A stretch of 64,000 nt of DNA from Membranipora membranacea (taxonomy: Eukaryota > Bryozoa > Gymnolaemata > Cheilostomatida > Membraniporidae): positions 3,288,001-3,352,000 of the forward strand of contig OU612072.1 of NCBI GenBank assembly GCA_914767715.1. Reading direction: 5' to 3'. The notes beneath the pieces are model-generated. The model was not told where the DNA came from and did not search any database. It worked only from the letters and a program-made list of their open reading frames with translations. Shown here piece after piece: positions 1 through 64,000 of the stretch. The translations under genes and the position numbers were made by a program. Every line of letters begins with the position of its first letter. Position 1 is the stretch's first letter.

Positions 1-243
1 GGATGTGCTGAAGAAAAGGTTTTGCTTCTTTTGGTGTTGGTTACCAAGAAATGAGACCAAAGCACATTTCGGCTGAGACAATCGCTAACATGTCCCCCTA
101 CATCGTAAAAGGGTAACAAAAGATATTCAGCATTCACCGATGAGCCCAAAAAACAAGTTAGCATGAGTTAGTTGAATAAGAACTTAAAATGAGCCATAAC
201 AGAAAAATTTCAAACATATAACCATTCCTCATTGAATCTCTAC

Positions 244-331
244 CTTGATAGCGGGAAATGTTTTGTGTTCGTTTGTAGATGATTTGCCCAGTATAGAGCC
301 AGCAGTTCGGCCCTCACACTCATATCTGAAT
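244..331 (-). other. Alternative RHD recognition-loop exon B (Cys type)
   Basis: An 88-nt exon with acceptor ATTTCTAG and donor GTAGAG. It encodes [15 protein letters not shown] and ends TFPAIK, a near-textbook NF-kB recognition loop whose Arg, Tyr, Cys and Glu contact DNA in known Rel structures. It is a tandem duplicate of the exon at 614-701, separated from it by a 282-bp intron. Confidence 0.88.
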
Positions 332-1542
332 CTAGAAATCCATAAGGCAAAAACAATCATTATAACTCTGAGTAAAAAGACCCACAAGCCCCGCCCTCTG
401 TGACAGGGTACCACTGTCACATCAGGCGGAGAGCACCACTACAACAGCACCTGTCTACGAGTGTTGAGCTACACTGTGGAATAGTAGAGAGTAGTTTTGA
501 CAGTAATGTATGGATAGGTTAGTTGTTTGTATAGGTAGAGCTAGGCTAGCATACACTTAAAGACAGGTGCTACATGTATGTGGTGTTCTGATGCTTTGTA
601 AGCAGTCAGGTACCTTGATAGCGGGGTATGTTTGTCTCTCCTTGGTTGAGCCTGCCCCAGATAGAACACCACCTTGCTGGTTTTCTGATTCATAGCGGAA
701 TCTAAAAACACCCAATTGATCAGTACTTTAGTTGAGCTATGACAAGCTTGCAAGCAAAGCCAAAGCAGCGAAGCAGAAAGCGAAAACTATGACGGCAATT
801 CCGGTAGCTTGGAGAGCCGATTTTTATAGATTGATCATTCTCAACTAGAGCAGGATCTGTGTTCTAATTTTCATCAGTGGCAGCTGGGGAGGGAGGCTGT
901 ACCAAGGAGAGAGAAACTTTACCAATCACAATGTAGGTGACAGAGAGATAGATGTAAACAACACATGACTACACAAAGAGCCAACCAGAAGCCTTTACCC
1001 CTGTGTGAAGGTTTGTGACGAGCTTCACAGGGTAGAGGTTTGTGGTGTTGGTATGTTGAGTTGAGATGGGATGGTGGTGGTAGTACAATCAATAATCAAA
1101 GCCCATCACCACAAATTATTACATTATGAATGACATGTAAACCTCGGCCTAAAAACTTATAATGACAAACTGGAAAATTGCATGCTGGACTTATTAGAAT
1201 AATTAGGATAATGGTACATGGAGGATATGATTCTTTGCATTGAGGGGACAGTACTGACAATACACACAACACATTTCAAGTTCAACTATTCATGAGAATC
1301 CTTTAGTTCACTCAAACTGAGAGCGATGAAAATATATGTTATATTAAGGTCATAATGAAAGCACAAAAGGTCACCAAGCTGAACCGCTTCTGAAATAATC
1401 TTTTGTAGTCTGCAATGATCATCATAATTAAGACACCATTGACTTACCGTGTGGATTTTGAGCTGGGCTGTTCGATGATCTGGACATACGGTGCGTCTTT
1501 GGAATTGCTACTTGCCCCACGATGCTGAGGTGGTGCAGGCAT
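244..1542 (-). CDS. NF-kB/Rel transcription factor, N-terminal exons (partial)
   Basis: N-terminal part of a Rel-homology transcription factor, a nuclear sequence-specific activator. Exon 1 is 1542-1448: it starts MPAPPQHRG and ends with [15 protein letters not shown], the usual opening strand of the RHD. The CG at its end (phase 2) joins the A at the start of either of two alternative exons, 701-614 or 331-244, giving R-F-R-Y. Both alternatives end in P-A-I-K followed by a GTA donor (phase 0), as expected just before the next RHD strand. The rest of the gene lies beyond the left edge, so ankyrin repeats or a C-terminal domain cannot be judged. The ATG at 1542 follows an A-run; an upstream non-coding exon is possible. 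The family assignment is secure; the exact start is less so. Confidence 0.88.
614..701 (-). other. Alternative RHD recognition-loop exon A (Ser type)
   Basis: An 88-nt exon with acceptor TTTTTAG before it and donor GTACCT after it. Its reading gives [11 protein letters not shown] near the start and TYPAIK at the end. Compared with the canonical loop, Cys is replaced by Ser and the Gly after Glu by Asn, while Arg, Tyr and Glu remain. Length, phase and both borders match exon B at 244-331. The uninterrupted RHD-like reading argues that it is functional and not a decayed copy. Confidence 0.82.
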
Positions 1543-3049
1543 CTTTTTTTTATATTATTGATTACGACTGGAGCGTACGACCAAACACTCGCTGTAAACA
1601 AAATTTTTATCATTGATATCATACGATTGACTTAAAAATAATATTAAAACTAGTAAAGGAAAAGTTGTAGAATTTACCTCGTTCGAACTGTAAGGAAAAT
1701 TGCGAGTGATTACTGTCCAAATCATGATAACTTACTTTCTTCTCCTGATCACAGTGATGGTAATGTTATTATTAATTCCAAACTGTCTTTTGTTGTGTAA
1801 CGTAACTGTGATACAGTTAATACTTAATTCATGACTCCATAATATTGTTGAAATTGATGGTTGATTGATCCAATGATGATTCGCACTCCTTTAAATTATC
1901 CAAATGTCAATCCCTTAGAGTGGGTGATATCTGTTGACCTCGATGAATAACTTCAGTCAGTTTGAGTTTGGTAGCTCAACAATCAGAAAACTATGATTTC
2001 TGAATATAACACCGCAGATGGTAAGAAGTTGAAAGAAGTCAGATCAGCTCCCTGGTCAGATGGAGAGGGATCGGTTCTTGGAATTAGTAGTTCCTAGCAA
2101 GTTTCCAGTGTATTACAAGCCAATTTCTATCATAAAGTTAAAGATCAAACACACATTCAACTTTCACAAAAATATCACAACAGGAAAGACCTCAACAATT
2201 GCCTCAAAAACGTAAAATGAAATTATTTATTTTCTACCAACCTTCAGCTGCTTTTTCAGGTGACTCACGTTCTGGTTTTTCCAATAGACAATGATTTTGA
2301 AATATTATGATCAATGAATGAACGGGAAAATGTTAATGGATTTTCCAACAAGACGTAGCTTGTGTACCATCAACAGACTTGCTAATAGACGGACAGTCGT
2401 GTTTTATCCATTAATGAATTTAGCATTCTACCAGTTAATGGCAATTGGGCGGTACCAAAATCTAGTAGTGTAGGTTCCAAGAACCTAGAACAAACATTGT
2501 GTAATTATTGCTAAAATACAATGAATTTAAATATGATTTAGTGAAAATGCATTATAACCACAAGCTAAGTGTATTGACATAGAAATAACCAAATGAAAAA
2601 CTTTGTTGTTACAGGCAGGACCTTGCTGACTGGACTGACCAAATAAAAGGCAAACACTGGGGTGAGTTTAGTGGGTTTTTTTTGGTTTTTTTTATTAATA
2701 CTTTATTTGGCAGTCTAAATCATTTTGGGCAAAATTTTAATTGTAAATGTATTAAATGTCATATTATAGGTTGTGAGCAATGAATGAGGGAGTTCATTGT
2801 TGTGAGGTTGTGTCCAGGCTAGTTGAGCTTATTGCAAAACACTCCATATATGCTGTCATATATATTGTGCAAGTCATTATTCAGCTAGTACAAATTTTCA
2901 TCATTACCCAGTGCCCTTTCTATCAAGAAAATAATTTTGTTATCTTTGTAAACATAATGATGCTTCATTTAAATGCAGGATTCGCTCAGCTAAGTCGTAT
3001 CTGTCAGAATTTCTTCTGTGCGGAGTTGATGCCAGTTCTCACCCGTGCA
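1543..3049. promoter_or_regulatory. Shared upstream region between divergent NF-kB and NUDT14 genes
   Basis: About 1.5 kb of AT-rich non-coding DNA separates the minus-strand NF-kB start from the plus-strand NUDT14 start, so it should hold both promoters. I see no clear TATA box or canonical kB decamer. The open frame from 2780 leading into the first NUDT14 exon shows no conserved content before about 3050. Confidence 0.35.
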
Positions 3050-5714
3050 ATGCTAGCTATAGAAAAGGTCTTCGTAGCTGAATGCAGCAATTCTCAATAC
3101 ATCAAGCCGTTCAGATTACTCTTTAACCAGGTTCGTCCAGAGAACAAGTTTTTAATGTGCATGTTTATGATACCTTTGTCGACGTTAATATTCTGGTCAC
3201 CACTGAGGCCGGACAACTTTTATGACTGATGGGTCGTGGCTATTAATGTTTATGGGTAATTACTGATTCTTGTTCATTCATAGGATGGAAGGGCACGGAA
3301 ATGGGATCTCATGAAATCACATGACAGGTGAGTAAACTTGTTTTAGGTGTACAATGTGACATTCAAGCTTCAAAATGGGCCAAAATGTCTGTAGCAACTG
3401 TGTAGGTTTTTTCAATGATCATTAAATTACTACAACAGCGAAAGTGCTGTAAGTTTCTGTATTCCGTTTCCTTTACGTTCAGATGACTAGCCTGGAAATA
3501 AGTTTTAAGACCTATTTTTGAAAAATATGGTTGGTATAATCTGACGTAAAAATTGTCATTCTCCATATTTACAGTGTGGCAATACTGATACATCATGTTG
3601 AGAGAAACTCTCTGCTGTTTGTACGTCAATTTCGTCCTGGTAAGTCTTGGTAATAATTCCTCGCTGTGGCTTGCTTTATATATAATGTGTATGTATATAT
3701 AATGCCAACAACCCTAAGACGTACGCTGTGTTGCATAGGGTGGCAATGGTGGAGTGGACTGTGCTATGGAACCAGAGAACATAACTCTGAGTAGTGAATA
3801 GCGGGTATGCCAATATGCGCCATCAACCCATTCGCTTTTGGGGGTGGTGAGATGGCGCAATCGGTTGGCGTGTTTGCTATACACTGCCAGGCGATTGGTG
3901 CTGTAGGAGTTGTGGGTTTGAGTACCATTGGTGGAGCTTTCAGGATTGATTGGTCCAGCCCCTAGCACTTTGGGGTGTATACCTCTTCTAATATATACAG
4001 TTCATTGATGGGATTGAACTCAGAACTACTACTACTACTACTACTACTCCATCCTACAATTCATTATCTTTGGTTCTTAGCTGTGTATTACAATCGGCTA
4101 TACAGTGATGGTGAGACAGGGGTACCACCACCCGGTACTGAGATTAAAGGCGACCCAGAACTCGGGTTCACAGTAGAGCTGTGCGCAGGTATAGTAGACA
4201 AAGATAAACCACTAGTACAGATTGCTGTGGAAGAGATTCATGAGGAGATGGGATTTCTTGTCCCTGCAACAAAGTTAGAGAAGCTCTCCTCATTCAGGTT
4301 TGTACGCACATGTGCATATAGCCTGTCTTGACAAATTTCGTTCTAGGGGGGGGGGGGGTGATAACAAAGCTTGTCAAGACAGGCTCATGTGTCTATCAAT
4401 CTAGTTTTTAACCATTCTTACACACTATGATTGACATGTACCCTAGAGGAATAAATGTTAGATCAACATTGGGAGTTGATTAAAAAAAAAGGTTGATTAA
4501 AATCGGATGGCTTATCACTCACCCATCCCGATGCATGGGCGGCGTAATATTTGTGCCTTATTGGCGAGGCCGCAATATCTGCGCCAATTTGCTCTCTGTT
4601 TGCAGGCAGGTCGGAGCACACCTGGGGGCAAACCAATCCCCAGTAGAAGATGGGCTGCAGTGGGATTCGAACCCACGACCTTCAACACTTGCGTGTTGAA
4701 GTCCGGCGCTCTAACCAACTGAGCCACCTCCTACTCCTATGATGATTTAGTGTTAGCTAGCAATGTTGGCCAGTCTTTAATTTGAATATATGCAAGATGA
4801 AAATATCTTCCTCCTGTGAATCAGTTTTCTCCTCTTGTGTAGCAGAATGCCTCATTTCCTTTTGTCATTTATCATGCAACGGAAATGCTAATTTCCTTAT
4901 ATGATTGGTTTTCCTGATGTCAGAACTCAGAAATGTGTTGGAGTTGGAGGAGCTCAGAAGGATAGATTAATAAACTGTTTTGTTATAGAGCAGGTGGTTC
5001 TTTAACCAAACTTATAATTATCAGACATTTTCGTTTTTTATTAAGGACACGGCTTTCACACCTAGTTGTTGTCTGCGCTGAATGTTGATTGCATGCATCG
5101 CTTGTTAGACTATTCGGTTGGATCTAGGTAGTCAATTTTCCCCTCATACAGGAATATGTCATAATGTAGAATATCTCTGTCCTCCAGTATCTGCTGATCA
5201 AAATAAACATTACACAAAAATCTCCCCCAAACTTTCAAAGGAAGGTTTTTTATCGGAAAAACCTTATGAGGGTTAACCATATTGTCGTTCAAGTTGGTTT
5301 CTTTCGTTATTTGAGTTTTGATTTGATACTTGGTGGTTGCCTGCCCTTTCTCCATAATGCAATAATTATTATATTTCCAGAACTGGGATTGGAATAACAG
5401 GAAGTGAGCAGACGATATTCTATGCTGAAGTTACTGAGGCTATGAGAGAAAATGCGGGAGGTGGGAACCCCAGTGAGGGTGAATTCATAGAGACAGTAGA
5501 AATACCGATCTCTAAGGCTAGAGATTTTGTGTTTGACGAGTCTCACGTGAAACCAACAGGCTGTGCGTTTGCTGTTATGTGGTTTTTAAATGACAAATAC
5601 AAGCCGTCGTTCATTGAGGTAGTTAGAGAGAACAGTTTTGAGATAGGTGTAATGGCTAGTGGAATTAGTGTGTTAGCAATGTTGACTGCTATAGGTATTC
5701 ATATTCTGAGGTAA
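3050..5714 (+). CDS. NUDT14: NUDT14-like Nudix hydrolase (UDP-sugar pyrophosphatase) with hydrophobic tail
   Basis: Predicted to hydrolyse UDP-glucose and related nucleotide sugars, as NUDT14/UGPP does. Exons: 3050-3130, 3284-3327, 3575-3639, 4081-4297, 5381-5714 (246 residues; all phases fit). Family landmarks in order: SQYIKPFRLLFNQ, WDLMKSHDSVAIL, LLFVRQFRPAVY, FTVELCAGIVD, the Nudix box at residues 100-122 (G-x-D then EEIHEEMGF), GITGSEQTIFYAEVTEA, and GCAFAVMWFL. The box is EExHEExG, with Glu where the consensus has Arg; human NUDT14 also departs from the consensus there. The last 27 residues are odd: after KPSFIEVVREN comes FEIGVMASGISVLAMLTAIG, a likely membrane segment absent from the 222-residue human protein. 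The start is the best Met in frame with the first similar residues; an earlier exon is possible. Confidence 0.88.
3715..3965 (+). repeat. tRNA-derived SINE-like sequence in NUDT14 intron 3
   Basis: Around 3851 the sequence GATGGCGCAATCGGTTGGCG resembles a pol III A box in a tRNA D arm. About 60 bp later GTGGGTTTGAGTACCA resembles a degenerate B box. There is no complete cloverleaf, so this is a SINE head or a tRNA relic. The element's limits are uncertain. Confidence 0.5.
4319..4384. repeat. Short inverted-repeat element with poly-G core
   Basis: AGCCTGTCTTGACAA at the left is matched by its inverted copy TTGTCAAGACAGGCT at the right, about 66 bp apart, with a run of 13 or so G between them. 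Similar right ends (AACAAAGCT.GTCAAG next to a poly-C run) occur near 15993-16040 and 33740-33778, so this looks like a small dispersed family. Confidence 0.5.
4500..4735 (-). repeat. tRNA-derived SINE in NUDT14 intron 4
   Basis: Read on the minus strand, GGTGGCTCAGTTGGTTAGAGC (A box) is followed by GTGGGTTCGAATCCCAC (B box with a perfect T stem), then a non-tRNA body containing CTACTGGGGATTGGTTTGC. The expected anticodon arm is replaced by TTCAACACGCAAGTGTTGAA, a perfect 8-bp stem with a GCAA loop. The acceptor arms do not pair, so this is a SINE and not a working tRNA gene. A body fragment recurs near 14590-14650. Confidence 0.7.
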
Positions 5715-6877
5715 TGTACAGGACTTCGCTAAATACAACTAAGTCATTTTTCATTCTTCATGCTTAATTGTTTCCTTTGCCTGTTACTATTTTGGAGTGT
5801 AGTGGTGTTTTACTAGGTTTTTACTTTCCGTTATATTTTTACAAAGAGAAGTCATAATTTTCAATTATTAAAAAAGCCAGCAGATTCTCACAATGAAATA
5901 CCAGTAATATAATTAAATTTATTGTCATCATCATTTCGGTTTCTACAGTTACACTTAATACATGCAGATGCTGTTCATTGTCAGAGTAAAATACAAGAAA
6001 TTTGATATTCTTTCTTAAAATTCAAACGTGATCGATGGTCCAGTGTCGTGCCGAACCTGACAGTGAATAAGCCGAACCTGAAAATTTTATATCATGGTAG
6101 TAACGCCTTATGCATCTTACCCCCATCTCCAACAGTACTAAATATATAAGCTTGAGCAAGTAAGCTATGGGGATTGTAATGGTATCTAGTCCATGTCTAT
6201 TTATAATATGTAGTAACCAGAACACAAAATGTCATCAAACTGTTTTTGTGCTGGAGTCAAAATAACACAATCAATGACTACAATATTATCATATAATATA
6301 GAGATTTGCGTTTTGCCAGCATATATTGGTGAGACACAATAAGTTTTTATGTATCTCACCATTTAAAACAATGAAAGTTGAGCCATGCCACAAGAGTGAG
6401 CTAGTTTACAATTAAAGAAACACACCAGGGTGGGAATAAAAGATATTCAAGCATACTAGGGTTTATAATATAATATGAAGCAGTGGCACAGCATTGTGCT
6501 TTCTGTAAGATTTTCGACATTATAGGAAAATGCCTTCATTTTGGCAAAGCTGGGATAACAAAAAACAAAGTCAATTTGATAAATAATAGAGAAATTAAAA
6601 AGTAGTTGACCAAATATGTGACCAACATACGGTACAGTGTCCTCATTATATGGCTAAGCCTAGTCTAAGCCCACCCCCCCCAGACTCTTGCCCCCGTCTG
6701 ACGACACCCCAGGCTACGGCTTATGGGAGAGTCATTGTGTGTATTCATGGTTCTGTACAGACCACAATAAATAGGAACTCACTATGTACTCTTAATTTAT
6801 TGGTGGCTCATTGGTATGATCCCCTATTCCACTTTCTTTAATTAGTGATTGAATGAGTAGCCATAACAGAACTCATG
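5715..6877. other. Intergenic region between convergent NUDT14 and Rel-like genes
   Basis: Contains the 3' ends of two converging genes. It is AT-rich with no convincing exon. Short open frames here show no family features. Confidence 0.4.
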
Positions 6878-9800
6878 CTACAAATCGGGGTCTCCAATCA
6901 CCTCCAGAACCTGCAGCAACAAAATAATTTAGTATTATCGAAAGTGTTCTATCATTCTCCGACTTGAGGGTCAATCATTAGCGTCAAACATCAGTTATAT
7001 GCCTACAATCTACATTGATAACCTGTTTATGATCCCTTATATTTCAGATTTCAATTTTTCACTTGAAAATTTCGCCCTTTAACTCTCGAAAGAGAGACAC
7101 ACAGCTCCCGTATTGGAAATCAGTGTGATGCTCAATTTAACACAGCACTCTAATCAAGTGAGGGAGCCAGTGTGTACTAAAAAGGGACTGGTTTGTTGCA
7201 CTTGACTTAGCTATGACTTACTTGCTAGGCATGTTTGGCTGAGTTGACGCGACTTGACTCAATGTAATTTGTCACTTGATGCAACTTAGCTGAACCGAAA
7301 ATAGGCCCGACTTGAAATACTCTTATACTTACATCATCTAAGCTCAGGCTATCTAAGCCTGCAGACTGACTACTACCAGTCAGTTCTTGTCCACTGCTGT
7401 CCTGACTAAGCTGAGGAGACACAGCAGCTGCTGACCCGGGGTTACTGATGCTGCCAATACTCGGAGGATTCCTGTACTCACGTGGCTCTGACAGAGCTCT
7501 GTAAGGCAGGAGAGAATATATATTATGTACACAAATATTTAGAACAAATTGCTTATTTTGCCGATGTGTTGGCTATGATTGGCTATGGTCTCACCCAACC
7601 AAACCAATCATATCTCAGGCTCAGAACAGTTAAGTGTCGAGAAAATTCCAGAAAGTTTTTGAGCACAACGTGGCAGCTACTGAGTTATCTTTGTTTATCT
7701 GTCTGCAAACTATTCACACTAAGCCCCCCACCTGTTCACACCCATATTGGGGACAGCTGTAGAAGAAGCGGGTATCCTTATAGCTGGCCGCGGAGGTTGG
7801 TTGTTACTTTGTTGCTGTATTATCTGGTGTGATGTATAATCAGGTTGAGACATTCTCCTATGATCTGGAAGAGCTGCTGTGTACTGGTTCTGCTGGGCTC
7901 CTGTATACAGGCTCTGCTGAGGATATGGCGGAGGAGGTTGTTGATTTGACACTAGATAGGTTTGCTGCTGAGCAGCGGAGGAGAAGCCTGTACCATAATC
8001 ACCAGCCACAGTCATAGTGTCGCTGCCGCTGACCCAGTTATCACTGGTCGAGTGAGACGATGCTGTCGCAAACTGCTGATACTGCAGATTCATATTAGAA
8101 TTATTGTACCCATCCTGTGAAGACGGCTCCATTCCAACCCCTGTCATTTGCATTACTTGTGCCAATGGGTCTGGCTCTGATTGCATGGGGTATTCTCTAT
8201 AAGCTTCAGCTGCTAAAGCCAACACCTCTTGATAAGTCATATCCAAATCATTTAGATCTAGTGATCCATCTTGGACAGTAGATTGCTGCTGGTTTACTTT
8301 GGGAGTAAATTCTCCATTTGTCATTAAATTTGCCATCGGTGCTGACGCTATAGATTGTGCAGGGTTTATGTTAGGAGATTGGTTTACTAATGCGGTGACT
8401 GGTTGCTGATTTGCAGTGTTTCTCGGTGGAGCAGGTCTAATCGGTCTGTATTGAGTTTGAGGGGTTACAGGTTGACTCAGGGCTGATGATTGAGTGTTAG
8501 CAGTTAGAAACCTCTCAGCCATAGTCTGCCTTCTTTTTGCCTTAGCTATAGGTCTGGACTGAATACGCGTTACACTTTGATTCTGTTGGGCCGGTACAGA
8601 GGTCTGATGAGTTATCGGTGTGGTAGGAGTAGCAGTGTACTGATGAGAGGCCTGTGTCTGCTCAGGGAGGGCATGACTCCCTCCACTGCTCACAATATTA
8701 GAAGCCCCATCTGTATACTGTGACGGGAGAATGATGATTTGCTGCATACTGCCGGGTGCCGGAGGTGTAGCTGGTATGAGGACCACAGGGTCATCCTGAG
8801 GTTGTGACATGTCTACACTTTCAAGGTTTATATTTCCCTGAACAGGGTGACTCATATGTAGGTTAGCAACACCTGTCCCTTGAGCTATATAGATTTGTTG
8901 CTGTTGTTGTATATCCTCAGTATACATGGGTTGCTGATATACTGCAGGCTGTTGGACACCTGCAAGCTGATAATGTTGCTGTTGAAAAGGTGTATATTGG
9001 TTTGAAGCCCCTAAACTACCTGTAGTAGTTCTAGGTTGAGGTTTTGGGAACATTTCAGAGGAGTTACTCCTTAGAGGTGGCTACAAAATAAGACAAAGAA
9101 TTGTGAGTATCATGCGGCGCCGATATTGGATAGATAAAAAGGTAAAAGTATCCAAAGTTTGTATCAAGCCCACCATTATGAAGACGAGGGAATACATTAA
9201 GATGAGAAAAGAAAGCTGGATGTATGGATTTTCTCACAAAAAGTTAAAAATAAGTTTTTATATATACTTGAGAGGACAGGGAACAAATTGTTCATCATCA
9301 AATCAGATCATGATCATCCGATCGACTCAAATGAGATCAGTGTATGCAGCATTCTATGGTTGACTTACCGAATGTTCGCCTGATGACATCATATAACTGG
9401 GAGCATCATCTTCTGCTGGGGCTGGTGCCTCATCTTCTAAATAATATATGTTTCCAATAATAACTATCACACCTTTAACTCCGATCAATTCTGATCAAAT
9501 AAGCCTAAATTTCTGGATAATTGGCTGCGGCTCGGGGAGATTGAATTTGATCACACTTGACAATAATTTTAATTGTGCACTCAAAAACTACTTTGTGAAG
9601 ATAACATTGAGTTAATTTCAATAATTCAAATGTGTGACATTTGGGGCACAGGAGCGCCGGTAGTTGGATGTTCCTTCTCCGCACCACACCCTCTGGGAAT
9701 TGATCAGGGGACCTCCTGCATGAAAGACCAATGCCTTACCCATTGAGCTACGGTTGCGGCAAGGAACGGTTAGACACAAGGAACGGTTAGACACAAGGAA

Positions 9801-12800
9801 CGGTTAGACACAAGATTATTTTAAGTACCTGTATCAGAAGACGTGGCTGCCACAGGTTTGCTAACAGGGCCAGAGTAGAAGTTTTCCTCCGCTCGATAAC
9901 TTCGGCTGTGATGAGCTTCAGAAGGCTGGCTAGCCTGGTGTACATTAGGCTGAGGCTGCTGAGCAGCGCCCCTACTTTGCAAACTGGATGTACTGGTTGT
10001 ATTAAGTATGGATAGATCAGGAGCGGAGGTCTGATAATTTGATCTTGTGGATGGCTACAATGCACAAGACAGTAAGCGGTAACTGCACACATATAGTACC
10101 ACCACAAAAAAACCGATATGCTTTCCCCGCTGCCTAATTGTGGAATAACCTTAGCTGTGAATAGGCTACTGGATCGCATGAAACGGCGCTACTGAACCTG
10201 TTTTCACAAATTAAAATAAACTGTCTGTGAATAGGTAACCTGGCTATGCTGAGATTAAGCTCCACTTGTTTATCAGCACCTACTCAATTAATTGGCTTGG
10301 GCTTTACTACCCTATAGGAGTTTAGTTTTCGCGGCATTTAGGATTCGCTTTTCGCGTTGTTGCCTAAGTAGCGAAATTTAGTGTATCTTAGATTAAACTC
10401 ACTCACCATAGTTTCATAAACAATGTACAATTATACAGGAATACACCTTACCTACGCATGCAAGGTAGTGTGGTGTAGTCGGGTGTAGTGGTCTAAGTGT
10501 CTGCCTTGCAATCAGATGGAGAGTAATGCCCTGGGTTCGAATCCCAGCTTGGACATTTTTTTTTAATTTTCACTAGTAAGCCTACTAGCGAAAGGTCCAG
10601 GTCCAGATAGCGAAATTAAACTCTAGCTAAATTAAACTCCTATAGGGTATATTTGAGCTAGTATTAGCCTGGTCACGCGACCACCGGACAAGGCTAAGCT
10701 AGTATTACTAGTATATACTTACAGGATTCTGTGAGGGGTTTGAAAAATCACTCCATTGTGTTCCGTCTGAATTGTGACTATCGAGCACTGCAGGTACAGC
10801 ACCTACTGCAGAAGAAAACGCATTAAAGCTGACCAGAGCATCTCAACATTTAAATGAAATTGTATGGAGTCATGGACTCCCGGGAAATTAGAAGCAGGAT
10901 CCTGGGACAAAAAGTATGCAGGATTTCTATTTTATCTGTTATCAGTCAACCACAAAAAGATTTCCACTAGTATACTGGTACTGCTCTAATATATTACAGA
11001 TGCTAATCTATTATGATACAGATACTGATCCAGAATGATACTGATCCATTTCCATACTGATCCTTTACAACACTGATCTATTACAACAGTGATCCATCAC
11101 GATACTGATCAACCACGATACTGATCCATTATGATACTGATCGCTTGCAATACTGATACAATAAGATACTGATGGTTCTGTCAATATGATATACAAATGA
11201 AGTCCTGTAACCATAGACATCTTTGACACAGATGTGTACTATTTTCTTCTTCAGTTCCTACAAGTTTCACCGAACTTAGCAAATATATATTTATTTGGTT
11301 GGTGTCGAATCATGTTTGGCTACCTGATGTTGTCGCAGATGCAGCAGGTTTGTTGTCAGCTCTCATTTCCACTCCCCTGGGTCTTCTCACTCTTGCGACT
11401 GAAACCAAAATCAACATAGTATAGATAAAGATCTAAATTTTTGCAATGTGATCTATAGACTGTAATCATTATATCAAAAGTCAGAAGCAAAGAGTACATT
11501 CATTATCACCATGGTCCTATGCATAGATTTTAGGAGTTGTCAAATCATTGAAAGAGTATCGATTTAATTTCGATCGCATTCAGTTTGCGTTATCTCAGTC
11601 GCTTTACAATATCGAATTGTGTCAAACTGCTTGTCGGAGCTGGTATGGCTGAGCAGTTTGCATCAAAGACTGTGTGAGTTTAGGAAATCCCAGCACAATT
11701 TCCAACCGCAGCAGAACTTTTTGAGGTTCCAACACAATCAGCGAGGTCATTTGTATCATCGAAACCGTAAGTATTCAATTCAAATCGATTCATGGAAAAA
11801 TAATAATAATAATGAGTTTTTTTTGTATACCGCTTAATGTAAGCCACAATGGGTACTAAGCGAAGAACACTAGATCATTACCGCCCAGTCACTGGATCCA
11901 AGCACTCCATAGCCAACCCTGACTCATGAGAACCTACAGCGCTGGTACTCATTGGAACACCCTACTGAACTCGGCTTCTCAGGTAACACCATTGGACATG
12001 CTCGGGAATTGAATAGTGAATGTGAAGCTGATAATAAGTCTTGTTACCTGGTAGGTAAAAGAAATCCACAGGTTTAGATTTGTATTCTTTGCCTCCTCTT
12101 TTCAATACTAACTGAACAGATACCCGCCGATGATTCTCAGGAAAATTGTGTGGTTTATACTCTGGATAGACGAGCCTTATAGCGGAGGTCTCATGTATGT
12201 GCTTCTCAGTAGTGAAGCTCCCACGAGCTCTCCATTCCTGTCCATTGATTTCTCCAAAAAAATCAACTCTTGTTACCTCCTCTACAAAGTGTGAGAAAAA
12301 CAGGAGAGTTGCAATGGCGTCGCCAGAAGGAAAGCTGGTACTGATTATAAAACTGTACAAGGATAACAAACAAATTCTCTCCCAAATTTGAAAAAAACTT
12401 CACTCATGAGCAAAGGGAGGACTGGAAAAGCCCGCTGTAGTTTCTTGTGGTACCAGACCAGGAAAACTGGACAGACATAAAGACATCCATGTTTTCCCGA
12501 TCTGTTTGAAAAATGTTTCTTTGATTATCTATTTGAAGACTTGATATGATATCTTAATACTGACTCACCTTTCTTTGTGACCCCATTCATTAGTATTATC
12601 ATACGCCCTTTACCTGTGGCTAAACCTCGATTAGGCATAATATGCACTATGGCTAAATCTTCCCGCTCTAAAAAATATCATCCACGATGCAAATAGAATT
12701 TTTTTTAATATTTCCAAAATCCACAACACTGTCACATCAGCAGTGGGTATGAGGGTTCCAGGGACTGATGTGGTTAAAGTAAATGCTAACAATAAAATCT

Positions 12801-15674
12801 CGAAATGAGACAAATCTGAGTTCAAGGCTACTACTAACAAATCGGGTGTATGGCTCTCAGACCACTGTAAGCAGCAGTGCTGGATGGAGACCTGCAATCA
12901 AATCAAAGACTCAGCCATAGGTCAATCCTAGTTGTACCAACTGACTGCAACCGAGAGTATAATAATACTGACTAACATGACTTACTTTTAGAATTGACAA
13001 TAGGCTGAGATGTTACCGGAGTACAAAGAGGTCTGGAGGTTCCGTGATCATCCTTCACAATAAAAGTAAAACATATAGCCACCATCATAGGGTCTATCTC
13101 CTTCTGTTTGGTCTTCTCCTTATGATCAAATCCAGCTGAAAATTACAGTTACAGATACATAGCACTCATTGGCCTATATGGACACCATCAGCCAATCACA
13201 TTGCCCGCTCCAATTCTGGTTTCCTATCTCTTTTTGAATGTTTTTATGAGGTGACTAGACAAGGGGTCAAGTTAACTTGTCTATTACCGTAGTGCCTTGT
13301 AGATACATAATGTAGAACGCTAGTACACAGTGACTTACCTCTAAAGGGATCTAGACCCATATCTTTACGTATCTGAATCTCTTTGTCCCATTCGTCCTGC
13401 TTACTTTGTTCCAGGTTCACGTCATCCATTCTATAAATAGTCACATCACAGTTTTGGATCTATATGGGTTTTTTGTTGAAATCTTTGCATACCTAGTTTG
13501 TCTGCCTCATCGTATTCATAATACTGCCAGTGGAGAGATAGAATAAGCATCTCAAATAAATCTTACATTATTTGGTTGTTATTTTGGGTGATCGTAAACC
13601 TTTTTCTGTATGCCCCGCCCTCAGTGTTGGTACCCTCCAGTCTATGAGGGTGTACCTTAGGACTAACATTTGTCTGTTCAGGAGTCGTCACGAGGCAGGC
13701 CCACAATGTCCCTTCACCTTCATACCCATGTACCTGTAAATATGGATAAACCACTGAAAAGAAAAAACTATGCCTCTGACAGGATTACCTGTGAATATAT
13801 CACACTGCCATTCGCGTAGTTAGATGAGTTCTTTACCTTCATTGACACCCACAATCAAATATTTTACCTTGATTCTGCCAGTTACCAATTTGTTTGCTGG
13901 AGAACTGAAGGCCTCTATAATCTAATTAAGGTTTTGTGATTCATCTGTTAAACAAACAAACAACAAACAAACGTATATTGTAAGCACAAGGCATTGGTTT
14001 GTCTCTTTCAATTTGTGTAGACCCTTTGATATGCAGTTTCAAAACTTAGCTAGTCAGTAATCTTACTCTGTGCGTACACCAGCTTAGCTCCAATATATGA
14101 TCTTTTTTGTTGCTATCCAGGCTATATTCATCCCACAGGATAGGGGCCAATGATTAATTTAAATGACACAAAAAAATTTCCATACATGTTTATATTGAAG
14201 CGGAAGTCGTTATCTACCCCTATAAAGCCCTTGATTTTACAATCCTCCCTTTCATATACATGTGTTATCTTTCTCCTGTTTTCCCCTCCCCTTTTCTCCT
14301 CTGCATTCTCCTTTTTTCCCATCAGTTATCCTAATTCTCTGATACTGATACAGTATTGGAAATTTCCTACTAAAATTATTTTGTATGGCAAAAGAAAAGT
14401 ATACTACAATCTGAATGCCACCCATTCTAGTGTGTCTTGGAAAACTGTCCAAGAATATGGTTAGGTGCAGAAGTTTGAGCAATTTTATACTAGCATGAGT
14501 ATACATACAGGCCTGTATCTCAGGCATGTTTAGTGATAGGCCAATATCTGATTTTCTGTCGTACACATTTTCACCACTTGATTACTATTTGTTTGCAAAC
14601 AGGTCGTAGCAACCTGGGAGCAAACCAAAGCCCAGTAGTGGGCAGTAGTCCTTCTATCCGCCTTCCTATATAACTCTGGATAGTGATGTAGATCAATCCA
14701 TTTAACTTGAGGGCCTAACATGCCGCATTCATCATACATTCACCATTAGTATACTAATGATTTGTGAAACATAATCAGTAATATAACACCATACTGTAGT
14801 GTACTACTAGAGTCATATTGAGACTGCAAAAATATTGTCTAGCTGCCCGGGGTACTGACTCTCCTATTATATACACCAGAGCTATAGGGATTAGGGACTT
14901 CATTGTATTCCTATTGTACCAGGCATTCATATTTTGTTTGACGATTTCACAAATTTGGCACATTACCTTTAGAGTAGGCCAGGATTTACCACCATCTTGG
15001 CCTCTAATTTTAGCATTAGCGTTATCTGTACGATATCGATACCTGAAATATAGTGAATGAATAGCCATTAGACAGTGCTGATTGTAAATTTCATATGCGT
15101 ATAGGCCTTGCCTTTACCAAAGCTTCATCAACTCCCAAACAATTTAAGGCCATGTGACAAGGCTAGTGCTCCTTAATATAAGACCGTAGTGTACTTTAGT
15201 ACAGTCCCATTGGGAGGTGAGGGAGCCCTGGCTTACCTGAGCTGTTCTACTGGCTGATTTACAATCTCAAGATAACTACCAGCATGTAAGGCCCTGGGCA
15301 TCTTTGAGAAAATACTCCGGCCAGCACAAAAGGCTGCTTCTAAAATATAAAGAAAATCTCTAATAGTATTGTATAACCACTCTGACGTGCCCCTCTGTCA
15401 CCGCATATTCTTCAAACAAAACCTGGAAAAAAAGAGAGGTAAATGCATAGAACTGCACTGTGGGATCTTGAGTCATCTGCTGGCTGATGATTTAGAGCAG
15501 GCAACCTTGTTACTGCAAGCCTATCCAGGAGGCTCATTGGGAATTAAGTGCTCAATTGTGAACTCATGACATTGACATGTGTTGTTCTATCATAGCAATA
15601 TAAAGGGAACGTGAACACACACCAAGAAGGGTTGGAGGGAGTGGAGCTTGTGGTCGAAAAATATTCCACCCTTC
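6878..15674 (-). CDS. Divergent Rel-homology transcription factor with Q-rich C terminus
   Basis: A second Rel/NF-kB-like nuclear factor. Exons in order: 15674-15623, 15339-15237, 15042-14967, 13733-13567, 13430-13339, 13135-12986, 12667-12569, 12281-12048, 11398-11324, 10805-10723, 10054-9829, 9436-9369, 9080-7732, 7498-7333, 6910-6878; every junction keeps frame to the TAG at 6878. From the Met at 15301 the product is 960 residues. RHD-N spans about 9-183 (SYLEIVNQPVEQL, then loop RYRYRTDN; WACLVTT; HPHRLEG; SQPIVNSK). The IPT/dimerisation domain is about 187-293 (RVDFFGEINGQEW, VYPEYKPHNFPENHR, VSVQLVLKRGG). A basic stretch RVRRPRG follows, an expected NLS site. Residues 350-950 are rich in Q, S, P and T, like a transactivation region. 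No ankyrin repeats are seen. The recognition loop lacks the usual Cys-Glu-Gly. The 5' end is open: the 15674 exon has a good acceptor, so a further upstream exon is likely. Confidence 0.85.
9655..9760 (-). repeat. tRNA-like SINE fragment
   Basis: On the minus strand GTAGCTCAATGGGTAAGGC resembles a D arm with an A box, and GATCAATTCCC, about 35 bp on, resembles a decayed B box. It lies in an intron of the Q-rich Rel gene. Confidence 0.45.
9761..9811. repeat. 17-bp tandem repeat, three copies
   Basis: AAGGAACGGTTAGACAC is repeated three times without change, directly next to the SINE fragment and 17 bp from the exon ending at 9829. Confidence 0.9.
10308..10649. mobile_element. MITE with TA ends, carrying a tRNA-like insert
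   Basis: TACCCTATAGGAGTTTAG at the left is matched by inverted AAACTCCTATAGGGTA at the right, 342 bp apart. Both ends carry TA, as expected for a Tc1/mariner-type non-autonomous element. Near the ends, GTTTAGTTTTCGC and GCGAAATTAAAC also mirror each other. There is no coding capacity. Confidence 0.65.
10480..10556 (+). repeat. tRNA-like (pol III) sequence inside the MITE
   Basis: GTAGTGGTCTAAGTG (A-box-like), TCTGCCTTGCAATCAGA (anticodon-like arm, one mismatch), a long variable region, then CTGGGTTCGAATCCCAG (perfect T stem and B box), followed by a T run that could end pol III transcription. The acceptor stem pairs poorly (GTCGGGT against CTTGGAC), so a pseudogene or SINE head is more likely than a working tRNA. 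Confidence 0.55.
10656..10706. mobile_element. 31-bp micro-element with 10-bp target duplication
   Basis: AGCTAGTATT occurs at 10656-10665 and again at 10697-10706. Between them is a 31-bp segment that starts AGCCTGGTCACGCG and ends GACAAGGCTA. The segment ends resemble those of the element at 33313-33364. Confidence 0.6.
10990..11175. repeat. Degenerate ATACTGATC minisatellite
   Basis: The motif ATACTGATCCATTA and close variants recur about nine times at roughly 15-20 bp spacing in an intron of the Q-rich Rel gene. Confidence 0.75.
14575..14660 (-). repeat. Fragment of the SINE body also seen at 4500-4735
   Basis: TTTGCAAACAGGTCGTAGCAACCTGGGAGCAAACCAA.. followed by CCCAGTAG aligns with TTTGCAGGCAGGTCGGAGCACACC.. 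and CCCCAGTAG in the first copy. The tRNA-like head is missing. Confidence 0.55.
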
Positions 15675-15751
15675 CTGCACACACAGGCAAGTTAAATAGC
15701 TGTTATAACAGTATCTGCAACACCAGTCCATGTGCTTGTCTGTGAACATCA

Positions 15752-16835
15752 ACTTTTTTTCGGTAACTGTAAATTGCTGAACAGGCTGAACAGCTGAACA
15801 GAATTTCTCAGACTACTATTTTTTTTTATTCTATACATGATTGGCCAATTTTGCACAAGCCATGACAACTCCTTATATTCTAATGGATACTTTACTTATC
15901 CCTGCTTATACTAAGTTTGCAATTGCCTTTGTTTCTTTCTATTATTTTATCCATAATAAGATTTTGGGTATTAAATTTAGTGAATGGATGGAAGGAACCC
16001 CCAACCCCTCCCCCAAACAAAGCTTGTCAAGTCTGGCTAGATGAAAGGATGGCATTGTGCTGAATAATTGGTTTCCTTAACACCATTAGATTTTGTTAGA
16101 TTCGGTATATTGATTGCTTCATTTGCTTGCCCTCATTGGTATGGATTTATGGATCAGTGGTAAAACACATAGCGTGGCTATTTGTGAAGATATGCCATCA
16201 GTATAAAGCTTTGTGTCAGGATATAAATAAAGCTATAAATGTTGCAGCGTTTACATTACGTATGATTGACGTACCAGTAACGACTGTAGTGTATATGTCT
16301 ATGGTGAATGAGATATAGATGTCTATGGTACCCGGATGAAAGAGTTAGTCTAGGACTGAGCCGAGACCAAGCAGGAACAGGAGTGAGCTTTGCCTGAGAC
16401 AAGTGCTGGGAGATTACCTAGGACGGACCTGATAGCAAGGTAAATACCCTATTACATAGTACTTCACAGACCTTCAAAAACTCAGGCATGCGCTGCTTGA
16501 CAAACAGATTCTGTGCTTGTGGACCAATCAAAAATGAGAAATGCGGTCCAGCAACCATACATGAATAGCCATACGCCTGCTCAGGGTTAGATATGTACCC
16601 ACACTCATATAATATATATATATCAGTGATTGATTGCCCTAAAACAATATACTAGGTGCCAACAGGAACTTAGTGACTCATTATACTCACTAAATCATTT
16701 GGTTGGGAGGAATGTGTTTGAGAAGTGATTAGTCAGTCAGCCACAGAAAAGAATACAAAAAAAAATTTTAGTCTGAGAAATCCTGGTTAACAGCTGTTCA
16801 GTCTGTTCAGCAATTTACAGTTACCGACTTTTTTT
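15752..16835. mobile_element. Non-autonomous DNA transposon with about 75-bp inverted ends
   Basis: CGGTAACTGTAAATTGCTGA at 15761 is repeated in inverted orientation ending at 16826; similarity continues inward for about 75 bp. ACTTTTTTT flanks both sides (15752-15760 and 16827-16835), a perfect 9-bp target duplication. The 1.07-kb interior has no transposase-like frame. An 8-10-bp duplication suggests a Mutator- or hAT-type mobiliser. It lies just upstream of the first recognised exon of the Q-rich Rel gene. Confidence 0.72.
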
Positions 16836-17336
16836 GCAAGGTTTTATGTATGTGATGTAGTCAAGGAGTGATATAGTAACTACCTCTTTATTATGTTTCT
16901 GGCAGTTTAGATCAAGGAGTAACAACTAATTATCCTTGGTTAGTAGTTCAAGAAGTTGGGACACTTGGTTAGATCCAGTTTCCCTGTCCAGTCTCAATTC
17001 TTGGTGGATCAAGTAGTGTCAGCAGTCACCAGCCAGTGTAGTGAGTGGTAAATAAATGGAAAGAGTTCTCCTTTCTGACCAGTCAGAAATCTTTCCTTGG
17101 TAGTGGGGCTTCAATGTTTATATGATAGATGTGTAGAAAAATCCTTAGTTCAAAGTGAAACAGTAATTTTATCTTTAACTAGAGGATGATGCGACCAATT
17201 CTTGCCAATCTTGAACAACTAGTTCATATTCATTTCATCATCAAAACTCTGATCACTCTATCCACATAAAATAGTAATAGACATAGAATACTTGTTGATT
17301 TAGTTGAATTGGCATTCTTATACGCATGTCTATGAT

Positions 17337-17361
17337 GGAAATCCCAAGCGGTGGGAATTCC
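17337..17361. promoter_or_regulatory. Paired kB-like motifs
   Basis: GGAAATCCC (reverse complement GGGATTTCC) is followed 7 bp later by GGGAATTCC. Both fit the NF-kB consensus GGGRNYYYCC apart from length. The pair is about 1.7 kb upstream of the first recognised exon of the Q-rich Rel gene, so autoregulation is possible but untested. Confidence 0.4.
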
Positions 17362-17550
17362 AGATTCCAATTTCCCCAGTCCTTGGACAGGAGTGGTCTA
17401 GCTTTTTGATTTGTCAACTTTGTCGATGCTTTGAACACTCATGGAGATTGGATTTTGTATGGCATTGAATGAACACAGTATAAATACTTTATTCATATTA
17501 TAGACATTTCAAATTCTGATTCTAGAGAAGATGTTAGCTGGTTATTAAAT

Positions 17551-17713
17551 CACAGCCAGCGTTCGGGATGGCGATCGCCATCCTGATAGCTTTTAAGGGC
17601 TGGCTGCGAATTAAATAGGTCAGAATCCCTTTAGAGCACTTCAAAACACAGCCAACATTAACGTCCGCCTATGGTCGCAATTGCCATCCCGTACACCATT
17701 AAGGACTGGCTGT
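17551..17713. repeat. Duplicated CACAGCCA...TGGCTG palindromic unit
   Basis: Two units, about 58 and 68 bp, each run from CACAGCCA to an inverted CTGGCTG. The first has a perfect 18-bp palindrome at its centre (GGATGGCGATCGCCATCC); the second has a decayed version. This looks like two nested small foldback elements. Confidence 0.5.
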
Positions 17714-18794
17714 GTTCCAAACTATGGTTACTGCCGCAATAAAATTTTGCTTTAACAGGTAACATCATCCCATGGCTGTGGCAAACTGTATGAGCTGAAG
17801 CGAGTTGGGCACCAGATGTAGGCAATAGCCTCTGATGCTATGAGGCTGAAAGTGTTAACTTATCTTATATCGAAACTTGTGAGCCAGGGAAGTGGGTATA
17901 CTGATTGCTTGCTTCGTTAATTTAATCTTTAACTTATTTACTTCTCCCCAATGATTGGGCAAAATTTGGAGCAGCAAAATGAATATCAATCAAATCACAA
18001 TCGCAGCTCACTTGTTGCTGCCAAAACTTAGCTGATGAGAATTTAAATTCAAATGAATATTAGTGAAAAAAATACATTGGATTTGATCATATACAGGTGC
18101 CTCTGTCTTGGAAGTTAGCTGTGGTTATACATTGCAAATAAACCTCGGTGGTTAGTGACTTATTATATGTGGCCAGACACACATGGATAATGCTGTAACT
18201 CTAGTGGCAGAGTAGCAGTTTGTAGTTGGCACACTGCTGCATTTCAAATCATGAGGCAATAAATGGAATTTTCCTAAATCGGCTTACACATGAATTAGAT
18301 GACACAGGGTCTAGTCATGCCTTTCAAATTACTTTCCACAATAGAGTAATAACAATTTAGGCAAAGTCCACATTGTAGAGTTGATTGAATGCCTTTGTTG
18401 ATTAGCTCAAATAGACTTGTATCATAAATAAATCATAAGCCACAAGCAGCTAATGGTCTTCTACAGTTATTGGTTTTCCCTGAGAGAAGGTTACCTTTAC
18501 TGGGAATCCCTGATTTTAATACCCATGTTATAAATATCAAAGCGAGGGGACCCATTCATATAAATGCCTCGATCAAAGTACCTGGATACTTACCTATATC
18601 TTATATGTTGTGTTTATGTCAGTGTAGGTATCATTATAATTAGCTCAAATGTTATGTGAGGCTACTATTGTCTAGCGCTGAAATGTATGACAGAAAACAT
18701 TGGCCAATATTGGAAACTGCTTTGGTTAACAACACCAGGAGGAAATACAAATATTTCCGTACTTGATCATCATTTGTTAGCAACAATCATAGCA

Positions 18795-18844
18795 ATGAGT
18801 ATTTATAATCTTTGATCATAGTATCAAAGATTATAAATACTCAT
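18795..18844. repeat. Perfect 22-bp inverted repeat with 6-nt loop
   Basis: ATGAGTATTTATAATCTTTG at the left (arm 18795-18816) is matched exactly by the inverted arm at 18823-18844 around the loop CATAGT. The arms have no mismatch, so it is either recent or maintained. Confidence 0.85.
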
Positions 18845-20542
18845 CGATAAGTCATTGAAAGCGTATGTTATGTGCCTATCTATACCATACTATCAGCCCA
18901 ATGAACTCCCAATGAACTTCCCGAATGAACTTCCCGAGTTCACTGATCAGCCATTGTATAATCCCCACAGACTGTATTGATGATGTATGCAGGGAGTGCC
19001 TGTCAATCACAATTCACTTATGTTATTGCGTAAACAACAGGATTATTTCTGATTTTGAGGCCAATTTATGAAATTCATAAAACTGACTTTGAATATTAGA
19101 CTTATCTCCCTTGTCTTAGCTATGGTAGCAAATTAAAAACCAAATAAAACAATTTTTTATTTAAATCAGCACTATTTATCATTTCGCAATGAAGCATGAT
19201 ATCGATTAGGTATTATATAGCAGCATTGCTGTAATTCTTATTAAACAATACAATTATCACACCAGGTCAGAAACAAACTTAATTATATTCTATTAAATGA
19301 CACGTCTCCATGGCACTCAGCTTGGGGCAAACCCACATTATGTAGCATGCCCGTGTGACACCAAGTGTGACTCTATCTGTACAACTGCAGATGACTGAGT
19401 AAAAAACACTTAATATTTTGGAGCTGGAACTATTCCAGCAAACAATCCATCAATGATACACAATGATAAAACCTGGTAAACAAAACTGGTACAATAAGAC
19501 ATACTGCCAGTGCGTAACTTTCGGATATGGCTCTGCATATACAAGTGTCATGGAGAGACATTCAATCCTAACACTTTGACCAATTGAGCAAAATGGGATT
19601 GACATAGTATAAGTACCCTATATTGCAGTAGTATAACTCTGCAACCACAAAGGGAACATACTTGATCTAGGATTGACTTTGAATGATTTTCACTGTAATT
19701 GTGTTATCACTGTCAAACATCTGCCATCTATTTATTCGGGAGACAAACTAGAATTACACTTCAGTTCTCATTATGATACTCAGCAGTGTAAACAAATAAG
19801 AGATTGACTAAGCAAGCCATTTATCACATGCATACAATCATGACTTTAATTGGTCTTTTAGCCCTTCAATACATGTAATAAGTGAAATGTAGGTAACGAT
19901 TTTAGTACAACAAAGCCCTAAGGACCAGCTAAACTAGTATGATAATGACACAGTATTTAGGATTATCACACCTATGAAAATTCCATGACATGCCGTTCAG
20001 TGAATATCTGTCCGCAGGCTACCAATATCAACCTAACAAGGTGGTATATAATTCAACTACGGCCTAAGGGGAATGTTGTAGCAAGCATTATTTTTCATGA
20101 TTTATAATAATATAGCCAACCAACAACAAAACAGATATTTACTTGAATTTTGCCTTTATTTGTATTTGACGAAAAGCATGTGATGTGTGGTCACTCTATC
20201 CTATTTTATCAGTTATTAAAAGAAACAAACCTGCTCTGGTCGCTTGTAATTAATTGTCAAATATTCATGATATCTGAGTCCCATCTCCTTCCTTCAGGCG
20301 AAACGATCAAGTGATTTAAACATTTGGGTAATTCCAAATATAAAGAAGGCTGGGAGTTTGCTGCTTTTTCACTCCAGTAGGAAGAGACAATATAGGATAG
20401 TCACACAATGACAATGAGGAAGAAATCATCATGGAAAAAGCCAAAATAATGCAAGAGAAGACAACCATAAAGTCCCAGGCCTCAAGTACAAATCATGCTC
20501 AATATGAGAAATGTTGTGGTAGTTCTTAATACAACGTACTAG

Positions 20543-21987
20543 TCAACTATCTGTTAACCTATTTGCTAATCTTTGAGCTAGGCTCATGAGGTTCTGTCTG
20601 TTGTGGAACATATAAAGAGCTAAAAGTACTGATCCACCTATCCCAGCATGCTTCAGTAACTTCCTGCGACTGGTAGTTAGTGAGCCAGGTTCCTTGCCAG
20701 TTTTGTTTTCCGACTAAAACAGCAAACATTAATAATTGTGTTTTTATATTTATTTATATTATATTTCAGGAGGGATGATTTCAGTCTCTACATGGCTGGG
20801 AGCGATCATTACCACATTCCAGAATAAGTTTGGTGGAAAAGTTAAATAATTTAAAAAACAAAGTTGTGTGAGTTGTATGTTGACATGCCATGCCAACTAT
20901 ATTAGTTCAGAGAACATGGTGGTTGGAATATCAATTTTTCAAGTTAACTGCTCAAAATTCTTATTCACAGAATAAACAGGTAAACAATTTCAGTAAATTC
21001 ATAATTGTTGAAAGTTTAGAACTATTTGTCAGCAAAAGAAAAAAATCTAACAATCTCACCTCGATTTTTTGCAACGCCTGCTTCTCAACCCGAAGTTTTA
21101 TTTTATCTCCAGCTCTTCTGAACAAACTTATGACAGTCTGATGAGAGAGATTGTCCAAAAACTGCCCATTCAGCTTCATTGAAATACAGATAAATTAGTA
21201 GTTTTAGGTCATTAAAAGACAAACATCATGAACAATCTTTCTTCGGAGCCAGCAAGTTGGGTCTTACTAGGACAAGAAGCATTAGGGTTTTAAATTTAAA
21301 AGTATTTCTGGTTATGACTATGCTATGAGATTACACCTTTATCAGAATTCGATTCGACTTTGGTTTCTCATCACCAATCAGAGTGATCCAAGTTATGTGC
21401 AAATACATATCTCTTCAGTTGTTTTTGGTCACAAAGAAAATCATAAGTTCTACCTTGACGATACGATCACCAACTTCCAGGCGCCCATCTTTCTCTGCCT
21501 GTCCTCCCTTTCTTATTTTGGTTACAAATATGCCTGTGTCTTCTAAAATATATGGCTGGTCCCAACCACCGTGTATGTTGAATCCTAATCCCTCTACAAT
21601 GCAATAGTATAATAATTACTCCCATTTGCCCAACAGATCAGATACTTCATAGAATAACAACGTGATTAAATGATTGTTAAGCCATACGGAAGATCAAATT
21701 ATCTAACAGTGCATACCTCGGCCAGACTCTCCTTCAAGACAAGACAAATGCAAGCTTGCAACAACTCAGCGGGCTGATGATCTCATTGACCAGGGCATAA
21801 TTGGGTACACCATAATGTTGATCAGAAGCAACCCACAAAGTTGACCTTCTTTACCTGTTGGATGCCTAACCAGCGATACTTTAAAAAGTTTCCTCTTCTC
21901 TTGTTGAGCTGAGTGGTTGTTGGCCTTCTCAGGTGAGCAATCAGCTGACTTAGTGATGGAGTCAAGTTTGCCTGACTGAGCACTCAT
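20543..21987 (-). CDS. SYNJ2BP: SYNJ2BP/OMP25-like single-PDZ protein
   Basis: Predicted PDZ adaptor, in vertebrates anchored in the outer mitochondrial membrane. Exons: 21987-21855, 21593-21454, 21173-21060, 20713-20543; 185 residues with all phases matching. The PDZ domain covers about residues 35-128: VSLVRHPTEGLGFNIHGG with the carboxylate-binding GLGF, then WDQPYI, GIFVTKIRKGGQAEKDGRL, GDRIVKLNGQFLDNL, and LFRRAGDKIKLRVE. GFNI.GG.DQPYI and the spacing are typical of SYNJ2BP. The C-terminal tail has basic SRRKLLKH before GIGGSVLLALYMF, only about 14 hydrophobic residues and followed by 20 polar ones. The tail anchor is therefore weaker than in the 145-residue human protein. The N-terminal 40 residues are extra and low in complexity. 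It lies 460 bp downstream of syntaxin-5 on the same strand. Confidence 0.85.
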
Positions 21988-22229
21988 ATCACTGACTCAC
22001 CATCAAATTCACAGAACTAGTCACACTAACACAACTAGTCACACTCACACAACTAGGCAAACTCAACAAGAGAGTAACTACCAAGCTGCTCACTTATGAA
22101 AATGATATTTCCAAATACCACAAATTTTCGACATTGTACGGAAAGAGCATGAGAATACGATTCCAAACATAACCCAGGGGACTGCTCTCTTCTCACAGCC
22201 GATAGAGGATAAGATGTATGCAGGTTCGG

Positions 22230-22276
22230 CCTAGTCTTGTCACGTGGCCAGGTGATAAGGTTAGGTTAGGCTGTTT
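22230..22276. repeat. Possible third copy of the GTCACG micro-element
   Basis: CTAGTCTTGTCACGTGGCCAG followed by GATAAGGTTAGG resembles the ends of the elements at 10666 and 33313, but no target duplication is visible. Confidence 0.3.
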
Positions 22277-22446
22277 ATGAATTGACATTTGATACTAACC
22301 ATATGAATTGCCCTGTATGCACAAGATGAGATCTTTTTTTTATTCTTCCCGATATATTATATTCCGCACAACTGACCCAAAAATGTTTACCTTTTCTTAC
22401 AAAAATAAAATAGTTATCTGAATAATGTCATTCATCAACTCATAGT

Positions 22447-25400
22447 TTATGCAAGGAAAACAATAAATATAATGAAAAATACGATAAGAACCCCAAATAT
22501 TTTTATCATGAGCCAGCGATTGCTGGTGACTGACTGGAAATACTGTAATATCTGTGAGTGTGCCGCCTCCACATTCACATGCGCGTCCTCAACATTAGAG
22601 TCAATTCTGAAATAAACAGAAAACGTCATATTCAAATTGATTGTAAAATGGAAGAGTTGTTGGGCAAGAGTCAATTTAAAAAATATAGTAGTTGTTATGA
22701 AGTTGTCCCCTCATAACAAAAGAGCGGATAATCACAACCCTAGAAATATGGTATTAAAAGACAGTCATAGAAAAAAAAACAAGATCTGCGCAGCTTATAC
22801 ACATACGTCCAAGTTTGTATAGCGTTTTTTCATATGTTCACATGCACACCTGTATGGGATAACTGGATTACTAGGAAAAGCAATTCATATTAGAAGAGAG
22901 AAATTGCTAATTACCATACTCTAATTTGAGATTTAGAAATTAGAAAAAGATTTTCAATCTCACAAACCTTTGAACCATCTCCTCTTGTTCTTTGACCATA
23001 TGTGCGAGCTGAGAGAAGATACCTCCTAATTCTACTATAGTACTCTCTATATTCTTCATTGTATCAGCTCTGCTTTGTATGTATGTATCCTGCATGTAGG
23101 AAGATTGATTTATATATATACTAGGAAAATAAATATAAAAATACTCCATTTTTTATTATTTTATTTATGTCTTAGTACAAATATATATACTAGGACAATA
23201 GATATATAAATAATCCATTTTTATAGATACATACTAGAAGTATAGGACGGATGCCAGATCCAAACTGAAATTTCTCAGTGTAATACACACTCAAGATCGA
23301 TCCTCATCCGTAATGAGTGCTGCGTATTGATAGGTGCGTGCTGGTGGGATAACCATGTGGATGGCCTGCATACTGTGCATGGAGAGAAAACATAACCGAA
23401 CCAATACTAATATAAAAGGACCACACTATCCGTGCATATACATATACATTTACATATACATGCGAGGATGCTATATTGTTGTGGAAAGGTTGGATAATAA
23501 AACCTCACCTGATCTTCGATGAGTTGAAGCTGATCTTGTTGGAAGTGAGATCCTGCAGCACCTATGTCTATAGTTACATCTCCACCTCCTCTGGCGTTCA
23601 TCTCATCCTGCCATAGTACCGATCTCTGTCCTGCAGGCTTATCTGTAATATACCCATAAACATTGAATCTTTTACCTTTTTTAGGGCTATATGTAAAGTG
23701 ACATTAATTTGTCAAATAAAATTGTAAATAGAGGTTACATGTTTGGGGATTGTAAAAACGCTTCAAATTGATGTTTATAGGTATTATGAAAACTATGGGC
23801 TCATATTTCTACAGCCATGCAATATTTATGTATCTTATATTGTGTCAAATGATTCTGGTGTTATGATGAGTTATGATTGGTTATTAAAATCACAGTCACA
23901 AGGCATAGTTATGTTGTTACATTGGTCTAGAAATAACTAAGATATACCTTGTGCTGCTGATGCATGCAGCTGTGTGTCTGAAAATTGTTCTCTTCTTGAT
24001 TTCTCATGTTTCATGTTTTCTGTTCTCTCCTCCAAAACTGTTTTGAAATTATTTGACATACTCGCCAGTTTTGACTACAAATAGATAAAGTAATAAATGA
24101 TTACTGACAGGCCTAATTTCTGAGGCAGTAACAAGATCCCAGATGTTGAGGACATTGTATGGAATTCGAGTGGAAAGTAACTTCTCACCAACAAAGCATT
24201 TTGATAAAATATTAGAAACCAGGATCAATATACGAGTTGGATATTTCCTCAATAAGTTTTCAGCTAAACACATTGTCACAGCAGTGTAGTCCTGTGGCGG
24301 AAACAGTGCAGCCTAGAGACAGTGGCACTGCCTTCCATCAATTAAGATCAGCTCCATAGTTTAAATTATGAGATACCAATAATATTTCCTCATGGCTGGG
24401 GTATATAGTTTTTTTTCCAAATTTACCTCAAAGACTAGACACTTTAATACTTGCAGAATTATGCGCAGAAGCAAACACTTGCCCTCCCACACCATGAATA
24501 AAAGCAAGAACGACAACACAGAGGGTTACGCCAATAATAACTAATGATACATTTTTCTTTCATTTAGATGCAAGGTCAGGGTTTTCATTTATTCCCATGT
24601 ATTACCCCGTGCCCTGTCCTTCACTTAGTTTGCATTTTGTCAAGTATAATCTATGCTTCTCATTATCATAATATGCTACGTGATCAGCGAACGCAGATAT
24701 TACACTGACTGCGGTATTATCTAAACAAGAAATCAGGGTATCCTCTTGTATTTTAGAAAAAAATTATTCTCATGCTTGGGTTTTGAATCATAATTACGGT
24801 AAAAAGCTTGTGTAGGGCAAACACACAATATACCTGTAGAGATAGCACAACGCTGTTAGAATGACTCTGTAGATGTTTACCACTGCTGCCCCTCTGCTGA
24901 CGGGCCAGCTGCTGTAGCTGAGCTATCTGTCCGTTCAGACTGTTGATATCCTGCTTTACTATGTATGTAAGCTCCTGTATCTCTGCCTGCTTGTTGTCAA
25001 ATAGAGATTTCTTCTTACATACTAAAAAATAAACGAGGGTATTATGAGACAGGTTGGGCAATGGCAATCGGTCAAACAAGGCAGTATAAATTAACGCGGT
25101 GTGGTGACTATAGTAATATCCTCACATAGTGTTTTGCTTTTGAAAATTCCTGTGAAATCTTCAGCGTAGCTGATAATTGGAGGAAAATATAGTTGCAGAC
25201 TGACAAGATAGGATGAGATTATATAGACAGTCTCTTGGTTGGCTCAGAGTTATAATATTAAGTGAATAACTCAAAGATGAAACAATGTAATGTATAATGT
25301 AATGTAAAATCATCATAACGCGGCAATAATAGAAACTCAAACTCATCTGAACTTTATATTACTATGTAAGTGATGATGTTGCTACCATCATATTTCACCA

Positions 25401-26298
25401 TTTCAGAATCTTCTTGCCATCTGATATTTATAAGCCATCTGATATGAAGCACCAGTAAAGCTACTATACTTACATGCAGTGAGAGCATCAAGCTTTGTGA
25501 ATGTGTTTGCCAGATCTTTACCGATATGTCTAAAAAATAAACAGTAGACATATTAAATCTGAAATATGCGAGCCTCATCGCAGTATACTGCCTCATTCCA
25601 GACATAATCAGGAGAAGTAGGGGTTACAAACCCAGCGATAAAAACTTAGACAAGCTCGGGATAAAAAAATGAACTAATGTTTTGACTTACTTAGCAATTT
25701 TCATGAACTGCGTCTTCTGATGTAATGCTGCATTTCTTGTGGCTACTGTACCGTTTGACTGCAATAAAATAATTGAACAACTCAATAAAAAAGCATACCC
25801 ACAAATTTGAAAACTAGTGAAATTTCATGAGGGATGAATTCAGGTCACCCTGGATAATTATTGAGCATCATCACAGATCAAAATTTGAATTTTGGAAACT
25901 GTGTATTGTAAAAACTGGAGAGTACTAGCTTATTCAGAAACACATTACTTTGGGTAAATCAATATCAGTAATTAAATAAGGCCTTATCTTAGGCTAATGT
26001 AATAACTCAAGAATGATATCCTAGTTTAGAACCAAAATGCTTGGTGCAAGTGCCATGCTTTCTAACTAAATGATTCTAAATCACATACCTGAGGGGAGTG
26101 TAACATCTGCACAGCAGACATAAACTCAGAAGTTCTGTCTTTACCAGACATCCTGCCTGTGAGGGAGGCAGCTGTAGATGTAGGAGAGTTACTTCTCTGT
26201 GTATTAGTCTCTATTATAGTGGAGGATGAGCCAGGTGTATACACAGATGATACAGATGATGCTGTACCTGTGAATCTGTTCCTAGCACTGCTGTTCAT
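22447..26298 (-). CDS. STX5: Syntaxin-5 (Qa-SNARE of the ER-Golgi)
   Basis: Tail-anchored Qa-SNARE for fusion at the early Golgi. Exons: 26298-26089, 25758-25691, 25529-25474, 25021-24834, 24074-23948, 23642-23509, 23089-22968, 22606-22447; 354 residues, every phase consistent. Residues 50-64 (MSGKDRTSEFMSAVQ) match the Sly1-binding N-peptide of STX5. Next come IGKDLANTFTKL, KKKSLFDNKQAEIQELTYIV and KQDINSLNGQIAQLQ. The SNARE motif runs from DTYIQSRADTMKNIES (residue 262) through GGIFSQLAHMVKEQEE, with the central Gln. The tail is YFQSVTSNRWLMIKIF then a 20-residue membrane anchor ending VFLA, nearly identical to vertebrate STX5. A 49-residue Ser/Thr-rich extension precedes Met50 and contains RNR at 6-8; see the finding on two starts. 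Confidence 0.96.
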
Positions 26299-27642
26299 CC
26301 CAACCTACTACCTACCAATTTACTGAATCAGAGTGGGTAACACAAAAAATCCTCGCAACGACCTACACAAAACATAAAAAAGTTGGTCATGATAAAAGGA
26401 CTAGAGAGGAACATATGTTGATCACTTGGTCACCCAACTTGTTTACACTCAACATTAAGCAGCTATCACTGCCACACTGAAATTACACTGACTAAACACT
26501 GACCAAAGAGGAACTCCCTGTTTGCACCGTGAGGTGATTTTGAGTGATCTAAGTTCCACGAGGTGAGTTACGAGGTGAGTTACTAAAATTTATACACTTA
26601 CTACATTAATATTAATAACAACTCACACTTATGACTAACTAACATCATTTAACTTTAAGCCAGTTACATTAATAGCATTTGGCTGTACTAAAGAGTATGC
26701 TAGTTGTACCAGGGAGATTTCCATTCCATTCTCCCTGGTTGTACTCAGTTCACTTAAATCAAAGTTCAATATAATTAACTTTTGAAATTAAGTGAACTGA
26801 CTCAGATCAGGGAGAATGCTCAGACTGAGACTATATCAGACTCAGAGTACAACCATGATGATTGTCCATAGGCATCTGGGTTTACAAGCAGGTAAACTTT
26901 GCCATGTACATGGTCAAGAAGGGATGGGGGAGGGGGGTGGTTGATCATAGACATTGGCATAGTATGCTTGTTTGTAAATCCAGGCAGGATGCCTATCTAT
27001 CAGTATCTATCTATGAGTACAGTAAGTAATGTAACAATCAACCAAGCCAATGTTGGTTGTTGAACTCCTGGGTACAACCAGATGCTATATCCATATACTT
27101 GTAGTAATGATGTATTCTACCTAGATTTGAAGGAAGATGCCAAGATAACATACACTTTCGTTTATTTTAGCTAGAGACTTTGGTCTTGACAAAACAAGTC
27201 AACAAACAATTGTGTAGGTAGGGATTCAGAAAAAAAAACTTTTGCCAACTTAGACAGGAAATGGAGCAGCTCAGCAGTAAATAAAACAATTTGTAGACTA
27301 AATCAGAATTCTATCAATATATTTCTGATCCTGAAACAGAGTAGATTAGGCTATATAATTTTCTCCACATTGAGCCAAGTTAACTATTTTGTGAATAAAA
27401 TCAGTTTCTATTTTGAAGTAAAAAGCTGAGGTGAACAATAAGTTCTAGTTTCTTGCGGCCCTAATTCAGTTTCAGCTGACTCTTGTTTCACCATCCATTG
27501 ACACTATAGGGCAGTGCTAAATTTCATCTGAGGAAAAAGTTGGATTTTGCTTAGAACAAAAAGACTCTGCTGCTAACATCTCAAGCCAAGTGAGGTGACT
27601 GCTCAGCCTGGCACTTTAATCATTCACTCAGGAAACATCCAG
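26299..27642. other. Divergent intergenic region between STX5 and the bark-like gene
   Basis: About 1.3 kb upstream of both genes. A partial inverted repeat lies at about 26728-26820 (CTCCCTGG...AGTTCACTTAAAT against AATTAAGTGAACT...CAGGGAG). No exon is supported. Confidence 0.4.
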
Positions 27643-30600
27643 ATGGGACTGACCTATTTAGATGTCAGGCTACTTATCTTAGCTTTAGTATGTATAAAAT
27701 ACTCTGTGATAGCAACAGAATATGGTGGTGAGTTGAGGGGTGACCATACAATCAGCAGATCAGGCAGTCCCCACACTGTAACTCAGGATTTGGTCGTAGC
27801 TCCACAATCAAAGCTAACTGTTGAACCAGGCACTGAACTAAGATTCTCTCAAGGAGTTGGCTTGAGAGTACATGGAGAACTCAAGGCAGAGGTAAGATGT
27901 AACACAAAGTTACTGATTCTTTGTTATTAGCCTTTCTGTCAATCTACATCTTTTGGTACATTGGTGATTCAGCCTAGTTGCTGCTGTCAATTTCTATCCA
28001 AACCAAATATATAATTGATGATAACAACAAACCAGTTATTCAAAGTACTTTTTACACTTTGGAGTCATGATTTGCGATTCCAGAATATCTGGCTCCCAAA
28101 TGAGATGTTTATATTGTACCATGCTGTGGGTAGCAATCCATTTTCAACCACTGCCCAACCAACATGATTGATTGGGATGTTGTGGTTGATATTAGAATGC
28201 CACTACCAGCAACTTGGGCAGAGTTTGATCACTTCAACATCTTTATTATTTTTATATTACCTTGTCTCTCTCTCTCTCTCTCTGACAGGGTACTGCTGGT
28301 GAGAGGATATTATTCACAAAATCGACTGGAGGGTCTGTTACTGACACACCCCCGAGTTGGCCTCCTGACATAAGATTAGCTAACGGTAGTGATATATATG
28401 AAGGAGTAGTTCAGGTGCTGTATGGAGGAAAATGGCGTGGAATGTGTGCCAACTCTGCAAAGTAAGCGTATGCTTGAATTGTCTTTCCACAGCCCTGTCA
28501 GTGAGGCTTACATGACACCAAGGATATCATGTAAATAGGATGATCTATCTTATTGCAAGAATGAATTCAAATTTTTCTCTTACTTTGAGAAACATATTGG
28601 GATAATGTTTTGGAACGATCACTCAATCAATTCTTGTACCGCCAACTTACAGGTTGACTGTCTTATTTCCGTCATCATAGTTATTGCAAATTTTGATTAT
28701 CTGTTTTTTCAGTTGGACAGCCTCGGATACAATGGTGGTTTGTAGGCAGCTCGGGTTTGGCTCCCCGACCAATGACTATTTCACATATAACTTCACTGCT
28801 ACAGATTATCACAAGTTTATAGCGATTTCTCAGCCTAACTGTACGGGCAGCGAGGCTAAGCTACTGGATTGTCCGGGAGCCCAGGCTCCTCAATACAGTA
28901 GTCAGATTTGTCGTGAGTTGATACTCTCTCTCTCTTTTCAAACACTTTTTTCTCACTGAGCTTCAGGGTTTTTTACTCAACTATAAGAAAATCTGGTAAA
29001 ATGTTATGATATATCAACATATTCAGAAAATTCTATTACGTGTAACTCTTTCTCTGAAGTTTTACAGTTAAAAAAACTCATGTTCCAATCTAATTGTATA
29101 TTGTCTACATCATATGCGTGCGCAACTTTTACCCAACCGTGTTGCATTCTCAATATCCACAATCCAGGAGATCAGAGAAGTTTATATCTAAAGTGTCAAG
29201 GTGTACGGTCAGATGTGGCTCAAGGTCGTTGGAAGGGCATACAGTTATATAACACAACATACAGGCCAAACTATGAACCAGGAAACTCTCTCAATGAATC
29301 AACGAGTAGTCTGAAATATGTAGATATCCTTTACGCAGGTATGTGGGAACTACTCAGTTAATCAGTATCAGCGTCAAGTTGTGACTGCTTATGGCCCTGT
29401 CTAAGATTAGTATTTATCTCCAAATACTTCATTATTGTGAGAAGACTGGTTTTTTATGTTCAAGATGAGTTTTATAACTAGGTAATATGAAGTGGATACG
29501 AGATAATGATACGGTTGGAATACAATTACCAGAATAAAGGAAGAGTTGTGTCCTCACTAAGAAAGAGCAGAAAACTATGAATGGATAAAGCTTGCGCTTA
29601 TTATTCCATTAAGCTGGTTAATGAGAGAAGCTTAATTTGAAACTACATCATTATATGACTCTCATCCATTTTCAGAAGGGAACAACACTTTTAGACTGTC
29701 ATAACACTAAGTCATCATCTTTATTACAGGAGTGACAGAAGATTTATCACCTACAGCTGCTATCTCAGCCTCACCTTATGTTCCCAGACTAGAAAACATC
29801 AGGATAATGTTCAGCGCTTATGATGCCATCAACTACACTGATATCAATAGTACTACTATTATAAAGAGTTCAGAGGTCGCTCATAACAGAGGTTTGTGAG
29901 AGCATTTTATTCATTTTCATACAAAAGCTAAAGGTGACAAATATTTATTTATGGAATACGCTGTTATGAAAAATAAACTGATAGGATAAGTTAAAAGAAC
30001 CTGTTTGACTCGGTAGGACCTTGAGGGCCAATTAAGTTTCAAATTTTTTTTTGCTTAGCCAAGCTTATCCAATCAAGTCCAGCAGAAATAACATCTCCTC
30101 TAAGATTTTTGGGATAAAACTGAGCGAACTCAATCATAGTCAAATAAGTTTAGAAATTGTAAAACTCAATCACAATATACTTGAGTTGGATTTGGAAAGC
30201 AGTACCCGACACCAGAGAGTTTGGGTCCCAAACTCCCTACTGACACAGATATATAACGTCCGTTTTCCATGTTTTGTGCTTGTTGATTGACATAATCGTT
30301 AATCTTTTCATGCAGGTCACGGTTTGAATGTGACGACGAGTTTTGGACGAGTTCGGATAGATGATTCAGACTTCCATGATAACGAGGGGAACGGCCTGTA
30401 CGTGAGGACTGTAGATAAGATATACAGGCGATGGGAGTGGAGGACCGGAGATTTCTGTACTAGTCCTCCATCGTCATCCTTCCCTCAGCTCTATACTGGT
30501 ACAGCTCCGTCAGGGAACACCAGATGTCCCAAGGTGAGTATGATCACAATGATATCAAGAAATACTATTAGCATGTGTATCTCTGATATTAAGGGTCAAT

Positions 30601-33600
30601 GTAGACTAAGAACCTAACATGTGCCCGTGCCCACCACTAATAATAATAAGTTGACTTCATGTTGGCACACCAAATTCCTTTTGAAGACACTTAGACTATC
30701 TGACTTGATATTGATCATCGACATGCAATAGTACATCGCATGAGCAGTGTGGAATATGAATAGAATCAAAAATATTCTGTGAAGTTATCATTAAATGAAC
30801 AAGTCGGACACTCACTATATAATTTGACTGGTTTGTGCGAACATTATCAAAATTTTGTTCCTAAGTCTGTAGAATTATATTTAATTTGATGGACCTCTTT
30901 TCAATCAATGAATATTTACTTTTGATCAGTATGAAACTTGCATGCTGGCTTCTTTGCTCATTCCCGACATAAATGATGTTGTATTTCATCATCCACTTTT
31001 ATTGAAAGCAGTGAAACTTGAGTTTTTATTATTTAAGCTGATTTATTTTGTAGAAATTTACAGCGTTTAATGGGCACTATCTGACCATCGCACTGTTAGA
31101 GATGGAGACAGATCCTATAGTCGATGATGCTACCTTGGTTCTCTATAATGGTGACTGTCTAAGTGTCGGGTGTCCCAGCAGCCAGGCCACAAATCTAACT
31201 ACATGGAAGCTTGAGAACCTAGGTAAGTCAGATCTTGACTAATTATAATGATGATAGTATCTGTCAGATATCTATTGTTCAGTATATCACCAAATTAAAT
31301 GAAGTCGTGATACTCATTGATGTCACAAATTCTGTAATTAGAATAAAAACTTATAAAAATTTCTTATAATGGAAACTTGCCTTCATGTTTAACATTCACT
31401 TATTGTTAATTTTCCTTTGTTCACCATTATAGAATCTGGTAAGTTGCTGCAGTTAGCTCAACGCAGGGTGTTTGGGAAATCATTCAGAATTTTTAGATTG
31501 GCATCTTCAGAGATAATCATGCTTTCTTTTTTTATTCTCAACCCAACGCTTCCATTCTGCCCACCGAAAATCAGCTTCTGATGCTTTAAATGAGACAACG
31601 ATAGTATAGACTGACTCACGATGTGAAGTGATGATGTCTAACTAGTCAATCAGGCAAATAAATATGGTTTATGACCATATCAAATGATTTTGAACTTTGA
31701 AATCTAGATATTATTAGCTTGTCTAGTTTGCTACAGACGCCACTCTTGCGGTTCAAAGTCTTATTAAATAAGCTGGAATTTGGCGGAATATTGTAGTTTT
31801 CAGGTATTATACCACAATTAACTCTCTCATTGATTAAGTATGCCTCTGTGGGTACTTTACATTCACATTTAGAGTTTTGGGGTGTTAAATTACGCTTCAT
31901 CTTTTCTCAGGTACGATAGGATTACCTCAGTCTCAAGTCACCACACAAAATTCTGTAACTATAGAGTTTCTTCTCGGATCTATATACAAACACGCAGACT
32001 GTGCCATTGTACCGGGATGTGTGAGATTCGTACTTCTAATATCCAGTTACCCCAGTAAGTTCAGTACAATGAGCTATGTAATCAGGGAGTTTGGGATATA
32101 TGTAATCAGGGAGTTTGGGACTCTCTGACGTAATCAACCGTATTACTTTTTTGCTTAAGAAGTTGTCCACCTATTGGCCATGAGTAGACAATTATGAATT
32201 CTTTTTCACCTTTATGAAGTGAGGAAGTTGTACTCTCTCTTTTTGATGCGGTATACTATTGTCATGGGTGTTACTAATAGTTCATATTTCTGTTGTATTT
32301 CATGTGATATCTCATCAGAGATCATAGATGTATGTCCATATGGCCCCTGCTGTCATGATAATGACATACAATGTGGGTATGCAATGAGGTGAACAACTCT
32401 TGTTTTTCTGTAATCTCATTGCACGATGCTTGTTATTGATTTTCTTCTCTCACTTTTTTAGGCGCCCCAAGTGATGATGTCATTCTGACCAATGTAAGAG
32501 CCAACGACAACAACCTGCATGGAGCCCTTATTGAAAATCCTCGAAGCTTTATCAAGGTAAGCCATTATTACTCCAGTTTATTGGTTTGAAATCATTCCCA
32601 TGTAACTTTCATCAAGATAAGTTTGGCAATTGAACTTGTCATGAATTATGTTTTTCTTGCATGGTTTTTCCTTTGGACTATTACCAACAAACATTTTTCG
32701 AGCTCTAACTAATAAGTCATCTTACTTTCAGGTGACAGGAAGTGAGTTTTCTGGGAATGACTATGGGGCGGGGTTTAGAATAAGAGGCGGAGCTTGTGAT
32801 GTAGATATGAGTGATACAGTGATGGATAACAATGCTCAGTCTGGGATGAATATAACATACTCAGGAGGTCGTAGAATTCTACAGAACGTCAAAACGCGAC
32901 ATAATCGAGGATTAGGAATGTATATAGATTACATACATGAGTATAAAACACGAGAAGAAAGGCATCAGAAATCTGAGCTTATCGCTGTCACTATAGAGGT
33001 AAGGTCTTTAGCGGCTCAAAGTTTGATTCGCTGCTCTGTATCTATACTGGAACCCCACCGGCCTTTCTATAGCGTAATTTTAATCTTATGTGAAATCCAA
33101 TTTGTAAAAAACAATTCAGATAGTTTGATAACAAGACTCAAATGCCACTGAAATTTTAGGCCCCTCCTGACTACTCTGGCTATAAATCTAATAGTAATGC
33201 CTAATACAAGATATGTATGTCAACTGGCATATATATTATTATCAAACAATGTGTGTGTGTAAATCCAAATGGATCTTGCTTGCACGTGACATTGGAAGTG
33301 TTATATCTACTTAGTCCTGTCACGCGGCTATTTTTTGGTTTGAGGAAGCTGCGTGACAAGGCTAATATCTACTTGATAAAGCATCACCAATTATTATTTT
33401 AGCATAGATTGTACCATCATTTTTGAGTAATCTATGTACATAGTTTTGATGATTTCTTTTGTAGGATAATTACGGTATAGGATTGAGAGTAGGTAACTAC
33501 TGTGCTGACTCCTTACTCAGTATTAACAGCTCATCAGTTATATCGAGGAATAGAGCACAGGGGATACAAGTTATATCATGTTACGGACAGGCGTCTGGTG

Positions 33601-35777
33601 AGTTATAATAGAGAAATATCATCTGTGGTGAGAGACGCTAAAATATAACAAGTAGAGCCATTTACACACGGTCCAAATCATCCGGTGCTGCGCAATTGGA
33701 TGACATAGAAAACCTTAGCTTGATATGAGGTGTTAGTTCCCCCCCCCCCCCCTCCAACAAAGCTAGTCAAGACAAGCCAAGTTAACATAAACTAAGCTTG
33801 ATCGATACACGGAATTAGCATTTAAGTCAACTTCCGCTTGTACCGAATGGCAATTTTTGACGCTAATATAGATACTCTCATAATGACTTCAAAGTACGTT
33901 CGCCCGGGAGGCTGGGGTTCAAGTCCTGGCTGCGGCAGATGTTTTTCAAGTTTTTTCCATCATGGAAATCGTTAGCATTCATCATTTGAAATTGGAGTGG
34001 ACCACTCATTCGAGGCATGGAACCATGGTGATATAGAGGTGCTAAAAGTTCGGTCACAGATCTATCTTCATTTGATAAGTAGATTCAGCTTTAAGCATAA
34101 TTTGCACTGCTGTGCTCTTCTATTATTTTATTGTCATGTTTGTCTGTTGGGAAAGTATTAATTCAATTACCTTAAGAAATTGCCTCTTTGAATATAAAAC
34201 TCTGATATGTTACATTTTGGTTTTGAATACCCGTCCAGTATTCTTTGTAACTACCCACAGAGTTGTGGGGTAAGTGGTTGACATTATTCAGTTACTGATG
34301 AGCTGACGGACTCACACTCTGTATTTATTAGGGTTTGCTAACTTTAGTATGGAGTTCACTGACCTAACTGCGAACCGTTACCAGGCTGTATATATAAGCC
34401 CCATGTTAAGTATGATCGGAATAATCAGGAACACGACCTTCACACAACATAAGAAGGGTACTCTACTTATCGATAATACGGACAATCTACAGAGAAACAG
34501 AGCATTCCTGGATAAAAGCGTCCGCTACGCCATTGAGAGCAATGTGTAAGTTAGTACTGAGTACTCTCGCTACATAAGAAAATTATTGAATTTTTCAAGT
34601 GTAAGATTTTGATGACTGTTGGGACAAATTTTCTGTCATACAGATAGATGCCCCAATGAAATTACTTCGGAAAGGATGAAAAATTGAAGCTTTGTCTACT
34701 ACAATTTGATTGTGACCATAGGCGGCATTATACACAGATTTCATTCAACTTTTCCATCTGTTTAATACAAATAGAACTTACTTAATGAAGCGATTTGCTA
34801 CAGAATACAGATCTGATCAGCTCTAGACTGGTTAAGTCTAATTAGTCTAGTTAAGTCTAGCTGAGTCATGTTTGTTCTCACATGATGTTTTATATCTATG
34901 AGCAGTTTTGAGAGTAACAGTGGAAGCTATGTAGTGAACATACGACTGACTGAAACACAGGCACAAACACTAGTATTCAGATATAATAAACTAACAAAGA
35001 ATACTATATCTATAAGTGAGACGGTACTCAAACCTCGGAGCAGAGCCAGAGCTGTTATTGTGGTATCATCAAGGTATGTCACCATCACATGAATTGTATG
35101 TCGCCATTACATGAGTAGTATGTCACCATATCATAGGTAGTATGTCATCATTACATGGGTAGTATGTAATCATTACATGGGTAGTATGTCATCAAAATAG
35201 TGAACTGATTTTTTATTCTGCTGCTTGCCTGACAATACCCTACATAGCAATGGTACTGTGTATGTATATCTAACTCATAGCCCTATTTGATCAATGACTC
35301 GATACAATTTTTGAGTGGTATTATGCCTACAACTGTTCAGTATGATGGAGATATTTTTATGTTTTCGTGCGAAGTGAAAAGTTGGCTATCTGAATGTTCA
35401 TATTTTATACCTGTAGCAATGTACATGTGAATCGTAATGAGCTGATTAACCCCCAATCGTCTCTGGAGATAGCCACACACAGTATAGATACAGCTATTAC
35501 AGTGGACGCTACTCTCAACTGGTGGGGTAGTCAGATACCCGGGGCTTCCACTGTAACTGACCTGGACGAGTATCACAAACTGATAGCTGGTGGGTATTAC
35601 TCTCTGTTGCCATGACTCTCTATTAATAAGTTTAACCACTTATGCATTGAAATATTTGTGGCAGTTGATATTTTAGTAATCGTAGGGCTCTAACCAAAAA
35701 TATGACTAAAACTACTGTTCAAGTGAAAATATTGAATATTTTTCGGAGGTTGATGTTGTCGAATGTGTTACGCGTTA

Positions 35778-35822
<45 letters not shown>

Positions 35823-38800
35823 GGCATGTGATTTTAGTACGAGAGTTGAAACGTTTGCTTTGTATGTTTCAGGTAAGATTCTGGACCATGAGAGCAGGTA
35901 TAATCTGGCCTCAGTAAGTTATTATCCAGCTCTGAAATCTAAAAACCTCGACGATACACAAGACTCAACAGCTGGTAAAATATATCAGAGAGAATTCGTT
36001 AGAACTATCAATGGTGAGTTCTCAAACCATTGTGAAAAAATTTCAGTTTGAATAATAGCCACAAACCAAAGTATTGTTAATTGTCCGAGAGGTGATCTTG
36101 CTCTGATCAAGCAGGATTTTGCTATGTATTGATTCAAATTACTCGACAAAGACTATTCATCAGACAAATTTCACTACATGACTGGTCATCATACATGGAT
36201 TAATGCAAAACAAGCCAAGAAATTTGAATTAAATCAGCTGACCAACTTGAGGCTGCTAAAAGCACCATATTCCCTGCTAGACGATTTTCTTATGTGAATA
36301 TTTGCTGCTCACATTAGAGACTCAAAAATACTTTCTCACAATATGACCTGATACATTTCTCTTAGGTATTGTTGTGGGTATACTATGCTCTTTGGCTGCT
36401 GTTGCACTCAATTATTTGCATGATTAAAAATATCTCATTAGTGTACTGATCCCATACACATGACAGTTTGGGTATCCAGCGTATTCTAATTTTTGGGACA
36501 GGCTCACTACATCTGGGAGGAAAGCTGATACAGAACTTTGTGTCTCAAGCTAACACAGAATATATCGTAGATTCTGATATCAACATACCAAGTAATAGAG
36601 AGTTCAAATTATCACCAGGTATGTGTGAATTTGAAGTGCTACTGATTTTCTCAACATGTCGGCAGTGTTGCCAGTATTGCACGGTAGACTGGTGAACACG
36701 TTGAGTTGTATTTTAGTAGTTGAGTTATCTTCAGCAAGGTGATACTTAGTTATACATGCCCGCAACTGACAAGGGCTCAAAAACCGAGATAGGTCTCAAT
36801 TCTGCGATCTAGATTCTGAGAACACTGCAGAGATGTTATGTGTATTTAAAACTTATAAGTTATCCAGAGTCTCAAGTTTTCATGAGGTACCATGCAGTTG
36901 AATGTTGTACAGAAATCTCTTAGAATTATTTTCCGGTCACTTCCTGACAGTTTATTACTATTATTTCTCCCACAGGTACCACTCTGTCTTTTGATAACAC
37001 AGTGGGAGTATTAGTGCAGGGTAAGATGTACGCAGTCGCCTCTTCAGTGCAGCCTATTATAATGAAGAGGCGTGAAGAGGAGAACCCTTATGCTAACCTT
37101 ACCTGGCTCAGACTATCAGGAGGAGAGGATGAGTTAGAAGGAGTATTAGAGGTCAATGTTACAGGAGAGTGGGCTACTGTCTGTAATAAGGTATGTCATA
37201 TATATATATATATATATATAAGCAAATCAAAAGTGTTCATATAAAGTTTTAATAGTACAGCCCACCACTGTATGTAATCAGTGTCCCTGCCGTAATAGTG
37301 TTTTAAACAACCAAATCTATAATAGTGTTGCAACTTTCAAAGCAAATGAATCTAAGATGTGTGTTATATTTACTCTATCATGCTGCAATGTGCTTTAAAA
37401 TTATTTGGAATTATATGGAATAACACAATCATGTCTTCAGCTCATGCACAGTTTATAAACACTATCTTCCTTTGTAAGTGTGCCGTCAATAATAATCATA
37501 TTAAATAAGTCAATAAATACGTGGCCAAAAACTATCTTACAGTGTGACTAATTCATAGTCAAAGAATTGTGCAAGTTAACATGTGATATTAAATACTTGT
37601 ATAATAATATAAAATGGTATTTGTCAGGAGTTAGGAAAATGCTCCTGACACTTTATTGTGGTTTCCAATAATGAGAGCACTCTGAAGAGTTATCCCCTCA
37701 TGGACATAGTTAAGATAATCCCAAATTAGTTTGACCGTTTCGATATGTCACTTTATACAATCATCATAAGAGTCAACTGGTCCTTATTTGTATCCAGGAA
37801 CTTAGTATGTGAGAAATTAGCAGGTATTAGGAACTATTAGGAAGAAGAACGAATAGTTAATAACGATGTTCTTCAAGCCCATTATTGTTTACAAAGTCTT
37901 TTCTGTCATAATATTGAGCTGGTTTGTCATTATCAGGGTTGGACCATGAGGGAGGCGTCTGTTGTATGTCAGCACTTTGGGTACACTCTACAACCCGCTA
38001 CATGGAGTATGAGAAGGCCCTCAGATTACGATAGATCTCAGTCTATTATGTACAGTTACGTCAGGTATGTTATTATGTTTTATTATATGTGTTGACCTCT
38101 ATATTATATAGGTATGTATATATGTATACATAAATCTAATTATATATATTTATATCGCGTAATACTATGTTTCAAATCTTTTACGTAGTCATTAACCCCT
38201 AGTTTTCTAACCCCTTCTCATAACCATGGGTACCATAGGTCCCATTTTTGACACTCTAGACAGACTATTTATTGACATTCTGTTTTTGTCCAGAAAGATT
38301 TTTTAGACATTCAATAGTTGCCCTCGATGAGTAAAGTCAGTGTCTTTTACTCACCGACCTGATATTTGATTGCCTCTCTTACTGACTTGTAATTGTTGTT
38401 GTACAGATGTATGGACTCTGACAGCGATATCAGAGATTGTATATATGATACAGAGGATGAGTTTAATGATTGTACACACGATGATGATGTCACTATGAGA
38501 TGTGTACCTCCCACATGGGCTGGTAAGTCAGTCAGTCAGTCATACTAAAGAAAAACTACTGGGAATTTGTTCTTATATAAACTTTTATTTTCAATCTACA
38601 ATCATCTTTATGAATGTTTTTCATGCAGTGACAGAAAAAAATAACCTAAAAAAATAAGGAGAGACAAAGAAAAAAATGCACTAGTAATAAAAATACACAA
38701 TATTTACAGTGCTTTGATAGTAGTTCTTAGTTGTGTATTTAAATCACTATTATTATTGCATTTCCCATTGAAATACCAGATTTTTGTACTGCTGTAATTC

Positions 38801-41800
38801 AGGGTAAAGACGGAAGTACAAAAATAGCACAAAATCTAAAAATTTAGTAGTCTTTTCTTGTCTTCAATGGGGGATAATACAACATGATTGCATTATCAGA
38901 GTACAGGTTCAGGTACCCATAGTACTCAGAGGCCCCGGAAAGCAAGTTTTCTCTTGCATCCAATGGTTATCAAATGACAAATGAAGTCAACAAGATCTGG
39001 AACCTCGATACATAGTAGATTTGGTTTGACATAATTTGAGAATTTATGGCTGGGGAAAACCAAGATGGCTGCTCTCAAATGTACGTTTTTGATCATTTGA
39101 TGAGTAATAAAAGTCAAGATATTTATTTATTCTGGACTTTTTGAAGTGAACAAATGAACCAAATGAATTAAATATTTGACTTTTCTTAACAGGAGTACAG
39201 ATTGTAGCGACAGCTCAGAAATCAGAGTTACGTCATGTGACTATTGAGGAGGCGGGGTTACTGGATTATTTTATAAATCAGTTTGTGCCGGCTTTACAAG
39301 TGGATAAGAATCATCACATCCTCTCTGATCTGACTATTTGTAAATCGTCCCATACTGGTGAGTGAATTAAATGGAAATTCCCACCCTGGTGTAATCTGAT
39401 TACTAGAACTTGAGTTTTTTTATGTAGCCTTAGTATCTTCAATACACATGAAATCGAATTCTTCATTGAGAGATTGTTCAATGGTGGAAACTCGGGTTAA
39501 AGCAATCATAACGATCAGTGATAAAACTGCAAGAAGTAAATCTCAAGGTTGGTGTGGACATGATATACAGATCATCTTTGTGATTGTTCTCTGGTGTTTG
39601 GTGTTAAGAAACCCATTACTTATCATACTTTTTGTTTCTCATATGCTTGTTTTGAAAGTATCGACGCCGTTGAATCACTGGAATGCATATGCTGTCATTT
39701 GCTTGTCTCTTTCTAAGTGTTTCTACAGCAAAGGAGGTTAATCAACATTTTTAGTTTCGTTCTTTTTATGGAGGAACTATAATTGTGTCTATCCAAAAGT
39801 TGCAATAAAGATTATGTAAACATAACCCAGAAACTTAGTAAAACACACAGTTATTAAAAATGAAAAAACAAAAAACACAATTAATAACCATGTGCAGAGA
39901 CCAGATAGCAGAATGTGACAGTATTTTGTTATGTTTTATGAATTGTTACAGGAATGAGTATAATATACAGTGAACCATTTGGTAAGGATACATCTGATGA
40001 TATATCGACAATCAACGTGATAAGCAGGTCCAGATTCACAGATAATATCGGTAAGAGATTTATAAGTCAGCTTTAGTACAAATAATACTCTTACATCAGC
40101 GTTTACAATAGTGTATATGACAGTGAATACACCTGTGTATACCAGGCTTATTGTAAACCCACTGGATAGACTGGATGGTTCAAGAAGTTGTCTCTCCCAT
40201 GGTCATAATTATGAAACATGTTGTGAACATACCCCATCTGCCAGTTATACCACCAGTGGATTTCTCAGATAATCAGGTATATGCGGTCTGTTGAATATGG
40301 TGCATTATCAGACTGCTCTGACAACTTTCCAAGTAGTCAAGAAATTAACAACCATATTGTGATGTTTGTTAAATAACTTTGTCAAATTTTTGTACCATTA
40401 ATTTGAACCGTATTTTGACCCGTGTTTGACCCAAATTTACAGGAGATGGATTGCACACCCGTAGCAGTTATCTCACCCTAGAAGACTGTGTATTCTCTAA
40501 TAACGGCCGATCAGGTCTGACCTATGACCCAAAGATGCCTCTACTGACAGCATTCAATGTGAGAAAAGCTATCGCCAGTGAGAACATCCAGAATATTGAC
40601 CAATCACTGAACAATCAACGTAAAAAGGTATGTCTGATTCAATGTATCTGAATAAGATGAGTTGATTTGAAGTTTGTGTATCACTCTAGATGAAGCTTTT
40701 GGAGTAAAACAGAACATGAAAAGACCCCTTCTAGTCATCTAGTCATCTAGTCATCTCGTCATCTCTAGCTCTAGTTGGCATTCCACAGCTAATTTGGTAC
40801 ACTAGTGTCTGAGATTTATGATTGTGGAAACTCATTTTTGTTAAAACAAATATATTTCATCAATTAGTTTTTGGATTACTGTAATTATGTATTGAAGGAA
40901 GTCATCCCTCCCTGAATGAACATAAATATATTTATATATATATAGCTTGACTGGGTTTTAATTATTCTTCTCTATTAAACCCTTCACAGATCAGTAATGA
41001 GGGTGCCGTAGTGTATTATCAGGCTAAGAATATCGGAGCTGCCGAGTTTTACACAATCATGTTTGAGATTGAGGCAGCGAGCCCGAATCAGAGAGTTACA
41101 GTTCAGCTGCTGGATTACTCTCCTGAGACTGAGATAGAGAAACTCATCATATACGACAGCACTAAAACCGAGTAAGTATAACTACTGTACTAGGTGTACA
41201 GTACAGGTATAGGTATACATAAACAGTTTACATATACTGTATTTGTTTAACAATAACAGTATGTTATACATACACATATATAGTGTATATTATACGTATA
41301 CAGTATACCTAACCTAATGTATAGTGGCTAGGGTTGAAAGGTTCACAGTAATGGCTGCAGGAGCGTATGGGTTATGACCTTTCTCTTCAGCTCATTGTAT
41401 GCCACCAATGTGGAGGTCCAATCTATCCATTCATCTTGATCTAACTACACTAACTAAAGCAGCACGGCCCTTCTGAGTATAACTAACAAACATTATCCTG
41501 AATAATTACCCCCCCCCCCCCCACCGAATTAAATAGCGAATATCTTTTAGTGAAATGTTACACCAAATATAATGATTGCAATACCAGCAGTGATATTGAT
41601 ACTTGCGTACTAGTATACTTTATCACTCAGCAGATAATGACCATATGTGAAACTTACATACCCTTCTCTGCCAGAGTAACAATTTACCGTGTTGAAGTGC
41701 ATGTTGCTTCTTTTTATAATGGGTGTTGTAATATGTTTGAGATGTTTCAACACTCTTTCCTTGAATGACTAAAATTGTAAGTATGATGCAAGACATATTT

Positions 41801-44686
41801 TGCAATCTGCTTTGTAAACAACGGTTCTGAAACATGGTTACAGTAGATTTGGGGATTTCCCCAATTTTCAAAATATTATTTTGTGAAAACGATGAGATCA
41901 TTGCATGCTTGATCTCATATGACCAAGGCTCTATTTAAAAATAATATATGGCAAGCACATAAGATCTCAGTCCTTAGAGGATGTTTTTTTGTTAAACAGG
42001 TTCCATGATGAGGCACAGGTTAAACTCACAGTGAGAATTTTTGTTGAAGCTCACATACCTGGAACTAGTATATTCGCATCAGATTAATCTGATGAAAAAG
42101 TTTCTTTATCCATCGTAGTTGATAGTAAGCACTCAAGCTGTGGCGGGATAGCTGGCCGCCCTCTCTGCCCAGTTGTGGGGAGATCAGTTGTTAATGGAAT
42201 GCCACTACCAGCTATCCCGGCACAGTATGAGCGCATGAACCAAGTTGATCGTAGAATGGCGTCTCAGTGCTGAAAACCACACTGCCTTCAATCTAGACCT
42301 GCTTCTTATCTTGACTATTTATTATTTACTTGTTATTTACAGTATAAGTCGAGCGCAGGTTATGAGTATAGATGAGGATAATGTAGATCTACCTCTAGCA
42401 TCCTCCGGCAGCGTGCTGACCTTTAAATATACCATCAATGGAACTAAGTCAGGCCGCCTCATGCTGTCTGTATCTTCAAGTGAGTAGAACATATTATGTA
42501 ACTACTAAACTCTTTATTAAATTTCTTTTAGCTTACTTTATTGACATCAATCCTCATCTTAACGATGTTCTTCCAAGTGTGTCAATTAAACCACAAAAAA
42601 AAACAACTGTTAAGAGTATACAAAAATTACATTCAAAAGTAGTAGGATTGTCTAAACAAAGTCATCGAGTGTTACTTTTAGTTTTGTTTACAGCATCCCA
42701 TAAACCATCTGCTAATTTGGAATCTTCTTTATTGACTTTGTCACACATTATTACAACATAAAAGGAATTAATAATAAGATACAATATAATTTAATATACA
42801 ATAATAATATTTTACAATATAATAGAATAGAAAACGATAATTAAATATTATAATATAATATAATTTGTTCATAACATACTTATATATATGAAAACCTCAA
42901 TAAAAATGCATAATAATAATACATTACAATAGAATATAAGAGAATGATTAAAGTAATAAAATAATTAATTTAATACAATAACTAATATAAATCAGTAATT
43001 GATATAATACAATGATTTATATGATACAGTAGAATAATAAATGGATAATTTGTATTTTACAGGATCACAGAATGATGTACCAGACAGAGGTAATGCCGTA
43101 CCTCAGCAGATTAGAGCTACACTCCGTATGAGTAACTGTGAGATATCTGATAATAAGAGGGGACTACTCCTCACCCATTATAACAATCCATCTAACGAGT
43201 TCATGGATCTCTTTATCAGGAAAAAGTAAGATTGTGTCTCTAAGTCACAATTTCAGCTTTGCTTGATGGCTTTTCTGGTTTCTCAGATTTTCCAGCTTTG
43301 TTATGTAACGAGTAAATCTCACACTATGGATGGTTTTCATTGTCCTTATGGTCACAGGAAACACAGAAAATGAGATCATATTTTTATGCCTAAATGATTT
43401 GAGACAGCCACAAAATGTTGACTATGAGGTCATATATGGTGAGGCTATATAATACCTTGACTGTGATGTCTCTTCTCTGTTATGATATTGCCGATGTGAC
43501 GATAAAAAAGCCAGCCTGCAGTTATCATTGATGTATTGTGACTTGATGTAACCGTGCAAAGTTAGTGATAGCAAGAAGATAATTTGTTATGTATATTTAA
43601 TATCCACTAATACTCAGCACAGAGCAGCCCTATGATACACACTTAAAGTGAGATCAAATAATCATAAGTGGTTTCCGTTCAAGTTCTGTTGGCATGGATT
43701 TTCCATCAACTCATCTACTGAAACTACAATTACCCGCACTTTCTGTGTCTTGTGTGACAGGTATGAGCAGGTGATACTTGAGAACGTTACGCTAACAGGA
43801 AACAGTGAGGAGGCCATGTTGGTACCCAGTGTTACTAAGTATAATGAGATTTATATGCCTGATGTGCAGACACTGGAGGAGTCGTATCGTATGTCTAATA
43901 TTACCTACAAAATCTACAACAGTTTCTTCAGAAATAATGGTGAGTCTTCTATTAAGTATTATAAAAAATTGAGCAGATGTTGTTCAGACAGAAATATCAT
44001 GTAGTTGGATTGTAAATTATTTATCCTTCCCTCATCTAAGATCAAACTAATCATTTCAGTTACTGTATAGTACTGTATAGTACTGTATAGTACTGTATAG
44101 TACTGTATAGTACTGTATAGTACTGTATAGTACTGTATAGTACTGTATAGTACTGTATAGTATTGTTTGGTGTGGTGCCGACACATATCCCCAAATTTCG
44201 CCGGGACGAGTGGTGTCATAAATATTTTAGGGAAGTAAATTTATTTATGCGTGAAGGTGAAACAAGTGAATGTTTGTAAAATCCAGCCTTATTTATGTTA
44301 CCCTCAAAACTAAGATAAACAGAAAATACTGATCAAGTGCTTGTTCCCAGAAATTTTCCTCGAATTCAACCACAATATGTCATCAGCATTTGATTTCATG
44401 TAGTTCGCTCACTATCATGGTTATTGAATGCATATTAGATTGTGAAACAAGGTTAACATATTTTGCAGCTTGTTGTTTAAAAGCCGCGATTACATGCTGA
44501 TAATTTTCCAGGTAAAGGTATAGTAGCGGAGCATAATCACGTGGACTTCTCTAACAACATGATGAGATGGAGATTTGTAGATAATACAGTAGAAGATAAC
44601 TCCCATGGCGGGCTCTATTTGGAGTTACCCCTCATACTCGACCCTTACTCAAACGGCAATCATAGTGTGGAGATTAATGATAGCAG
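27643..44686 (+). CDS. Bark beetle/anakonda-like SRCR and beta-helix protein (3' end missing)
   Basis: Large secreted or membrane protein resembling Drosophila bark (anakonda), a tricellular-junction organiser. I trace 27 exons: 27643-27891, 28289-28461, 28713-28912, 29168-29338, 29730-29891, 30316-30533, 31054-31222, 31911-32054, 32462-32556, 32732-32998, 33465-33597, 34332-34545, 34906-35073, 35417-35589, 35873-36013, 36502-36618, 36976-37190, 37937-38064, 38407-38522, 39193-39357, 39952-40050, 40443-40627, 40990-41171, 42343-42479, 43063-43225, 43761-43939, 44512-44686. Together they give 1,512 residues in one frame. The start has a signal peptide (MGLTYLDVRLLILALVCIKY). LTVEPGTELRFSQGVGLRV opens the beta-helix. 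SRCR 1 is in exons 2-3 (GGKWRGMC, VVCRQLGFG) and SRCR 2 in exons 17-19 (GEWATVC, ASVVCQHFGY). Between are beta-helix repeats with N-x-G turns and the family's ATLNWWGS motif. Exon 27 ends in a good donor but no further exon is found before 45340; the fly protein is about twice as long. Confidence 0.85.
33303..33374. mobile_element. 52-bp micro-element with 10-bp target duplication (bark intron)
   Basis: ATATCTACTT occurs at 33303-33312 and 33365-33374. The 52-bp insert begins AGTCCTGTCACGCGGCT and ends AGCTGCGTGACAAGGCTA, its inverted repeat. Ends and duplication length agree with the element at 10666-10696. Confidence 0.7.
33885..33945 (+). repeat. B-box-containing tRNA-like fragment
   Basis: GCTGGGGTTCAAGTCCTGGC carries a pol III B box within a T-arm-like context. 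No A box or other tRNA arm is evident, so this is a relic in a bark intron. Confidence 0.4.
35074..35205 (+). repeat. 22-bp minisatellite starting at a splice donor
   Basis: GTATGTCACCATCACATGAATT and related units begin at 35074, 35096, 35118, 35140, 35162 and 35184. The first GTATGT is the donor of bark exon 13; the other five repeat a donor-like GTATGT every 22 bp. Confidence 0.85.
35776..35823. repeat. (ATT)n microsatellite
   Basis: About 15 ATT/TTA units in the bark intron before exon 15. Confidence 0.95.
41851..41862. promoter_or_regulatory. Palindromic kB-like motif in bark intron
   Basis: GGGGATTTCCCC matches the kB consensus on both strands. A second one (GGAAATTCCC) lies at 39373-39382. 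A few such matches are expected by chance in 64 kb, so function is only a possibility. Confidence 0.25.
42760..43045. repeat. TAATA-rich low-complexity stretch
   Basis: Nearly pure A/T with repeated AATATAATA and AATAATA words, directly upstream of bark exon 25. Confidence 0.85.
44061..44160. repeat. 10-bp tandem repeat, ten exact copies
   Basis: TACTGTATAG repeats ten times without a mismatch in the bark intron between exons 26 and 27; the perfect copies suggest recent expansion. Confidence 0.97.
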
Positions 44687-45339
44687 GTAAGAGATTTTAC
44701 TCCTATGAAACAGACAAACAATATCGGTATGCCTATGCAGCTGAAACTTGTGTGGCTGAAATTACAGAAATTATGAATTAATAGCCACAAATGCTATGAT
44801 TTTTGCAGATGGACAAGGTATTATTTAAGAATTTGAATTGCAGAAGTGATTAACACCCTTTAGTAATTCATTGTGTCGAGTTGTCCATGCAAAATTAAAA
44901 CTACACACACATTGTTTGACAGGTCTGAATGTTCTACAGTCACCAAACAGCTACAAACTAACAGATTTTATTATATATAAAACCAAAGAAATAGCTGTTA
45001 AATTTCTTTCAGGATGTGAAAATTATTCATATCATTCAATTTAATCCCATGATCATAAAAAGGAAAATATATACCTAATGTAAGTAAGTACGTATGTAAG
45101 TACGGATAAGTTTTACAAAAACACAACTGCTGATACGGTGAACTGAGAGTGGGCCTAAGTAAAACAACTGCTGTCACTCAGGCAAAATTGTGCTTGTTGA
45201 ATTCTATCTTGCTCAAAGATAATTAATTGAGGCTTAAATCGGAAATTGTCACCTAATGGGCAAATAAGTGCACAAACTGATCTTCGAAATCAGGTTATGA
45301 GAGTAAGTTAAGATGAGGCAGTAGGAGGCTGAGAGTAAT
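44687..45339. other. Interval after the last recognised bark exon
   Basis: AT-rich sequence. Acceptor-like sites near 44808, 44922 and 45012 lead quickly to stops in the needed phase, or give only a few residues, so no further exon is supported. A roughly 38-bp direct repeat (TAAGATGAGGCAGTAGGAGG and its variant) lies at 45300-45362 and runs into the caspase stop codon. Confidence 0.45.
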
Positions 45340-46930
45340 TTAAGATGAGGCGGTAGGAGGTAGACCCCATGTAGGATCCTGTGATCTCATCATCTGTATA
45401 AAGGAGACCTTCTTATGTAGAGTGCTACTAATCTCTGGCTGACTCTTAGTTAGGGCCTCTCTTATACTCACAATCGGTACTTTTCTCCCCTTGTCATGTA
45501 ACTTTCTGCAAAGTAATATAAATCTTAGCATCATATCATTACAAAGCAGTTTCACTTTAAGCAAGGTAAAATTTGCAGTAATGTTTGAGGCTATATTGAG
45601 GTTGAACACAAACAGCAAAGTTCAATATATAAAAAAGATTCACAAAAAAAGAGATTTCTAAACAAATATGACATGATATTATAAAGCTGAAACTAACTTG
45701 TACTGTTTCTCCCACATGTATTTCTGTGCCACCTGGCCTGAGGCTATCCTGCATATATCAGATAACCAGCCATTGACTAAGCTCTCCAGTCGGACTGCGG
45801 GTCTCTCTGGGGACAAATCTCTCTGTAGGGGATGTTGCTGTTTGTATCTACTAGCTACAGCATCCATCTCCTCGACCATCTTCTGCTGATCGTGATAGGT
45901 GCTCAGACGTAGCCCTAGGTCTGAGATTGCGCTCATCAGTTCCCTTACGAGGAGGGAGCCCCTCTGAGCTCCCTTTCTCCACACATAGCTCACCTGGCCG
46001 GCAGCACAGGGGTATAAGATCAGCGTGTCAGCAGATCTGGGTATATAATCCTCTAGTTTTAGCTCGGGAGCTTCTCCGGCATTTAGACTATCGCTGGCCA
46101 GCACATCATTCTCTTCCTGTCCTCGACAAGTCTGCAAGATAAAGATTTTAGGAATGCCTTTGTAGATCTCCTGGATGGGCTCGATCAGATGAGTCGCAAC
46201 ATTTCTCCAACATTCTTTCTCCTCCGTCTTCTCTTTATGTGAGAGCATAAAGTCCCCATTCGCTTCACCATGTGACATCAAGAAAAACATGACAAAGGAT
46301 GGGTGGTTACTGTCTTTGTACCCTCGTACAGCCTTCATAAACGATTCCAGACTGGTGTTGCGGAACATATTCTTCGGGGTCAGGTCTGACGGTTGACTGG
46401 GGATGTTCTCACTCTGTAGATTTTCTCCTATATAGACATTTTCTTTCGGGTCTTGATCGTCATTCAAAAGGTTAAAGGTCTCTGCAATACACTTTTGGTC
46501 CCACTTGTAGTTAAGGCCTTCTGATCCCTTTTCTATTTCAAAAAGAAATTCGTCGTTTCTGATGATGGCAAATAAACCGCTTCCGGATATGTCATAGTCT
46601 TCTTCTTGACTGACACTGACGTAGAAGTCTCTGAAACCCTGTTCTATTTCTGTCAAAGATTCATCTTTGAACTCCTGATCTACTCGGAACATACTACAAA
46701 ATGTAATGAGGAGAATTTTAATGGACCCCTCATTGGTTATTGTTTAGCTCGACTTCAAATCTCAAAAGAAGGCTCAGATATGTTTCTTTGCTTCCTTGGT
46801 GAAAACTAAAATCTGAACACCTTAACTATCATTGTAAAGAGCAGAATGAGTAAATCTTATCGATGTAATAATAAGTAACTTACTCCCTAGGTCTCATGGC
46901 TGGTACTGGTGTTAAGTTCTGACCAGACAT
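45340..46930 (-). CDS. Caspase (short prodomain, QTCRG active site)
   Basis: Cysteine protease cleaving after Asp, for apoptosis or related signalling. Exons: 46930-46884, 46693-45698, 45505-45340; 402 residues in frame. The p20 part has LFAIIRNDEF, the catalytic His at about 157 in FFLMSHGEANG, and the catalytic Cys at about 205 in KIFILQTCRGQEEN. The usual pentapeptide is QACRG; Thr replaces Ala. A linker with Asp residues at about 212 and 217 could be the maturation site. The p10 part has SADTLILYPCAAGQVSY and AQRGSLLVRELM, with the RGS of the substrate pocket; the C terminus has QPEISSTLHKKVSF, the final strand. Only about 45 residues precede the catalytic domain, so no CARD or DED is visible and it resembles an effector caspase. 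It lies opposite in strand to, and beyond, the last bark exon. Confidence 0.93.
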
Positions 46931-48144
46931 TATCCTGCTTCTGTTTGTGATGAAGAACTTAACTAGTATGAGCTACTACTGCTACTCATACACATTCTTA
47001 TATTTGCTGCAGTTTCATTTTCAGGTTTACTTCCTTATCAAAGGTTTACTTCCTTATCAAAGGCTTAAAGTGGCTAGACCGGTATATAAGGGCCAGTCAA
47101 TGTAACGCTTGACTTTATTGAGATGAAAATCTTTATGCAACCTTTTTTTTGACCTGTCTTTTCCATGAATGTTACATGTAGTGGAGAATTCCCATTTGCT
47201 GCAATAGAGCAACAACTAGAAATTTCCTGAATTTCAGATGCGATCATAATGAATATACTGTACACCAAAATTTTGAACAATGCGAGAAAGTGCGTTTCAA
47301 CTTTTCTCTGTGGTGAGAGTGACCTTTTCGGCAAAACTCACAATTGACCGGAGGTTGGCTATGGCCGGATTATCACACACTTTCACACCACAGTCGAAAT
47401 GACTTCCCTTCGGATGTTCACTTTACCACGGACATCCTCCGTATTTTGCATTTATCTTCATCTGCCCATAGGCCTCTAATGTAACCCATATCATTAAAAA
47501 TTTGTACCGCAAATTTTTCCGTAACAAGTTTTTTTCTAGAGGAAGGTAATGCAGCAGCATCTCTCTAATTCACTTTCATTTCTGCAAGATTATTTTTATT
47601 ATCATTGTGTCAAAGATTATTACAATTATACCTCTAGTTAGAATTAGTTTACACTATTTATTGTACAGGACCGTAGTTCTAGGTGAGGCAGAAAGGCACT
47701 GCCTCCCCTAGATAGCTAAATACAGTGGCCTAAAAACACTCTAATTTAATAATCCATGTCAGAATCAGCTCCTCGGGGATTTCCAGTTGCTTATTACATG
47801 GCTCAAATTTCTCGGGGAGGAGGTTACTGGTGATGCATTGGACTCGCCTCGGACCTTTGCCTCCCCTACCATTTTTTCTAATCTACGGCCCTCTTATACA
47901 GTGGAATAGCAGGTTGCTTCCTTTCAACATCACATAAACATTGCAGTCGGCTGCAAAGCTGCAAGCGCACAGGTGTTTCTTGATTTCTTGCATAACACAC
48001 TTGAGCACTTGAGAAAACACTTGAAACATGCAAGCTCGATTTCTGCAAAACTCAAATGCCACGTGGACTGGGCTAAAATAGGCGTAACTAGGCGTGACAT
48101 TACACTCATTATCCAATGGTGTTGCTTGTCAATAGCAAATACTA
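46931..48144. other. Caspase upstream region
   Basis: Presumed caspase promoter region. It has an 18-bp direct duplication at 47028-47063 (ACTTCCTTATCAAAGG twice). No exon is supported. Confidence 0.4.
47775..47784 (+). promoter_or_regulatory. kB-like decamer upstream of the caspase
   Basis: GGGGATTTCC, an exact match to GGGRNYYYCC, about 845 bp upstream of the caspase start codon. Confidence 0.3.
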
Positions 48145-48471
48145 ACTAGAAACGGTAAACATATTTGCAAGCAAATATAAAGGAATACAACCAATATATT
48201 TGAATATCGAGGTCATGTGACATCATAATTGATGATGTCATAAGACTCGGTATCTGCCAAAACCCCGATCTCCCAAGTTTTAACTCAAACGCATGATGAG
48301 AACTGTTAATCGGCAGCAGTTTACTGTCTATGGCGACCATTTTGGATTTTGGGACATGTGACCTTAAAATTGATGATGTCATAAGATTCGGTATATGTCA
48401 TAACCCCCATATCCCAAGTTGTAACTCAATCGCATGATGAGAACTGTTAATCGGCAGCAGTTTACTATCTC

Positions 48472-49326
48472 TGGCGGCCATTTTGGATTTCGGGTCATGT
48501 GACCTTAAAATTGATGATGTCATAAGATTCGGTATATGTCATAACCCCAATATCCCAAGTTTTAACTCAATCGCATGATAAGAACTGTTAGTTAGCTGCA
48601 ATTTGCAGTATCTGGCGGCCATTTTGTATTTCGGGTCATGTGACATGAAAATTTATGATTTCATAAGATTCGGTATATGTCATTACCCCCAAATCCCAAG
48701 TTTTAACTCAATCGCATGATGAGAACTGTTAATCGGCAGCAGTTTACTGTCTATGGCGGCCATTTTGGATTTCGGGTCATGTGACCTTAAAATTGATGAT
48801 GTCATAAGATTCGGTATATGTCATAACCCCCGTATCCCAAGTTTTAACTCAATCGCATGATAAGAACTGTTAATTGGCAGCAGTTTACTGTTTATGGCGG
48901 CCATTTTGTATATCGGGTCATGTGACATAAAAATTGATGATGTCATAAGATTCGGTATATGTCATAACCCCCAAATCCCAAGTTTTAACTCAATCGCATG
49001 ATGAGAACTGATAATCGGCAGCAGTTTACTGTCTATGGCGGCCATTTTGGATTTCGGGTCGTGTGACCTTAAAATTGATGATGTCATAAGATTCGGTACA
49101 TGTCATAACCCCCATATCCCAAGTTTTAACTCAATCGCATGATAAAAACTGTTAATTGGCAGCAGTTTACTGTTTATGGCGGCCATTTTGTATATCGGGT
49201 CATGTGACATAAAAATTGATGATGTCATAAGATTCGGTATATGTCATAACCCCCAAATCCCAAGTTTTAACTCAATCGCATGATGAGAACTGATAATCGG
49301 CAGCAGTTTACTGTCTATGGCGGCCA
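48472..49326. repeat. 141-bp monomers in an alternating 282-bp dimer
   Basis: TGGCGGCCATTTTG recurs at 48472, 48613, 48754, 48895, 49036, 49177 and 49318, exactly 141 bp apart. From 48754 two types alternate: GTCTATGG...GGATTTCGGG and GTTTATGG...GTATATCGGG. This gives a 282-bp higher-order period. Confidence 0.9.
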
Positions 49327-52300
49327 TTTTGGATTTCGGGTCATGTGACCTTAAAATTGATGATGTCATAAGATTCGGTACATGTCATAACCCCCATATC
49401 CCAAGTTTTAACTCAATCGCATGATTCGTTCTCAAGATATGATCAATATAAAGGTCAAAACGTCCTCCATTAATTAGTCTAATTAGCGAAAATTTCATAA
49501 CAATTAAAAAATTCATTTCGTAATTTCTCATCTAGACATATGGGACTATGATGTGACCATGTAACATCCAATTCTGCCTGGTAGTTCTTGACTTATAGAG
49601 GCCCAAAAAGTGTTGCAATAATAATAATAAAAATAATAACTAGAAACGGTAAACATATTTGCAAGCAAATATAAAGGAATACAACCAATAGATTTGAATA
49701 TCGAGGTCATGTGACATTAAAATCGATGATGTCATAAGATTCGGTATATGTCATAACCCCCAAATCCCAAGTTTTAACTCAATCGCATGTTAAGAACTGT
49801 TAATCGGCAGCCACTTCCTGTTTATGGCGGCCATTTTGTATATCGGGTCATGTGACATAAGAATTGATGATGTCATAAGATTCGGTATATGTCATTACCC
49901 CCATATCCCAAGTTTTAACTCAATCGCATGATAAGAACTGTTAATCGGCAGCCACTTCCTGTTTATGGCGGCCATTTTGTATATCGGATCATGTGACATT
50001 AAAATTGATGATGGCATAAGATTCGGTATATGTCATAACCCCCATATCCCAGGTTTTAACTCAATCGCATGATAAGAACTGTTAATCGGCAGCCACTTCC
50101 TGTTTATGGCGGCCATTTTGTATATCGGATCATGTGACATTAAAATTGACGATGTCATAAGATTCGGTATATGCCATAACCTCTGTATCCTAAGTTTCAA
50201 CTCAATCGCATGATTTGTTCTCAAGATATCACCAAAAGAAAATCGAAAAAACATCCTCCACTAATTAGTGTAATTAGCAAATATTACATAACATTTCAAA
50301 ATTTCGTTTTGCAATTTCTCATCTTGACATATGGGACTATGTTGTGACCATATATCATCGAATTCTGCCAAGTAGTTCTTGACATATAACAGAATGAAAT
50401 TGGGTAAAAACGTTAAAAAAGGCAAATCCTCCTTCACTAATTAGTGTAATTAGCAAGTATTACATAACATTTTAAAATTTCATTTCGCAATTTCTCATCT
50501 AAACATATGGAGCTATGTTGTGACCAAGTAACAGCAAATTCTGCCCGGTAGTTCTTGACTTATAGAAGCGACAAAAAGTGTTGCGAGACGAATAATAATA
50601 ATAATAACTAGAAACGGTAATTTTTTTAATCAACCAAGGTAATATTTGCAAGCAAATATGAAGGAATACAACCAATCAATTTGAATATCGAGGTCATGTG
50701 ACATCATAATTGTTGGTCTCAAAGGATTTGGTATATGTCAAAACCCCCATATCCCAAGTTTTAACTCAATCGCATGATAAGATCTGCTAATTGGTAGCCA
50801 CTTCCTGTTTATGGCGGCCACTCTGTATATCGGGTCATATGACATGAAAATTGATGATGTCATAAGATTCGGTATATGTCATAACCCCCAAATCCCAACT
50901 TTTAAATCAATCGCATGATAAGAACTGCTAATCGGCAGCAATTAACTGTCTATGGCGGCCATATTGGATTTCGGGTCATGTGACATTATAATTGATGATA
51001 TCATCAGATTCGGCATATGTCATAACCCCCAAATCCCAAGTCTTAACTCAATCGCATGATAAGAACTGTCAATCGGCAGCCACTTCCTGTTTATGGCGGC
51101 CATATTGGGTATCGGGTCATGTGACATCGAAATTGATTATATCATGAGATTCGGTATATGTTAAAGCCCCCATATCCCAAGTTTTATCTCAATCGCATGA
51201 TAAGAACTGTTAATCGGCAGCTATTAACTGTCTATGGCGGCCATATTGGATTTCGGGTCATGTGGTATAAAAATTGATGATGCCATAAGATTCGGTATAT
51301 ATCATAACCCCCATATCCCAAGTTTTAACTCAATCGCATGATTCGTTCTCAAGATATAATCAATATAAAGGTCAAAACGTCCTCCACTAATTAGACTAAT
51401 TAGCGAATATTACATAACAATTCAAAAATTCATTTTGTAATTTCTTAGCTAGACATATGGAACTATATTATGACAAAGTTCCATCCAATTCTGACTGGTA
51501 GTTCTTGACTTATAGAGGCCCAAAAAGTGTTGCAATAATAATAATAATAATAATAAAAATAATAATAAACCCTACTAAAACAAAAGAAATACAACTTTGT
51601 TGTATTCCTAATAATAACTAGAAACGGTAAACATATTTGCAAGCAAATATAAAGGAATACAACCAATATATTTGAATATCGAGGTCATGTGACATCATAA
51701 TTGATGATGTCATAAGATTCGGTATATGCCGACACCCCCTTATCCCAAGTCTCAACTCAATCGCATGATGAGAACAGCTAATCGGCAGCAATTAACTCTC
51801 TATGGCGGCCATATTGGATTTCGGGTCATGTGACATCAACATCGATGATGTCATAAGATTCGGTATATGTCATAACCCCCAAATCCCAAGTTTTAACTCA
51901 ATCGCATGATAAGAACTGTTAATCGGCAGCCACTTCCTGTTTATGGCGGCTATTTTGGATATCAGGTCATGTGACATTGAAATTGATGATGTCATAAGAT
52001 TCGGTATAGGTCAAAACCCCCAAATCCCAAGTTTCGACTCAATCGCATGATAAGAACTGTTAAATGGCAGCAGTTTACTGTTTATGGCGGCCATTTTGTA
52101 TATCGGGTCATGTGACATAAAAATTGATGATGGCATAAGATTCGGTATATGTCATAACCCCCATATCCCAAGTTTTAACTCAATCGCATGATTCGCTCTC
52201 AAGATATGATCAATATAAAGGGCAAAACGTCCTCCACTAATTAGTCTAATTAGCGAATATTACATAACAATTCATAAATTCATTTTGTAATTTCTTAGCT

Positions 52301-52396
52301 AGACATATGGAACTATCTTATGACAAAGTTCCATCCAATTTTGCCTGGTAGTTCTTGACTTATAGAAGCTAGAAAAGTGTTGCAATAATAATAATA

Positions 52397-55200
52397 ACTA
52401 GAAACGGTAAACATATTTGCAAGCAAATATAAAGGAATACAACCAATAAATTTGATTATCGAGGTCATGTGACACTATAATTGATGATGTCATAAGACTC
52501 GGTATAGGCCGAAACCCCCTTATCCCAGGTCTCAACTCAATCGCATGATGAGAACTGCTAATCGGCAGCAATTAACTCTCTATGGCGGCCATATTGGATT
52601 TCGGGTCATGTGACATCAAAATCGATGATGTCATAAGATTCGGTATATGTCATAACCCCCAAATCCCAAGTTTTAACTCAATCGCATGATAAGAACTGTT
52701 AATCGGCAGCCACTTCCTGTTTATGGCGGCCATTTTGGACATCGGGTCATGTGACATTGAAATTGATGATGTTATCAGATTCGGCATATGTCATAGCCCC
52801 AAAATCCCAAGTTTTAACTCGATCGCATGATAAGAACTGGTAATCGGCAGCCACTTCCTGTTCATGTTGGCCATTTTGGATTCGGGTCACATGACATCAA
52901 AAATGATGATGTCATAAGATTCGGTATATGCCAAAACCCCCTTATCCCAAGTTTTAACTCAATCGCATGATAACAACTGGTTATCGGCAGCAAATTACTG
53001 TTTGTGGCGGCCATATTGGACATCGGGTCATGTGACATTAAAATTGATGATGTCCTGAGATTCGGTATATGCCAAAACCGCCATATCCCGAGTTTTAACT
53101 CAATCGCATGATAAGAACTGTTAATCGGCAGTCACTTCCTGTTCATGGTTGCCATATTGGATTCGGGTCACATGACATCAAAAATGATTATGTCATCAGA
53201 TTCGGTATATGCAAAAACCCCCATATCCCAAGTTTTAACTCAATCGCATGATAAGTACTGTTAATTGGCAGCAATTCACTGTTTATGGCGGCCATTTTGT
53301 ATATCGGGTCACGTGACATGAAAATTGATGATGTCATAAGATTCGGTATAAGTCAAAACCCCTACATCCCAAGTTTCAACTCAATCGCATGATTTGTTCT
53401 CAAGATATCACCAAAAGAAAAACGAAAAACATCCTCCATTAATTAGTGTAATTAGCAAATAAATTGCATAACAATTCAAAAATTGTCCAGGCATTTTTTC
53501 ATCTTGACCCATAGGACTATGTTGTGACCAAGTATCATAAGAATCTGCCAAGTAGTTCTTGACTTATAGAAGACTTAATTTTGGTATAATTAAGGTATGA
53601 TTGATAAAAGCGGGAAAACCTCCTTCACTAATTAGTCTAATTAGCGAGTGTTACATAACAATTCAAAAACTGATTTAGTAATTTCTCATCTAGACATGTG
53701 CAACTATGTTGTGACCAAGTAACATCCAATTCTGCCTGGTAGTTCTTGACTTATAAAAGCTTAAAAAGTGTTGCAATAATAATAATAAAAAAAATAATAA
53801 CTAGAAACGGTAAACATATTTGCAAGCAAATATAAAGGAATACAACCAATAAATTTGATTATCGAGGTCATGTGACACTATAATTGATGATGTCATAAGA
53901 CTCGGTATAGGCCGAAACCCCCTTATCCCAGGTCTCAACTCAATCGCATGATGAGAACTGCTAATCGGCAGCAATTAACTCTCTATGGCGGCCATATTGG
54001 ATTTCGGGTCATGTGACATCAAAATCGATGATGTCATAAGATTCGGTATATGTCATAACCCCCAAATCCCAAGTTTTAACTCAATCGCATGATAAGAACT
54101 GTTAATCGGCAGCCACTTCCTGTTTATGGCGGCCATTTTGGACATCGGGTCATGTGACATTGAAATTGATGATGTTATCAGATTCGGCATATGTCATAGC
54201 CCCAAAATCCCAAGTTTTAACTCGATCGCATGATAAGAACTGGTAATCGGCAGCCACTTCCTGTTCATGTTGGCCATTTTGGATTCGGGTCACATGACAT
54301 CAAAAATGATGATGTCATAAGATTCGGTATATGCCAAAACCCCCTTATCCCAAGTTTTAACTCAATCGCATGATAACAACTGGTTATCGGCAGCAAATTA
54401 CTGTTTGTGGCGGCCATATTGGACATCGGGTCATGTGACATTAAAATTGATGATGTCCTGAGATTCGGTATATGCCAAAACCGCCATATCCCGAGTTTTA
54501 ACTCAATCGCATGATAAGAACTGTTAATCGGCAGTCACTTCCTGTTCATGGTTGCCATATTGGATTCGGGTCACATGACATCAAAAATGATTATGTCATC
54601 AGATTCGGTATATGCAAAAACCCCCATATCCCAAGTTTTAACTCAATCGCATGATAAGTACTGTTAATTGGCAGCAATTCACTGTTTATGGCGGCCATTT
54701 TGTATATCGGGTCACGTGACATGAAAATTGATGATGTCATAAGATTCGGTATAAGTCAAAACCCCTACATCCCAAGTTTCAACTCAATCGCATGATTTGT
54801 TCTCAAGATATCACCAAAAGAAAAACGAAAAACATCCTCCATTAATTAGTGTAATTAGCAAATAAATTGCATAACAATTCAAAAATTGTCCAGGCATTTT
54901 TTCATCTTGACCCATAGGACTATGTTGTGACCAAGTATCATAAGAATCTGCCAAGTAGTTCTTGACTTATAGAAGACTTAATTTTGGTATAATTAAGGTA
55001 TGATTGATAAAAGCGGGAAAACCTCCTTCACTAATTAGTCTAATTAGCGAGTGTTACATAACAATTCAAAAACTGATTTAGTAATTTCTCATCTAGACAT
55101 GTGCAACTATGTTGTGACCAAGTAACATCCAATTCTGCCTGGTAGTTCTTGACTTATAAAAGCTTAAAAAGTGTTGCAATAATAATAATAAAAAAAATAA
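52397..55200. repeat. Near-identical 1.4-kb tandem module duplication
   Basis: The module at 52397-53799 and the one at 53800-55200 read the same throughout, including rare variants such as TTCATGTTGGCCATTTTGG and GGTATAGGCCGAAACCC. This points to a very recent unequal exchange, or to an assembly duplicate. Confidence 0.85.
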
Positions 55201-58200
55201 TAATAAACCCTACTAAAGTAAAAGGAATACAACTTTGTTGTATTCCTAATAAACCCTACTAAAGTAAAAGGAATACAACTTTGTTGTATTCCTAATAATA
55301 ACTAGAAACGGTAAACATATTTGCAAGCAAATATAAAGGAATACAACCAATAGATTTGATTATCGAGGTCATGCGACATCATAATTGATGATGTCATAAG
55401 ACTCGGTATAGGCCGAAACCCCCTTATCCCAAGTCTCAACTCAATCGCAAGATGAGAACTGCTAATCGGCAGCAAGTAACTCTCTATGGCGGCCATATTG
55501 GATTTCGGGTCATGTGACATCAAAATTGATGATGTCATAAGATTCGGTATATGTCATAACCCCCATATCCCAAGTTTTAACTCAATCGCATGATAAGAAC
55601 TGTTAATTGGCAGCAGTTTACTGTTTATGGCGGCCATTTTGTATATCGGGTCATGTGACATAAAAATTGATAATGTCATAAGATTCAGTATATGTCGTAA
55701 CCCCCAAATCCCAAGTTTTAACTCAATCGCATGATGAGAACTGATAATCGGCAGCAGTTTACTGTCTATGGCGGCCATTTTGGATTTCGGGTCATGTGAC
55801 CTTAAAAATGATGATGTCATAAGATTCGGTATATGTCATAACCCCCAAATCCCAAGTTTTAACTCTAAAACATGTTAAGAACTGTTAATCGGCAGCCATT
55901 TCCTGTTTTTGGCGGCCATTTTGGATATCGGGTCATGTGACATTAAAATTGACGATGTCATAAGATTCGGTATATGCCATAACCTCTGTATCCTAAGTTT
56001 CAATTCAATCGGATGATTTGTTCTCAAGATATCACCAAAAGAAAATCGAAAAAACATCCTCCACTAATTAGTGTAATTAGCAAATATTACATAACATTTC
56101 AAAATTTCGTTTTGCAATTTCTCATCTTGACATATGGGACTATGTTTAGACCATATATCATTGAATTCTGCCAAGTAGTTCTTGACATATAACAGAATGA
56201 AATTGGGTAAAAACGTTAAAAAAGGCAAAACCTCCTTCACTAATTAGTGTAATTGGCAAGTATTACATAACATTTTAAAAATTCATTTCGCAATTTCTCA
56301 TCTAAACATATGGAGCTATGTTGTGACCAAGTAACAGCAAATTCTGCCTGGTAGTTCTTGACTTATAAAAGCTACAAAAAGTGTTGCGAGACGAATAATA
56401 ATAATAATAAACTCAACTAAAACAAAAGAAATACAACTTTGTTGTATTCCTAATAATAAACTCAACTAAAACAAAAGAAATACAACTTTGTTGTATTCCT
56501 AACTAGAAACGGTAATTTTTTTAATCAACAAAATAATATTTGCAAGCAAATATGAAGGAATACAACCAATCATATCGAATATCGAGGTCACGTGACAGCA
56601 TAATTGTTGGTCTCAAAGGATTCGGTATATGCCAAAACCCCCAAATCCCAAGTTTTAACTCAATTGCTTTATAAGAACTGTTAATCGGCAACCACTTCCT
56701 GTTCATGGTGGCCATATTGGATTCGGGTCACATGACGTCAACAATGATGATGTCATAAGATTCGGTGTATGTCAAAACATCCATATCCCAAGTTTTAACT
56801 AAATCGCATGATAAAAACTGTTAATCGGCAGCAATTCACTGTTTATGGCGGCCATTTTGTATATCGGGTCATGTGACATAAAAATTGATGATGTCATAAG
56901 ATTCGGTATAAGTCAAAACCCCCTTATCCCAAGTTTCAACTCAATCGCATGATTTGTTCTCAAGATATCACCAAAAGAAAAATGAAAAACATCCTCCACT
57001 AATTAGTGTAATTAGCAAATAAATTGCATAACAACTCAAAAATTGTCGAGGCATTTTTTCATCGTGACCTATAGGACTATGTTGTGACCAAGTATCATTA
57101 GAATCTGCCAAGTAGTTCTTGACTTATAGAAGACTTAATTTTGGTATAATCAAGGTATAATTGATAAAAACGGCAAAACCTCCGTCACTAATTAGTCTAA
57201 ATAGCGAGTGTTACATAACAATTTAAAAACTCATTTAGTAATTTTTCATCTAGACATATGCAACTATGTTCTGACGAAGTTGCATCGATTTCTGCCTGGT
57301 GGTTCTTGACTTATAGAAGCCCAAAAAGTGTTGCAATAATAATAATAAAAAGAACTTACAAAAACAATAGTAATACAACTTTGTTGTATTCCTAATAATA
57401 ATAATAATAATAAATCCAACCAAAACAAAAGAAATACAACTTTGTTGTATTCCTAACTAGAAACGGTAATTTTTTTAATCAACAAAATAATATTTGCAAG
57501 CAAATATGAAGGAATACAACCAATCATATCGAATATCGAGGTCACGTGACAGCATAATTGTTGGTCTCAAAGGATTCGGTATATGCCAAAACCCCCATAT
57601 CCCAAGTTTTAACTCAATTGCTTGATAAGAACTGTTAATCGGCAACCACTTCCTGTTCATGGTGGCCATATTGGATTCGGGTCACATGACATCAAAAATG
57701 ATGATGTCATAAGATTCGGTGTATGTCAAAACCTCCATATCCCAAGTTATAACTAAATCGCATGATAAAAACTGTTAATCGGCAGCAATTCACTGTTTAT
57801 GGCGGCCATTTTGTATATCGGGTCATGTGACATAAAAATTGATGATGTCATAAGATTTGGTATAAGTCAAAACCCCCTTATCCCAAGTTTCAACTCAATC
57901 GCATGATTTGTTCTCAAGATATCACCAAAAGAAAAATGATAAACATCCTCCACTAATTAGTGTAATTAGCAAATAAATTGCATAACAACTCAAAAATTGT
58001 CCAGGCATTTTTTCATCGTGACCTATAGGACTACGTTGTGACCAAGTATCATTAGAATCTGCCAAGTAGTTCTTGACTTATAGAAGACTTAATTTTGGTA
58101 TAATCAAGGTATAATTGATAAAAACGGCAAAACCTCCGTCACTAATTAGTCTAATTAGCGAGTGTTACATAACAATTTAAAAACTCATTTAGTAATTTCT

Positions 58201-59254
58201 CATCTAGACATATGCAACTATGTTCTGACGAAGTTGCATCGATTTCTGCCTGGTGGTTCTTGACTTATAGAAGCCCAAAAAGTGTTGCAATAATAATAAT
58301 AAAAAGAACTTACAAAAACAATAGTAATACAACTTTGTTGTATTCCTAATAACTAGAAACGGTAATTTTTTTAATCAACAAAATAATATTTGCAAGCAAA
58401 TATGAAGGAATACAACCAATCATATCGAATATCGAGGTCACGTGACAGCATAATTGTTGGTCTCAAAGGATTCGGTATATGCCAAAACCCCCATATCCCA
58501 AGTTTTAACTCAATTGCTTTATAAGAACTGTTAATCGGCAACCACTTCCTGTTCATGGTGGCCATATTGGATTCGGGTCACATGACATCAAAAATGATGA
58601 TGTCATAAGATTCGGTGTATGTCAAAACATCCATATCCCAAGTTTTAGCTAAATCACATGATAAAAACTGTTAATCGGCAGCAATTCACTGTTTATGGCA
58701 GCCATTTTGTATATCGGGTCATGTGACATAAAAATTGATGATGTCATAAGATTCGGTATAAGTCAAAACCCCCTTATCCCAAGTTTCAACTCAATCGCAT
58801 GATTTGTTCTCAAGATATCACCAAAAGAAAAAGAAAGACAAAAGAAAACCATCCTCCACTAATTAGTGTAATTAGCAAATAAATTGCATAACAACTCAAA
58901 AATTGTCGAGGCATTTTTTCATCGTGACCTATAGGACTATGTTGTGACCAAGTATCATTAGAATCTGCCAAGTAGTTCTTGACTTATAGAAGACTTAATT
59001 TTGGTATAATCAAGGTATAATTGATAAAAACGGCAAAACCTCCGTCACTAATTAGTCTAAATAGCGAGTGTTACATAACAATTTAAAAACTCATTTAGTA
59101 ATTTTTCATCTAGACATATGCAACTATGTTCTGACGAATTTGCATCGATTTCTGCCTGGTGGTTCTTGACTTATAGAAGCCCAAAAAGTGTTGCAATAAT
59201 AATAATAAAAAGAACTTACAAAAACAATAGTAATACAACTTTGTTGTATTCCTA

Positions 59255-62200
59255 ACTAGAAACGGTAAACATATTTGCAAGCAAATATAAAGGAATACAA
59301 CCAATAGATTTGAATATCGAGGTCATGCGACATCATAATTGATGATGTCATAAGACTCGGTATATGCCAAAACCCCCTATACCAAGTCTCAACTCAATCG
59401 CATAATGAGAACTGCTAATCGGCAGCGATTAACTGTCTATGGCGGCCATATTGGATTTCGGGTCATGTGACATTAAAATTGATGATGTCATTAGATTCGG
59501 CATATGTCATAACCCCCAAATTCCAAGTTTTAACTCAATCGCATGATAAGAACTGTTAATCGGCAGCCACTTCCTGTTAATGGTGGCCATATTGGATTCG
59601 GGTCACATGACATCGAAAATGATGATGTCATAAGATTCGGTATGTGTCATTACCCCCATATCCCAAGTTTTAACTCAATCGCATGATAATAACTGTTAAT
59701 CGGCAACCACTTCCTGTTTATGGCGGCCATTTTGGATATCGGGTCATGTGACATTAAAATTGATGATGTCCTTAGTTTCGGTATATGCCATAACCCCTGT
59801 ATCCCAAGTTTAAACCCAATCGCATGATTTGTTCTCAAGATATCATCAATATAAACGTCAAAACCTCCTTCACTAATTAGTCTAATTAGCGAATATTACA
59901 TAACATTTCAAAAATTTGAATCGAAATTTTTCATCTAGACACATGAAGGTATGTTGTAAACAAGTTTCATCAAATTGCCTCTGGTAGTTCTTGACTTATA
60001 GAGGCCCGAAAAGTGTTGCAATAATAATAATAACTAGAAACGGTAATTTTTTTAATCAACAAAATAATATTTGCAAGCAAATATGAAGGAATACAACCAA
60101 TCATATCGAATATCGAGGTCACGTGACAGCATAATTGTTGGTCTCAAAGGATTCGGTATATGCCAAAACCCCCATATCCCAAGTTTTAACTCAATTGCTT
60201 GATAAGAACTGTTAATCGGCAACCACTTCCTGTTCATGGTGGCCATATTGGATTCGGGTCACATGACATCAAAAATGATGATGTCATAAGATTCGGTGTA
60301 TGTCAAAACCTCCATATCCCAAGTTTTAACTAAATCGCATGATAAAAACTGTTAATCGGCAGCAATTCACTGTTTATGGCGGCCATTTTGTATATCGGGT
60401 CATGTGACATAAAAATTGATGATGTCATAAGATTTGGTATAAGTCAAAACCCCCTTATCCCAAGTTTCAACTCAATCGCATGATTTGTTCTCAAGATATC
60501 ACCAAAAGAAAAATGAAAAACATCCTCCACTAATTAGTGTAATTAGCAAATAAATTGCATAACAACTCAAAAATTGTCCAGGCATTTTTTCATCGTGACC
60601 TATAGGACTATGTTGTGACCAAGTATCATTAGAATCTACCAAGTAGTTCTTGACTTATAGAAGACTTAATTTTGGTATAATCAAGGTATAATTGATAAAA
60701 ACGGCAAAACCTCCGTCACTAATTAGTCTAATTAGCGAGTGTTACATAACAATTTAAAAACTCATTGAGTAATTTTTCATCTAGACATATGCAACTATGT
60801 TCTGACGAAGTTGCATCGATTTCTGCCTGGTGGTTCTTGACTTATAGAAGCCCAAAAAGTGTTGCAATAATAATAATAAAAAGAACTTACAAAAACAATA
60901 GTAATACAACTTTGTTGTATTCCTAATAATAATAATAAAAACTAGAAACGGTAATTTTTTTAATCAACAAAATAATATTTGCAAGCAAATATGAAGGAAT
61001 ACAACCAATCATATCGAATATCGAGGTCACGTGACATCATAATTGTTGGTCTCAAAGGATTCGGTATATGCCAAAACCCCCATATCTCAAGTCTTAACTC
61101 AAGTGCATGATCAGAACTGTTAATCGGCAAGCACTTCCTGTTCATGGTGGCCATATTGGATTCGGGTCACATGACATCAAAAATGATGATGTCATAAGAT
61201 TCGGTATGTGTCATAACCCCCGTATCCCAAGTTTTAACTCAATCGCATGATAAGAACTGTTAATCGGCAGCTATTAACTGTCTATGGCGGCCATATTGGA
61301 TTTCGGGTCATGTGACGTCAAAATTGATGATGTCATAATATTCGGTATATGCCAAACCCCCATATCCCAAGTTTTAACTGAATCGCATCATAAGAACTGT
61401 TAGTTAGCTGCAATTTACAGTATATGGCGGCCATTTTGTATTTCGGGTCATGTGACATCATAGGCGATGATGTCATTAGATTCGGTATATGTCAAAACCC
61501 CCATATCCCAAGTTTTAACTTAATCGCATGATTTGTTCTCAAGATATCATCAATATAAACATCAAAACCTCCTTCACTAATTAGTCTAATTAGCGAGTGT
61601 TACATAACAATTCAAAAACTCATTTAGTAATTTCTCATCTAGACATATGGAACTATGTTGTGACCAAGTAACATCCAATTCTGCCTCGTAGTTCTTGACT
61701 TATAAAAGCCCAAAAAGTGTTGCAATAATAATAATAAAAATAATAATAAACCCTACTAAAGTAAAAGGAATACAACTTTGTTGTATTCCTAATAATAATA
61801 AACCCTACTAAAACAAAAGAAATACAACTTTGTTGTATTCCTAACTAGAAACGGTAAACATATTTGCAAGCAAATATAAAGGAATACAACCAATAGATTT
61901 GAATATCGAGGTCATGCGACATCATAATTGATGATGTCATAAGACTCGGTATATGCCAAAACCCCCTATACCAAGTCTCAACTCAATCGCATAATGAGAA
62001 CTGCTAATCGGCAGCGATTAACTGTCTATGGCGGCCATATTGGATTTCGGGTCATGTGACATTAAAATTGATGATGTCATTAGATTCGGCATATGTCATA
62101 ACCCCCAAATTCCAAGTTTTAACTCAATCGCATGATAAGAACTGTTAATCGGCAGCCACTTCCTGTTAATGGTGGCCATATTGGATTCGGGTCACATGAC

Positions 62201-62640
62201 ATCGAAAATGATGATGTCATAAGATTCGGTATGTGTCATTACCCCCATATCCCAAGTTTTAACTCAATCGCATGATAATAACTGTTAATCGGCAACCACT
62301 TCCTGTTTATGGCGGCCATTTTGGATATCGGGTCATGTGACATTAAAATTGATGATGTCCTTAGTTTCGGTATATGCCATAACCCCTGTATCCCAAGTTT
62401 AAACCCAATCGCATGATTTGTTCTCAAGATATCATCAATATAAACGTCAAAACCTCCTTCACTAATTAGTCTAATTAGCGAATATTACATAACATTTCAA
62501 AAATTTGAATCGAAATTTTTCATCTAGACACATGAAGGTATGTTGTAAACAAGTTTCATCAAATTGCCTCTGGTAGTTCTTGACTTATAGAGGCCCGAAA
62601 AGTGTTGCAATAATAATAATAATAATAATAATAAAAATAA
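59255..62640. repeat. Repeated 2.6-kb block within the satellite
   Basis: The module at 59255-60032 reappears at 61844-62640, offset 2,589 bp, with the same variants (CCCCCTATACCAAG, CATAATGAGAACTGC). Two other modules lie between, so the amplification unit was larger than one module. Confidence 0.8.
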
Positions 62641-64000
62641 TAATAAACCCTACTAAAACAAAAGAAATACAACTTTGTTGTATTCCTAATAATAATAAAC
62701 CCTACTAAAACAAAAGAAATACAACTTTGTTGTATTCCTAACTAGAAACGGTAAACATATTTGCAAGCAAATATAAAGGAATACAACCAATATATTTGAA
62801 TATCGAGGTCATGTGACATCATAATTGATGATGTCATAAGACTCGGTATCTGCCAAAACCCCGATCTCCAAAGTTTTAACTCAATCGCATGATGAGAACT
62901 GTTAATCGGCAGCAGTTTACTGTCTATGGCGACCATTTTGGATTTCGGGTCATGTGACCTTAAAATTGATGATGTCATAAGATTCGGTATATGTCATAGC
63001 CCCCAAATCCCAAGTTTTAACTCAATCGCATGATAAGAACTGTTAATCGGCAGCTATTAACTGTCTATGGCGGCCATATTGGATTTCGGGTCATATGACA
63101 TCAAAATTGATGATGTCATAATATTCGGTATATGCCAAAACCCCCATATCCCAAGTTTTAACTGAATCGCATCATAAGAACTGTTAGTTAGCTGCAATTT
63201 ACAGTATATGGCAGCCATTTTGTATTTCGGGTCATGTGACATCATAGGCAATGATGTCATTAGATTCGGTATATGTCAAAACCCCCATATCCCAAGTTTT
63301 AACTTAATCGCATGATTTGTTCTCAAGATATCATCAATATAAACATCAAAACCTCCTTCACTAATTAGTCTAATTAGCGAGTGTTACATAACAATTCAAA
63401 AACTCATTTAGTAATTTCTCATCTAGACATATGGAACTATGTTGTGACCAAGTAACATCCAATTCTGCCACGTAGTTCTTGACTTATAAAAGCCCAAAAA
63501 GTGTTGCAATAATAATAATAAAAACTAGAAACGGTAAACATATTTGCAAGCAAATATAAAGGAATACAACCAATAGATTTGAATATCGACGTCATGTGAC
63601 ATCATAATTGATGATGTCATAAGATTCAGTATATGCCAAAACCCCCTTATCCCAAGTCTCAACTGAATCGCATGATGAGAACTGCTAATCGGCAGCAAGT
63701 AACTCTCTATGGCGGCCATTTTGGTTTTCGGGTCATGTGACATTAAAATTGATGATGTCATAAGATTCGGTATATGCCAAAACCCCCATATCCCAAGTTT
63801 TGACTCAATCGAATGATGAGAACTGTTAATCGGCAGCCACTTCCTGTTTATGGCGGCCATTTTGGACAACGGGTCATGTTACATTGAAATTGATGATGTC
63901 ATAAGATTCGGTATAAGTCAAAACCCCCAAATCCCAAGTTTTAACTCAATCGCATGTTAAGAAATGTTAATCGGCAGGCATTTCCTGTTTTTGGCGGCCA

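What the first reader, a model, noticed from the sequence alone, without database searches (positions are those of the whole stretch)
244..701. Mutually exclusive exons for the NF-kB DNA recognition loop
Two 88-nt exons in tandem (701-614 and 331-244) have the same phase and matching borders, and both encode an RHD loop ending P-A-I-K. Exon 1 ends in phase 2 and each alternative needs that phase. If A is spliced to B, B is read ATT CAG ATA TGA and stops at its fourth codon. So only one can be used per transcript. I know of no described NF-kB gene that exchanges its DNA-contacting loop by splicing.
Basis: partly seen in the sequence, partly recalled or inferred. Interest (0 to 1): 0.93.

Follow-up and report, generated by a model that had tools for sequence, protein, structure and literature searches.

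The report
Swappable DNA-contact exons in bryozoan Rel
A sea-mat (bryozoan) immune-type transcription factor gene carries two alternative versions, side by side, of the small exon that encodes its DNA-gripping loop, and the reading frame works only if exactly one of them is used, so splicing probably changes how the protein binds DNA; no RNA evidence could be checked here.

Summary
On the minus strand two 88-nt exons, A (701-614) and B (331-244), share phase, length and borders. Each alone joins exon 1 (1542-1448) to ten predicted downstream exons left of the window and gives one open 556-aa protein with Rel homology DNA-binding and dimerisation domains. A+B, or neither, runs into a stop. The genome matches Membranipora membranacea (Bryozoa), chromosome 8. 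The gene is a Rel-type (class II) NF-kB factor without ankyrin repeats. B encodes the canonical loop RFRYECEG. A encodes a derived loop RFRYESEN: it keeps the core Arg, Arg, Tyr and Glu, but has Ser at the redox Cys, Gln at the p65 Arg41 position, and p50/p52-type residues at 5 of 14 differences. A is unlikely to be a long-dead copy (0 of 200,000 simulations if all 37 changes were neutral); recent loss is not excluded. Both donors lack the +5 G of the 10 other donors. A 27-nt intron/exon hairpin encloses A's acceptor. No transcript or relative could be examined, so use and exclusivity are inferred. The kind is known (FOXP1 exons 18/18b; Nematostella Cys/Ser alleles); I found no report of it for a Rel loop.

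The parts
1448..1542 (-). Exon 1 coding part (ATG to donor, 95 nt, ends in phase 2): [31 protein letters not shown] + 2 bases of R
   Evidence: PYVQIIEQP aligns with p65, p50, RelB and Gambif1
614..701 (-). Alternative exon A, 88 nt, phase 2 to phase 0: (R)[29 protein letters not shown]; donor AAG|GTACCT
244..331 (-). Alternative exon B, 88 nt, phase 2 to phase 0: (R)[29 protein letters not shown] (canonical Rel loop); donor AAG|GTAGAG
332..613 (-). Intron between A and B, 282 nt, long enough to be spliced (introns after E3 are 182-529 nt)
702..1447 (-). Intron 1 (746 nt to A); with the 1593-nt intron after B the longest of the model
889..917 (-). Upstream arm of an RNA hairpin (CU-rich), complementary to the inside of exon A
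   Evidence: one match in the genome for the 93 bases around it
630..658 (-). Downstream arm of the hairpin, inside exon A; the stem encloses A's 3' splice site (702/701)

Best explanation
Shown from sequence: this is the 5' part of a Rel-class gene of Membranipora membranacea, modelled with 13 exons of which 12 go into one transcript. The exon for loop L1 of the DNA-binding domain is present in two diverged copies that fit the same slot, and of the four combinations only a transcript with exactly one copy encodes a Rel protein. Inferred: both are used as mutually exclusive exons. B gives an ordinary Rel loop (Cys at the redox position, Arg at the p65 Arg41 position). A gives a variant that keeps the core contact residues (Arg, Arg, Tyr, Glu) but replaces Cys by Ser and Arg41 by Gln, so the A isoform should bind kappa-B-like sites with different flank preference or affinity and be less sensitive to thiol oxidation. 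Exclusivity is enforced at least by frame (A+B or neither is truncated and should be degraded). Choice probably rests on the two weak donors and on a hairpin between intron 1 and exon A that encloses A's acceptor; B would be the default while the hairpin is closed.
For: One open 556-aa frame with A or B alone, stops with both or neither. RHD and dimerisation domain in both versions. Exon 1 and B align with known RHD proteins; B and downstream exons match the RHD profile. If all 37 A/B differences were neutral, identity >=15/29 has P 8e-4, BLOSUM >=79 has P 3.5e-5, and both together with no stop and an intact FRY..E core occur 0 of 200,000 times. NG86 dN 0.48, dS 1.54. The flanks of A and B show no similarity beyond 9-base words, so the duplication is not recent, yet length, frame and splice sites are intact. 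+5 G present in the 10 other donors of the model and absent in both A and B, B's donor scoring below A's. A matches class I residues at 5 of 14 A/B differences and class II at 0; neutral P 0.0018. Hairpin: fold z -3.43, 0 of 100 shuffles as good; pairing score 45.5 against a maximum of 35 in 100 shuffles; 8 of 1500 random window segments reach it, and the 12 other exons reach at most 30 upstream and 32 downstream.
Against: No transcript evidence for A, B or any junction; exon borders were chosen by hand, and those after the RHD rest on splice motifs alone. The neutral test depends on how many changes fell on A's branch: with 30, 24, 18, 12 and 9 neutral changes the joint probability is 0.0002, 0.006, 0.047, 0.15 and 0.24, so recent loss of A is not excluded. 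Given 15/29 identity, the changed residues are only marginally conservative (P 0.055). A lacks Cys6, Gly8 and Lys24, invariant in the six PDB loops compared. The genome-wide RHD search picked up B but not A. The hairpin arm codes for about [10 protein letters not shown], so part of A's p50-like look could come from RNA pairing. Eight of 1500 background segments pair as strongly.
Confidence: 0.66

Rival explanations
1. Exon A is a relic: a duplicated exon that was once used, or never regulated, and is now spliced rarely or not at all; only B matters.
For: A is the derived copy at most differences (B matches class II residues at 10 of 14, A at 0) and lacks Cys6, Gly8 and Lys24. With 12 or 9 neutral changes on A's branch the intact frame is unremarkable (joint P 0.15 and 0.24). 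No RNA evidence.
Against: No stop, no indel against B, both splice dinucleotides present, core FRY..E kept; a long-dead A is rejected (0 of 200,000). A's donor scores better than B's. Class I residues at 5 of 14 sites (P 0.0018).
Confidence: 0.2
2. A serves as an expression switch: A included together with B gives a frameshift and nonsense-mediated decay, so A lowers Rel output rather than making a second protein.
For: A+B stops at the fourth codon of B. The 282-nt A-B intron is within the gene's range, so A+B splicing is not blocked by length.
Against: A poison exon has no reason to keep a Rel loop in frame with exact borders and a conserved core. A alone restores the whole protein.
Confidence: 0.09
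3. Assembly artefact: two alleles or haplotypes of one exon placed in tandem.
For: Presumably a diploid animal; haplotypic duplication was removed by software (PMC10290214, passages).
Against: A and B are only 58% identical (51 of 88) and their flanks show no similarity beyond the exon ends, far beyond allelic divergence.
Confidence: 0.01

Closest known systems
FOXP1 mutually exclusive exons 18 / 18b (FOXP1 vs FOXP1-ES)
   Same: One transcription factor gene exchanges an exon of its DNA-binding domain, keeps the frame, and changes critical residues and the preferred motif (PMC11701043, passages).
   Different: Forkhead, not Rel homology domain; human and mouse; shown by RNA and protein-binding arrays, whereas here only the gene anatomy is known.
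Nematostella vectensis NF-kB Cys/Ser alleles (residue 67, recognition loop position 6)
   Same: Cys versus Ser at the same loop position, with measured differences in DNA binding, activation and thiol sensitivity (PMC2751831, passages).
   Different: There two alleles of one locus segregate between animals; here both versions lie in one gene and differ at 14 of 29 residues; a Rel-type gene, not the Nematostella NF-kB.
Drosophila Dorsal A / Dorsal B isoforms
   Same: Alternative splicing of a Rel-class gene (PMC4500392, passages and abstract start).
   Different: Dorsal B arises by intron retention and the RHD is common to both isoforms; the recognition loop is not exchanged.
Rel-class (class II) NF-kB proteins: p65, c-Rel, RelB, Dorsal/Gambif1
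   Same: Exon B loop 24 of 30 identical to RelB, 20 of 30 to p65; RHD plus dimerisation domain, no ankyrin repeats.
   Different: A second loop exon with Ser at the Cys position.

Membership tests
Rel/NF-kB family, Rel class (class II) | Rel homology DNA-binding and dimerisation domains | tested here: met
   PF00554 (A 1.1e-52, B 2.7e-59) and PF16179 (3.8e-14), both above the curated cut-offs
Rel/NF-kB family, Rel class (class II) | Recognition loop RFRYxCEG | tested here: inconclusive
   Exon B RFRYECEG meets it; exon A RFRYESEN fails at Cys and Gly
Rel/NF-kB family, Rel class (class II) | No C-terminal ankyrin repeats (unlike p100/p105/Relish) | tested here: met
   No ankyrin-like motif in C8:3268001-3292000 by a simple pattern scan and no ankyrin family in the 556-aa model; the same scan finds three in the C1 RHD locus
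Mutually exclusive exons by tandem exon duplication | Adjacent homologous exons of equal phase between shared flanking exons | tested here: met
   (A against B E 1.4e-7)
Mutually exclusive exons by tandem exon duplication | Both or neither breaks the frame | tested here: met
   88 nt, not a multiple of 3; stops in both cases
Mutually exclusive exons by tandem exon duplication | Transcripts contain one or the other | not testable with these tools
   No reads at hand; public RNA-seq ERR6464929 exists
RNA-structure-controlled exon choice | Stem near an alternative splice site, conserved with compensatory changes | tested here: inconclusive
   Strong stem in this genome; conservation not testable without relatives
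Class I (p50/p52) recognition loop for exon A | Class I residues, including His at the p50 His67 position | tested here: not met
   5 of 14 differing sites match class I, but position 11 is Gly, not His, and positions 6 and 8 match neither class

The most novel reading that the evidence does not exclude
A Rel protein whose DNA-contacting loop is chosen by splicing between a redox-sensitive Rel loop and a Ser-bearing, p50-like loop, under control of an intron-exon RNA hairpin. The neighbouring tandem Rel paralogue in the same window carries a single loop with features like A's (Thr at 6, Asp at 7, Asn at 8, against Ser, Glu, Asn in A), so the loop variation may be older than the gene duplication and form a bryozoan-specific diversification of NF-kB targets.
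Probability: 0.3. Interest if true: 0.85.

Novelty: new variant of a known kind. Interest (0 to 1): 0.68.

Why it matters
The L1 loop is the most constrained part of NF-kB, and its Cys is a redox control point (PMC2751831, passages). A natural gene that makes both Cys and Ser forms, with an altered base-contact position, from one locus would let one animal tune kappa-B site choice and oxidation sensitivity by splicing, and would make the question of what that Cys is for testable inside one genome. It would extend the FOXP1 principle to the Rel family and to a phylum for which one library search gave no NF-kB paper (4 of 4 off the subject by title and abstract start).

Tried and rejected
Sponge origin: my first guess; rejected when C18 proved to be a 14,741-base mtDNA read by the invertebrate code and contig sizes matched Membranipora. 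Strict class swap (A = p50-type): rejected, A is 16/30 to p52, 15/30 to RelB and 14/30 to p50 and has no His67 equivalent. Alternative first exon for A: exon 1's peptide has no second copy in the region; a TATA-like stretch in intron 1 seen by eye would, by my reading, give no RHD frame. A third loop exon in the studied gene: the loop search of 84 kb of C8 and a motif screen of 1447-1 show only A and B, but the loop search also missed the paralogue's diverged loop, so it is not exhaustive. Hairpin as a genome repeat: one match for its 93-base surroundings (counts there are lower bounds). A B-like second loop exon in the paralogue: none seen. Pairing of the hairpin arm with intron 3 (-33.2): weaker, not tested against shuffles. 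Duplex search over whole introns timed out with no output.

Limits: the search for homologous proteins was off; genome contigs and viral contigs gave no relative, and they hold prokaryote and viral DNA; the tblastn against phages gave 6 records with E of 2 or more, that is nothing; the genome search for the exon A peptide did not complete. Structure prediction was not asked for, since spliced proteins are not letter-for-letter in the DNA. Paper searches saw capped listings and abstract starts. I saw passages of PMC13042239 (and its section 6), PMC2751831, PMC11701043, PMC10290214, PMC4500392 and PMC7734590, and no paper whole.

Full report
What was checked. On the minus strand exon 1 (ATG at 1542, donor after 1448, 95 nt) ends two bases into a codon. 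Exon A (701-614) and exon B (331-244) are each 88 nt: one base to finish that codon, then 29 codons, so each hands over in phase 0.

The whole gene. The window is G000:C8:3288001-3352000, and the gene runs on to the left. I fetched 20 kb to the left and built a model by hand from homology and splice sites (a first version had exon 1 one base short and was mended): E1, A, B and E3 to E12, 13 exons, 12 per transcript, the last ending at C8:3281904 with a stop. With A or with B alone, one frame is open for 556 aa. Pfam finds RHD_DNA_bind over its full 169 positions and RHD_dimer in both; there is a Q-rich tail and no ankyrin repeat by a pattern scan of 24 kb or by Pfam. It is therefore a Rel-type (class II) gene. 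A second RHD gene on C1 has a p50-like loop (RFRYEVEGKAHGG, Val at the Cys position), a glycine-rich stretch and three ankyrin-like motifs about 10 kb on, so it is probably the p100/p105-like partner. Borders after the RHD rest on splice motifs only.

Organism. C18 is a 14,741-base mtDNA with the invertebrate code. The lengths of C1, C2, C8, C9, C10 and C11 (41.07, 39.53, 27.17, 25.74, 24.42, 23.37 Mb) match the chromosome table of Membranipora membranacea tzMemMemb1.1 (PMC10290214, passages). Chromosome 8 is OU612072.1. The identification is an inference from sizes, but a close one.

What the two loops encode. [31 protein letters not shown], 24 of 30 identical to RelB and 20 of 30 to p65. [32 protein letters not shown] keeps R-F-R-Y and the Glu. 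It differs from B at 14 of 29 residues: at these B matches the four class II loops 10 times and A never, while A matches p50/p52 residues 5 times (L14, A17, K21, R23, Y26); neutral change gives 5 or more in 0.18% of 6000 trials. A has Ser at the Cys site (Cys38 of p65, Cys62 of p50), Gln at Arg41, Gly at Ala43. [quoted passage not shown] the wider list of base contacts (Arg33, Arg35, Tyr36, Glu39) is recalled. [quoted passage not shown]

Is A alive? A and B share 51 of 88 nt; differences by codon position are 10, 11 and 16 of 29. Placing 37 random changes on B gives 15 or more identical residues in 0.08%, a BLOSUM sum of 79 or more in 0.0035%, and both with no stop and the core FRY..E in 0 of 200,000. 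If only 30, 24, 18, 12 or 9 neutral changes fell on A's branch the joint figures are 0.02%, 0.6%, 4.7%, 15% and 24% (50,000 trials each). A is the derived copy at most sites, which puts most changes on its branch, but recent loss cannot be excluded. Given the number of changed residues, their conservative nature is only marginal (P 0.055). NG86 gives dN 0.48 and dS 1.54, LWL85 much the same; the ML dS (20) is saturated and YN00 gave nothing. The 200-base flanks of A and B share no more than 9-base words (the 118-base match there is the shared A-B intron itself), so the duplication is old or the flanks turned over fast.

Splicing signals. The 10 other donors of the model have G at +5; A (GTACCT) and B (GTAGAG) do not. 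Leave-one-out donor scores: A 4.3, B 0.25, others 5.3 to 12.0. Since I placed the borders by hand, with an eye to good donors, this contrast is firmest for the RHD exons, where homology fixes the borders. The introns flanking the pair (746 and 1593 nt) are longer than all others (182 to 529). The A-B intron (282 nt) is long enough to be spliced, so exclusivity is not steric by length alone. Intron 1 bases 917-889 pair with exon A bases 658-630 (27 nt, 85%; duplex -34.1 kcal/mol). The 316-nt stretch folds with z -3.43, 0 of 100 shuffles as good; the pairing score of 45.5 exceeds 100 of 100 dinucleotide shuffles (maximum 35) and 1492 of 1500 random window segments, so against real background it is about a 1 in 200 event. 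The 12 other exons reach at most 30 upstream and 32 downstream. The stem encloses A's acceptor, not its donor. The 93 bases around the upstream arm match one place in the genome. That the stem regulates A is an inference.

Mechanism proposed. Default splicing joins exon 1 to B. When the hairpin is opened, or a protein occupies its CU-rich arm, A's acceptor becomes usable and the A isoform is made. Mixed or skipped products are frameshifted. Shown: anatomy, frame logic, protein conservation, the presence of the pairing. Inferred: use, regulation, biochemical difference.

Relatives. The protein database was off; genome contigs (18 pattern matches, none confirmed) and viral contigs (no match) gave nothing, as expected for an animal gene. 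Within the genome, loop searches in 84 kb of C8 and 29 kb of C1 find A, B and the C1 loop at E 0.003 or better. Genome-wide, PF00554 finds four pieces from two genes, not A, and PF16179 four places. A tandem Rel paralogue, missed by both loop search and PF00554, lies upstream in the window (about 15290 to 7720, minus); its exons were recognised by eye next to the RHD_dimer match. Its one loop exon, 15042-14967, has the same phases: RYRYRTDNANAKIRGQDGGKSWPTLK. Like A, and unlike B, it has a hydroxyl residue at 6 and Asn at 8; the loops are too short and diverged for a tree.

Literature. Searches for a Rel or NF-kB gene with mutually exclusive loop exons gave none in what was listed: 20 of 14,272 papers, 12 of 72, 9 of 9, 15 of 104, 25 of 206 ('mutually exclusive exon' occurs in none of the 25). 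They were judged by titles and abstract starts. The 2026 review of NF-kB in holozoans has no 'splic', 'exon' or 'isoform' in its main text as held (PMC13042239). One search gave 4 papers for Bryozoa with NF-kB and Rel, none on a bryozoan gene by title and abstract start. This library lacks most subscription journals.

Verdict. Observation confirmed; interpretation supported but unproven at RNA level; a new variant of a known kind.

Noticed in passing
window 7720-15290, minus strand: A second Rel-like gene head-to-tail upstream: exon-1-like AGSYLEIVNQPVEQL(R) (ends 15237), loop exon 15042-14967 (76 nt, RYRYRTDNANAKIRGQDGGKSWPTLK, Thr at the Cys position), E3- to E6-like frames at 13.8-12.5 kb recognised by eye, RHD_dimer at 12303-12049 (PF16179 1.6e-6), perhaps a Q-rich tail (453-aa open frame 9080-7722; no Pfam match).
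   Followed up: partly
G000:C1:13276905-13288200 (L009, L010, L031): Probable p100/p105-like NF-kB gene with loop RFRYEVEGKAHGGLQG (Val at the redox Cys position, loop 5 residues longer), a glycine-rich stretch and three ankyrin-like motifs.
   Followed up: partly
G000:C1:19063044-19063220 (L032): A fourth RHD_dimer match; its frame looks NFAT-like to me, from memory.
   Followed up: no
window 45682-46743, minus strand: Open frame with a caspase domain (PF00656, 3.2e-15) and the motif QTCRG.
   Followed up: no
window 446-464 and 553-571: A further 19-nt inverted repeat (84%) inside the A-B intron.
   Followed up: no
C8 about 3282300-3282560 (left of the window), after exon 11: Short repeats of the type GGTAACATAACCACACCCAC in the last intron of the gene.
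   Followed up: no
G000:C17 (L013): A 10.3-kb contig with very long open frames that seem to occur twice in tandem, perhaps a mobile element.
   Followed up: no
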